From Paramacrobiotus metropolitanus (Eukaryota; Tardigrada; Eutardigrada; Parachela; Macrobiotidae), in assembly GCF_019649055.1 (NCBI RefSeq), contig NW_026570278.1:868001-932000 (forward strand): DNA of 64,000 bases, read 5' to 3'. Position numbers and translations under genes: made by a program. Under the pieces are notes generated by a model. It saw nothing but the letters and a program-made list of their open reading frames with translations. It ran no database searches and was not told where the DNA came from. This document shows, in pieces, positions 1 to 64,000 of the stretch (positions within the stretch are counted from its first letter, which is position 1; every line of letters begins with the position of its first letter).

Positions 1-117
1 TATCGATGTCGGTTATCTCGTTATCCATGGTCAAAATAGCTACCCGACTCAATGTCCGCATTCTGTAAAAATCTCAGGTTTTCGTGCGTGATGGCACAAT
101 CAAATAGATTACAGAGC

Positions 118-1777
118 TTAAAGAGCGAAATTTATTGAGACTGACTTGTCTTTAGTTGCGGCAGCGATATCATCCAGGCCATCGGAATTCATGGTAAGCG
201 CACAAGACGAAGTAGGATGCACACCACCGCTGTTTTTGTTGCGATAGTTTAGATATAGTTTTCTTTCGTACACGCATCCAAATATACGTGGCATTAGCTT
301 AGGAAATGGATTATCGTGGATTATTAAAGGAACGTGCAATTTTGTCCAGCGATCAAGGCCTGCGGAATCAGTTATTTCTCCTAAATTGCAAATGTCTTCC
401 ATATTTGTCCCGAAAATTGACACGCTCAGATTCAGAAGGAGCGTTTTCCACGTGTCTGGGAGTCCGACTACGATCAAGCTTGGCAAACCTTTGAAGTGCC
501 TGATCAGGACTCCGTAAAACATGCTGATCCAAGAATGTGCTAAAAATTATTTCCAATATTCAAACTTATACAAATTCAATTTAAAAGTATTTCTGTTTTT
601 TAGACAACCAATACAAATGATTAAAGTAAATTCTGGTGGACGCGATATCAGTTGATATGGTTACAATAATATCTTTTTATAACAGTGATAAATATTTCAC
701 TCACCACACATTAGTACGAAGGTGTAGTAGACATCTAATGGCAAATGTTGTCTTATAATGGCAAACAGTCTGGCCTTCTTTTTTCCTTGATAGACCTCGA
801 CAGTGCGGGGAATTAAAACGGATGACAAAGGTGTCCACACATATGCACATTTATCGGTGTCGGCTAACACCATTCCACCCTCAAAAGGGACGAAAATTAT
901 GTCCGGACCAAAAACGAAAGTAACACCGTCTTCTTGCAGTCCCAGGTGCGAAACCGCTTGCCGCTTTAGCGGAATTTCTTTGTCTTCGCATTTCCTGTAA
1001 GAAATGAAAAAACATGCATACATGTGCGTTGCGTCCTCACAATTGGGTGCTTCATTGCGTCCAGTCCTTACATGTATACTAGTACTTCTGTGTAGCTACA
1101 TAATAACATCACAAAAGCACTTGATCCATTATTATTAGTATACTTTCTGTTGTGTTTTTTTATATACAGCTTTCTTATGTAGTTTTTCAATATATTTTAC
1201 GTACTCAATATACCGTTGGTGATACCACTCCCCTAACTTGGCGAGAACCTTGTTGCTCATGTTGGAAAACGCGGACGAGCCGCCTTTGATATGCAGATCC
1301 GAGGAGAAATCTTTAAAATTGTTGCACGACTTGCTACGAATGTAAACCTTCTTGCAAACCAGAATTGGCCGATATACACAAAATATAAGTACCTGATCGT
1401 CTAAAGCTTATAAAAGGCCATTTAGGTTCGCCGCCGTTATCGTTACAGTATCAGTTTTAAAAGTCTGAGGGTTACGGTACGAGCTGCGCTATTCTTGTAT
1501 GTAAACCGAGTTGCAAGTTATAGGGCGAGTTTAAGCTACCGTAGAATCGTAGATACCATACAATAGTGCATATAATATAATAAATAAATCTGTACCTCGT
1601 GCAGCTGTCGTCCTGCAGTTCAAACAGCGTTCCAGATTCTGTTGTTTTTCCTTCCACTTCTGCAATGGGCGTTAACACAAATGCCATAATCCAGTCGTCC
1701 ACTGCTCGTTTTTCCTTCTTTTTAAAATAATAGGTACGACCATCCTTCTCTTTAAACCGGTATTCAGCTGCCGTGAA
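118..1777 (-). CDS. P-loop NTPase-like protein, 5' end missing
   Basis: Four exons chain in one frame on the minus strand: 1777-1596, 1333-1205, 994-705 and 539-118. All have GT donors and AG acceptors with matching phases, giving about 340 residues and a stop at 118-120. The exon at 1333-1205 is the least certain (donor GTACGT). The first visible exon opens at an acceptor (TTATTACAG), so the N-terminal part is upstream or lost. The last exon carries a hydrophobic strand followed by GLPDTWKT, which looks like a Walker A loop; W stands where the family has the glycine before lysine. The stretch GLQEDGVTFVFGPDIIF in exon 3 looks like a conserved beta-rich segment. I infer a relative of the P-loop proteins that expand in invertebrate genomes, often near mobile elements, but no catalytic activity can be shown. 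It is divergent from the KDZ transposase gene at 2695-5312. Confidence 0.5.
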
Positions 1778-2694
1778 CTGTAATAAAGCGCTACTCTATA
1801 ATCGGCTAAATTCCTGCAGTTATTAGTAGACTGTGCACAAACACGCATAAGCTACTTACACAAAACGAATCTGAAGCCGATTGGTTAGACATTAGAAAGT
1901 ATCTGTAAGCCTGTTCACAGGATGCAAAAGCCAAATTACAAATGCCAGCAACTTCCTTAATTATTTAATTAGAATGCGTTTGTCAAAAAACTTGCTGTTT
2001 CCAAAGGATTACAATTTACGGCTCATTTTTATTGGCACGTTCCCACAAAAAAAATTCAGGGTTGGATACAGTTTACTGTGTTTCAGCCTGGTTATTTGTA
2101 CAAGAAGTACGTTTAATCACTTTAATGACAAATTATATGTTGACTAAGCTGGTACTGCATTGATTACAGTAATAGTATTACGTATACCTAATCTAATAAA
2201 CGATCTATGGGTGCATACTGCCTTTGTAGCTGTGATTTCATGGCCAGTCGATGAGTTTGGCGCTCGCTGTGCAGTGAAAGTGCAGTCAGCCTTCCCCTCC
2301 CCAATGATGATTGGACTTTTGGGTGAAGTACTGACTAAAAGGTGAGCACAATTCTCCACATAGGGCTGTTTATGTGGGCAACAGTGTGGCACAGGTCGCT
2401 GCTGGAATATATAGTCTGTCCTTTAGTGCTCTTTATACAGCAGTATCACATGAGCAGCTACTTATACAGCACTATAACTTGAGCAGTTCAACAGTTTCTG
2501 CCCGACGTTTAATAAGTCCTCAAGAGCTTTATCGGTAAAATCAGGAAAATTACGTGACCTTAATTTATGCAGTGTGTCTCGAACGTTTTGCTATGGAAAA
2601 AAATTATTTTGACAGTAATGGTATTTACTGTTTAATCAGAACGTACAAGTGCATTTGATAGATATGAACTGCTTCTGTAGATAAAGTGAAAATC
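1778..2694. other. intergenic region between two divergent genes
   Basis: AT-rich, about 0.9 kb. It holds two mutually overlapping short ORFs on opposite strands (2160-2345 + and 2144-2392 -), neither with splice or domain support. It should contain the promoter of the KDZ gene and missing 5' exons of the NTPase-like gene if these survive. No clear TATA box was found. Confidence 0.4.
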
Positions 2695-5312
2695 ATGACA
2701 TACGAAGAGCAGAACGGTTCTTTAAGATTATTCCTCAGCAAGTATTCACTGGACGAAATCCTGAAGTTGTGCACCGTTTGCACAGCAAACCGATCACTGG
2801 ACATTATGGATACGGTTCTTTTGGAAGTATGCCAAAATGTGTGATGTATCTACATATTTTTTGAAATATTAGTTAGCTATTGCTTTTAATTAACTACTGC
2901 AATATCATTGTAATAAATGATATACTGCATGTAGGAACTTGCACACCGTGTACAGCTGGCACCTGATCGGCTTAGAGATATGTATATCCACGTGATGAAC
3001 GAAGCGCCGTCTCTCCTTGATTTGATTTCGCCATCGGATCCAAGGAGTATCGTTGTAATTACTCCTCCAGTGAAAACTTGCACGGAAGGCTGCGTGTACC
3101 AGAAGGGCTCTAAAACAGGTCTACCTTTGGAACTCGGTCTTCATAATAAGCCAGCTTGGGTAAATATATACCTTTACGTAGTCACAGTTACTAACAACTC
3201 GTTAGTTATATTTCTTGTTCAGTGAACTGTCTACTGTCTTGAGTACACACACTTTTACGTCAATTTCAATCGGTATTTATTAGTTATTATTAACTGCTTT
3301 GAAATACAACTGAATATTGCGGCAAAAATACAGTACCCGAAGCATTTTTTCAGGGCACACTGCACGACATTAACGGAATGAGCCGATCTTTCGTTCGCCT
3401 ATCGTATAGATGTCCAACCTGCCGTAGTATATACAAGTACGACATGTTTCAATCCAAAAAGGATGGCAAATACCGCTTTTACGAGCACGAACGAACGCAT
3501 GTGCGCGTGACCCAGACAACTTATTGGTCTAGAACGTTATGCAAATTCTTAGTAGAAAGCGTGTAAGTGCTCTAATTAAATACCTTATAAATAAATCACA
3601 TTTATCTTAACAAAACTAAAATTAACTGATTACACGGGAAATAGTGCTCTTTTCTCTTCTTTGCTACACAACTGCCAAGTAAAGCCAACTTTGTTTTACA
3701 ACTTCCTTTTCAAGATTGCATTGCAAAGCGTCTTTCAACGGGTTCTGCGAAACGTACCTCGAGACATACGGAAAAGCTGCCGGTAAAATTTTCCCAAAAC
3801 CATTGGCTTTTTTCACTTGAAAACTTTTATCTACTTTGTAGGATTTGATGTACAGAACGTGTCCGAAGCGTTTTTCCGCTATGAAACGGAAAATGAAGTT
3901 CGGGAGAATAATTTGCTTTATTTCGGGTTCTCTTCGGACAAGGACGTTGAGCAAGCTTTTCCTGAACTCGACAAACTTCGATGCGAGCGTCTATACCCTC
4001 ATGTCTGCCATCCGGCGTGCGCTTCCAGAGGTTGCGGAGTGGTGTTCTCGGTTGACGGCATCTGGAAAGCTCACTTCCAGCACTGTGCTTTTGTTCAGCA
4101 GGCAATTGAATTTTAGCAGGAATCAAAAGATCGTGTTGCTCAGCATGTATACAATTAAGTCACAGCGACCATGACAGGACCACCAGAGCGTAGAATAACC
4201 TAATAAAGAGAATACCTTATCTATTAAAAGTTTTTAGAATACCGTTGCAAACGTTCAGCTGGTAAACTTTCCAAATATTTGTCCAGAAGAACCGTTGTCT
4301 AAACGTGGCGAAATGTATTGCGGGCCACATTCTCTTGCTGCACAACTGGCGAATATTCCAACAAACAAAAGAAAGGTCACGCTGCAACATGCTGCAGCTA
4401 GCGCATTTCATCTTCAAGGTAAACTTTCTGTATTGGTGCAAGAATCGTACTTTTATCCGATTATTCTTGCAGCGTCTGACCGGGTTTTGAGAAACTTTTG
4501 CGCTGATGAAGTGACGCTTCCCGGCGAAACAGTGGAAGTAGAAATCATGAACGAAATCTCAATGCCGGAAAACAATGATTCAGCAAGTGAACTGGTTTGC
4601 ACAAAAAACCTAGGTGAACCAAAAATGCAGCCAGTTCGGTCACGAGGATACATATTTGTGGTGCGAGCGGGTGGTCACATCGACATGTTCTCTCCTATAT
4701 ATAAGTGCGTATTTACCTATATGTGATTCGGCAGTTAGTGACACATGTACCGAACCATTGCTTTCCTGTTACAGGTCTGAGTCTCCATCCCAGGTATTCC
4801 TTATACTGATTTCTTGGATGTATCAGGTCTTACAAACAGTTCCCTCATGCGACTGGCCAAAACTTTTTTTGGCATATGATAACATGTGCAATCTGGAGCG
4901 ACTGAAAGCCACGCTTCAAAAACTTTCGCTACCACCGCCATATGACGAGCTTTGGACCAAGGGGATGACGAAAGTAATCGACGGCTTCCACTTGGGCAAC
5001 CACAAAGGCCATAAATGCCACACAAAGTACAATCCAGACCAAATCCGGGCGGCCTATCCCAACCTGCTCAGTGCTAATACACAGAGTTGTGAGCAGACAT
5101 TCCGTTGGCTGGGAGCATTCCAGCATGCTATGTTCAAAATGACTAAGTACCGTCAACTCTTCTTTCTACACAGGATCGTTAAGCGCAGAAACTTGTATCT
5201 GGAAAAGTTGCAGCCAGTACGCGCTCTGACTCATGAACATTCAGCAGATGATGATATTACTTATAATATGTATTTTCAGCTTTTCAAAGCATCAAACTGC
5301 TACAAAGTTTAA
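2695..5312 (+). CDS. KDZ-type transposase with CxC cysteine clusters, seven exons
   Basis: Seven exons join with perfectly matching phases: 2695-2826, 2935-3159, 3354-3562, 3685-3782, 3842-4092, 4238-4704 and 4775-5312. The total is 1920 bases, i.e. 639 residues plus stop. Introns are 59 to 194 bases; the fifth donor (GTTCAG at 4093) is weak. The N-terminal half has a cysteine cluster (YRCPTCRSIY, exon 3) and a second cluster in exon 5 (HPAC...GCGVVFSVDGIWK...HC), matching the CxC5/CxC6-like clusters known beside KDZ (Kyakuja-Dileera-Zisupton) transposases. The C-terminal half has LAYDNMCNL, VIDGFHLGNHKGHKC and CEQTFRWL, the spaced D, D and E regions expected of the catalytic core. I see no stop or frameshift, so the gene may still be active or may be domesticated. 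No terminal inverted repeats were recognised nearby. AATAAA lies just after the stop, near 5340. Confidence 0.75.
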
Positions 5313-5589
5313 ACTGCTCACTGCTGCTACTAATGAGGTAATAAAATTACGATCAGTATTCGCAAACGATGTCTCATGTCCTCAGTTTCTGTGAGCTATA
5401 GTACGCCTCACTAACATTATTTTCGAAAATACTTCTAACTACAGCAATTTTTGAAGTAACTTTTAGTTCAACAGGTTTCAACAGCAACAGGTAAAGATAG
5501 CATAAGAGCCCGAAGGCATATTTGCAGTGTTTCCTTCGGTTCCAACGGGTTCCAAAAAAGTTTCACAGGCTTAACTGGTGTCACATCAG

Positions 5590-5935
5590 GTAGCAATTAA
5601 ACGATGTACAGTAGTTCCAACAGTTCCAATAAGTTCCAATAGAGTTCCATAGGTTCCACTGGTGTCACACCAGGTCGCAATTAAACGATGTACAGTAGTT
5701 CCATCAGTTCCAGTAAGTTCCAATAGAGTTCCGTAGGTTCCACTGGCGTCACAAAATGTCGCAATTAAACGGTATACAGTAGTTCCATCAGTTCCAATAA
5801 GTTCCAATAGAGTTCCATTGGTTTCACAGGTGTCACATCAGGGCGCAATTAAACGATGTACAGTAGTTCCATCAGTTCCAATAAGTTCCAATACAGTTCC
5901 ATAGGTTCCACAGGTGCCAAACGAGGGCGCTCTGA
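5590..5935. repeat. 84-bp minisatellite, about four copies
   Basis: A unit carrying GCAATTAAACGATGTACAG followed by runs of GTTCCA/AGTTCCAATA recurs with starts near 5601, 5684, 5768 and 5852, a period of 83 to 84 bases. Degenerate GTTCCA-rich sequence extends from about 5460. The 73-residue ORF on the minus strand here is only the repeat read in one frame. Confidence 0.8.
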
Positions 5936-5942
5936 GATAGGG

Positions 5943-5984
5943 CGCTAATCGAACCCACAGTAGTTTCTTTGGGTTCGATTAGCG
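5943..5984. repeat. perfect 15-bp inverted repeat
   Basis: CGCTAATCGAACCCA at 5943-5957 is exactly complementary to TGGGTTCGATTAGCG at 5970-5984, with a 12-base loop. It lies between the minisatellite and the PGRP relic. Confidence 0.8.
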
Positions 5985-6192
5985 TAACCCTTGTTACACT
6001 ATTCTCGCCAAAGAACGATGTACGAATATTTGCAGCAGCGGAATTTATGGAACCAATGGAACTACCGGAACTAATGGAACTTTAATGGAACCCCCTTCTT
6101 ACCCTAAACGGGTTAATCTATGACAACATGAACTGTATTATGTGGAAAACTGTCACCATATTACTGTTTCCCCGCAAGATGGGTACTAGACA

Positions 6193-6735
6193 TTACTTGT
6201 AAGCGATATCGGCGAATTTCGTGGTGGATGAAGGCGAGAAGCCCATATGATCATCCTGTATGGCTTTGACGGTTTTCTTGCAGGACTCCCGATCAGTACA
6301 CGTCCCGTGCACCGTGGTGCCGGTTAGCGTCTGCGTGTACACCATGTAGCGCAATGGGTACTGTAGAAAGGTTTTGACCGCGGTTTGGTTATTGTAAACC
6401 GGATCGCGCGCATGCCACTCCGCACGGGAAACCATCGCCGGACATGATGCGTTGAATGGTAATGTTCCGTTGCCCGACTCTCCTGGGATCAACGCAACGT
6501 GTTGGATATCTTTAATATCGGAGGATGATGGTTTGTACTCAACAGCGACAAAATTATCTAAGTTTGCGGAGGTGACCTTGTTTTGTGGTTTTGTGGCACC
6601 CGTGGTATGTCCCAAACCTAAACACGCGTACGATATCAAGGATGCCGAATCGCGGCAATAGTTACCGTAAGCGGGGAAAACGCATACTGTTAAGGTGAAA
6701 GCTAAATAAAATTACCAACACCAGATTAGGAGCAT
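6193..6735 (-). pseudogene. broken peptidoglycan recognition protein (PGRP)
   Basis: Minus-strand frame from the ATG at 6735-6733 to a donor-like GTAATG near 6193. Codon 8 is TAA (6714-6712), in the middle of what reads as a hydrophobic signal peptide; the frame is the same on both sides, so this is a nonsense change rather than an indel. Further on, CPAMVSRAEW followed by CTDRESCKKTVKAIQDDHM and FADIAYK is the first half of a PGRP (amidase type 2) domain, with the family's disulfide cysteine pair. The zinc-binding His usually found in the IHHT strand is absent (VYTQT instead). The second half of the domain, with the other zinc ligands, is not visible: downstream lie minisatellite sequence and the KDZ gene on the other strand. 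I infer a pseudogene; an unseen downstream exon cannot be fully excluded. Confidence 0.7.
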
Positions 6736-6739
6736 GAAT

Positions 6740-8590
6740 TTAAAAAATAGGTGTAACTATCTGTATACAGCTAAAGTGCGTATCTATTACTCCTATCGTG
6801 AGACCATGTTAACGAAATTCAAATAAAATACCGAACACGCGTCCGGTTTCCGGCAGTACAGACTCTAGCCGCTTACCGGCTGGAACCGCATTGGCAAAAG
6901 CACTGGGTACGGTGGAGTCGGCATATGTGTAGCGAAAAACCCACACAATTGCTATAATCTCACAGGGGTGCAGCATACTTGCTGAATAAATTATAAAACT
7001 AAAGAAACATTAAAGCGAGTTCTCGAAATGCAAACATGTAGAAAAGGCGATTGATTACTTAATTACAGCTTTTTTATAGTTACGGTTACGGTTATGGTTA
7101 CAACCGCTCTAGATCTTCGAACATACAACAATACCAGTCATAAATGCAGTAAGAGGGACTGCGAAGGGTCAGCAAATACGATAACAAAAACCTTATCAAC
7201 TTCGACGTAAAATAAATCCTAGAAAACGTTGGCCATAAGGATTAGATTTGATGGCGCTGCTGGAGATGCACAGAATTAAAATCGTGAAAATAAGACTCGT
7301 TTACCGTAAGTCAATAAAGTCCGTATGTTAGCACGTAGCACTATGTGTGCGTTAGCTGATAAGGTATTCAGGCGTTTGGTCGTACACTTGTAAACAGGGG
7401 CAGGGGCGGGATGTATCAAACAGAAGTGTGAAATCATAGCCATATTTAAAAATGCGGCTTTGGCGTGCCTTTCGCTGTAGCAGAGGAAAAAAACGAAGCA
7501 ATTTACAACATTTATTTCAGTGCATAAATTCTTCTTACCTATGCTTGTTTCTTTGACAAACAGATAATCGTCGATCTAATTGTAATTTGGCAATCAGTGA
7601 TCGTGTCTATAACGAAGCAAGTTCTACGACATTTGCTGATAAAAACCTTAAGATCAAAGTTTTTTTTAAATATTAAAAAGCTGAGCAGAAATTTTTCATG
7701 ATTAAGGGGACTTTGTGCATCTCAATTTTGTAGTAGAAAGGTTGTAGAATAAGTTGGTTTGTGTTTTGTTCCGTTTGTGGTCTGTTTGTACTTCTTCAAG
7801 TGCAAATAAGGCATAATGCATACAGTATCTCCGTCAACTTCATATTATGATCGCAAACCCCATAACGAACCAGAACGGTAAAAAAAGTGTATTAATCGTA
7901 CGGTACATCCGATCCCCAACACAATAAATGATAACGGTAATACTGAGCGCATATACGCCGCATAATAATAATGCATGTACATATTAGCCAACTTCCGCCG
8001 ACCGTGCATTAAGAAGCGTCATATCCTCTAGCAAATAACGTTGGTATAGTCTTCACGAAATGCGTTACCGATAACAGATGCGTTACCCAATATTACACCA
8101 AGGTTTTAGCATTTTCTCAATTGCCGCAGTTTCCTCTGTTAATTAATTCGCTACTTTAAATTATCGCACTGGAACATTTGGCTGGCATCCCAGGAAAAAA
8201 TATATTTATGTTGCACCGCTTTACAGAGCGGTAAACACAAGTATTTGTGTTTGCCAATAAAGACACTGTTCGTTGGGCTGCCATGTGCCATCTGTGACAT
8301 TATCAAAGAGAATTTAATTTTAGCGCTTCGCGATTATCAAGAAACGTATTTGTGTCACTTATTCATTAACAACAGCAAATACTATTTATGGCATTCTTAT
8401 CGATAACACGCGTATAAATTAAAATACAAAAGCGATATTTCTTTCTTAACTCGGCAAAATGACCATTTTTATGTCATTCAGCGTTACGTTCATACTTGTC
8501 AAAAACCCGGAAAATCACAGGAATAGGAATGACCTGATAGAAGAGAGCCAGTGGTTTGTGATATTATGAACCGGGAAGCCGGTAGCCATA
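6740..8590. other. gene-free AT-rich stretch
   Basis: Almost 1.9 kb in which I see no coding pattern, no RNA gene and no clear repeat on either strand. Confidence 0.4.
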
Positions 8591-9245
8591 CTTCTTATCC
8601 TTATCGCACCGCGACATTTCGCCGCCGACAACTCGTCGCAGACTTTTAGTCGCAGACATTTCACCGCAAGGTCATCTCGCCTTGCGACGCTTCGTCGTGG
8701 GACATTCACTCCGCAGGACGTTACGACGTGAGACAATTCGTCGTCCGGCCGTTTCGACGCCGAGACATTTCGCCCAGGGCTGATTCGATAAAAAGTCCAT
8801 TTTACAAAATGAAGTTTTTATCAGTCTTACTGAAACTGGTAGTAATTCCTAAGAAAAAAATACATGAAAGGCTAAGAACCATAAGAAAAGCCTATGAAAC
8901 CTAAGAATAACATAAGAAACCTAAATAACCTGAGCATAACCTAAGAATAACCTAAGAAACCCAAATAGCCTAAGAATAACCTAAGGAACTTAAGAACAGC
9001 CTACGAATAACCTGAAAATAATTTAGAACAACCTAAGAAACCTAAAAGACCTAAGAAAACCTCTACAGAAACCCGGGAAACCTGCGAAAATTAAGCGTGT
9101 CGAATGTTTTTGCGGCGAAGCCCGCGACCAGACGTCGCAGTTCCGAAATGTCTCAGTGCTCATTTTGTCCCTAAGCGAAGTATGCCAGCGTTAAAATGTC
9201 CTGCGGCGAAATATCACGCTCCCAAATATCCGGGTGCGAACTGGC
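8590..9245. repeat. composite repeat: GACATTTCGCCGC arrays flanking a CCTAAGAA array
   Basis: 8600-8785 is a degenerate array of about 17 to 18 bases built on GACATTTCGCCGC/GGGACATT. 8850-9080 is a degenerate array of AACCTAAGAATAACC-like units. 9100-9240 again carries the first motif but in inverted orientation (GCGGCGAAATATC). The result is an arm-centre-arm layout that could fold back. Similar short arrays occur at 23505-23600 and 47530-47730. Confidence 0.6.
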
Positions 9246-9652
9246 GGAATTCTTATAAAACAGCACGATGACAGCTATCATCGTGCTGTTTTCAGCCAAC
9301 GCTTTCGCTGCTAGCAGTTAACTTGCCGAGGAATCAGCCGAAGATGGTTTAGCATTTTGTATTCGAGGAGTGGCTCACAACTCAGACCCTTTCTGCGTGA
9401 TTGTGTCGCCCGCAGAGTAACAGAGTCACACAGCTTCAGGTTTTGACGAAGAATTACCAGCAACAACTCGCTGCGCTCGGCGCAAACGGTAAAAAGTTGA
9501 TGAAGTTATTCGTGCCTGTATAGTAAAGCCTCTTAAAGCACGGACACAAATCCGATAAGTTATCCAGCGTAAATGGTCTGCACTGAAAGCTATAGTGAAA
9601 GGCAGTCTTTTTTTGACCGCATGTGACTATGTGGATAATAGAAGGTGCTCAA

Positions 9653-9828
9653 GCATATAAAGCGATAACCATTCTCCGCTTTTCAACATTCTGGTTGATG
9701 TCTAGCTGAAGAACAGTGACAGTTATTTTAGACTTGTACAGCAGGAATGGATCATAGAATGTTCCTTCTTTACATCGTTGGACTGGGATTCCTCTACTTT
9801 GTCAAGAGTTCCTAGGCCCAGTATCAAT
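9653..9828 (+). other. possible orphan promoter and signal-peptide exon
   Basis: A TATA-like CATATAAAG near 9655 is followed by an ATG at 9747 opening a 22-codon frame with a hydrophobic run (MFLLYIVGLGFLYFV), ended by TAG at 9813-9815. Fifteen bases later there is a donor-like GTAAGC (9829). This looks like a first exon of a secreted protein whose frame has acquired a stop. No second exon was found before the transposon at 9914. Confidence 0.25.
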
Positions 9829-9913
9829 GTAAGCAAGAAAGGGATTAGTTACTAGAATGATAATTTATTACAGGTTGGTAACTCGACTTTGCTCATTTAG
9901 TAGTTTTCACAAT

Positions 9914-11218
9914 ATACGAGGGTTGTTAGTTATGTTCTGTCGTGCGTATATTAGTTATGAAACTTAAAATATGAAATTATTATTAAAAAGTAGAGCATAT
10001 CATAACTGTAATAGTAGGCTAATGGTCGAGTCAGTGGGTGCTCTCGGTGGCACTCAGCGGGAGTCAGAGAACGACTCACTCGCACCAAATTTAATTCGCA
10101 AATTAAAAATGGCGCATTAACACCCGAACGTGGGCTTGCGCTATTTCACATTACAATTTTTTAAAAAAACTGGGATGCAACCCATTGACTATCTGAAGTG
10201 CTTGTTATGTTGGGGATTAAATGTTCTTCTGCGCGTGAACTACTGAGCGCTTGTCTTGTCGTTTTTATTCTGGAATTTTAACAAGGGATGGCGAGAGCAG
10301 ATCGGAACGGTCTGTTTGTTGAGGAACCTAAAATAGCAAGCCATCCTGTTGCGCTTGGCATACACCGATCCCCAAATGTGTTTGTCCGATGGATGGACAG
10401 GGAATCATAGACCAGATCCCCAGTAACAGATTCTGTATTGCGCGTGGATCTGATTTTCAGCAAGGCGGAGTACCGTCGGGCACCACTTGCGCTGACTAGT
10501 GGTTACTGGTGCTTTTGCAGTTAATGCTCCGTAGCAAAGCCAAACTTCTTTCCTTTAGCCATCAGTCCTAAGACTACACTCACGACAGATCCTGATTTGC
10601 TTGGCGCCATACTTGGTGGAAGCAGTAGAACAGAACAGGGTTTTGTCAATGGAGTGCGAGACCAAGAGCCAAAAAGCATTCGAAGAAACGTTTATGTTGG
10701 TGCGCCTCGCAGCAATGAAATTATTTGCAGAAGCCTTTTCTGTCGGAAATAACTATCAACTGTTTACAGTAATCTGCAAATACCTTGACAACTTTCTTTG
10801 AGAAAACGCGAAAAAATGGAGGCGGGAGTTGGTCGACTGGTGTAATTGGCACCACAACGGACCCAAACCAATGCCTCTAAATATTAAAAAAAATTATTTT
10901 GCTTAATCGCTAGTTCGGATATTCATGTAACCTAAATATTCGATAAGCTTGATCCTGCACAGGTTCAAAATTTTCCGAATCGGAAAGATTCGTTGAAGAG
11001 AAGTGAAATAACAAGAAATAAGAAAATTAAACGAAATTTCCAAGGTGCCTTCGTTCAAAAAAATTTATAACGTTTTGTATCATATTTACAAATCTGGCAA
11101 CAGATGAAAACGATGCATTAGGAGTTTAGTAATAGTAATATGAAAATAATATAATAATTGCATGAATCCAAAAATAGATAAAACTATTACGACAGAACAT
11201 AACTAACAACCCTCGTAT
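9914..11218. mobile_element. 1.3-kb TIR element, Tc1/mariner-like ends, non-autonomous
   Basis: 9914-9943 and 11189-11218 are perfect 30-base inverted copies (ATACGAGGGTTGTTAGTTAT and onward). TA lies just outside the CGAGGG...CCCTCG core at both ends (9915-9916 and 11216-11217), as expected for a TA target duplication of the Tc1/mariner superfamily. The length is also typical of a mariner. However, none of the internal frames (longest 66 residues) shows a DDE transposase, so it is either a decayed copy or a non-autonomous derivative. Confidence 0.7.
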
Positions 11219-11978
11219 TTTAGCTATAACTTGTAGCTTGGAGAACAAATGCAATGGCAGTTTGACACTATATTGTCCCACGTACTTCGACGGCAGACCG
11301 GACACAATCCGCTATTCCTCTATCACCAGGATGCCGCGGGGATAGAGCTACTTCGACGCTACCCTGGATTCCTTTTGCCTAAACCGGGGGTTTTCTTAGC
11401 ATTTATTCAGCATCAGGTGCTGCAAAGACGTCGATTCATCTTAGTAAAATACTTATGATTAATTATCATTTGTTACCTGCAGTTTGCTTTATGTTATTTA
11501 GAACCCTAAACCTTCCCTCTAGAGACTATTTCCAAAATCTGCGACAGGATTGTATCGCCACAGTCCCGTCTAAAACACTTGACCGGCAACCACACCGCAC
11601 TCTCCAAACCTGCAACGGTGGTGCAAGCGCTGATATCGTACACGAGAAAGTCGTCCATAGCACAAGAATACTATCGCAGCTTATCGTCTGCTAACAGTGC
11701 CCATAATGCTCTTATCGATTTCGTTATCCTTGAAGGTACAAATCCGTATTGCCATAAAGTACATTGCTCCTGTGGAACGCTGTAGATTGTGTGTTATATT
11801 CGTTCTAAATACTGCCTCGGCAAACAATGCCCACTGTTCTGCGTTATCGGATTAGGTGGATAAGTTTTATAATATTTGTCATACATTCGGAGCCGTGGAC
11901 CGTGTCAACTGCCCATCCAGCTTTGTTCCCTCGGTGACGGGACTGAATCCGGCGTACGGGCGAGAATGCGACAATAAG
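11219..11978. other. region without confident genes
   Basis: Contains overlapping short plus-strand ORFs (11249-11458, 11455-11694, 11579-11785) with no domain, splice or compositional support. I would not annotate them as genes. Confidence 0.3.
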
Positions 11979-12500
11979 TAAACGACTTCGGCATGCAACG
12001 GGGATTCGACCTCCCCTCCACCAGCAGAAACTTGGAATACGACCCTTACTCAACTGCCCGTAACTGCCTTTCCCCGTAAGACTGCGACCTTTCCGCCTCC
12101 CGTCACTGCCGCTCCTGTTCAACTTCCGTTTTATCTTCTGAATCCGTTGAAAATTACCTGCCGTCTCAGACGAGTGAATCTCCCGACGCCTGATTTGGAT
12201 CTGGAGGGCGCCATGACGACCGTGTTTGGTTGCGACAACACCCTCAATTGCCGCGTGATACTCTACGATCTGCATTCTTGGATTGTGGCGAAAGCCGAAA
12301 CCCGACAGAAGCGAACGTTGTTTTACGAGCCAATCAAAGTGGAGTGTACCCGGGGACATTTGACAGTGTCCCATGTGGACCCCGGCACATCGGAATCAAC
12401 GGGTGTAGCCTTCCGTACCGGTGCCTCCAAGATGTGTATGGTGGCATCCCGAGAATTTTTGGACTATGTGGCGGGCTTTGCGGGAAATCATGTCAGATAG
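11979..12500 (+). CDS. possible exon of an unknown Pro/Thr-rich protein
   Basis: After an AG at about 11974 a single plus frame stays open to the stop at 12498-12500. It is locally richer in GC than its surroundings. It begins with a Pro/Thr-rich linker (PPPAETWNTTLTQLPVTAFP) and continues into a region with several cysteines (KITCRL, FGCDNTLNC, KVECTRGH). This has the look of a secreted protein exon with a mucin-like stretch, but I recognise no family, and no ATG or upstream exon was found. The minus strand also has a long frame here (12374-11844), which I take as a shadow. Confidence 0.3.
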
Positions 12501-13960
12501 TCAATGTTTACAGTATTTCCACTTCTCAATGCGTTTGGAACGCTTTTTAGCGATAAAAAACAGCTGCGGAACAAAACGATTCGCTAACAATAAAATAGTT
12601 TGTAAAATGAATTTCCGAAGATAGTTCAGAATGAGCCGCAACGCAGATTTTTTTAATATTTCAAAAAGAAGTACGTATTTTTTCCTTGGTGTGTGCGAGA
12701 CTTACGCTAGATTGGTGACTGAAATTTGTGCGAGTATATAAAAAATATCATCCACCACCACAGAACAGTATTTTGTGGTGCATACTGAATGTGCATACGT
12801 TTTTTCTATTGTGATACTGCGAAGAATTGTTGGAAGGGGCTGTCGCTTTTTGCGACTACTGTTCTTGAACGTATGTCTACAACCTCGTGCAGGTTATTAC
12901 TGAGGGTTGTAGACGTTAAGCCGATTCAGCAAATAATCTAACAAATCACTGTCAACCACTGCTGAAGAAACTGTATGCATGGGTCTCACCGTAACTTGAT
13001 CTAAAGGATTTTGGTTGTTAGTTGGCTGTGTCACTGTCATTTCAAGCCGGACTCCTCCGTTTTCCGCACTATCAGCTTCATTGTATACCTCGAGCTATGG
13101 CGTGCGGACGTTAGGCGGTCGTTAGGCGTCAGGCGGTATCTTTCATTCTAGACGTCTAGCATTCTAAATTCTCATCCTTTATGCCAGAAAATGTTTTCGG
13201 AAAACTATCACGATAATTAATTAGAAAAACTGATGTGGATTTCCGGAACAATTCTGGGAAAAAATACAACTATTGGTTTTTCTTGAAAAAGATGGAAATT
13301 TTAATTACCGCTACGGATTTCCGAAAAAATTACGAAGGAGGATTCTGATAGGCATGTTATCAGTTCGTGCAGGTTTATTGCGCTTAAAAATCGGAGCCGA
13401 TGTCCTCATTGTTCACACACGATTCAATACAGTTTATTTCTCCGAGAATGTGATCGAGAATTTGCATTCTTAGTCTGTTGGTGGAATTCGGTTGGTCGAT
13501 TTCGCTTCCGTGAGTTATATTCCACTCCTAATGTACACACTGCTTGTTAGTTCGTTTTCCCCTTCTTTTGCACATACATCAATAAAGAGTGCGTCTGGAC
13601 CGGAGTTTTCCTACCGGTTGTTAGTAGTTTTCTGCAATACCGTACAGCTGCCCAAGTCTTCCCAAACGCAAAGTGCAAATTATTTAAAACGGGGACTCTT
13701 TTGTCGCAGACTTTACGGCATACTATACAATCATAACGTAAGTTACACACACTCACACAGTACTGTTTACGGACTCACTATGGTGGTTTTTCATGCGGGA
13801 GTGGTGCACTTGGGTGGATACTCCTCCTGTACTCCTGTTAAGTTAAGTCTGTGCACAGAGAAAAGTTTTAAATAATTTTGATTAAAGAATTACAAAAGCA
13901 CAAAATCAACCCAGAAAATAGCCATTGCAGAGTTAAAGTTATTAAGCATCAAGTAAAGTG
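12501..13960. other. region without confident genes
   Basis: AT-rich. The ORFs at 13273-13473 and 13492-13875 have no recognisable content. GTTAGGCGGTCGTTAGGCGTCAG near 13109 is a short local direct repeat. Confidence 0.3.
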
Positions 13961-13963
13961 TAC

Positions 13964-13969
13964 TTTATT
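13964..13969 (-). terminator. AATAAA polyadenylation signal
   Basis: AATAAA on the minus strand, 36 bases after the stop codon of the gene at 14005-15008. Confidence 0.6.
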
Positions 13970-14004
13970 GAAAGAATGTTAAATCTGGAACAATCGGCGT
14001 TCGT

Positions 14005-15008
14005 TTAAGTATAGTGGTATTCTGTCGTAATTTCGTTGATGGCCGTTAGATTCGCTCCGTTAATCTCCGCCACGGTCCAGGTGTTGCCAACGCGATTTGG
14101 GACATAAAATCTTGCCCACAGACTCTTACCGCGGTACAGTTCGACAACAGAATCGGAACTGGTTAACAACGAGATCTGTTGTCCCTTGCGACTATGCCAA
14201 TCGTAGACGCTGATACGGTACGTGCCGGGCAGCTGCTTCGTGATGACGGTACTGTCGGCAAAAGTTCCAGCGTAGTCGTTCTTTATCAGCTTATCCTCGC
14301 TCGATCTCATTCCCAGACACTCAACACGTGTGCGGTATTGGGTGTCCTGCAGTGGCCCTTCAACTACTAGCTCCTTATAGGCATATCTCGAATTAAAGAG
14401 AATTATCCGAATGTCATCGTTAGACACGTCAGGCATCAGTGAATGCATAGGGGCGGGGCCGACGAGCGTGTATACGACAACCGTGAAAACCTTCGGTATG
14501 TATCCGGTTGCGCAAGCTGTTGCCGTGTAATATCCAGACGGTAGGCTTTGGACCCAGTAGCCATTTTCCATCGTTGTGGTTGTCGCGAGAAAAGGCCCGG
14601 AGTCATTGTTTAGACCGTAACGAAAGGTAACATTTACGGAAGGGGCGGGTATAGCTATGTTATAGTTGCCAGGACTCATAAAGAAAAGCCGTCCGTTGAC
14701 TGTGGCTGGTCCGGCCCATGTTTCGCTGATCCACAACAAGGGTTCCATTGTGACTGTGCTGTTCAGTCGGAGATTACGATGAAAGTTTGCTAGGACAATT
14801 GGTGAGAAGCCGGCCATCTCGAAGGTTATGGTGTGGATCGTCTCCACCGGTATAGAAAAATTAAATTCTCCGAAAGCGTTTGTCATTGCTGTTTGACTAT
14901 CAACCAACAGATCGTTGACATCTCTCAGCGCAGCGTGAACCGTCGCATTACTGATGGATCGCCCGGCATCGAAGTCTCTGGCTAGCCAGACGGCTGTTAT
15001 CCTTTGCT
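14005..15008 (-). CDS. secreted protein, last exon, carboxypeptidase-regulatory-like fold
   Basis: A 334-codon exon opening at an acceptor (CTCTTGCAG before 15008) and ending with a stop at 14005. An early segment with AGRSISNATVHAALRD, then NAFGEFNFSIPV and TITFEMAGFSP, fits the beta-sandwich of CarboxypepD_reg-like domains, which usually sit on extracellular or membrane proteins. The rest is beta-rich with many Asn, Thr, Ser and Tyr, N-glycosylation-type sites (NST, NVT, NDS, NLT) and few cysteines, consistent with an extracellular protein. Upstream, 15190-15030 (-) contains a basic then hydrophobic run (YVTLSVLLVVVGFVL) that could be a signal anchor, but I could not join it cleanly. A poly(A) signal follows the stop. 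Function unknown. Confidence 0.6.
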
Positions 15009-15284
15009 CTGCAAGAGATCAACTAATTAGTTCTCGAGAACAAAGCCGACAACCACAAGCAGCACGCTCAAGGTAACGTATATCTTCGTTATGTCGACGA
15101 AGAAGTTCGAAATGCTGTACAACCACCTTCTGATTTTACTAACTACTCGCACCCAATCGCGTATTTGGAGGGCCTTTCGGACAACAACCGATTAAAAATG
15201 GCAAGCTGAGGCGCAATTGTCATAATATATATGTTTAAATATTTATAAAAATTATACCTAAATTAACAGTTTTTGTTTATTAAG

Positions 15285-15683
15285 GCTGCTGTGCACGAAG
15301 CAATTAGTGATTTTCATCACAATTTGATTGAACACGACCGCCTTATGCGGAAAAAAATGGAGAAACTATTAGGCGTTCTTCAACAGTTTCAATCCGCAGT
15401 GCAGTCCAAGTTGAATGGGCTGGAGGATATCAGTCAGAAAACCAGTCTGTGCACTCTTATGGCTAAACATGCAGACATACAGAAGCGCACTTCCATCAAT
15501 GTTTACGAAACCTGGGATGACCTGCACACATATTTCCTAGGGGAAAAATCGTATGAAAAACCGAGATGCGATATTTTAGTTATTAAGAAAGCAAAAACTG
15601 GACGCAACAAAAATTCAGAGAAAAGGTCAAATACGTACGGGGACTGCTTCAAAGGTCTGTTGGATACCATTTTTCGATTTTAG
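15285..15683 (+). CDS. possible coiled-coil protein exon
   Basis: After a weak acceptor (TTTATTAAG, ending 15284) the plus frame is open for 132 codons. It reads as helical, with a heptad-like stretch (HDRLMRKKMEKLLGVLQQFQ) and a basic tail (KKAKTGRNKNSEKR). No family recognised. Its 3' end overlaps a minus-strand frame at 15627-15842 that also looks protein-like (MVQSWLVRIFGDPDRDSG), so at most one of the two is likely real over the overlap. The minus frame could be a further exon of the gene at 16269-17990, but its phase does not match. Confidence 0.3.
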   Translation, partial: AAVHEAISDFHHNLIEHDRLMRKKMEKLLGVLQQFQSAVQSKLNGLEDISQKTSLCTLMAKHADIQKRTSINVYETWDDLHTYFLGEKSYEKPRCDILVIKKAKTGRNKNSEKRSNTYGDCFKGLLDTIFRF

Positions 15684-16268
15684 GAGCCAATCTAAAACTT
15701 TAGCGTTTTCGTTTGCCCTTTTGAAGTCACGTGCATGACGGAACATATCATCAAGGGATTTTTCGTCTACGGTTCTCGATGCGTAAGTGCCAGAATCTCT
15801 GTCTGGATCACCAAAAATTCTCACAAGCCACGATTGCACCAAATCTTTTGCAGCTCAAATTTTCTGCATGTTTCGTTCAAACGAACTAGACAGATGTTTG
15901 CTGCATAAAACGTGTACCGCCTGCAAAAGCGCAGATTAGCCTGAGCATTTTGCTATCTGAGGTCAATATAAACTCAACCTAGAAACCAAGCTCAGTTTAT
16001 AAAAGTATAGAGAAGATTTATAAAACGTTAAGTGTTATTAAAATTCAAACTTAGCAGTCACACATGCGTAATTTGTTTTGCACCAGGAGATATAATTGCC
16101 GGCAATAACTACTATACAGAAGGCTAACCACATGATTTCAGCCTAAATACTGAATGTATCCCAGCCAACAAAACTAACTTATCATTTACGTAAACTCAAT
16201 AATGAGAAGTCACGAGTTTATCTGTAGAAGTTTTTTGATATTTTCTAGACTGAAAAAATGCAACTTAC

Positions 16269-17990
16269 AGAGAAAACTTTGATAAAAGGCGTATAAAGCG
16301 CAACCTCGTCATCAGTTTGAATTTTGAGATTTAAACGCTCGTCCTCGTGGATGATCTTGATTTCCCGCTTGACCATTTGTGAGTGGAGCCATAAGGCGAC
16401 TTCCTCAAACACCTGCGTGTCTTTTTTCTCGGAAATAGCAATCATACCAAAAAACCGGAAAGCCGTCCGGCGTTCCTTGTGGATTAGGTCTGGCAAGGGG
16501 CAGGTAAGAACCACAGTATATGCGTCGGTCAGAATGAATTTAACATCCACATCTACACATACCGATCCCTGACCAAACGCATACTTTGCAAACAAATCCA
16601 GCTGATATTTTTGACAAATAAAATGAACTTGTCTTTTAACGAGCTTAGCTTCAGATTTTCCGCCGTCCAGACTTTGGTAAAAGTGTGACTCTACCGCTTT
16701 ACAGTCTAAAATATACTGTAGCTTATCGCGACCGAAATGCTGCCGTTTGATGCTTTGTTTTGCATTTTTGACTTGACGGACGGAGGAAATCTGGAACGAT
16801 GGATTTATTTGAATTATTTCAGCTGGAGTCTCTTCAATTACTTCTTGCAGCGCATGGCGCGGTGCGGTCGATGGTCCAAGCGATTTCGGGTCAAACTTCG
16901 AAGCGAGTTCATCCTTGAAAAATTCTCCAAGCTTTTCTTCCCGATACTTGCTCGGGTCAAACGATTGTGGCGTCACTCCTTTCGACCAGTAGTAACGTAC
17001 AACACCAATGTCACAGACTGTAAAATCCATACGTCTGGAGTTCTTGCGTTCCACAATAAAACTAACAGTTTTTCGGAAGTTTTCGTAGCTGTGATCGTAG
17101 TAGACGACAAAAACATGAAACGTTTGATTTTTTCGCTTAAACTGACACCAAGTACGGGTTCGCTGAGACCACGTCCGGTTTCCGTCGCGCTTCAGTAAAT
17201 CTAGAATCTTCTTCACTTTTTCGACCACTCTTTCATTAATTCTCACGGCAAAGAATCCACTCCCTTGAAATTCCTGGGGCAAAGAGTTATTCACGACCTT
17301 GCCCACTTCCTGCTCACTCAAGATTAGAGAATGAGTTTCCGCCAGTCCTTCAGACTTTGGCCTTTGGAACACCCGATATGACTTACTAAAACAAGAAAGA
17401 ACATTTAGGTTTAACCGAAAATAAACTCCACTCTTTGTTCTGCTCCAGTTTATTTTAAATGTACTCGTTATTGTGTTTAAAGAAAATTTTATAAAGATAA
17501 CAAAGTATCCTGGCTGTATTGCAATAAAAATATATAAAGAAAACTAAAAAATGCTGGGACTAAAAACTTAATTACATTATATAAAGTCATAATGCCATTA
17601 CCGGTACACTAACTCGATAACTTACGTTTTCCAAATTCTTCCGACAGCCGTATCCGCAGCTTCCGGCTTTAAGCGCTCCCTGGCACCTCGGGCATAGAGA
17701 ATAAGCGGCTCCGGATCCAGCCAAACTACATCGTCTTCCGAATGGCTGTCGTCGTTCGTTGATCCGTGAACAGAAGGGTCTTCTTCGTCAACGGAGACAA
17801 TTTCTTCGACTGAAGCAACTAGGTGGACTGCAGATTCATCCATAGAGCCACTGTTTGTTCTAATGAATGCAAATACGTTGTAAACAGCTACACACTCACA
17901 AAAAAGAATAGACAAAAATCTTTTGCTGTACCGTTTTCGCTTTGACGGTGGAGATTCACTATCCGTATCCACTTCGCTGTCGGACGTCAT
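16269..17990 (-). CDS. unknown nuclear-type protein, acidic N-terminus, 3' end open
   Basis: Starts at ATG 17990 with an acidic Ser/Asp-rich segment ending in a basic patch (SPPSKRKRYS), which reads as a possible nuclear localisation signal. A 72-base intron may remove the hydrophobic stretch after it (donor GTACAG, acceptor ATTAG). The frame runs to a good donor GTAAGT at about 17624 and rejoins in phase at 17385 (acceptor TTTTAG). The long exon 17385-16269 encodes 372 residues and ends at another good donor, GTAAGT at 16268. The C-terminal exon is not identified. Visible segments include FHVFVVYYDHSYENF and KRQHFGRDKLQYILDCKAVE; I do not recognise the family. No stop interrupts the long exon, which supports a real gene. 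Confidence 0.5.
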
Positions 17991-18189
17991 GGCAAACCAA
18001 TTGAAAGATTACCAAGTTGAAAATCTCAGATTTCAGATATTAGAGATAAAAATTGTTGTAATAATTCAGACACGCGATCGAATCAATGTAGAACCAAATT
18101 GGCTGGACCCGAAACGGTACTTCATGTACCGCATTGTTCCACCCGGATTTCTGTGTGTAGCCGACTGAATCGAAGCAAACTTATACCTT

Positions 18190-18315
18190 TCATCCGGTTT
18201 ATGTTTATGCGGTACATGCTTTATGTACCACGGCTTTATGTTTATGCAGCGCAGCTTTATTTTTATGTTTATGTTTATGTAAAAAAGCCTTATGTTTATG
18301 TTTATGTTTATGAGG
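18190..18315. repeat. TTTATG simple repeat
   Basis: Degenerate then regular TTTATG hexamer array, densest at 18258-18312. The Tyr-Val and Ile-Asn repeat ORFs on both strands are products of the repeat. Confidence 0.85.
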
Positions 18316-19329
18316 TATATACCCAACCAACAAAAGAACATCATAACGTATGAAGGAATGGCAGTATTATATTATGAAAAGAAGTACGCGCAAGGAACAT
18401 TACACGGAGTAATTGCATCGGTACATGTGTACACGTATAGATATAACATATTTGTACATGTATAGCATACTGAAAAAAAAACAGTTTTACTTGTATTTCT
18501 GCCAGTGAAATTAATGTCCCAGAAACCGGGTATACTACATCTTTACCGACCTTTCCGGACGGGCTTGCACATTACCGTTGATTCATCGCAAAACTGGCCT
18601 TTACTCGGCTTTCTTGTGACTAGCTGGCCAGAATAATCAATTCTTCTGAAAATGTTCTTCTTTAAAATTGCTTTCGTTACTTAGTTAATTTTTTATTTTT
18701 TCCTTTTTGTGCTTTCACGATTTTTTTGTGTTTGTGATATCCGAGTTCAACTTTTATCAGCTTTACTAGTACTACCTGATTGGCAGCCGCTGGGAATTTC
18801 CTATTATAATTTCAGCGTTCAGCATAATCTAATTTTTTGTAAACATTTTCTGCGAAGTACGGTATTTATTCGACATCCAGTGTTGCTGATTCCATTTGTC
18901 ATCATTACGCGTAGAACGATTGTGAACTGTCGATTGTTGCACCTGCTTCAAAGCCAAAGCTGATAAACTTTCATGCATTGTAATTAGTTACAGATATACA
19001 AATGTAACTTCTTGTGCAATGAGAGAAACCAATGCAGCAAATATTTGGCCAAAGGAAATACGACCCGGCTAAGTTTTGTAGTTTGTAAGCATTTATCGGT
19101 GAGCCAACGAATATAACAAAGAAGTCTGTGTAGCTACCACTCGCAGCAGAGGATCAAAGGTTAAGCTGGCAAACATCGGTTGTCAACTTTGTGAAATCCA
19201 TTATGGTTTACTTCCGATATCTACGGCCTATGATAGCCTCAAAATAGGAACACCACTTGGTTTCTGTTAGAACGGTTATCGCTTTAAAGAGCGATATGTG
19301 GCTGAAAACTGATACAATTTTACGCAACT

Positions 19330-20010
19330 TTATCAGCACAGTGATATTTGTGTGTAGGGCAGTTTGCGGCGCGCAACCTACTACATAAATTATACTACGC
19401 AAACCTACTTTCATTATATTATCACTAGCAGTCTAGCACTAATGCAGTTCTTATTTGTGTCCACCGACTCTAGGTACACTAATGCCAATTTGTGCCACTA
19501 TTTGCGCTCCCACGATGTATTGCATTAATTGACTGGTGGCCGAAGTACCAGTGATGTACCATGGGAACGGGTTACTGGTAATCAATGTCCTGCCGTTACG
19601 ATCCATTGGTTAAAAATCCCTCTGATGGATAGTTACCGCGGGCGGTAGCTGAATAGGTTGCCTTCATTGTCTTGACCACGGTGGTCCAGATTGCAGTGTG
19701 CTCGTTGGGATGTATAAAACTGTAACATTGTCGGCTTATCTAGTTTTTGGAATGCCTACGCACTACAGAGAGACATTCTTTGATAATTGATCCGCTCGGA
19801 TGCGCCATGAGTCCCAGATAACGCCGGACCTTTCACAGCCGACAGCGGAAGACCACTTATGTGAATTCTACCTGAAATGCACATCAATGGTCCTCCGCTG
19901 GCGACACAAAGCGAATTCTTAATTCTTGGAAATATTCCTACCGACGGTAACGAAAATCGGAGAATTTGTCGATATGCGACATTGTGACTTTGAAATGCAC
20001 ATCGATTATG
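19330..20010 (+). repeat. dispersed repeat, copy 1, interrupted
   Basis: Similar to 22840-23180. The two halves (19330-19480, and about 19790-20010, which contains CACAGCCGACAGCGGAAGAC) match copy 2 continuously, but here they are separated by about 310 bases. Either this copy carries an insertion or copy 2 a deletion. Confidence 0.6.
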
Positions 20011-21582
20011 TATTCCGACCTATCTTGTGCCATCCCGAAGTCTGCAGCTTCTACCGTTTCTTTAGAGTCAGTTAGCACTTTCCTGCCTGCTTATTTGCTG
20101 GCTTGCCTGCTAATTCTGTAGATAATATGTTTTGATGCATCAAAAAATATTATACATCGTGAGTTGTAGATATTCCAGATATTCCATTTCTTGGCGGATT
20201 TAGAAAGAAAACTGCGTCAGTCTGTCAACTGTTTGGAATCCCAATCTGTATGCCGGCCGATAGAGAACAATTGCAAAATCTCGGTATTGTGGGGGCACTG
20301 GACTGTTATGCTCTTTCTTCATTTCTGTATGGTGGATAAGTTGAACGTCTCGATCAACGAAGTATTTGCAGTTGCATCACACAGCAGCACTTTGTCATTA
20401 CGCTTGCTTGCACAAAATCCTCATCAGTGGTGGTAGCAAAAAAAGGCGGCAATGGGAAATTTCCATAATTATGCGGCTGCAATAACTTGCAGGTGTCGTG
20501 TTACAGCTGTTCCCTTTCTAGAACGAGCGATGTCTGCAGCATAAGTTAGCCAATACCAAAACTGTAACGAGTGCCACAACTTGTACCACAACTGTAGTTT
20601 GCTCTTTCTTCGTAGTAGTTTGTTTTGCTGTAGTTTGCTCTGTAATTTTGCCAAAAATTTCTTGCTTTAGTTGTCGCGATGAGCTTGCAGGTTTTCGATA
20701 AAAACGGTGAAAGAACTTGTATACTTGTATAAAAAAAGGTACATGTTGATAATATTTTGATAGTTTGAGTGGCTCACTAACTTCCGATGCATGCTTTAAG
20801 TTTATTTGTATAAGACCCTTCTGTTTGAACAACATAGCTACGGCGAAATTTTGACCATTACGATGCACGCTTTGAGATATTTGAATAAAATTCTTTTGGA
20901 GTACGTTACAACAGGAATAGCCTATCTAGTTCAAATATTGCACTGTTTGAACTCGATGGTCGTAATAGCCATGAGCAAAACCTGCTTATTTAATAAACAG
21001 AGAGGAATAAACTTCGCTGCAGTAAGTATGTATTTCACGTAGCACCATTCCTGCCTGAATATTTAAACTTGCAACCATTACTGATAACTCGCTATTTGTT
21101 AAGATAAAGCTAAACACCACGCGAGTTAAAAGGAGAAATTATGGTCACAATGATTATATAACATTGCAAACATCGTACTCGCCTTCAGCAGGCTTGATTT
21201 CTTTATAAGGGCTGTCAGCCTGGCAGGTAACCGACCAAAAAGCACCGCCCTGGTAGACTGTCCAAAATTTTTTTTGACATCGCAGGCGGAATCAGTGCTG
21301 TTAATTTACCTAGAAAGGATTCCGAATGCAGAATTTCATTTTCGTTATTGAATTCGTTGCCACCACTCAGGGTAGTTCAGTGCGTTTTGGGGGAACGGCA
21401 GTCACAATTTCGCTTTTACCGTTTTTTACTTAAAAAAGCGGTTTCTACCCACTGCAATTTGCTAGATTTAAATTTTGTACGAGTAGCGAACTGCGTTAAA
21501 TGAAAAAAGATTTGCCTAAAGCGGTGCACTTCCCTAGTACAGTATAATTACGAAGCAATACTTCACTGTGTACATAATTATG

Positions 21583-21633
21583 TACGTACGATTATATTTG
21601 TATGTACGATTATATTTGTATGTACGATTATAC
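21583..21633. repeat. 17-bp tandem repeat, three copies
   Basis: ATGTACGATTATATTTGT repeated head to tail three times. Confidence 0.8.
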
Positions 21634-22094
21634 GGACCCTTCACTCTAATTCTGCGCAACTTACACTTTATAGTATAGCAGTGCCAGTACGGTGTATGCA
21701 AACACAATACAGAGGTACACATTACCAGACAATTTCCGTAAAACTGTGGCTTATTGATTCTAGATGCGGAACAGTTGTCCTTCTCACCGGAAGTGAAACT
21801 ATCAGATATTGACTCTGCTTTGGTGTTGCTAATACCGGCATTTTTCAACAAACAACTGGAGACTGTGTAATACATTTCCGCCTTTCAGGGCATCCACCTA
21901 AATTCCATAAGCAGTTATTTATTGAGCACCAGTGGGTCGCTTCCGTAAAGTTCTCACGTTGGGTTTTGAAATAGTTGCACCTAAGGAACAATCAGATAGC
22001 AACTGCTTTCACCATGTGGCGGAATTTGGTACTTACATTTTCCAGCAGTAATTGTCGACTACCTCTGCAGCATTCAAAATCTAAACGTACAGAT

Positions 22095-22292
22095 ATGTGG
22101 TACGAGCTGGGAATTCTCAGTCTGTTGTTATTAATTTGTGTTCATCAGAACCATGTACGAGCAGCGTGCAATACAAGCAAACTGCGTTTCAAAGTAAAGT
22201 TCTGGAGACGAGGTGCAATAAATGCAGTATATGAAAAAAACGTCAATGCTCCGGTTCGAAACGTTTGCGCAAACAAGCGGGTCTGTGTGTAA
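22095..22292 (+). CDS. small secreted cysteine-containing peptide
   Basis: 65 codons from ATG 22095. The first 24 residues are a typical signal peptide (charged start, then LGILSLLLLICV, small residues RAA before a likely cleavage). The mature part is short and basic with three cysteines (CNTS, NVCAN, RVCV). AATAAA follows the stop at about 22322. No homologue recognised. The odd cysteine number and lack of a downstream exon make the call moderate; it could be a precursor peptide or a fortuitous ORF. Confidence 0.4.
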   Translation: MWYELGILSLLLLICVHQNHVRAACNTSKLRFKVKFWRRGAINAVYEKNVNAPVRNVCANKRVCV

Positions 22293-22839
22293 CAACAATT
22301 AGTTATAATTTTTTAATGAAAAATAAAATTCTTCATTGCTGTACATTGCTTATTTTGTCTCATATATACAATACACAACGCACTGTACAGCAGTTTTTGA
22401 ACAATAATTCTTGTTTTTTTTGTGCTGACACTTTTTCTCACTGCAGCATCTGGGACGCCTAGTTCTTTAAGAAAGAATTCTTCTGACTTTAGGACCGACA
22501 ACAAACTAAATGCCGGCGATTTAAGCGCCCTGGATGTGCTCATATTGCCCGCTGTTTTCTAATTTATACATATATTAAATTCCTGAATCAACAACTGATT
22601 TAACCGGTTACATGTTGTGATACACAGTACACTGGTCATGCACATCTTGGATGTCAGACGTCTACAGATTTGTTCATGTTGATGGGTGACTGACCAGGTT
22701 GACCTGTTGTTGTTAAAGCGTATGGTGAGTTTGAGAGTCGCTGATTCACTGTTAAAATAGTTAGCTCTTTGAGAAAATGATAAATTTATTTGCAATATTA
22801 TCAGTTACGGGCACAAGATTACCTGTAAGCTGTAAATAC

Positions 22840-23180
22840 TTTTGTGTGCACAGTGCAACGACAGTTTGCAGTGTTAAAACCAACATAACATGCGTATAAA
22901 TACCGGTTGGTGAAGTTATACTCGCTTTCACTGCATTATCATTAGCACAACTGTGGTTCTTATTTGTCCGTTGCGGTGCGCCAGCAGTCCCAGATAACAC
23001 CGGACCTCTCACAGCCGACAGCGGAAGACCACTTATGTGGATTCAAACTAGAGATACATATGAGCGGTCCTCCACTGATGGCATAAGGCATTCTTGAATT
23101 CCTGAAAATATTCGTACCGGCTGTAACAAAAATCGGAGTTTTATGGGTTCTAGTCGCAGTGCGACATTATGACTTTGAAA
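22840..23180 (+). repeat. dispersed repeat, copy 2, uninterrupted
   Basis: Matches the two separated blocks at 19330-19480 and 19790-20010 (shared CACAGCCGACAGCGGAAGAC, CACTTATGTG and GACTTTGAAA). No inverted ends recognised. Confidence 0.6.
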
Positions 23181-23189
23181 ATGCCGCTG

Positions 23190-24800
23190 CGAATTGGAAA
23201 GTTTTCTGCGGCAGACTGTTACGCGATGAAGCGTTATGTCGTGAGAACGATCATTTGTGTCCAAGTCGATTAAATTTTGAGGTTTTTTTATGTTCTGGCA
23301 GTTGTTCCCAAAAATCTGAAATAATCGTTGATGGTAATATTTGGCAAAACTGCATATTTATGCGATTCTCATCACTCAAGTATCGAACATAAGGCTCAAA
23401 TAAAAGTACGAAGTACATGTTGCACAATATTAATTTTTTATGTCCGTTCCACATTAACAGTTGTTATTAACGTCTACCTTTATACCGTAGTATGCTTGTT
23501 ACTTGTCGACAGTTTGCTGACATATGTTTTGTGTATCGACAACTTGCTGACAACATTTGCTGACCGACAGCATGCTTACCGACAAACAGAATACGTGGCT
23601 AAATTATCCAAACACAGTTTTCTGCCGGACATTGGAAGTATTTGAAGTATTTGAAGGACATTTAATTTTTCCTCTGCATTTGTCAGGAAATGTTTTTCCC
23701 GGGGATGGTTTTACTGTCCAATTGCTACGGGCCTAATATTAACATCACAACATTTACGAGACATTCATACAAGTACGTCCACATCACATTACCATCGTAC
23801 GCATACGTAAGTATACGCTACACGTAGGGTAAAACATCCCGGATTTATCGCTGGCAACGTCCAGTATTTTAGCACCCAAGAAACGCGTCTAGAAATACTC
23901 TGTATGTGGAAAAGTGCTCTAAGTGTGCATTTCAAATGTCACTAATTTCCAACACAGACATTAAGTAAAGTTTACAAAAAAAACGTGTGCTACGTTTTCC
24001 AAAAATTTCCTCGACATTGTGCGCAATACTGTACGTATCACGTGTATGGAAATGCTGGTGGCAAGTTTACGATGAATACTACAATTTTGCTGAGGAATCA
24101 GGAATGCACATCGAATTTCTGAGATGTAGCCTTAATGCTACTCCATACATCATTAACGAGAAACATTTATTCGCGGTAACAATACATGACACTGGATAAA
24201 AAAATTAAAACAGAAATGAATGAAAAAAGCTTGACAAACTCACGTGAAAAGTTAAAGATTGTAGCGAGCCACAGGCTAAGCATAACGCAGGAGCCATAAC
24301 GGTAACACTGCCAAGTCTGCCTATCCAATAACCAGTGGTTATCGAGCGCCGCCGTCCAGCGTCACCATATGGTCCCCGTTTCGTTCCTAACTTGCGGACA
24401 AGCGTTGCGGAGACGGCATGGAATTTAGCCTCCCTAAGGAATGGTCGCAACTGGCTCCATCGTGCACACATCCGTTACAGAACATCCAAATTAAAACTCA
24501 AATTCTCGCGCAGACGACGCATTGTGAACTATGCGACACGAGTTTCCACTACGGATGTTCCACCAGAAATAACATACATAATAAATTGGCCAAAAGGCCA
24601 AAAATACTTTTTTTAAAACCCGCACACACCGATTCATTAATGGCAAGCGTGCAGACTTGCAGAATATAAAAATAATGCACTGTGCAATATGTAAAAAAAG
24701 TGTACAGCAGCCTATCTCGGCACTATATATTAACACAGTGTACTGTACATGTATTACACTGCAGCACTGATCAGTATATATTCCCAAAACGGTAAACAGT
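23190..24800. other. region without confident genes
   Basis: Contains a short CGACA/TTTGCTGAC array at 23505-23600. A locally GC-richer stretch at 24320-24480 has overlapping frames on both strands (24335-24616 + and 24471-24205 -), but no family or splice support. Confidence 0.3.
23505..23600. repeat. short degenerate array of GTCGACAGTTTGCTGAC
   Basis: Four imperfect units related to the flanks of the composite repeat at 8590-9245. Confidence 0.45.
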
Positions 24801-24809
24801 AACATTATT

Positions 24810-26248
24810 ATGTATGGATTTGCAGTCATGGAAATGGACACCCACGAGGCTCCCGCTAACGCAGACAGTAACACTACGCCAAGCAGCTCGGCACCGGCAG
24901 ACACACCACAAGCAACACCCAGCAACACCGTGCCGCCGGTCGCTATGGACATCCAGACAACTGGATATGATGATGGTAGCTTTAACAACGAGCCATTCCA
25001 TCCAGTAACACGCCAGAACAGGCCGCACACACGCACCTGCACCAACACCGGCCACCTCCGACAGTACCACTCAGCAACCCGGGCAGCGCACCGACCAGAG
25101 TAACAATACTCCGAAGAACGGGAACGAGAATAGTAACCAGCGCCAGCAGGCTACAGCAACGCGCTGAGCGCATCCGTTATGTTACCGCAACTTCCCGTCA
25201 GACAGCACTCCCTGTTAACGACTTGCCGTTCAACCCGTTCATTAGCTGCATCTGGGCCGTCACCACTGAGGACATGCAGCGCCACATGAACAACATCGGT
25301 ACCGCGATAGATCGCCTTTTGGATCAACGCAGCACCCTGCCGAATAACTACGACGCACTGGTAATCGAGTACGAGGTTGAGCAGTTGAAAACTACGTTCT
25401 CGTTTTCGGAGCGTCACAGTAAACAACCTAACAGTAACAAATTCGTAAATTTCCCGGAGCCACTGGCAACGTCTCTCTGCCATTTCTACCAGCAGTCCTG
25501 GCGTTTCAATCGTTTTGCCAACGGGTCATGGATAAAGCATGCAGCAGATGACGGGACCTGGCGGTATGAACACCGTTCTGGTTTTGTGTATCGCTACATC
25601 AGCAATTCACACCGTCAAGGTTTCAAAAGGGTAGAGCAGTATCCGCGTTATTTCAATCCGTACCGCTATTTCCCGATAAGCATGCCGTTTTGGCCAGGTG
25701 AAATTGCCTGGGATGGACCCTAAACGGAAGAGACGCGTACACGAATCAGTAATTACATCGTTGAAATCGACGAGTATAAAGCAGTGAAGGGCACCGATAA
25801 TGACAAAGACATACAGTGTGCCTTCGTCGAAATGGCAGACATGTGGGCTGGAGAGTATCAGCAGCTTGATTTGGGCAATATTATTGCAAAAACCGGCATT
25901 CGTGGATATGCACCGGAAGAGCGAGGTCATCAGTCCACCGTACGGGAGGATAAAGTAACCATTGCGCAGCTGAATGCCAAAATTCGCCAGCTTGAAGAGC
26001 AACTCGCACAGCCGGGCCAAAGTAACCAACAGCAGGGACAATACCAACCATACCCCAGCAGCACGGACAGCAGCACCCGCGTCAGAATGGAGAACAGTGC
26101 CAGCCACGCCGTTCATTCGCCTGACCGGAAACCACAGAGAGTAACACAGCAACACGTGGGAGAAGAAACCCCGCCATCCGGATTACCCACGATCAGTAAC
26201 GTTCTTACAGTAATTCTCCTTGTTACTTGCACAATATCTCTGCGTTAA
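24810..26248 (+). pseudogene. interrupted low-complexity ORF, possibly gag-like
   Basis: Protein-like sequence continues across three reading frames. 24810-25103 is Thr/Pro/Ala-rich. It is succeeded without a gap by a Gln/Asn/Pro-rich frame (to about 25165), then by a frame running from about 25100 to the TAA at 25721-25723. The same frame then resumes to 26248, so that last stop is a single nonsense codon. The middle part is ordinary globular sequence rich in Phe, Tyr and Trp (FNPYRYFPISMPFW). The last part has a coiled-coil run (QLNAKIRQLEEQLAQ), a Gln-rich stretch and a C-terminal hydrophobic tail. I infer a broken gene, possibly a gag-like or structural ORF; no domain is recognised and the shifts could be assembly indels. 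Confidence 0.45.
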
Positions 26249-26308
26249 TTATCTTCCTTAATTTTCGTTCTTGATTTTTACCGGATTCCTCTTGATAAGA
26301 CATGTACG

Positions 26309-26483
26309 AGGACAATTGGGTGCTGTGAACACCCCTTGCCCGATTAGGCTGCGATGAACAACTGGTTAGCCGTTGCACGCAACGCTAGTTACGCTACTGA
26401 CATAACAGTGCAAACAGCTTAAATTTAGCCGGATGTTCATCGCAGCCCAATCGTGCAGGGGGTATTCACAACACCAATGTCCT
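26309..26483. mobile_element. MITE-like element with about 50-bp imperfect inverted ends
   Basis: 26309-26360 and 26434-26483 are inverted copies with a handful of mismatches. The shared inner end is exact (CTGCGATGAACA / TGTTCATCGCAG). The element is 175 bases with a 73-base centre and no coding capacity. Confidence 0.65.
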
Positions 26484-27624
26484 AGTATATTAACACGCTA
26501 TGCGTAGACAGCGTATTAGGTACGTACGTGCTGTGACGTGCGTGTTATCTGTTCTGTTACGTACAACTGCTGTTCTTATCTAACGCATTTTGATCACTAA
26601 TTCCATTAGCGATTCGGATTGCATGGTTAGTCTTTGGTCTGCAGAGTTGGAAGAGTCTGAAGACTGTGAAGTTAGCTTTTACTAGAAAGTTGGTGTGACC
26701 TTCTGGTAGAAGTGTGTTCTATTTGTTGATTAAACATCTGAGAAGTTCCTGAGTGTTTTGGGTTTCGGTAGCTTTCGTTAGGCACATCAGCAGTACCTAG
26801 CGGGAGTAGTTTTGTTGTGTACGACCACTCATCGGAGTCCAGAGTGTATTCCCACTGTACCGACTGTGCGTGGTTGGTCATCGAGTACGGTAGCCGCGGT
26901 ACGACTGCCGTATAGCATGTCAATATCTTATCGCTACTGTTCGGGACGTAGCCGTACAAATAAGATCTGCAGTTTTACAGTAATGATGATGAGCATTTCA
27001 TAGGTGCTAGTTGAAGTGGAAACATCTGAATGTGTACTTGTACGAATGTTCACTTCTATCATGAATTTCTACACTGGTTTGGGAAATGTCTAACTGATCA
27101 AAAATCATTCTTGCTCTTGCCCTTGCCCTTGCTCTTCCCCAATGATTTTCAGCTGATTATAAAAAGTGTGCGTACGTTTTGACGATGTGTTCTGTTGCCG
27201 GCTTTCGTTAAGAGTTAATTACATAAGCGATCTTAAAGTAATTCGTTAACACCACCAGCACTTCTGATCTTGGTACGGGTGTGTAACCCACTCCACTAGG
27301 GGCAGCTTAGAAGTTGTCATTGCAATAGCATACCAGCCGGTGGTGACGCACGTGGTTCCATGGTGGTTCTGTGGCTGTTCTATGGAGATGTTATGTGGTT
27401 CTATGCGTACAGAACTTACATGTTAGTGAGGTTTGTTTTCTAGTCAAATAATTTATTCCCCATAGAACCACTTAGTGTCCTAACTTGGACATTTTATGAA
27501 ACAATCAGACATAATCAGTGCGCGCGCAACACCATCAGGAAAACTAAGCCATCGTCAGCCGGTCAACGTTTGCTGTGGACATCAATTACGGACAACACGT
27601 ATCGTAGCCGCTGCCATCTGGTGT
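26484..27624. other. region without confident genes
   Basis: Contains a small CTTGCC-type repeat at 27110-27135 and short ORFs without support. Confidence 0.3.
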
Positions 27625-28704
27625 TTAACCTTTAGCATTTCTTGATGCTGCTTTACAGTTGTTGAGCAGTGGTCCATTGGGCGGCGCGCATATTGGCGAG
27701 GGAATGAAAGTTCGATACAGACCCGGTTTGCAGATGCAGGTGGAGTCACAATTAGAAGCGCATAACGGCGACGGGTTTGGATTGGCACATGATTTCTCAC
27801 ACTTGCTACAGCCAGAAGTCATTAACGGGTCGGGACATAAAAATCTTTTTAGGACGTTGGTATCCATGGAACTGCAAAAAATGCGAACCACAGATGTTAG
27901 CCCTAACCAACTTGCGTAACCGTCAACCGTGGATGGCTGCAGTGTGCAATAACCAAACCAACAGTGCCACGCTTCAACCGTCCACAGTTGAAGGTTAAGA
28001 ATGTTGGTTACCATCCACGGTTGCCGGTTAAGTCAAACCACTAGCGCAGTTGGGTTCAGCTCTTTGTTTGGCGATAGCTGCGCTTTATCTGTAACTACTT
28101 CGTATCCAAGCAAATTGCCTTCACACGCCTGCGCAGGTCGGCATGTGTGTCTGCCTCTGCTTCACTTCAGCTTTCTCATGGTTTTAAAATAATTTACCGT
28201 CGCCGTCTTCGCTGAGCGTGTACCCAGAATCCGCTGCACCATTTCTTGGTGACATTGTATGTCGCTCAAACTTCCGAGTGTATGTTATAGTGATATGAGC
28301 AGTTGACATATGAGATAATGACATATGATATCTTGATAATGATTTATCTGACAAAACATTAAATGTGGCAGGCTATTTTAAAGTGGGCTTACATGACATA
28401 AACGACGCTAATTGTGTGTAAGCAAGGCGTCTCAGGTTAGCAGCTTAACCGACTAGTTCGGAGAAGGTCACTTGACTAAACCGTGCTTTACCGGGGAAAC
28501 GTAAGCCGCTAGAATTCTGAACGGGACTTACCGGCTTTCCCTTGGGCTCTGGTCGGTGGTAATCCGCGATTTGTTTGTGTCGTTTCCAGCGCTGGCTGTG
28601 CCATGCCCAGATTCGACGGTGTGGATACCAGTCTGAGCTGCGTTGAAACGAAGTAGCAGCGAGACGGCGCCCCAAAGCGTGATGACAGCAGCGGTTGACT
28701 CCAT
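27625..28704 (-). CDS. secreted TIL-domain serine protease inhibitor
   Basis: Two exons. Exon 1 (28704-28532) starts MESTAAVITLWGAVSLLL, a clear signal peptide, and ends at a consensus donor GTAAGT in phase 2. Exon 2 (27871-27625) opens after TTTTTTGCAG in the matching phase and carries exactly ten cysteines over about 60 residues (including CSKCEKSC and CDSTCICKPG). This is the spacing of a trypsin-inhibitor-like (TIL) domain with its five disulfides. The joined coding length is 420 bases, 139 residues plus stop. Between signal and TIL domain there is a Ser/Thr-rich linker. TIL proteins are extracellular serine protease inhibitors in defence or digestion control; the target protease cannot be told. 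A TATA box lies about 110 bases upstream of the ATG. The 660-base intron holds a short inverted repeat (27918-28029). The promoter and exon 1 are duplicated, broken, at 31290-31850. Confidence 0.75.
27918..28029. repeat. 19-bp inverted repeat in the TIL gene intron
   Basis: 27918-27936 (AACCGTCAACCGTGGATGG) and 28011-28029 are inverted copies with one mismatch, 74 bases apart. Possibly the ends of a small MITE. A related sequence, TATCCACGGATGGCGGTTAA, occurs near 32272. Confidence 0.6.
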
Positions 28705-28811
28705 CGTACACAACTACAAGGGAACTCTGAGACGATGGGAAAAGAGTGGACAGCACAGTGCACTGCCAAGTAAATGTGGTGTCAGTTAACAGCACTGTTA
28801 CTTTGCGTTTT

Positions 28812-28819
28812 CTTATATA
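28812..28819 (-). promoter_or_regulatory. TATA box of the TIL inhibitor gene
   Basis: TATATAAG on the minus strand, about 110 bases before the start codon. The equivalent TATATAAAGA is conserved in the duplicate at 31557, although the coding part there is broken. Confidence 0.6.
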
Positions 28820-31289
28820 CTAACTTTTTTTGTAGCATTAATTTTGCTGATGAATGCAGCTTCTGCGGCGATGCCAATCAGTTGGTCAGTGCCACCAATT
28901 AATATTAATAAGACATGCATCGGACGCCACCAGGCACCACGCTTATTATGCTAGCCCATGCATACACTTGTACGATTGGCAAGTTTCTGTTTATCGAAAA
29001 CATTGATACAAGCAAAGCATGAGTGCCCCAAGGAAAACAACGTCTGCTCCATGAAATAAGTGAGAAGTGAAAGGAATTAAACAGACGTTGCCACTAAATA
29101 AATGCAAGACACCGATGTATCCGATGACAACCCAGCGTGCAATTAATATTAGCCTATTTCAGATTGTACGGTTTCTGTTCCTTTCGGCTCCGGTTCCATG
29201 TAGAACCTTCGGTTCCTGGTTGTTATACGTCCGTTCGCGACGTTAGCAGGTGTAACCTAGCGTCGTGCGGTGACGCGTAAAAACTGTCTGCCTTACGCGG
29301 ATGCTCGCAACGGCTCAGACACATGAGTGAATGGCAGGCCAGCTTATGCTGCCCGTGGATCTTTTTTGAGCACTCAGACCGCCAACCGTTAGCAGGGTGG
29401 TCACGTCCTCGCGCGCACTCGACTCGATTAATTTTTTCGTTGCTGTACGTGACCAAAGTGTAACCGTACAAAGATCTGAAGCAGTTTTCATCATGCTAAT
29501 GTACAGTACTGCTAATCTGACTCCGTACTATTATATGTACGGACTCTACGGAGCCTTTACCGTATGCAATCTGAAATAGGCTATTGTGTGATTGCCGGCG
29601 TGCTTAGCATAATTACAACGTTGTGCATCCGTTTCACGAATAGATGGTATAATAAACAATGTTTGATGACAGTGCGACAATGACTGGCTAAATGGCACCC
29701 AAAGACAAAATGGGTTCGGCCTATTGTTGCGCTTACTAAATACTCTTTAAAACCATTTTAATGGGCAATAGCTACCAAGATAATAATGATTGCAATTTGC
29801 AAGCGCCGGTACACTAGTTGCTAGACACTCTTTAACTACGGTACACTCTTTAAAACTACTTAACGGCTGTTGACTTGGTAAAAGTCCCGTGCTCGCCCTA
29901 ATAAAAGTCTGATATACAGTAAGATTTTGTTCAGATTAGTTTAGTTTATTCACGGAGCAGACAAACCGTTGAGGCACCAACAAGTCTGGTCGTTATTTAT
30001 GAATACACAAGCATTCAAAAACACGCAAAAAATCAGGAGCTCTTCAATAGTGAAAACATTACTATTTCTAGTTTTAAGCAGTGACAGAATGATAATCTGT
30101 CACAGTACCACAGTACGCTTCGATAAATAAAAGTCTCCTGCTAAATCAGTTATGAATTATCTAACGTATTTCATCGAATACTAGTAATTACAGTACAGCC
30201 CTGCCGTACTGCATCCTTGTACAAGCCGGTCCGGAGTTAGAGCACGTAAAGGTACAGTTAACGCATAATAAGCGCGATGTTAGCACTGGCACGATGGCCA
30301 CTTGACTACGTCTACCACAATGCGTTAATACGCTCCGCAGTCAGATTGTCCCTTACTGCACCAACTGTATTCTAGCCACATTCCGCCAGGCAATTACGAT
30401 CACATACACTCATTATAATATATGCCGTGCAGCAAGCCACCAGCCAGCCAAACGCGTGTTACGGATTTAAATAGTGTGGCGTTGTGTGGCTTAGTATGTT
30501 GTTTGGCGTAACCGATAAATTTACATTGTTCGCTGTTTTCTGTCGTGCTCTATCTCCTGACCGGCTTGTAACATTACCTTACAATTAGTCAAGGTGTATA
30601 AAAGCAGTCTTTTACCATTCGACATGCCAGTCGCCGCAGTCCGTAGTAAATTTCTCATGTGGGCACTAATAGAACGCCATCCTTAATGGGAGCATATACA
30701 CTACCGTGATCACAGAATTCTATACAGGAATGATTGTTCTGTTGCGCTTTAAAAACAGCGCAGTGCAACGCAAGTTTTCCCGGGATGGCGACGCGACAAC
30801 AAGCGGCGGTACGCATAAAGCATGCAACTGGGCGCGAGGGCCGTGAACTGGAATCACATTTATTTGTAGAACCTTATTTGGTAGAAGGGGCACGTAACAA
30901 ATACTCGTACTGGCGCACATTACGTACGTAGATAGGTAAGATCTGTAAATAAAATATTAAACATCTCCTAAATCAGGCAAATTTATAGAAATCAACAGAA
31001 ACATGCGGCTTGTACAACGCCAGGGAAAAAAATCATTTAACATGAATGCCAATTTTATTAGTAATTTATTATTGGTATCAGGAAACATAATTTTCGACAT
31101 CAAACATCTATAACTATTGATATTAAGCATAATTAGTTATTACAGCGCAACGGATCTGTTGATGAAATGGGTACGCCATGTTCTTGGTAAACGCACCACA
31201 CCGGCAATTACACTGAACGCACTTACACGGCAATCACGCTTTGTTTTCCGATTTATCGGTGTCTTTTGCTTAAAAATGTGGTAATGTCT
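28820..31289. other. gene-poor region
   Basis: 28820-29075 belongs to the inverted duplication with 31290-31850. Further on I see an isolated TATA-like box (TATAAAAG at 30597-30604) with an ATG at 30634 opening only a 20-codon frame, and nothing else convincing. Confidence 0.3.
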
Positions 31290-31850
31290 GCCTGATTAGC
31301 TTGCATTTCTCACTTATTTTGTATGCAGACGTTGGTTTTCCTTGAGGCATTCATGCTTTGCTTGTATCAATTTTCCGGAAAAAAAAACAGAAAACTTGGC
31401 AGTCGTACAAACTGAATTTTGGACATGCATAATAAGCGTGGCGCCTGGTAGCGTTAGGTGAATGTTTGCTTAATTGTTAATTGGTGACACTAAACGGTTG
31501 ATTGGCAGAAGCACCGGATGTTGCATTCCTCTGCAAATTAACGCGACAAGCGCGCGTATATAAAGAGAAGCAGAATGTCGATTCTGTTAAGTAATATCCC
31601 ATATACTTGGCAAAGCAGTCTGCTGTCAACTCTTCCCTATCTTTATCGACCTCACTTGTTTACTAAGAAGTCAACCGTTGCTAGCACCACGCTGTTGGCC
31701 GCCGTTACCTGCAACTGCTTTACAGCGCAGCGCGGTCTGGTATCCACACCGTTGAATCTGGTCACGGCACAATCAAGGCTCGAAATGGCACAATTAAATG
31801 TGGAAATACCACAGACAAGGACCCGGCGAATAAACCGCTAAGTCTGGTTT
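31290..31850 (+). pseudogene. inverted, broken duplicate of the TIL gene promoter and first exon
   Basis: Plus-strand copy of the minus-strand segment 29075-28525. Upstream similarity includes CATGCTTTGCTTGTATCAAT and GCATAATAAGCGTGG; the TATA box (TATATAAAGA at 31557) is kept. The position equivalent to the start codon reads AAG (31665-31667) instead of ATG, although the following TCAACCG is shared. The donor is changed from GT to CT near 31841. No TIL exon was found downstream. The 88-residue ORF at 31575-31841 in a nearby frame is probably meaningless. Confidence 0.65.
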
Positions 31851-32699
31851 ACGATTTACGATTCGTTTCTCATTTTCACAGTAAAGCAACTTTTAAAGGA
31901 ATGACCTCTTCAGAATTTTGTCGCTTAGCCTGCTAATCTGAGACATTTTTTTCTCAGGCAAATATCGTTTTATATGTATTGTAAGAACAGTTAGGACAGG
32001 TTCGTCCCCCTGGTATATTACTAATTTTGTATAAATCTTATTATTATTATTATTATTATTATTTATAATAATATTCTTATAACTTGATACACATATTGCC
32101 GTAATGCACAATGCGAGCAAATACAGATGGAGTGGATTTTGCATATGCGCTTGCTAGCGAAGACAGAAAGAACCGGTATCAAAACGGTGTGAAAACGGTA
32201 TTACAGCAGATCTTGTCATTTATTGCTATCGTCGCCGAACGGTCGCAGGTTACGTTTGGTGGTTAGGCTGCTATCCACGGATGGCGGTTAAGCTAACCGG
32301 TTCTACACTATGCATTTTAAGCTGACATGTGGGAGGGCTCCTTCTCTATTATCCATCTTCTTAAGGTGCCTAATGGTTTTCTTATGGTTTTTTTTCAAAG
32401 GAGTTTCAAAGATGTTAGGAGACAATTTAAAATACACAACCGAAAGCTTCACCGTGTCAAGAAGGCCTCGGAAGTGACCTAAACTAGGGTGCCCACCAAG
32501 AGCTTATTGTTGGTGCCGATGAGTGAAAAAAGAAGGAAATGGCTATTCTCACCACCCTGGCACCTCCTTTGCTAAGTTTAATTGTTTAACGTCCGCACAC
32601 ATTCTGGGTAAGACCCAATTCGAGGCAGCAGACTCGTCATAGCGAAAAAATAAAACACAAAAACATTAAACATCCTCAGGCAAGCAAATTAACAATTAT
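31851..32699. other. region without confident genes
   Basis: Contains a TTA microsatellite at 32037-32063 (about nine units). Otherwise no feature recognised. Confidence 0.4.
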
Positions 32700-33128
32700 T
32701 TACATTTCCAACAACAGTACATGATCAGCATGATACAGTTTCTTCAGCGACGTCACTGTTTTCCATTCAACATTATTTAAAGCTGCTTTAAATTTAGTCA
32801 AACTATCGTAAGCTTCTGCCGGCATCCTAAGATCGTTCCATATCCTCGTCATTCGATAGGCAAAAGATCTGTACGAAGGCGGTAGTGAAAGGCCGCAAAA
32901 TGTTGATCCAGTGGGGACTATCGGGCACGGGTGTTCAGCCATCCTCTGCTGATGACGCGTCGCACCTGCAACACCAGAACGCGCAGTAACATCTTTTCGA
33001 AATAATTGATCTCCGTAAGGAATCAAATTGTACAAAAACTTGTAAGTCGGTTGTAGACTGTGTTTAAGATTTCGCCGTAAGATAGGTTCCCAATCAAGTT
33101 CTTTTAGCCTGCTTTCACCACCTTTCAC
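32700..33128 (-). mobile_element. non-LTR (LINE) retrotransposon remnant, reverse transcriptase C-terminus
   Basis: 142 codons with the usual C-terminal region of LINE ORF2 proteins: SRLKELDWEPILRRNLKHS, then LYNLIPYGDQLF, and a terminal SFAYRMTRIWNDLRMPAE with LTKFKAALN. The catalytic reverse transcriptase core is absent, so this is a 5'-truncated or broken copy. The clade (jockey, CR1 or other) cannot be told from this piece. Confidence 0.65.
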
Positions 33129-33820
33129 CGCCTTTTGGCTATTCGCACCACCTTTTTGATATTATTTTTCACGCCACCTTTTGACTGTTGCCACCACCTT
33201 TCTACACCTCCTTTTCGCTATTCTCACCTGCTTAAATAATTTTTTTATTAACGGGTGACCCAACAAATTGGCGGTCTAGGCTCTTAGCTTGTCCCTCGCA
33301 AACCACTTGTCGTACCGCAAATTTTTGCGGAAAAAAATCCGTTTTTGTTATCGAATATTTTTTCAATCTTTCTGTTACAAATTTTTTTTTGCCTGGCAGG
33401 AAATAACAGCAGGTGTGGGTTTAACTGATAAACATGGCTAATATCATAATATTACTAAACTAATATTATTTGTTTAGTAATATTATGCTAATATGTATAT
33501 TTTGCTAACAGAAACGGGTTTGATTTACGCAGATCAGTTCTGAAGATTTAAAAATAGAATTATTAGGAAGAAGCGCCGCTAACGGCTAAGCTACAAAATC
33601 TGTAGATCAAGTCTTTTAGAGATAACGAACACATTGCGTAACAGCGCAAAAAAATAGGTGACAATAGCCAAAAGAGGTGCGCAAAGGGGGTGGCAATAGT
33701 CAAAAGGTGGTGTAAAGAGTATTTTAAAAAGAGTGGTGCGAATAGCCAAAAGGCGGTGAAAGGTGGTGAGAATAGCCAAAAGGTGGTGTGAAGTGGTGGG
33801 AATAGCCACACCCAAAAAAG
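33115..33820. repeat. inverted pair of GGTGGTG(A)GAATAGCCAAAAGG arrays
   Basis: 33115-33232 has several copies of CCTTTTGGCTATTCNCACCACC. 33640-33815 has the reverse complement repeated about five times. They enclose about 400 bases and could form a long hairpin. An isolated copy lies near 32540. The hydrophobic ORFs on the minus strand at 33563-33830 are products of the array. Confidence 0.65.
33445..33487. repeat. perfect 16-bp inverted repeat
   Basis: CATAATATTACTAAAC (33445-33460) and its exact reverse complement (33472-33487), separated by 11 bases; it lies between the two arrays above. Confidence 0.75.
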
Positions 33821-33830
33821 AATGCACACG

Positions 33831-34129
33831 TTACGCTCATTCTCTAATAAAATTAACACGTATTTGGCACATCCGATTGAAATTTTGAAGCGATTGCTTT
33901 GGAGTTGTGACAGTTTTATATCCATGGCGGTTGTTGTTTGAATAGATTGTGCACCGCTGACCGTGGACGGACGATGCACTGCGATATTTAAGCATAAGCT
34001 GCGCGCATCATACGGTAATTTTAATGAAAGCACGAGTAAGAATCTTACTTTAACAAAGCCCACAATTATGCGGGTTAATACAGGATAGAGTGAAATAAAT
34101 AGTAGAATAAGAGCTCCAACTAAACGCAT
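33831..34129 (-). CDS. candidate secreted protein ORF, weak
   Basis: The minus frame opens with MRLVGALILLFISLYPVLT, a good signal peptide, and continues about 80 residues before entering the GGTGGTG array. No family or splice sites recognised. It may be a first exon whose true boundary I cannot set. Confidence 0.2.
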
Positions 34130-34251
34130 AGTTTCAGTATCACTGCGAGAAGCATGCGTAATATAATTCTAAATGTTTATAATACAATGCTGTACAAAGC
34201 ACTCTGACATTGTGAGGCTAAATAAAATATAGATGCTTTAGATTGTGACCT

Positions 34252-36079
34252 CTACGCATGCATGTCGGTTGATCCAGGTTGGACATGGGCAGAGCACGGG
34301 CCGAAGACCGTTGCCGTTGTCGCCGCGGAGTACGTTATTATGGGATTTTGGTGGACTGAGACCCAGCCTTCTCGCATTTTCATCGTCAGCATCCGGCGCA
34401 CTTGTTGTCTGTACTCCTTGCTGGCAGCCAGATATATGAAAAAGTTCAGCGGATAATTCGTCATCAATGAGATGTCACAAAAGAGCGCTAAAATATCTAT
34501 GGTATGCATAAATGTAATATGTATAGGCAGCCCAAAAATCCCGGCCAGCACGAGACCGCAGGCTAGCAAACTGGGGCCGTTTGTGACAACGTAGACTGCG
34601 ACGGTGCTCCACAGCAGAATATGCTGGGAGATGGTGTGCTTATTGCGAGAGTCGCGGGTTTGATCGGAATGCAGAAGAGCTTGTGTGACGCGGTATTCTC
34701 GGCGAATGACGCAAATAAGGATGCCGCTAAACAGCAGCAAGAGCAGACATTTCCCAAACCTGAGAAATGCCTGTAAAATGCCACTTATTAACATTGACAG
34801 AGGGATTCTAGATCGCTTCATACAGGATGCACGTCCTAAGTTAGGTTATTGTCAAGAAATTCCAGTAACGTTTAAAATTATTTAGCTCAGAAAAATTTTT
34901 ATGAACTTGCCAAGACCACAAACAGCTGGTTTGTACCAAGTAGGTAGTCTAGTTGATAGGTACAGTATTAATAATGGTATGTAAATCGAATACAGACTAT
35001 ACAGTATATCATATAATTGCAAATTTTTTTTACACAAGCATCCACCTTACATAGGAAGAGCGCTGCATTCTTTAAATTTAGAGTAGGGTAAAAATGTAAT
35101 ATGAAGCAATTAACGTTTACTTGTGTGGTCCGCACCATTAAAATGCCATAAGCGGCTGCCCACCGCATCAACCAGTTAGGCGTCTCAATTCCAATCTCGA
35201 GTAAAATTGCGATTTGTGCAGAATTATTTTCGCTCGACGGGATTAAAGTGGAAAGTTTCCAGTAAAGGTCAATCAGGTCATACGAAGTCACCATGCCAGC
35301 GGTAAGTATGATACCGCACACCGTAAGCCGGGCTGGCAGCATGGGGTGCGTTAGGCTCACTCCAAACGGATTGATATAGGCCAACAGTCGTCCACCCGCG
35401 AATGCAACTACAGTCCTAAAAATATCGTAATGGTTTATCTAACGCTCTCCAAAAAATCTGGGTTATTTTAGCATTTTGTTAACTAATATCTTAAATTACT
35501 TTAGGTTAACGCGTTACGGGGTGAATTTCTAAAGGTCCCGAGTAGTTATGGCCTACCAATCGCATATTTCCATGCATATGTAGCGCAGGTAATCAGCTAT
35601 CGCTGTTGTCACCCAAAATCCCACGGCACGATGGATTTCCAACCAGAACTCAGGAGAGAGAGGATGGGACCAATGGGCAGTTCCCAAATATATTTTGGGA
35701 AGTTTGCCCATCTGAAAAAGTACAAAATGATTATTGTGGCCATTCAGGCCATTCAGCATTTGTGCTAATATGTGTTTCACCATTGATCTTACAGCGCTAT
35801 CAAATTGGCGACACTGATTGTTGTCACAAACACATTGGTGCTGGTACGTTTTTTGGCTGACATCAGCACGGCAATGTTGATTGTATTGCCGGCGGAACCA
35901 CAAGCCAGCAGGAATGGATATACTATCCACTCAACAATGTTCTGCCAATCAACCGTACTCCTTCTGTAATTAAAAGAGTCTGATTCGTAACTAAAGTTCA
36001 TTGTGTTACTGCAGTTATTCGCCAGTGATTCATTGGTGGTCAAGTTGCTGGGAATGTAAAAATCCGTTGTATCGTTCAT
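34252..36079 (-). CDS. class A (rhodopsin-like) G protein-coupled receptor, neuropeptide-receptor type
   Basis: Four exons: 36079-35793, 35711-35557, 35415-35121 and 34770-34252. The N-terminus has several N-glycosylation sites (NDT, NLT, NES, NCS, NFS). TM1 carries GNTINIAVLM and TM2 TISVANLIAL. The TM3 exon ends with AGGRLLAY in the place of the usual DRY motif. TM4 and TM5 follow in exon 3. Exon 4 has the end of TM5, TM6 (LLWSTVAVYVVTNGPSLL) and TM7 with NYPLNFFIYLAASKEYR, a variant of NPxxY followed by helix 8. Exons 2-3 and 3-4 join in phase, but exon 1 to exon 2 is out of phase by one base (total 1256 bases). Either exon 1 ends elsewhere or one base is missing. The layout resembles FMRFamide/myosuppressin-like receptors; the ligand is unknown. 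Confidence 0.7.
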
Positions 36080-38340
36080 TGTGATGCTTATGGATGACCT
36101 CTACTTAAACTGCCAAATTTCTACACAGACAGCTAAAAACAGACACTGCCAGGTGGCTGTACAGAATTTAATATATCGCTCTCTTTAATGCGGCACATTT
36201 TTGAGTGCTGTACGTTCTAGATGATGGATGAGTAAAGCGAGTCAGATCTGCTTACGCTAGCAAATCCCGGATTTTTACGCTCCAGCCGCTTTTACAGTGA
36301 AATTGATGCTAAGTCTATCGATCCGGAAGCTTCGGCACTTCACTTGTTGTTTGAATGCGCAAGCTTGTGAAAAGAAGCTTTTTCCAAAAGCGGTGCAAAA
36401 AGTGGACCCTGCGTTTACGTTGAGCCATGAAAAGTGTTTTCCCCTCTTTTATTTTCTACAGTTTCCCTATGACACTGACAGAAATATACAGGAAACATGA
36501 CACTGACGGAAATCTACACAATGCGGCGATAGTTTGTCTGCAATCGCTTTTAATCAACAGTTTGTCGGCAGGCGCCAACTAACCCAATGCGTAAAACCGA
36601 AAATGTACAGGAAGTTGGTAAAAACGTATGCAGAGAATATGTTGGTTATTTGAAGATGAATTTTGTGAATTACTTTCTGTACGTGGTATTGATTGATTGA
36701 TGGACTGACTGATTGTGTATTGAGCAACCAAACCGGGTTTAATTCGGCAATATTGCATACTCTTATTCACGAAGAACCTCAGATCAGACAAGCTTCGGCT
36801 AGTAAAGTCACCACACTCCATTAACCAACAGCAATACGTACACTAGAAGTACAGAAATTCTGTAACGTGTTACATCTGATGTAACACGTCACAGAATTCC
36901 CGTTGTTTATACAGGCATAAAGCGCGTCATGCAAGGCACAAAGCCGCAGATCTGAAACATCAGTATCACTCTGAATCGTATCCGTATCAAAGGTGAGTTA
37001 GAACGGGCCCCCATACGTATTCTGATATTATTATGATTAATTACCCACCACATGAATCACATTCATTAAGAAGTTTCTCATCAATCGTTTTGAAAACCTA
37101 CCACAAAAATCACAATCATGCCGACTGTCAATATTAGCGCGAGACAGCGTCACTTGCTTGATTAGTCTCTTCACTGTTTTGATCTGGCCGGATCGGGAAT
37201 GAAAATAACTTTTTGGTGTCGCGATATTTACGTTACCAACCCGGCTTCTGGCTAAACAGAAGATGGGCCATCCACTCGATGTCGTTGTCACCATAGAAGA
37301 CGACGAAATATGACGTAAAAAACATATGCAACCTGCGGGGACATAGCTTCAGTTTAAACACCGGGAATGTTATCACCACCACATTCACTACTCTACGCCC
37401 TACGGAGAATACAGAACAGACTATTAAAGCAAAACCAGCAGCATAAGCTCTACAAATGAACGCGTTTCATTTTAGTCGAAACATCGTTTGTTTTTTGAAA
37501 TATATCATCACAACAGCTCAAACAACGCATTAATTACTACAATGCTCTGGTCGGGGATAAGTTTTTTACTGTATCATATCCACCACATAAATGGCAGACA
37601 TTGATTGCATGGTACCGTAGTATGAAATTTGCCTAAATTACGAGATTCACAATTAACAGAAAACATTTAAACAACCATTCCGCAACAGATACACGCAAAT
37701 CACAATAAGAACGCTTCCTCTATGTTGTCACCCTGCTGAGCGTTTCAGCGAAGTCCATGCCGACCCAAATCGTCGACTAGCATGCCGCATACACAGGGGT
37801 GAGGGATCACAATAGGCGCTCCCAACTGTAAACGACACAAAATCGAAAGACCGTGTTGTCCAGTAGGTTTCCGAGACAGGCAGCGGGGAGTGCGTGAATC
37901 CAAACTCCGCATTCAGGCAGGTGACGATACAGCTACTTGGTCCTGTAATCCACGGGGCCATGTAGCTTTTAGCTGCAATGGTTAGCTCACTCAGAGTGGA
38001 CCATCGTCCAGTCTTGGATCGGTATCTTCCCAATTACGTTTGCCGACATCGGGCTGAAAACCGCAAAACCGGGAAAGCTTATAAACATCCAGTTGTTTTA
38101 AAGTCACAAATGCTCATACAAGTTTTTCTCACACTTAGAGCTGAAAGAACCGTCAAAAAAGGTGCCGCCGATTCGGATACTCAAGAATTTCCAACAACCG
38201 CCCATGGATGGACCGGGCGTGATTATGCGCTGCTCGTCAACTGCAGTGCAGTTCCTCTCCAACGCTAGCAAAAACTTCCGCAGCCTACCAGCATGACCAT
38301 CAGGAGAATGAAGCTTGATGTCAATTAAGTTAAGTGTTGG
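36080..38340. other. mostly non-coding, one possible exon
   Basis: At about 37370-37237 (-) a frame containing FVVFYGDNDIEWMAHL, ended by a donor GTAACG, faintly resembles the core of a PWWP domain or the FHVFVVYYDHSYE segment of the gene at 16269-17990. No full gene could be built. ORFs at 37728-38268 have no support. Confidence 0.25.
36857..36897. repeat. 19-bp near-perfect hairpin
   Basis: ATTCTGTAACGTGTTACAT (36857-36875), loop CTG, then the reverse complement with one mismatch (36879-36897). The stem itself contains the shorter palindrome GTAACGTGTTAC. Confidence 0.7.
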
Positions 38341-38501
38341 TTAAATTCTTGTGGAAATTCCGTACACTCGAGCGGCAGCGGAGTTGGGCGTTTGCGGGAA
38401 GAACGGGTCGACGGCGCGGCGGCATACGCGAGATCGAAGGTGCAGGTGATGACCTCACCGGTTCGAGTCTCCGATATCCCCACTTCCGCCCGACTGCCCC
38501 C
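38341..38501 (-). repeat. Ngaro repeat B2
   Basis: Copy of 38797-38956 with a single extra G near 38398 (GCGGGAAG against GCGGAAG). Confidence 0.85.
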
Positions 38502-38575
38502 GTTTATTGCATTGAGTAACATAACAGTTGCGAAAGCAATAACAACAAAGTCCACCATGTAGGGTGGGCGGGTGG

Positions 38576-38797
38576 TAAACGAAAACGGTAGAGGAATAAA
38601 TCGGCAAACTGAACGTATCAGATCGTCAGCACGACTGATCAGAAGGCGAGCAACAGAAAAATCGGGCCGTGTGCACGGCCGGCGGCAACATTAAACGTTC
38701 TCATGCGCAACAAAGAAAGTGGGCCGAGCCGACGTTTAACAAAGCAGTACAGGAATTTGCCACGAATTTAACTGCACTTAGCTTGCTAACTGTTCTT
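38576..38797 (-). repeat. Ngaro repeat A2
   Basis: Copy of 42821-43043; differs by GTGTGC/GTGC, GCGCAAC/GCAAC and CAGGAA/CAGGGAA only. Confidence 0.85.
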
Positions 38798-38956
38798 TAA
38801 ATTCTTGTGGAAATTCCGTACACTCGAGCGGCAGCGGAGTTGGGCGTTTGCGGAAGAACGGGTCGACGGCGCGGCGGCATACGCGAGATCGAAGGTGCAG
38901 GTGATGACCTCACCGGTTCGAGTCTCCGATATCCCCACTTCCGCCCGACTGCCCCC
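38797..38956 (-). repeat. Ngaro repeat B1
   Basis: Directly follows the recombinase stop (38964-38966) on the minus strand and abuts A2. Confidence 0.85.
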
Positions 38957-38963
38957 AAACAAT

Positions 38964-39720
38964 CTATCCGGTCCGGTAAGGATTCAGTGGCACGGGTGGC
39001 CCAGCGTGGCGAATGTAGCGGGTGTAACAGTTGCTCCGCCAGCGTCCGGCCAGTTGGATGGCATGGTCAGGCACGTTATTGGCCGCGGCCGTAGTTGCCG
39101 CACCAATGCGGAAACTGTGCGTGCTGATCCGGTCTCTCCGGGTGATCCGTGAGAAGGCGAAAGAGGCACTTCTCCACGTCTGCCCTTGTCACGAACTTGC
39201 CGTCTTCGCGCTGCAACAGCGGCCGCTCGTTCGCAGGCTCGGGCACGCGAGCACGGTAATTCCGGTAAGCCTGCACGGGGCAGACTGAACGTCCAGTCGC
39301 CGTCAGCGCGACAGAACTACCCTGCCCCGTCTGGTCCGTCTTTGTGAGCTTCAGCTGCACCGTTAGGCGGTGGCCAACATCCACTATGTCCCCCATAACA
39401 AAGTCCGCCGTGGGTCAAAACGGTTAGTAGCGGCTGCTGTTATTTCTCCAATGCGGAAGAAGCCGAAGAACAGGAAAGTGAACGTCGTCCAGTACAGTGA
39501 CTGTTCGTACTCTGATATGCGGGCCACTCTCAAAGCGTCCTTCAGATATCGCATGTGCGCCAGTGTCACCGGGAGCCGCCGGTCTTTTGTGGCGCTGCCA
39601 GACGGCGATAGCCTTCCAGAGCCCTAAGAACGGTGTCGTTGTCCGTGGGGCTTGCTTCATTAAATTCACGGTGGCGATTCCGGATGCCGGCAAGGTAAAC
39701 CGTGGCTGTCCGATAACATT
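38964..39720 (-). CDS. Ngaro tyrosine recombinase, frameshifted
   Basis: Minus-strand pieces in three frames. One has LYWTTFTFLFFGFFRIGEIT, a YR arm with the first catalytic Arg (FRIGE). The next has LKLTKTDQTGQG. The last has HSFRIGAATT (His-x-x-Arg) followed by GRWRSNCYTRYIR, where Tyr is the expected nucleophile. Together these are the catalytic residues of tyrosine recombinases used by DIRS-like elements to integrate a circular intermediate. Frame changes fall at plus-strand runs TTTT (39584-39587), CCCCC (39390-39394) and AAA (39160-39162). Stop at 38964-38966. The protein is probably intact in the living genome if these are sequencing indels. Confidence 0.7.
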
Positions 39721-39879
39721 TACTATCTGCGTATAATTTCGCTACAAATTCCGCAACAGTTGCCGGCTTAGCGGGCAGGGATGCCTCCGATCTAACCGCG
39801 CAATATTGCTGGAACTTGTTGAATGCAGCATTGTACGTGGCTCAGGTAGATTCAGCAATATGAGCCTGTAGCAACTCAT

Positions 39880-40767
39880 TCAGCTCTGGGGATGGCAGAG
39901 GGCTGCCCTGAGATCCGGAAAGATGTCGGGACAGTCCACCGGATGTAGCTCTGCCTGTGGCGCTAGTCGTCGGAAGCGGCTTTGCTGGAAACGAGAGAGC
40001 GCATCAGCTATTTCATTATTAATTCCGGCAATATGCTTAAGCGTTAACGTCATGTTCGCGACTGCTGCGGCTTTAACTAAGCGACGCATGATATCCAGCA
40101 CCCCGCGGTTAGTTGATCTGAGGTTTTCCCAAGCGTGCGTGGCGCCGGCATTGTCGCAATGGAAGACAACTTTCAAGCCGGCCAGCTTCTTTCCCCAGAC
40201 GATCACGCTCAGCAGTATCGGTACCATCTCAAGATACTCAATGCACGGCTGCAGTTCAGTTATCCACAGTGGCCAGTGGAGCTGAAACCACGCCCCCTGA
40301 CAATAAGCGCCGAGGCCATGTGTTGCTGAGGCGTCCGTGTACAGGTGCAGCACATCTGACCGCGTCCAGTCCGGCTGTAAAGGATGCGGTGCCGTTCCAT
40401 GTCGGCAGAAACTCACGCCACCAGCCCAGATCCTTGTGAAAATCGGAGTTTAAGGGATCATTTTGGTGTTCCGGTGAGTAGATAACAGCATGATCATCCG
40501 GCGAGTAAAAGACGACTTGCTGGTACGCACTTCGATGCAAACTGCAGGACTCGAGCAGACTTTGAAGCTGTTGCCGGGTGCAGAAACGCTGAGATGACCA
40601 TTCTTCAAGAGCCGCTTGTATCTCATTTTGCTTTCCGGTTGGGAGACTAAGGGTTTGTCTCACAGAGTCGATCAGGATGCCCAAGAATATCAGCTGAGTA
40701 GCGGGTCCTTCGGTCTTGTCGTGCGCCAAAGGGACCCCCAGCTCACTGCATATTTGCGACATGGTGC
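39880..40767 (-). CDS. Ngaro RT thumb and RNase H, frameshifted
   Basis: Continues from the RT frame: FLGILIDSVRQTLSLP is the connection after the RT palm. The next frame (40416-39880) has LHLYTDASATHGLGAYC, the first Asp region of RNase H, then VVFHCDNAGATHAW and IADALSRFQ, the further acidic residues. The change of frame is at the plus-strand AAA run 40379-40381. Ends with a stop at 39880. Confidence 0.7.
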
Positions 40768-42759
40768 TCATGCACGTGCTGCACTCGACACTGCCGGGCT
40801 TTCCGGCAAAAAATAATCATCCACGTAGTGAAGCATTGAGCTTAGACCGCTTCTTCTGCGCACTGCCCAGTCAATAATCTTTGCGAATTGCTCAAAGATG
40901 TAAGGAGAAGATCGTAGCCCAAACGGAAGTACCACGTCGAAGTAGTACTGTCCGTTCCAGCGATACCCGAGCAGATTCCAAAGATCGCGCCGCACCGGAA
41001 TCAGGCGGAATGCTGACTTGACGTCCATTTTCGCCATCAACGCGCCCCGGCCCAAGCTGCTCAAGATGGCAACAGCATCGTCGACGGAGCAGTATTCCAA
41101 CGGAAGCTTATTGACGTCAATGGCATCGTTCACGCTGTCCCCGGTGGGCTGCGATAAATCCATGATGACTCTTACAGTGCCGTCCTTCTTCAGCCGCGCA
41201 CCGAGAGAATTCGTAACAAAGTGGGGTAAAGGTGGTGATAAGAACGGTCCGACGCTGTGACCTTTCTCCACTTCTTTCGTGATGTATTCAGTAACGGCGG
41301 CGTTGTGGGTCTTAGCGGTTGCCGCATTGGGAGTGTACCGTTCTTTCTGCGGTCCATCATAGAAAATATGCGCACCGTGTGCCAGCGTGTCCAGTATAAA
41401 CGACACTACTGACGCATCAGGATACTCAGTGAGCAGTTCGGCGAAAGCGGTGGTGCGCAGTGGTGTAGTCGCTCTCGCCGGCACTGTCAGCTCAGGTACC
41501 AACTTTGGTGCAGTTAACTGCGCGGTGGTTCGACTCCCCGCATCGCGAACAGGAGTGTTGCCGGCCGGCCTTGCAAGGAGTGGTGCAGCCGCCGAAATTG
41601 AAGTTACGGCAGATTTCTCCGTCCGCGGCGGAAGCGGTCCGAAAGGGCTGCCCGTACCCCGGCTGTCCTTTACGCGGTAGCGGGCAGCTCTAATAAAATG
41701 CCCAGGCATACCACAGTTGCGACACTTGTCGTCCGCTTTCCGGTTTTTATCTTGACGACTACCAGCATCTGTGCGTTCTTTTTCGTGACGTGGAGGAGCA
41801 TCCGTGGTGTTGCGGAGCGGATTCTGGATGCAGTCGATGTATGTGTCCTCATGCTGATGCGCCCATAGTTCATACTCCCGCGGGTGGCTGGTCATGAATG
41901 CACGGAACTGCCTGTCGTACTCCAGCCAGTTTGCGGTCGGGACCCCACGCTCGGCATACGACGCAATAATAGCCAAATACTTGAAAAATTTAGCGCTTAA
42001 CTGCGGGGCGACAGTGATGCGATATTCCGAGAACACAGAAAATGCACCTGCCCACGATGAAAAAGAATCAATGCTGATTTTACCGTCTTCCGGGGTAATG
42101 GTCATCTTCCCATCCACAAAGCTTAGATTTGACTGCAATTTCTTGGGCTTTTCCACTCTGTTGCGTCGCAGCAGCAAGTCAAAATCCACGTATTCAGTGA
42201 GGTCCAGCAGTTTCTTCCGCAGCTTTTATCCGGTATGGCCGGAGCTGGTGATTTGTCTGGTCCGAGACAAATGGCTGCGTAGAAGGTTGTCCCGAATGGC
42301 CAAACATATCGGGGCGGTTGCCATGGCGCTGCAGTACTGCACTGTCTTCTGGCAAGCTCTCATCGTCGCTACCCTGTTCGGAGGATGAGGTAACACTTTC
42401 CTTACCTCGCTTCCGACGCTTCGCCTTTTTTCCATTGTCTGCCTTTTGTGGAGTCCACCTGGTGCACGATTCTTCCGAAATCGTCGCCAAGCTGGATCCG
42501 CAAATTAGATGACGGCGAAAGCGGCCGGGCGGCCTGCGGTGGCTGGTTTTTACAATGGCAATCAACGAGTCCATCTGTTGCTGGTGTTTTGCTGCTGCTG
42601 AAAAATGGACTGGAGAGTGGGCTCCAACAACTGAACTTCGGCAGGCTCAGGGCGAACGATGACGCTCTTCAAGCGCTTCGCGGGCGCTGTTCCACGAGGT
42701 TTTCCGACAGCACGACGCGGTTTCTTGGCTGTCTTCTTGCTTCTCGTGGATGGAGGCAT
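40768..42759 (-). CDS. Ngaro gag and reverse transcriptase, frameshifted
   Basis: Starts at about 42759 with a basic Lys/Arg-rich segment (MPPSTRSKKTAKKPRR) and Gln tract, shifts at TTTT 42587-42590, shifts again at TTTT 42225-42228, then is open 42189-40768. The last part has gag-like sequence, a zinc knuckle (CRNCGMPGHF), a Pro/Thr linker and RT with ARLKKDGTVRVIMDLSQPTG, KMDVKSAFR, PFGLRSSPYIF and the catalytic YVDDY. The frame ends artificially at the A6 run 40808-40813. One or two proteins may be intended. Confidence 0.75.
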
Positions 42760-42820
42760 CGTTAGTGGGTTTCACAAAGGAAATGAAAATCTGAATTGTA
42801 GACTTATCTAACTGTAGACT

Positions 42821-43043
42821 TAAACGAAAACGGTAGAGGAATAAATCGGCAAACTGAACGTATCAGATCGTCAGCACGACTGATCAGAAGGCGAGCAACA
42901 GAAAAATCGGGCCGTGCACGGCCGGCGGCAACATTAAACGTTCTCATGCAACAAAGAAAGTGGGCCGAGCCGACGTTTAACAAAGCAGTACAGGGAATTT
43001 GCCACGAATTTAACTGCACTTAGCTTGCTAACTGTTCTTTAAT
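42821..43043 (-). repeat. Ngaro repeat A1
   Basis: 5' terminal repeat in the element's orientation; see A2 at 38576-38797. Confidence 0.85.
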
Positions 43044-44098
43044 ACTCTGTATTTGTATGTTGTATGAGGTGGTATGACTTTAATGATGCCTTACAAACTT
43101 TAAGACGACAATTGACTGAATAAATCACGTTGACCTTCATGTAGACTTCGCTCATGCTAACACTGAGACACAGTAATATTTTTATTACAAGAAACCGCTT
43201 CGCCTTCGCGTTTCTTATGGTCTACGGTGTCGCTGGTCACAATCTGAAAAAGCCCTATCCCACGGGCCGGCCGGGGACGACTCTCGTGGAAACACAATAA
43301 TTTATTATTTTAATTCTGGTCACTTTCGTCGATTTTTTAGAATCTATTGTTTTAGAATTTCTTAAAATGTAAAGCTTATCCAATTTAACGTTGCCACATC
43401 CTGAATCATACGAGTACAAGCTTCTCCCGTAATTTCCATCGCATCAGAACAGCAAACATTACAAATTTACGTGTTGCGCGTAAATCCGTACAGCGGCGCG
43501 CCACGCCACACTGTTTAAACACGTAACATGCATTTGGCTGGCTGGTGGCTTGGTACACGCCATATAAATCAATGAGAATAACAGTAACTGCCTGGCGTAA
43601 GGTGGCTAAGAAACGGTCGTTGTGGTAATGGACAATCCAACTCCGGAGCGGATTTAGGCACTCAGATAAGCGTAGTGACGTGACCATCGTTTCAAGCGCA
43701 AATTTCGCGCTAGCTGTACCTTTACGAAGGAAATTACGGGACAAGCTTGTATCTGTACAATACGCATATAGCCTTGTGAGCGGTATGTGTGGTTTCTGTT
43801 AATGCACGCTAAACATTTTCTGTTGCAACGGTTGAGCACTGAAATTCAGCGTGGTAATGCTGCTTGTGTATTAGGAACGGTCGAGAAGCAGCATCAGCTA
43901 GATGGTTTGTTTTTGATCTGCTAGTTACCTACTCGTAGTGTTTCGTTTTAGTCGGCTTGTGTTACTTATTGCTGCTACTATCGTAAGGGTAAGATGAACC
44001 TGTTATTGTTTTCTGATATCTAATAATATTACAGTACTGGGTAACTTTAGGAAAGCTATCATGTGATGTTTTAAAATCTGGTTATAGCTTCTACAGAA
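43044..44098. other. region without confident genes
   Basis: Contains a short hairpin repeat (43187-43217: AAGAAAC, then GCTTCGCCTTCGC, then GTTTCTT) that recurs at 47772-47809. ORF 43744-43406 (-) has no recognised content. Confidence 0.35.
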
Positions 44099-45701
44099 GG
44101 CCAGGGTCGAAAAGAGGGAGGGAAAATTAAAGGGAGGGATTTTCTTTGGTCAAAAAGATGGAGGGAAAAATAAAGGAAGGGATTTTTAGCGGCCGAAAAG
44201 AGGGAGTAAAGTAAAGGAAGGGATTTTTAGCCGTTGATAGAGGGAAGGAATTTAATTGTCTGGTCAAAACGAAAAGCTTAGTTTTTGCGTTGTCAAGTGT
44301 TCGAAAGCTAGTATATCTATATAACAGGGAAATTCTGACACCATAATACGGAAAATGGAACCTATTTACAGTACAGTGCACATAATTATTCGAACTTTGT
44401 ACTACCATTCTTTAGCTACTAGATAATAATAATAATTATTATTATCATAAAGAGTACGAAGTATGCCGCTCGGCTATGTTTTAGTATCGATCATTGAAAT
44501 AAGTACATGTTACACACCTCGATCAGGATAGCATAAAGGACGTTTTTTTTATGAATGCGATTTTGTTATGATATTTATTAAAGGTATTGAACAGAGGTAC
44601 TCTTTTCTTATTTGCACTTGATTATTTTGGCAGATGTCTGGTGCTGCAAGTATTTAACAGTAATGTGACTACTAGCATGAGTTACATGTATGAATATCTC
44701 CTGTGTTGTACATCGCCGCGTATACATGTAGTATGCCTGTGTCATGTATTGTATGCATTGTGTATAAGTGTATTGTACGCATTGCCTTCTTTAATCGTAG
44801 TGCATATAGATATGAATATAGATATGAATATTACCCTTCATAAGCACGACGCTTTAACGCAGACTTTTTCACTGAGATTAGTTTTCATGTTATCAAGATT
44901 CTATAAAAAAACCAGGCGCCTCACTCAAGCTGATAAGTCACGTACAGAGACGGCCGTACCGGCACGGTACAATACATAGTCGCTGCTTCCACTTGAACGG
45001 TGTCGGAATCGTTGTGATGAGATATACGAGCACATTGGCTTTTTGATCGAACGTTTTTTCTCGAAAACAAAAACCATGTGAGCCAGTTCTAAACCACGAC
45101 TGATCTGAAGGTGCTGCCAGTTTTTCTCGAAATTTTCTAATTAGCGAGATCTGAAAACTATAGGGAGGCCGGACGTAGTATAGATCTTTTTATTAATATG
45201 TAAATTTGATTTAGGATCTGCGCAGTCAGTGCGTTCACGTGTACTGTAATTTTTTAAGATTATTAGGAATGTTTTCATATGCATTCGCGTTTTTAATAAT
45301 ATATTCTAAAACCAGATGCTAAAAGTGGCAGACGATGCCGAGAAAAACAAAGCTGGTCATACAATTTTTGCTCTGACCTGCGCATAACGCTTGATCACAT
45401 CCTCTCAGCGTTCGCTGTTTTTTTACTACAGTGTACCAACCGTCGCGTGCGGTTGCAAAAATTCATATTTCAACTTTTCTAAATATTCCAACACCGCCAA
45501 AAGTTGTTTTTTTCGTTTTGACCAAGAAAATTACTTTTCTATTTTAAACCTTTTAACAGAAAATTTTCCTTCTTTATTTGGCCAAACAAATCCCCCCCAT
45601 CTTTTCGACCGCTCAAAATCCCTTCCTTTAGTTTTTCCTCCCTCTTTTGACCAAAGAAAATCCCTCCCTTTAATTTTCCCTCCCTCTTTTCGACCCTGGC
45701 C
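44099..45701. mobile_element. foldback element with long inverted ends
   Basis: 44099-44215 (GGCCAGGGTCGAAAAGAGGG and onward) and 45590-45701 are inverted, closely similar copies over about 110 bases, each internally repetitive (GAGGGAGGGAAAATTAAAG units). The 1.37-kb interior has no transposase; one Tyr/Leu-rich ORF (44587-44979) is unsupported. Confidence 0.6.
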
Positions 45702-47529
45702 AAATACGGATTCTGGCCGTGTATTTGCCGGAAATTAATAATCAGATAGTAACAGCTTCGGCATGCGGTAGAACTTTGGACTTTGCACCGAAATTTTTCA
45801 CCAGTAATTTTTTACGGCGTTTAAATTTCGTTGTAGGATGCAACAAGGATGTCAAATTATCTCTTGTTTCACATTCAAGTTGTTACAAAGTTAATAACAT
45901 GTACGCTGTATAACGGACACCGGTACTAGTACAACAACTGTACATTGTGTACAGCATAATTATATTGTGAGACAAAGAAGCTTCGTTAACGCACTCGTAG
46001 ATAACGCTTCTCCGTTCGAACCCGGTGATGACAATTTAAACGCACTGGATCATGAATGTATTCTTGTACATACTGTTCATTAATGCGATCAATTCTATGT
46101 ACAGGCTGTATTTTATTTTATGTTATTTCATTTTATTTTATTTATTTTTACTGCATTTTATGAATTTTTACTTTTTGTGTACTCTGCTTACTGAGGCGTT
46201 AATAAAATTTTGAACCCAGGACGGAATAGCCCACTTTCCACATTTTTCCCATGCTGAGCACGCGGTGCTTCCGTGATACATATGATACATGTACGATAAG
46301 TTTGATTGCTGGATTGAACTGGCTTCAGCTTTGATAGTGTGCTAACTGTGCTTGCAAACTGAGGTATAAATCAAAGTAAATTGTATTAGCTTATAAAACA
46401 TGCGCCGTTGCGGCGCGATATACAACAATCAACCAAGCCGAAATTTAATCGAGGGTTGAATGCGAGTTTGACCATTTTTTCACAAAATGTCGCCTTTTGA
46501 ATTGACGTCCTTGTCATAGCTGTTCGCAGTGAGCAGTGCAAAAGGTAAGTTCATATAATACCTTCAATATTCGATAAATGTGATGAATTAAAGTTAGATG
46601 AGTTAGATGAGACGCATTCTCTTGATGGCTTGTTTTAAGGGATTTGGCCTGGTACATGCATCCCAAGAAATTCGTGTACATCTTTCGGTAACTTTTGGAA
46701 GTTCCTGTACATCGGTAACTTTCGTTGTCGCGCAATGCAACAATTTGGCGTTGCTTTATGATATTTAGTACCCAATGGGTTTTTATACGTAAGCATGGAA
46801 TCCGTTTGCGGGAGCAGCTTCCGGTTTGAAAGTTATGTGTGAATCAAAACCCCAAGAACTAAGAAGTTTAAATGCGCTCAGGTGTAACAAATGTCTAATT
46901 TTAAACCGACCTACTCCAAATTTTGCTTGCCAAATTTTGCAGGGAAATGCACATCAGTACAAAGATCTTTTTTACACCGAACCAGAGTTTCCACAATTTT
47001 GGAATTTGAAAAACAAATGGTGCAACATGATCTGGTTCGATGTAAAAACTATCTTTATGTGTATGTGCGTTTACCTGCAAAATTTGAAGATTGGTTTATG
47101 ATGAGACTTTTGGTACACCTCAATGCATTTTAACTTCTTGAAATTTTGATTGCCTTATAGCTTTACGATCTAATGCTGCGTGCGCAGACTGATTTCTTGT
47201 ACACATATACAAATCCCTACAGGATGTCATAAAGCAGTTCAAAAACGTGTCTGGGAGAGAACGACAGCGAAAGTTTCCGTGGATGTACTCGATTCTGATG
47301 CTATGTACCGGACCAACTCCCTTATGCGGCCGTATTGGGCAGCAAGGAATCGTACTGTAGTTGCTAGATGAACTTGCGCCAGAGTTTGTGTAGGGGAAAT
47401 TTGCACATGCTGCTCCATTTTCTTGCGTAACTTGCACGATGCTCGGCAAAAGGCTGTCGGCGGACGGAGTTGCGCGAGTTCACGTAGCGGCTACAGTCTG
47501 TCGACGATGCACCATTAGAGTGGTTGGCA
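45702..47529. other. region without confident genes
   Basis: Contains an ATTTTATTT low-complexity tract at 46108-46160, two overlapping frames at 46826-47133 and nothing with family support. Confidence 0.3.
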
Positions 47530-47730
47530 GTTCGGAATGCCAAAGCGGTATCACGTCAGTTCTCTGACCGTTTTGCTGCCAGACAATTTTCTAACCGACA
47601 TATTGCTGAAACTATTTTGTTGACCGGCAGCTGGCGTATCGGTCTGGTTTCCAGGTTTCTAAGCTTTTTGTTTGTTTTTCCTTGAGTTTCTTGGTGGGCC
47701 TTGGTTTCCTAGCTAACCTTAGGTTTTTAT
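47530..47730. repeat. degenerate copy of the GACATTTCG / CCTAAG composite repeat
   Basis: GACCGTTTTGCTGCCAGACAATTTTCTAACCGACA-type units are followed by GGTTTCTAAG/CTAACCTTAGG units, echoing both parts of 8590-9245. Confidence 0.35.
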
Positions 47731-47865
47731 GCTCTGATGTTGTTCTCTTGGGCGTGTCAGTATTAGTTCTTACAAGAAACAGCTGCGGCTTCGCCTTCGC
47801 GTTTCTTGTGATCCACGGCCCGAATCAACGAATAGCTCGGTTACTCATTCACGTAGCGTTTTGAG

Positions 47866-50800
47866 CGCTGGATAGTGGTGGTAGCTCCATAACTCACTCA
47901 CTCAGTTAGCGATTTTCCTCACTGGACATTAGTGGTAGCTCGGTAACTCACTCACTCAGTTAGCGATGTTGCTCACTGGACATTAGTAGTAGCTCGGTAA
48001 CTCACTCACTCAGTTAGCGATTTTGCTCACTGGACATTAGTGGTAGCTCGGTAACTCACTCACTCAGTTAGCGATTTTCCTCACTGGACAGTGGTGGTAG
48101 CTCGGTAACTCACTCACTCAGTTATCGATTTTCCTCACTGGACAGTGGTGGTAGCTCGGTAACTCACTCACTCAGTTATCGATTTTCCTCACTGGACAGT
48201 GGTGGTAGCTCGGTAACTCACTCACTCAGTTATCGATTTTCCTCACTGGACAGTGGTGGTAGCTCGGTAACTCACTCACTCAGTTAGCGATTTTCCTCAC
48301 TGGACAGTGGTGGTAGCTCGGTAACTCACTCACTCAGTTATCGATTTTCCTCACTGGACAGTGGTGGTAGCTCGTAACTCACTCACTCAGTTAGCGATTT
48401 TCCTCACTGGACTGTGGTGGTAGCTCATAACTCACTCACTCAGTTATCGATTTTCCTCACTGGACAGTGGTGGTAGCTCGGTAACTCACTCACTCAGTTA
48501 GCGATTTTCCTCACTGGACAGTGGTGGTAGCTCAACTCACTCACTCAGTTATCGATTTTCCTCACTGGACAGTGGTGGTAGCTCGGTAACTCACTCACTC
48601 AGTTATCGATTTTCCTCACTGGACAGTGGTGGTAGCTCGGTAACTCACTCACTCAGTTAGCGATTTTCCTCACTGGACAGTGGTAGCTCGGTAACTCACT
48701 CACTCAGTTATCGATTTTCCTCACTGGACAGTGGTGGTAGCTCGGTAACTCACTCACTCAGTTAGCGATTTTCCTCACTGGACTGTGGTGGTAGCTCGGT
48801 AACTCACTCACTCAGTTATCGATTTTCCTCACTGGACAGTGGTGGTAGCTCGGTAACTCACTCACTCAGTTAGCGATTTTCCTCACTGGACTGTGGTGGT
48901 AGCTCGGTAACTCACTCACTCAGTTATCGATTTTCCTCACTGGACAGTGGTGGTAGCTCGTAACTCACTCACTCAGTGCTGTGATTTTCCTCACTGGACA
49001 GTGGTGGTAGCTCGGTAACTCACTCACTCAGTTATCGATTTTCCTCACTGGACAGTGGTGGTAGCTCGGTAACTCACTCACTCAGTTATCGATTTTCCTC
49101 ACTGGACAGTGGTGGTAGCTCGGTAACTCACTCACTCAGTTATCGATTTTCCTCACTGGACAGTGGTGGTAGCTCGGTAACTCACTCACTCAGTGTGATT
49201 TTCCTCACTGGACAGTGGTGGTAGCTCGGTAACTCACTCACTCAGTTATCGATTTTCCTCACTGGACAGTGGTGGTAGCTCGGTAACTCACTCACTCAGT
49301 TATCGATTTTCCTCACTGGACAGTGGTAGCTCAGTAACTCACTCACTCAGTTATCGATTTTCCTCACTGGACAGTGGTGGTAGCTCGGTAACTCACTCAC
49401 TCAGTTAGCGATTTTCCTCACTGGACAGTGGTGGTAGCTCGGTAACTCACTCACTCAGTTATCGATTTTCCTCACTGGACAGTGGTGGTAGCTCGGTAAC
49501 TCCTCACTCAGTAGCGATTTTCCTCACTGGACTGTGGTAGCTCGGTAACTCACTCACTCAGTTATCGATTTTCCTCACTGGACAGTGGTGGTAGCTCGGT
49601 AACTCACTCACTCAGTTAGCGATTTTCCTCACTGGACTGTGGTGGTAGCTCGGTAACTCACTCACTCAGTTATCGATTTTCCTCACTGGACAGTGGTGGT
49701 AGCTCGGTAACTCACTCACTCAGTTAGCGATTTTCCTCACTGGACTGTGGTGGTAGCTCGGTAACTCACTCACTCAGTTATCGATTTTCCTCACTGGACA
49801 GTGGTGGTAGCTCGGTAACTCACTCACTCAGTTAGCGATTTTCCTCACTGGACTGTGGTGGTAGCTCGGTAACTCACTCACTCAGTTATCGATTTTCCTC
49901 ACTGGACAGTGGTGGTAGCTCGGTAACTCACTCACTCAGTTATCGATTTTCCTCACTGGACAGTGGTGGTAGCTCGGTAACTCACTCACTCAGTTATCGA
50001 TTTTCCTCACTGGACAGTGGTGGTAGCTCGGTAACTCACTCACTCAGTAGCGATTTTCCTCACTGGACAGTGGTGGTAGCTCGGTAACTCACTCACTCAG
50101 TTATCGATTTTCCTCACTGGACAGTGGTGGTAGCTCGGTAACTCACTCACTCAGTTATCGATTTTCCTCACTGGACAGTGGTGGTAGCTCGGTAACTCAC
50201 TCACTCAGTTATCGATTTTCCTCACTGGACAGTGGTGGTAGCTCGGTAACTCACTCACTCAGTTAGCGATTTTCCTCACTGGACAGTGGTGGTAGCTCGG
50301 TAACTCACTCACTCAGTTATCGATTTTCCTCACTGGACAGTGGTGGTAGCTCGGTAACTCACTCAGTTGCTGATTTTCCTCACTGGACTGTGGTGGTAGC
50401 TCGGCAACTCACTCACTCAGTTATCGATTTTCCTCACTGGACAGTGGTGGTAGCTCAGTAACTCACTCACTCAGTTATCGATTTTCCTCACTGGACAGTG
50501 GTGGTGGTAGCTCGTGTACTCACCTCAATTAGCGATTTTCCTCACTGGACAGTGGTGGTAGCTCAGTAACTCACTCACTCAGTTATCGATTTTCCTCACT
50601 GGACAGTGGTGGTAGCTCAGTAACTCACTCACTCAGTTATCGATTTTCCTCACTGGACAGTGGTGGTAGCTCGGTAACTCACTCACTCAGTTAGCGATTT
50701 TCCTCACTGGACAGTGGTGGTAGCTCGGTAACTCACTCACTCAGTTATCGATTTTCCTCACTGGACAGTGGTGGTAGCTCGGTAACTCACTCACTCAGTT

Positions 50801-51125
50801 AGCGATTTTCCTCACTGGACTGTGGTGGTAGCTCGTAACTCACTCACTCAGTTATCGATTTTCCTCACTGGACAGTGGTGGTAGCTCGGTAACTCACTCA
50901 CTCAGTTAGCGATTTTCCTCACTGGACTGTGGTGGTAGCTCGGTAACTCACTCACTCAGTTATCGATTTTCCTCACTGGACAGTGGTGGTAGCTCGGTAA
51001 CTCACTCACTCAGTTAGCGATTTTCCTCACTGGACAGTGGTTTGTAGCTCGGTAACTCACTCACTCAGTTAGCGATTTTCCTCACTGGACAGTGGTGGTA
51101 GCTCAGTAACTCACTCACTCAGTTA
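47866..51125. repeat. 54-bp satellite array, about 60 copies
   Basis: Head-to-tail units of 54 bases: TAGCTCGGTAACTCACTCAC, TCAGTTATCGATTTTCCTCA, CTGGACAGTGGTGG. Two main variants exist, GTTATCG...GGACAG and GTTAGCG...GGACTG, and in parts (for example 49560-49870) they alternate to give a 108-base higher-order period. The first three or four units are the most diverged (GGACATTAGTGG). A few units are shortened by 2 to 6 bases. No spacers, no ORF. Confidence 0.95.
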
Positions 51126-52699
51126 CCTGATACTGTTCATGAGTAGTGGTACGGTGGCGGTGCTTGAAATCCGATTGATTGCGGCATCAGCAATACGCAC
51201 GCAAGTTGCATGTGAACCTTTTCAAGCCGCAGTCAACATCGGACTCGCTTTCTTGCTTGCCCCAGTACACTAGTATTGTAGACTAAAGTTAATAGACACG
51301 GATGAGTCAGTCAGAAACATGTCGATTTGCTCTATCTGTCATCTGCGAATTAAAAACGCAGCTCAGATGAATGAGTGCCGACCCAAAGCCATTATTAACC
51401 GGAAGATGCTTTAACCAGCAAGTTAATACTTTAATGGCAGCCTGTGCTGACTTCCACTATTGGTTGTTCTTGATGCTGCGGCAGATCATAGATGCAACCA
51501 TAGATACGTATTTTAAAATTGAACGAAACGTTTCAATCGTCTGCAAAATAGGACAACACGTTCCAAATGAAAACCGGGCCGACTTCCAGCTAGCTGTATA
51601 ATAATTATAAGAGTGACACTATAGCCACCCCAAACAACCCTTCTTTTATAGCATCCCTTTCCGCACTCTGTTAATTATAGGCAACCTTTTTAAATTGATT
51701 AATTTTTTTTAGACACCCTGTTTTTGAAGCACCCTTTAAATGAATTTTCGAGATTTTGTGCGAGTGTATAACAGCTTAAACCGTGACGTTCTTCAGTCTT
51801 CCGTGTTAGGCAGGTTGTAAACGTGGCAGTGGCGCCTGCCAGTGGCGTTGCCAATGGCATGGCAGGCGATAAAACTCTGGCAACTGGCAAACGCTAAAAT
51901 CTGGCAGATGCCGCATAAAGTATGGCGACCCGTATACGCGAGTTCGGATTGTTCGGTCGAGTGTATAAATCTTGACAATTTTGCCTGTACAGGCTGTACT
52001 CAGTAGTATTAACAAGGACTATCATGTTGAGCTCAGCACCATGTATTCCCTTATATACAGTAAGAAGCTTTCAAGCTGTCATGTATCCTACTAACTATCA
52101 AACTATAATAATTATCATGTTGAGCGGGTCACCTCACAACACTCGCCTTGCACGAAGTGCGTGTAACACATGTCAAACTTTAAAGGGTCACTTTTCTTCT
52201 TGCCTTTGTGCGCAAAGTACCATAATAAAATGAAAGACAATGCTCATTAAAATACAAGTGAAAAAGGGTTAGTACAAGTGTGGTAAGGTGTAAAGCACAG
52301 TATGCACAGTACCAGCACGGTAGACGATGCAGCAAAGTGAGCAAACACCACTTACGCAAGCTGTTATCCCAGGTCAGGGTGTAACCCTGTAACTAAACCA
52401 ATAAAATTTTGTCACATCCGGGTTTAATGTTAAACCCTGTGTAGAATATCCCTCCGGCCTCTAGTAGCAAAACTCAAATTGAAGATTATTGCTTCAAAGT
52501 CGGAAGCCATAATTACGACTAGTCCAGAGTTAAAAGCAGCGTAACTTGCCATAGGCGGATACAGTAATGCCGTATCGGCATTTAAGTAGCAGAACTCTGG
52601 GACTTCTCGTATATGTACGATAGTACGAACAAAGCGTCCAACTCTATTATTATCTATTATTATTTTTATTACATCAAGAGCAGACAACCCGATTAACGG
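51126..52699. other. region between satellite and gypsy coding part; LTR not resolved
   Basis: The 5' LTR of the gypsy element should lie here, but the 3' copy is outside the window, so its limits cannot be set. Seen: hairpin CAGGGTGTAACCCTG near 52375, and AATAAA-like CCAATAAAAT at 52399. ORFs at 51371-51601 and 52687-52430 are unsupported. Confidence 0.35.
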
Positions 52700-52711
52700 A
52701 CTTCAGCGTCC

Positions 52712-55700
52712 GTCCCCAATTAGGGATAAGTCCGGACTTCATTGGCCGAAGGGATAACCCGGAGGCTAGTTCACGGCTCCAATAGAGCCATATTTGGACA
52801 TGTCTGGGCGGGAGGACATCTACGCTCGGAAGTTCGACAACGGGTACGCCCGACGTGACCAGGCTGGTGGGTACACTTTCCGCCATGCCGGCCCGGGCAA
52901 CCCGTCCCCGGCGCCCAAATCATCGAACTCCAATCGGTCGACAAAGTCCAACAAATCGGACAAGTCAACCAGCTCAGCCAAGGAGAAGCGAGACCAGCGG
53001 ATCCTGGGAGCCGGTTTCACCCATTCGCCGGAGGATAGCTTCGAGGACGCCCACGACCGGACGTTCTTGGAGCCATCACAGGCTGAACCGGAGGTTCTGC
53101 TTGGCCCAATAGGCCAAGACATGGTGAACCCGGAGCCTGTAGCGGGACATGGGCACCCAATAGGTGCCATGCCAAGCTCGTCTCCGGCTAAGTCCTCGGA
53201 CAGTGGAGCCTCGGACCCGGCACTGAGCAGTGCCGCGGAGTCACCGGACATGGGTGACCCGGTGTCACCCCAACAGGGTGGCATGGGAACCAGAATGGAA
53301 CCGAGGCAGACCCAGAAGAGCCCTAACCAGACTGGAGGGAAGGTTCCACCGGCCCGGGAGGTGACCCACAAGGCGGGTTCACCGGTCAAAACCCCGGTAT
53401 CCCCGGTCGGAAACCCTAAGTCTCCGGTCAACACCCGGAAATCAATATCCCCGGATCCGAAACGGACCTCGGGGACTCTGAAGACGACGTCACCGGACCC
53501 GAAGCCCCGGACTGGGACCCCAACTCGGACCTTGGACTCACCGAGGCCGACTTCGGGAAACCAGAAGTCGTCATCGGGGACATTGCAGCCGGGCAAGACC
53601 CCTAACACCGGGGCTCGGATCACAACCCAACAGGTCGGAACCCCGAAAACCCGTCTGCAACCCCTACTTCACCGGCCAAAAAGGCCATTTCCCCGGTCAA
53701 GTTCCGGTTTTCACCGTCCGGAACCGAAGGAACCTCGGCTACCGGGCTACAGACCCCGGTCACTGAACCTTCCCCGGGAAGTGAACCCTTACTGACTAGA
53801 ACCAGCCGGGTGGAATCGTCACGGAAGTCGAAATCAGCGTCGCCTCAGAAGGAGAAGCCGACAGAGGACCTTCCACCGACACCACCTATGTTCGAACCCT
53901 CGGAACCCTCGGAACCCCGGGCTAGTAAGACACCGTCACCGACCGATGACGTGTTTGACGAAACCGTGTTGCCCAATCAGGCGACCGGACGTCCAGACAG
54001 CTCGCAAGGGTTCTTCCGAACCCCGGTACCGAAGCAGTACCCTGGTTCCCATATCGGAGTCTCGGACTACACCCCCCACCGGTACCTGACGAAGACTCCC
54101 CCGGAGAAGATCCATGACCCGGAGGTCCTTCGGCAACGGATCTACGAGTTGCAGAATCAGCTCGTAGCCGCAAACAACATCGTGGAGTCGACCGAGAACG
54201 TCTTATCACAGACGGTCGCCAGTCATCAGCGTGAGCGCAAGAAGCTCACGGCTGACTTAGATAGCGCGAATGCCGCTGTCGGTGACCTAACCCAGCAGAT
54301 CGCACGGTTAGAGGCCCAGTTACAAGCAACTGAAGCGCCCTGCCGATACGACCAAAACGAAGTCGTCCGACTCCAAGACATGCTGGAGCAGTCTCGCGCT
54401 GAAGTGGTCACCCTCCGCCACGACTTGGAGGAGCGGTTAATGACCCTTAGCGACTCGGAGGCTACCTCGGCCTACCTGCTGGACATGCTGGGCCGGGTGG
54501 ATGAATAGCGGGAGAAGAACAACCGGTTAAAGCAGGGCATTATCGGCCTGGAAGGAGAAATCGACGAGCTCCAATCTGAGCTCGAAGTCCTCCGGCAGGC
54601 CTATGAGAACCTCCGGTTGAATCAGAATGACCCGGAGGGTATAGCCGTGGACCTTCGGCTATGCCAAGCCCAACTTACCGACCAAATCTACGGCCTCAAT
54701 GATCATCTCCGGAGCGAAGCCGCCCGGTTCGAGAATGACCGAAGAGAGAACCTCAAGGTCGTCGAGGCTCAAAGAGCCCGAATCACTCAACTGGAGGCCA
54801 AAGAGAAGGAGTTCATCGAGTACTCGAACGAAATGTACGAGTACAACTGTGAAGCGGCAAAGATCATCCGCGGATACCTCCAGGAAAAAAAAGAACGGGA
54901 AATCGAGGTGGCCTGCCTTAACGCAGAGAAGTCCTACCTCGAGGAGTCGCTCAACGAGCAACCCCCGTCATACCAGACCACTCAGGTGCAGGACAAGTGT
55001 CATCAGATCGATGACTACCTGCGCCGGGACAATCCCCTGCTTGGCCCAATAGGTCAACCGGGGATGTCCACCGACCAAACTTACATGGTCGGAATCATCC
55101 AGGGCGAGCCGCCGTCCACCGGGGACATACCGCGAAGGCCACCAATCCCTTCGGCCCCGGAGCCAGAACGGAACACTTGGACGGCTACGTCAAACGTACC
55201 GACCCAATCCACGGCAACAACAACCATGGCCTTCGGGGGAACGTCCGCAAGTGTGACGTTCTCAACCAGCACCAGGCCCGTGGCATCGACCGCACCCAGA
55301 CCGAACCCGGATAATCGACAACAAGGTCAAGCCCGAGGCTCGAACCCTCGAGCCCCTGCTGCCGGGTCGTACAACTTAGGCAACGGAACGGGACTCAGGC
55401 CACCGCTGAACTTCCCAATAGGAGGTCCGCAGCCTGACTCGGCAATCTCCGGCGACGACCGGGGAAGGTCAAACTCGCAGAACGCGTACCCATCCCGAGT
55501 CCCGCCGCAACCCACCCAAGGAGGACAAAGAGACTGGGCCGACCCGGAGAACCCCGGCTACCCGGCTAACCAGCCTCATCAGCCTCGGCAGGGCCCAACA
55601 GGTCCAGCGCCGCAGGCTGATCGCTATCTGGTAGTGCCACCTGGGATGTGGCTCGACTAGAATGGAGTCCTCCAGATATCCCCGGCTACGGAGCGCAGAA

Positions 55701-58700
55701 TCCTCCGCCGAACCAAGGGTACGGAGCGCAGAATCCTCCGCCCGGGCCAGGACAGCCACAACAGCCGGCGCCCCCGGGAAACCCGAACCCTCATCCTCAA
55801 CCGAACCCACCCCAGCCAGCCCCGGCCGCTCAACTGCAGCATGTACCATACATGCCGGCCTTGTATCCTCCGGTAGCCCAACAGGCACAACCGGCGATAC
55901 AGGCCCATCAGCCCGCGCTACTCGAACAGGAGATCGAACAAGCCCGACAAGAGGGCTACCAAGAAGGCCGAAACCGCTATGAAGAGCGAATGGCTCGGAT
56001 CGCAGCCAAGAAGCTTCGGGGCGATCTACCGAAGTTCGACGGCGACCGATCCAAGGTGGAGGCATGGATCATCAAAATCCGGCGAATCTATCGCCAGGAG
56101 GCGGACGACATCGGAATGTCCAACACCGCCTTCATGAATGAAGTGGAGAGCGTCCTTACGGGACAAGCCTTAGACTGGTACCAGAACCAGTCGGCCTTGG
56201 AACCCGAGGAGAACGGCTGGCCGGTGGAATACTGGCTTCAGCAGTTCGCAGCTCGCTTCGCGGAGACGGATAAGCAGGTCACGGCGGTAGCGGACATCAC
56301 TAACCGAAAGTACAAGTTCGGGCAAGAGACCCCGGAGCAGTACTACGACGCTATCATCAACCTCCAACAGCGGGGCAACCTCAGCGACCAGCTGGCCGTC
56401 CACTACCTGCGGGCAAATGTCCTGGAGCCGAACCTACGGGCAGCCCTGGACATTCGAATGCCCAAAACCACGCAGGAGTTCCGCGACTACCTTCGGGATT
56501 TCACCCGGGGAAGGCCGATGTATGAGGTTCAGAAGGGTGGCAATACCACCAATTACATCACCGTCAGAACGGCGACGCCCATATCGGCAACCCAACAGGC
56601 CCCCGGATACAATCAACCCAGTTCGCCAGGTTACCAGAACGTGCAACCAGGACTTCACCGACCAAGCCCTCCGGCGACACCCCCTCACCAAGCCCGAGCC
56701 CAACCCGATCAGACCTGGGCGGCGATGGCGGCGATGAACCTTAACGGGTCCCCAATAGGGACCGCGGTTCCGCCGCCCGCTTATGGGAATAGTGGCCAAC
56801 CGAGTCAACCTCGGAGCCCCGGCTACGGTCAACCTCAGAGCCAGGGTTACTCCGGCTATGGCCAGCCCCAACAGGGCTACAGCCAGCCCCGGAGTCCCGG
56901 CTTCGTTCAGCCTCAACAAGGCTTCGGTCAACCCCAACAGGGTTATGGCCTGAACTCCGACTACGGCCAACCTCAGAACCAGGGGTTTGGCTCCGGAGGT
57001 GGATATGGAGGAGGTGGAGCCCCACAATATGGAGGCTCCGGCAGGAGACGTGGCGGCGGGAATCGCGGCCGCGGAAACTTCGGTAACCGCGGAGGCGGAG
57101 GTGGCCAGGCGCAGAATGGCCAACGGCAACCCCGCACACCACAGCAGGAGGCTCGCCAACTAGCGACCTACGTCGATCGGATGGAAGCGAAGTTCTTCCA
57201 GTGGACACAGGACGGAACGATCTCGTGTCCCCACTGCATGTAGGGCAACCACAACCAAGCAAGTTGTGGGTATGCCGGACTCCGGGAACAGGACAACCTT
57301 AACCGGAGATGGTGCAATGATTGGCGGTACCGTTACGATAACGGGTGGCCACTGGGTTCGGCAAACCCGAACTACGCCAACATAGTGCCACCACCGCGAC
57401 CCCGTCAGCAGAATGCCGGCGGAGGAAACTAGCAGCCTGCCCAAGGGGGCGGGGCGAACCGTCAGAATGGCGGTCGGCCTCCGTTGGCAACCCCGCCACC
57501 AGGCCAGCGGCCGCAGTTGCCGCCTTCCCCAGCTCCCAATAGGAGCCAGGGTGGGTTTTCACCGGTAGCTGGCGGGCCGGCCCCGGGAACATCCCAGGGA
57601 AACGGCTAAGGTCGATGAGCTCCGGTGACTCATTCGACCTCCGTCATCCAACGAACCACCGGATAAGGATAACCCTACTAACCGGATTAACCCTTTGGAC
57701 ACAACTCGGAATGACGACTTGGATTTAGCCTCCGCAAAGGTCAGCGAAGCTGCCACAACCTTGGCGGCGGGGACGGTAGCCCAACTAGGCACCGGACTTC
57801 CCCGGTTCGGAAACTCGGAGAACCGACCCGAACCTCGCAGCACCGATAATGCGGCCCCCGGACCGGAAGAGGTACCCGGGGGGATCGGCCAAGGAACTTT
57901 GGTCCGATCGGCAGGGGCAAGAAATGCCCCACCTGGCCCCAGAATAGGTGCTGGAGGGGTCGGCCGAGGAACTCGGAACCGACCGGCCGGGACGAGAAAC
58001 GTCACCGAGCCGCCCGGAGGGTTCAGTACCCAATTAGGTACTACGAACCCCGGGCTTAGCGGACAACCGGGACGCCGGCCCGCAACCTCGCAGGATGCCA
58101 GAATGGCACCCGAACCGTCACCGGTAGGCCAACCGGGGAGACGGCCCGTCGAAAGAACGGAAGATCCCACCGTACGAGCAAAGACTCCGGAGGGATGGGA
58201 ATCAGTCCCACTGGAAGCACAGGCACCCGTCTACTCTCGGCCGGAGGAAGCGGACCTCTTCCAACGTCAGCCACCAAGAACTGTAACTGGCTCACGCACG
58301 TTCTTCAACATGCAGTATAACCTATCGACGCTGCGAGAGGGAGAACCAACCATGGAGGAACGGATTAACAGCCGAATAGCCCCGGTAGAAACCGCCGAAT
58401 CACTGATGGAAGGCGTCGCGAACCGTCCAGGAGTGGTAAAATCGGTTAATCAGAAGTTTCACCGAGCCGACCAGCCCCGGCTGAAGGACTTATCCGACGC
58501 AACCGAGCCTCGGATGCAGCTGGAACATTGGTTGTCTACCCACAAGACGGAGTAGACCCATTAAAACTAGTCCAGCAACCCGTGCAACCGCCGCGCGTAG
58601 ACACCAATAGTGTCCCCGGCGAATCAACCCTGATTCCGGTGGAGGTCACCATACGGGAAGTGACCTTCCATCCGCATTCGTCTACCGGACGGCCGAAGGT

Positions 58701-61419
58701 AGTCCGGGCATGGACCCACGAAGTCCAGATCTGACCCACCACGACTATGGCTATGTTGTACACCGGAGCCGAAACATCCCTAATAGAGGAGCGTTTCTGC
58801 CGGGCCAACAACCTCAAACTTGAATCTATGGGGTGCTACACCAAAATCCTTGGTGTTGGCGGACAAGTAGCCTTCATTGTGATCCATTGCTGCACCGTAC
58901 CGGTAACGCTGCAAGGATACACCAGCCCCCACACTTTCCATGGTCAACCGAACAATTCGGGCGTTCCAGTCCTGCTTGGATGCGACTACCTGCATTCCAA
59001 GTTCGTTCTCACCCGGGCGCCGACCCCCAATGAGGGTCAGCGGAACCCACCTTCGGGTGTAGTGCAGCCTATCCCGATACCAGAGGCATCGGGCACGGCA
59101 ACGAACACGGCTCGGATTAATCGGATGGTTAACCCGATTATCCCCGGACCCTCGATTTGCCCGGAATGCTCGGCCACCGAACGAAGCCTCGTCACGGAGC
59201 TGCAAGTCCACAACGCCATTGAACAGCATATGGCTAAAGTACGGACAACCCGACTGGAACCAATAAAAGGGATATTAAAGTCTATCCCGATACCAGAGGC
59301 ATCGGCCTCTGGTATACTCTTACAAAGATACCGGACATGGTTCCTCGGCATTCGACACCTCCTCGAGACCAGAACGGTCGACATAGTGAATGAGCTGGGA
59401 AGGGTCGGCGCAAGAACCGACGACCAGATTCGCTAAGCCAGGGAAGAATGCCAGACGGTCATTAACCTAACCGAAGCCTTAGAAGAAGAGATCATTGAAT
59501 GGGAAGAGGAACGAATTGTACTTCACGCACAATTTGCGGAACATCAGCTCCCCATTCCGCCGGTACTCGAGATCCAAGCCCACGAACTGGGCCGGCGACT
59601 CTTCTGGCATTTCAGAGATCCGTATCACCTCGGTACACTGGACACTCCTTCATTCTGGAGTAAGTTCGGCGAAAACACCCGGATAACCCGAGTTGTGCCG
59701 GACCCAGAGCCTCCGATTGAACCTTGTAACTGGCATCAGGCCAAGAAAGTGAGGCTTTGCGGAGACGTACACCCACAAGAAGGGGGTCGTCTAGCAAATA
59801 CCCGGACAAATGTCCCGGATCAGGAGTATATGGCCTTGGAATGCCCGATCTGTCGTCAGAATAACGGACTGATCGTCCAAGCCCTCAGAACCCGGAACGA
59901 ACAGGTCTGGGAGCATGGAAGGCCACCTTCACCCGCACCTCCCGAACCAGAAAGGTGGGTAGGACCGGCTCAGGGGACCCCAAACAGGGTTACTGACGGC
60001 CTACTGGAACCTTACGGGGACTTAGCCGACGGAGAAGCCGAAATCGACTTCGAAACCCCGGATTCGGATGTTTCGGACGTCCAGAGTACAAGTGACTCAC
60101 CGGACACCGACTCCGATAATGAACCCTCGGACCCTTCGGATGAAGAATCATCCGACGAGGACGACGACGAAGACGATAACGACATCGGCTTCGACCCGTC
60201 AGTCCGATGGGTAGGGATTGACACACCTCCGGATGGACCCTCAAGGGGTGAACCGCCCGGACATCAACCCGCAAAAGAAGCCAACGAGCCTCGGAATGAA
60301 GGTTCAGGCCATCAACGGGCTGAGTTAACCGCAATTACGGTTTCTCACCCGGCTGACAGCCAGTCAACCTCGGCCACGTCAAGTGATACCGGCTTAGACC
60401 CGGACATCGACCCTTCCGAGGATGAAACATCGGAAGAAGGCTCGACGCATGAAGGATCCGATACGGAACGACGGGTACCGTTAACCGACGACGAACAGAT
60501 TGCACAACAGGCGACATTCGTCGGAGGTAAACCCGTTGTGTCCGGCCAAACCCTGGCACCTGAGGCTCAAGCCTCGGTGAAATCGGCTAAGTCCGAAAAG
60601 ACCGTATACAACCCATGGAAACGGGTTAAGAAGCCGAAGCCAATAGCGACGGCGAGCGAACCTAACCCAACGGTCAATCGCCTTCAAGTGCATACGGAGG
60701 ATAAGGACGACGACCGGCAACCGGTATTCGTCGAGAATAAGTCCACATTACCTCCGTACTCAACCTGTGCCATACTGGTACGAACCCTCAAAAGTATGGA
60801 TCCTAAACGGAGTATCCGGTACGAGTCATTCCGGCGAAAGCACTCCGGAATTCGTCCAATAGAAGACGACATCGAGATTCGACCAAACTGCGACACGGCT
60901 TGGATCAAAGTCCAGAACGCGACCGAATACAGCCAGACACTTCGCAGAGGCGCTAAGATCGGCTACATGCATTACTCGGACACCTACGAGTATGAATTCG
61001 ACAACGAAGGCATCGAATGGGAGATCCCCATGGGAGTTGCCCGGGTCGAGAAGCATGGAGACCGACCATATAACCTCCCGAAGGCGACACAATATGACGC
61101 CACCACGGTTCGAACCCAACAGAAGGTTGAGCTACCACCCCGGGCAGTCGTGGAAGTCACGGTAACCATCGACCTGGAGGTGGACACCACTAAACACCAG
61201 TACCTCATGTACCTCGGCTCGGAAGAAGCCTTAGCGGAGGGCATTGAGATGAAGGATGGTCCAACCCCACATGACGGGAAAAAGTTCACCATCCTGGTAG
61301 CCAACCACAATAATAAGGAAGTCATCATCCGGAAAGGAACTCCTATGGGTCGGATCGAACCGTACGAACACATCACGGACGATCGAAAGGCCCGGGTCAA
61401 ACTTGCCCAATTAGGCGAG
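52712..61419 (+). repeat. family of 15 stem-loops with a CAAYA/CAATTA loop
   Basis: Stem-loop spans: 52712-52727, 52775-52789, 53100-53118, 53152-53168, 53266-53280, 55041-55057, 55411-55425, 55591-55605, 56747-56763, 56864-56878, 56909-56923, 56930-56944, 57532-57546, 58025-58042, 61402-61419. Loops: CAATA (seven), CAACA (five), CAATTA (three). Stems are 5 to 7 pairs, counting G-U, and nearly always close with C-G. The stem sequences differ from one to the next (CTTGGCC, GGCACC, GGTCCC, AGTACC, GCTCC and others). Two lie in the leader, the rest in coding sequence but in different frames. Confidence 0.7.
52800..57609 (+). CDS. gypsy gag polyprotein, interrupted
   Basis: ATG 52800 opens a Pro/Ser/Thr-rich disordered region. 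The frame changes near 53640, continues to TAG 54506-54508 and resumes in frame with a coiled coil (about 54510-54960) and another disordered stretch up to TAG 55658. It shifts into the frame 55648-57240. There, about 55980-56520 encodes a Retrotrans_gag-like capsid domain (LPKFDGDRSKVEAWI, ALDWYQNQ, WLQQFAARF). Next come a Gln/Gly/Tyr repeat (56820-57000) and an Arg/Gly-rich RNA-binding-like stretch (57040-57090). A CCHC zinc knuckle (CPHC...H...C) is itself split by TAG 57241-57243. A further TAG is at 57430-57432 and TAA 57607-57609 probably ends gag. This copy looks unable to make full gag unless stops are read through. Confidence 0.75.
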
Positions 61420-64000
61420 GAAGACCCGGAAACCCTAGAAGAGCAGAAGAAGGCCATCAACTCCATGAAGCTCGGAGAGAACCTCACCGACGAGCAGCGA
61501 CAAGTCTTACGGAACATCGCATGGGAGCATCGACTGGTCTTCCCGACCTCCAAGCGACCCTACGGTGACGTCAAGGGAGTCACCCACGTCATCGACGTCC
61601 AAGGCGCGAAGCCCATCAAGATGAACCCAACCAGAACGAGTTGGAAGGGCCGCGAATTCATCTCCAAGCACGTGCAGGAGATGTTGGACCAGGGCGTAAC
61701 CGAACCTTCCGACGCAGCATGGAGCTTCCCCGTGGTCTTGGCAGCCAAGAAGAACCCGGACGGCTCCGTCGGAACCCGGTTCTGCATCAACTATATTAAG
61801 TTGAATGCAGTAACCAAGAAGAGCAACTACCCCCTTCCCAACCCGGACGAACTACTGGATAAGTGCGCCGGGATGGAATTCTACGGCAAGGTGGACTGCC
61901 AGTCCGGTTTTTGGCAAATCACAATGGATGAAGCCTCAAAGGACATGACAACCTTCGTGACCCCGGAGGGCATGTACCGCTTTAACCGGATGCCGTTCGG
62001 AGTCTGTAACGGACCCGCAACCTTCCAGATGCATGTCGATAAAATCACGGCAAAAGCCCGCAAGAAAGGTGTTTTTGCCTACATTGACGACATCATCTTC
62101 TTCGGTCGGACCTTCGATGAATTCGAGGAGGCCTTCCGAGCAACCCTGGACTGCCTACTGGAGGCCGGGTTTACCATCAAGCCTTCGAAGTGTGAGGTTG
62201 GGACGGACAAGTTACCGTTCCTCGGACATGTCCTCAGCAAGGCCGGAGTCCAGACCGATGACGAGAAAGTGGCGGCCATTGCTCAACACCAACCCCCGAG
62301 AACAGAACGCCAATTGCGGTCGTTCCTCGGGTTGGCTAACTACTACCGGAAATTCATCCGCAACTATGCTCAGAGGACTTCGAAGATGTATGAACTCCTC
62401 CGGAAAGCCAACTCCATCCGAACAGACTGGACGGATGAGCATACGGCAGAGTTTAACGGCATCAAGATAGCCTTGACTACAGCCCCGGTACTCGCAAAGT
62501 TCGACCCGTCCAAGAAGACGGTAATCGAGTGCGATGCCAGTGGAGCCGGACTTGGCGCGGTGTTGTCACAAGAAGGCCACCCGGTAGCTTTCGCCAGCCG
62601 AGTTCTCCACGGAGCTGAAAAGAACTACGGTGTCACCGAATGGGAATGCTTAGCCGTAGTCTGGGCCGTGCAGAAGTTTAAGCACTTCATCGACCATGGA
62701 CCCTTCACCGTCCGAACGGACCACCGAGCCCTGCAGAACCTGATGCGCTGCGAGTCCAATAGACCCGGCATCAACCCCCGGTTAACACGGTGGGCATTGG
62801 CTCTGCAAGGCAAGGACATCACCATCGAGTACAAACCCGGAGTCTTCTGCGATAACGCGGATGCTCTGTCCCGATGGCCGTTGGAACGACCCGACGATAA
62901 TGACCCTCACGAAGAACTCGACCAAGTACCCAACTTTGAAGACTTCAAAGACGAGATCCAAATAAGGTCTGTAAGGGTACAACGGAAGGTTCAGAAGGAA
63001 TGGAGCCGAAGAAACCCGGACCAGACCCCGGAACCCGGAGGCTTAACGGATGAGGCCCGAGCGGTCGGATGGAAGCAGACCACCGGAATGCGTCGCCCAG
63101 TTCCGAAAAACACCCCGCTCCCCGGATGCAAAGTCATTTCCGACTGGAATGAACTTGCAACGGCAGACGTACGCATAATTAACGTCGACGTACCGGACGA
63201 CCCGGGCTCACAAGGCGAGTCGAGGGTCGGAACCGCAAAAGTACGAATAACCGGAGCACCCGGACTGGAGGCCTCGGGTTCACAAGGCGAACCCGACGAA
63301 GAAGAAAAGAAACTGTTGGAGTCCAATAAGGAGTTACGTAGACTGCAACTCCGGGACCCTCACCTCCGGAAACTGATTGACGAAATGGAGAATCAGGACC
63401 AGCTGGACCATAAGTCCCGGCTACTGGAACATTACCAGATGAGCGGAGGTGTACTCTACCGGCTGACCACCCATAACACCAAGTTAGAACGACGGTTCGT
63501 GGTCCCGCTCTTCATGCGAAAAGGCATCATTCGGGCACTTCACGACGGAAAAACCGGCAACCACTTCGGTCGCGTGAAGACTCTGGAGGCAGCGAAGCTC
63601 CGGTACTACTGGGATCGGATGCTAGCCGATGTTCACGACTATGTGGACAACTGCCCCCGGTGCACCCTGGTGAACAAGCCCCGGACCAAACCACCCGGTA
63701 AACTCCAGAAGATGGAAGTCGGCGAGCCTTGGTACCGCATATACGCGGACTTCAAGGGACCCTTGCCTCGGACAGAGTCCAAGGGATACCAGTATATCGC
63801 CGTCATCACAGACCAGTTCACCAAGTTCACAGTTGCCCGAGCAACCAAGATAAACTCTGCAAAAGAGTTTGAGAAGTTCTTCGTGGAGGATGTCGTCTTA
63901 AAGTACGGCATGCCGACCCACCTCCACACGGACCAGGGATCCCACTTTACGGCTAAGACCTTCGCCAAAGTGGCTAAGATCTTTGGAATCCAGCATACGT
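57695..64000 (+). CDS. gypsy pol polyprotein: protease, RT, RNase H, integrase (3' end outside window)
   Basis: The first part (57695-58555) is disordered; then the frame changes. The protease region has TGAETSLIEE (near 58756), but Tyr stands where the catalytic Asp of D-T/S-G-A is expected. TGA 58732 and TAA 59434 interrupt this part. From 59437 the frame stays open. It has an acidic linker (60010-60190), RT with KVDCQSGFWQI, MPFGVCNGPATF and YIDD (62080-62091), and RNase H with ECDASGAGLGAVLS and ADALSRWP. Integrase shows an HHCC zinc finger (HDGKTGNHF...CPRC, 63541-63663) and the first two catalytic Asp (YADFKGPL, HTDQGSHF); the Glu lies beyond 64000. Confidence 0.85.

What the first reader, a model, noticed from the sequence alone, without database searches (positions are those of the whole stretch)
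52712..61419. Fifteen stem-loops with a conserved CAAYA loop and covarying stems in a gypsy element
Stems such as CTTGGCC/GGCCAAG, GGCACC/GGTGCC, GGTCCC/GGGACC, AGTACC/GGTACT and GCTCC/GGAGC all flank CAATA, CAACA or CAATTA. The loop is constant while the stem changes and stays paired, often using G-U. They occur in the untranslated leader, through gag and thinly into pol. They read as different peptides in different frames (P-I-G, P-N-R, Q-L-G, Q-Q-G), so protein repeats do not explain them. A random 5-base flank pair would be complementary (with G-U) in roughly (6/16)^5, under 1 percent, of CAAYA sites. I infer a repeated RNA hairpin, perhaps bound by Gag for packaging or assembly; a DNA-level role is also possible.
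Basis: partly seen in the sequence, partly recalled or inferred. Interest (0 to 1): 0.85.

Follow-up and report, generated by a model that had tools for sequence, protein, structure and literature searches.

The report
Repeated RNA hairpins in tardigrade retrotransposon
A giant jumping element in a water bear carries about two dozen small RNA hairpins that keep nearly the same loop while many of their stems change and stay paired, a pattern that in some RNA viruses marks the genome for packaging into particles.

Summary
The genome is that of the tardigrade Paramacrobiotus metropolitanus (contig lengths and protein names). In the element (52712 to beyond 64000) 19 of 64 CAAY(Y)A sites sit in stems of at least 5 bp; 300 dinucleotide shuffles average 0.19, maximum 2. 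A scan of every 5- and 6-base loop ranks CAATA, CAACA and CAATTA first unprompted. Codon-preserving shuffles give 1.0 against 22. Seven more hairpins follow downstream. Across 58 loci of copies, 74-95% identical, 7 of 13 variable CAAYA hairpins show compensated inherited variants against 2 of 75 hairpins with other loops; single exchanges favour G-U over A-C, pointing to the sense RNA. This is a selected RNA hairpin with a near-constant loop and a free stem. Best reading: dispersed packaging signals read by the element's own Gag, as in MS2 or STNV; Gag binding is inferred, not shown. One locus of a sister family lacks CAAYA hairpins but repeats another, GCAG[AAYGRTA]CTGC, found 433 times genome-wide, hinting at family-specific loops.

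The parts
52712..52727 (+). leader hairpin GTCCC[CAATTA]GGGAT; loop CAATA in most copies examined
   Evidence: first bases of the homology shared with close copies
52775..52789 (+). leader hairpin GGCTC[CAATA]GAGCC, ends 10 bases before the ATG at 52800, the probable start of the first frame; G-C to A-U exchange in copies, not coding
53100..53118 (+). hairpin CTTGGCC[CAATA]GGCCAAG; several compensated forms
53152..53168 (+). hairpin GGCACC[CAATA]GGTGCC
53262..53284 (+). hairpin with loop CAACA, 9 pairs with G-U; compensated form in some copies, interrupted after 4 bp in many
53968..53985 (+). hairpin GTTGCC[CAATCA]GGCGAC; GTTACC/GGTGAC, mostly with loop CAATAA, in other copies
55041..55057 (+). 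hairpin TTGGCC[CAATA]GGTCAA; TTGACC/GGTTAA, TTGGCC/GGCCAA in close copies, shortened to 3 bp in the other subfamily
55410..55426 (+). hairpin ACTTCC[CAATA]GGAGGT, seen in 5 copies close to the window's, replaced in the others
55591..55605 (+). hairpin GGGCC[CAACA]GGTCC; GGACC/GGTCC and GGGCC/GGCCC in copies
56536..56550 (+). doubtful member GGTGG[CAATA]CCACC; loop mostly not kept
56747..56763 (+). hairpin GGTCCC[CAATA]GGGACC; stem mostly 3-4 bp in other copies
56864..56878 (+). hairpin AGCCC[CAACA]GGGCT in QPQQG repeat
56909..56923 (+). hairpin AGCCT[CAACA]AGGCT in QPQQG repeat
56930..56944 (+). hairpin AACCC[CAACA]GGGTT; AGCCC/GGGCT in 21 of 28 copies
57532..57546 (+). hairpin GCTCC[CAATA]GGAGC; GCCCC/GGGGC in the other subfamily
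58025..58042 (+). hairpin AGTACC[CAATTA]GGTACT; GTGCC/GGCAT, GCACC/GGTGC in copies
58600..58614 (+). hairpin GACAC[CAATA]GTGTC
60327..60342 (+). hairpin AACCG[CAATTA]CGGTT in pol frame
   Evidence: not tested in copies
61402..61419 (+). hairpin CTTGCC[CAATTA]GGCGAG in pol frame
   Evidence: not tested in copies
52794..55660 (+). three frames upstream of the capsid-like frame (333, 232, 347 aa); no Pfam family above its cut-off, weak coiled-coil matches in the second
55648..57243 (+). gag frame: capsid-like region alignable to the sister family's gag (25% over 183 aa), RG-rich tail, CX2CX4HX4C knuckle that the frame's stop interrupts
   Evidence: knuckle pattern recognised by eye
58747..59436 (+). 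frame with weak aspartic-protease match (below cut-off)
59695..63999 (+). pol: reverse transcriptase, RNase H, integrase; continues beyond the window

Best explanation
The sense RNA of a giant Ty3/gypsy-type element folds at about two dozen places into short hairpins, mostly of 5-6 bp and usually closed by C-G, that present one loop, CAAYA (or CAAYYA). The hairpins are dispersed packaging signals: the element's own Gag (capsid or RG/zinc-knuckle part) recognises the loop, is indifferent to the stem sequence, and many such contacts along one RNA pick out and compact the genomic RNA during particle assembly. Shown here: excess of hairpins, loop constancy, compensated stem change across copies, sense-strand wobble bias, gain and loss of individual sites while many remain.
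For: 19 of 64 sites vs 0.19 by chance; 22 vs 1.0 under codon shuffles; 26 hairpins with 25 different 5-bp stems; at C-G-closed sites, 5-base loops of copies with an intact stem have C 243, A 246, A 245, Y 245, A 244 of 248; three of five covariation measures exceed 500 of 500 shuffles in two alignments, and slid controls are far lower; compensation among inherited variants 7 of 13 vs 2 of 75 (Fisher 8.5e-6); stems kept in 303 of 414 copy cells vs 440 of 1219 for other loops; G-U 105 vs A-C 13 cells, 42 vs 10 on the 12 sites whose inner pairs are Watson-Crick in the window, 47 vs 7 when every CAAYA hairpin of the copies is taken by itself (inner five pairs); predicted pairing probability above 0.5 for 18 of 19 against 32 of 79 other-loop hairpins. 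Each of 58 loci (some being two pieces of one copy) holds 2-12 hairpins. Other gypsy-type loci without the signal on the sense strand: 0 of 25 sites with even 4 bp in L070, 0 of 29 in L071, 0 of 114 sites with 5 bp in eight RT loci. MS2 packaging signals share a (x)xYA loop motif (PMC6281560, passages); STNV coat protein prefers an ACAA loop and is indifferent to the stem (PMC3593212, abstract).
Against: No binding data. Hairpins are scarce in pol (2 of 18 sites in the window's pol frame) and none was found in the 1.5 kb upstream of the 52712 position in 28 copies. Several sites are lost or shortened in one subfamily (53271, 55047, 55416, 56753). The loop is largely kept also where the stem falls under 5 bp (CAACA 58 and CAATA 20 cells), so part of its constancy may be coding or ancestry. 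A plain parsimony count over all branches was not significant (stay-paired 0.62 vs 0.52, p 0.11), which I attribute to neutral decay of dead copies; two of five covariation measures did not exceed shuffles.
Confidence: 0.55

Rival explanations
1. The hairpins are real and selected at RNA level, but are read by another protein: a host RNA-binding protein or another element protein, for nuclear export, localisation, translation control or shelter from host silencing.
For: The element encodes three large proteins without a Pfam family after integrase (905, 1114 and 645 aa), any of which could bind RNA.
Against: Other gypsy-type loci of the same host that I looked at lack the motif (0 of 25 in L070; 0 of 29 in L071; 0 of 114 in eight RT loci), which fits an element-specific reader better than a host one. 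Only L070 and L071 included a gag region.
Confidence: 0.3
2. The loop pairs with a trans RNA (primer tRNA, guide or other RNA) rather than with a protein.
For: A constant single-stranded loop on a free stem also suits base pairing.
Against: Five or six loop bases with C/T alternating at one position and a 5/6 length change give weak, inconsistent pairing; CAAYA is not self-complementary, so loop-loop dimers are unlikely (sequence logic, not tested).
Confidence: 0.07
3. DNA-level element: cruciform or palindromic protein site.
For: Arms are inverted repeats in DNA as well.
Against: G-U exceeds A-C in single non-Watson-Crick inner pairs 105 to 13 cells, 20 to 9 distinct positions, 42 to 10 cells and 14 to 6 positions on sites that are Watson-Crick in the window, 47 to 7 cells and 16 to 3 positions over hairpins of the copies; a double-strand site should prefer neither. 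Cells are not independent. Stem sequences differ at nearly every site (25 distinct of 26).
Confidence: 0.05
4. By-product of peptide repeats, codon usage or chance.
For: Five hairpins encode P-I-G in one phase, three of the phase-1 ones lie in a Q-Q-G repeat.
Against: Codon-preserving shuffles give 1.0 vs 22; leader sites do not code; at 53107 the flanking residues themselves change between copies while inner pairing is kept.
Confidence: 0.03

Closest known systems
Dispersed packaging signals of MS2 phage (PS-mediated assembly; PMC6281560, passages seen)
   Same: Many stem-loops along one genome RNA, shared loop motif (x)xYA read by the coat protein, stems variable; CAAYA fits xxYA.
   Different: The passage names a 5' bulged A; the stems here are counted without bulges, so it was not looked for systematically. 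The loop here is nearly invariant; host is an animal retroelement.
Satellite tobacco necrosis virus stem-loops with ACAA loop (PMC3593212, abstract and outline seen)
   Same: Loop sequence preferred, stem sequence indifferent, many sites.
   Different: Tetraloop, plant satellite virus; binding was measured there, not here.
Enterovirus and hepatitis B virus packaging signals (PMC7793301 abstract and outline; PMC7612645 abstract in search listing)
   Same: Multiple sites contacting capsid or core protein; in HBV one loop motif, RGAG.
   Different: Found by SELEX or assembly assays; loops differ.
Yeast Ty1/Ty3 genomic RNA packaging (PMC4974528 passages; PMC11381356 abstract and passages)
   Same: LTR retrotransposon RNA packaged by Gag; the review says sites are not clearly defined and that multiple scattered sites are likely to contribute.
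   Different: No repeated loop motif was mentioned in the passages seen.
Retroviral 5' leader packaging signal (recalled)
   Same: RNA hairpins bound by Gag nucleocapsid.
   Different: Concentrated in the leader, not two dozen copies of one hairpin through gag and 3' frames.

Membership tests
Dispersed packaging signals (MS2/STNV type) | Many stem-loops along the genome RNA sharing a loop motif | tested here: met
   26 hairpins in about 20.8 kb, loops CAATA 10, CAACA 9, CAATTA 6, CAATCA 1
Dispersed packaging signals (MS2/STNV type) | Stem sequence free, pairing kept | tested here: met
   25 distinct stems of 26; compensation 7 of 13 vs 2 of 75, covariation; some sites lost in one subfamily
Dispersed packaging signals (MS2/STNV type) | Loop bound by capsid protein with sequence preference | not testable with these tools
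   needs binding assay
Dispersed packaging signals (MS2/STNV type) | Loss of sites lowers assembly or packaging | not testable with these tools
   needs assembly assay
Ty3/gypsy-type LTR element | Protease, RT, RNase H, integrase in that order | tested here: met
   RT, RNase H, integrase well over cut-off; protease match weak (17.2 bits, cut-off 28.2)
Ty3/gypsy-type LTR element | Long terminal repeats | tested here: inconclusive
   This copy lacks the upstream stretch shared by other copies; that stretch has no match in L069, but the contig ends within or near the element on the 3' side, so no LTR pair could be compared
Ty3/gypsy-type LTR element | Gag with retroviral capsid fold | tested here: inconclusive
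   No Pfam match; predicted model pLDDT 41, fold search without usable match; 25% identity over 183 aa to the sister family's gag frame

The most novel reading that the evidence does not exclude
Gypsy families of this tardigrade each carry their own iterated hairpin read by their own Gag: CAAYA here, GCAG[AAYGRTA]CTGC in the sister family. The loop would be a barcode that keeps co-resident elements from packaging each other's RNA.
Probability: 0.3. Interest if true: 0.88.

Novelty: new variant of a known kind. Interest (0 to 1): 0.77.

Why it matters
How LTR retrotransposons select their own RNA is not clearly defined even in yeast; the review seen in passages says so and suspects scattered sites. 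Here the candidate sites can be read off the sequence, with one loop and more than 20 natural stems, so Gag binding can be tested at once. A 2018 review (PMC6281560, passages) suggests that similar assembly mechanisms may occur with Gag-like proteins. In the listings of my keyword searches of the open-access library I saw no report of such a set in an LTR element; three of them returned no paper at all, and most subscription papers are not held.

Tried and rejected
One search counted hairpins in loci without turning those from the minus strand; its zeros are an artefact and were replaced. One search's 'double change' column did not require the whole stem to be intact and does not discriminate (8 of 16 CAAYA vs 21 of 46 other); its retention figures do (303 of 414 vs 440 of 1219). 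One search, parsimony over all branches, gave only p 0.11. Inherited variants intact, taken as a plain count, were 23 of 32 vs 101 of 191 (p 0.055). Covariation measures 'pairs with a change on both sides' and 'further types' did not exceed shuffles (223 and 485 of 500; 217 and 497 of 500), while cells paired, cells changed on both sides and the covariation score did (0 of 500). In one search a count of single mismatches over six pairs showed A-C 83 and G-U 73 cells, against my reading; traced, all 59 C-A cells and 17 of 24 A-C cells lie at the sixth pair, at or beyond the end of 5-bp stems, and within the inner five pairs the count is G-U 47, A-C 7. Structure prediction and fold searches of Gag were uninformative; VIA rows were mostly helical bundles such as BAR domains at middling Z on a low-confidence model, and no retroviral capsid was among the rows listed. 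A PDB sequence search with part of Gag gave only 5 matches with E above 0.2. No relative in viral contigs. The terms 'hairpin loops' with 'CAAUA' gave no paper.

Alignments: A1 used the window and 27 of 29 loci (L016 does not reach the start, L017 has a deletion and I left it out), A2 the window and 27 of 29 (L045 and L067 lack the stretch). could not score the 52717 hairpin (block edge) and used stretches in 52712-54760 and 55000-59400 only; pol and the 3' frames were not tested for covariation. Copies at the low end of the genome search (72-74%) were not loaded.
Full report
Where it is. The window is G000:C58:868001-932000 of a 169.8 Mb assembly with many reverse transcriptases. Gag and pol searches return proteins of the tardigrade Paramacrobiotus metropolitanus on contigs of 4,484,719, 50,168 and 949,340 bases, the lengths of C1, C325 and C57 here, so the genome is that species. 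The element carries RT, RNase H and integrase. This copy begins at about 52712: close copies (95%) share sequence from there on and have, upstream, at least 1.5 kb shared among themselves that the window does not match. It runs past the window; the next 9.6 kb (L069) hold the end of pol and three large frames of 905, 1114 and 645 aa in which Pfam finds no family over its cut-off (the second was scanned from L069:4384), to the end of the contig. A piece of the second frame (L069:5000-6500) has 27 matching stretches in the genome including itself, 65-92% identical elsewhere, many on the contigs and at the distance expected from the gag matches, for example C95, C129, C48, C73, C50 and C4, so the 3' frames belong to the element. 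It is thus at least 20.7 kb long. The gag-side searches gave 45 and 46 matching stretches, several of them pieces of one copy, down to 72% identity, with 40 candidates scored each.

Is the observation more than chance. Of 64 CAAY(Y)A sites in 52681-64000, 19 have a stem of 5 or more; 300 dinucleotide shuffles average 0.19, maximum 2. A scan that scores every loop sequence puts CAATA and CAACA on top of the 5-base loops and CAATTA on top of the 6-base loops. Ten reading frames with codons shuffled within each amino acid give 1.00 hairpins on average, maximum 5 of 1000, against 22. Together with L069 there are 26 hairpins with 25 different 5-bp stems, 21 closed by C-G. Stem lengths pile up at 5 and 6, with a dip at 4. 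RNA folding in context of 60 bases on each side gives pairing probability over 0.5 for 18 of 19 against 32 of 79 hairpins with other loops.

Is pairing kept by selection. 58 loci, 74-95% identical to the window, were mapped site by site. Examples: GGCTC/GAGCC against AGCTC/GAGCT in the untranslated leader; TTGCC/GGCGA against TTACC/GGTGA; AACCC/GGGTT against AGCCC/GGGCT; GCTCC/GGAGC against GCCCC/GGGGC; GTACC/GGTAC against GTGCC/GGCAT and GCACC/GGTGC. Loops mostly stay CAATA or CAACA, or change length between CAATTA and CAATA (52717). On two alignments of 28 sequences, cells paired, cells changed on both sides and the covariation score exceed all 500 shuffles, and slid structures score far lower; two other measures do not exceed the shuffles, as told under Tried and rejected. 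Hairpins with other loops in the same copies are the fairer control: considering arm variants carried by at least three copies, 7 of 13 variable CAAYA hairpins show compensation between intact variants against 2 of 75 (Fisher 8.5e-6), and in 8 of 13 against 12 of 75 all inherited variants are intact. A parsimony count over all branches was weak (p 0.11). Sites are also lost: 55416 and 56753 are kept with 5 bp in few copies, 55047 in 8 and 53271 in about 10. Other copies have hairpins that the window copy lacks: near 53429 (6 loci), 53628 (20 loci, up to 7 bp) and 54572 (7 loci). Single sites come and go; the set remains, with 2-12 in each of 58 loci.

RNA or DNA. Where exactly one of the five inner pairs is not Watson-Crick it is G-U in 105 cells and A-C in 13 (20 and 9 distinct positions); on the 12 sites whose inner pairs are Watson-Crick in the window, 42 and 10 (14 and 6). 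A first count over six pairs had gone the other way (A-C 83, G-U 73); its A-C cells lie nearly all at the sixth pair, and within the inner five it gives G-U 47 and A-C 7 (16 and 3 positions). Cells are not independent, yet the direction is that of a sense-strand RNA.

Protein explanation. But leader sites do not code, codon shuffles fail to give the count, and at 53107 neighbouring residues change between copies (LGPIGQ, HGPIGR, HDPIGQ, read by eye) while the inner pairs are kept.

Who reads it. Other gypsy-type loci of this genome lack it on the sense strand: L070 (0 of 25 sites with 4 bp or more), L071, whose pol belongs to a family about 64% identical over RT (0 of 29), and eight RT loci (0 of 114 sites with 5 bp; these hold no gag). 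L071 has its own top loop in the same blind scan, AATGGTA (3 of 5, p 2.6e-8), five hairpins GCAG[AAYGRTA]CTGC in all, three of them in one tandem repeat; none of 200 shuffles had more than 2 hairpins sharing one exact loop. The pattern occurs 433 times in the genome, 0 times read backwards. Its core stem is constant, so pairing cannot be tested by covariation; the compensated form GCGG/CCGC occurs 5 times, the two single changes 1 and 2 times, with 1 background match each in two of the three reversed controls, too few to conclude. The gag frames of the two families align at 25% over 183 aa. A loop specific to the element's lineage points to a reader encoded by the element, and Gag is the obvious one: it has an RG-rich tail and a CX2CX4HX4C knuckle (interrupted by the frame's stop in this copy; read by eye). 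This step is inference.

Known relatives of the mechanism. The pattern, constant loop, indifferent stem, many sites, is what is called packaging signals in MS2, with loop motif (x)xYA (PMC6281560, passages), and in STNV, where loop ACAA matters and the stem does not (PMC3593212, abstract). The 2018 review suggests that Gag-like proteins might use it too. For Ty1 and Ty3 the sites are not clearly defined (PMC4974528, PMC11381356, passages). I therefore rate this a new variant of a known kind by working principle, with the binding features of membership untested.

Noticed in passing
L071:2450-2866 (G000:C57:696200-702000): Sister gypsy family with five hairpins GCAG[AAYGRTA]CTGC between gag and protease-side frames; 433 matches genome-wide, reversed control 0; among the 100 places listed they are often in clusters of 2-5 within some 550 bases.
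   Followed up: partly
window 53363-53379, 63205-63221, 63274-63296: A second repeated loop in the element: ACAAGGC in 3 of 4 occurrences closes a stem of 5, 5 and 8 bp with different sequences (GACCC/GGGTT, GGCTC/GAGTC, TCGGGTTC/GAACCCGA), p 2e-7 for that 7-mer before correction. Perhaps a second hairpin class.
   Followed up: partly
L069:1665-9480 (C58:933564-941379): Three large frames (905, 1114, 645 aa) downstream of integrase, no Pfam family over its cut-off; present in other copies; element over 20 kb.
   Followed up: partly
window 47770 to about 51120: Long tandem array with a 54-base unit just upstream of the element; 48 overlapping matches to one 300-base reference.
   Followed up: no
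window 52712 boundary: This copy lacks the upstream stretch of close copies; the upstream sequence does not match it, so the copy is cut at its 5' end or was joined there.
   Followed up: partly
window 58121-58136: CCGGT[AGGCCA]ACCGG, a hairpin with another loop, kept in 24 of 27 copies, with a change on both sides of some pair in 19.
   Followed up: no
upstream flanks of L019-L038: C-rich stretches (runs of about 7-14 C) with repeated ACCGGACC units before the leader hairpin in many copies of the second subfamily.
   Followed up: no
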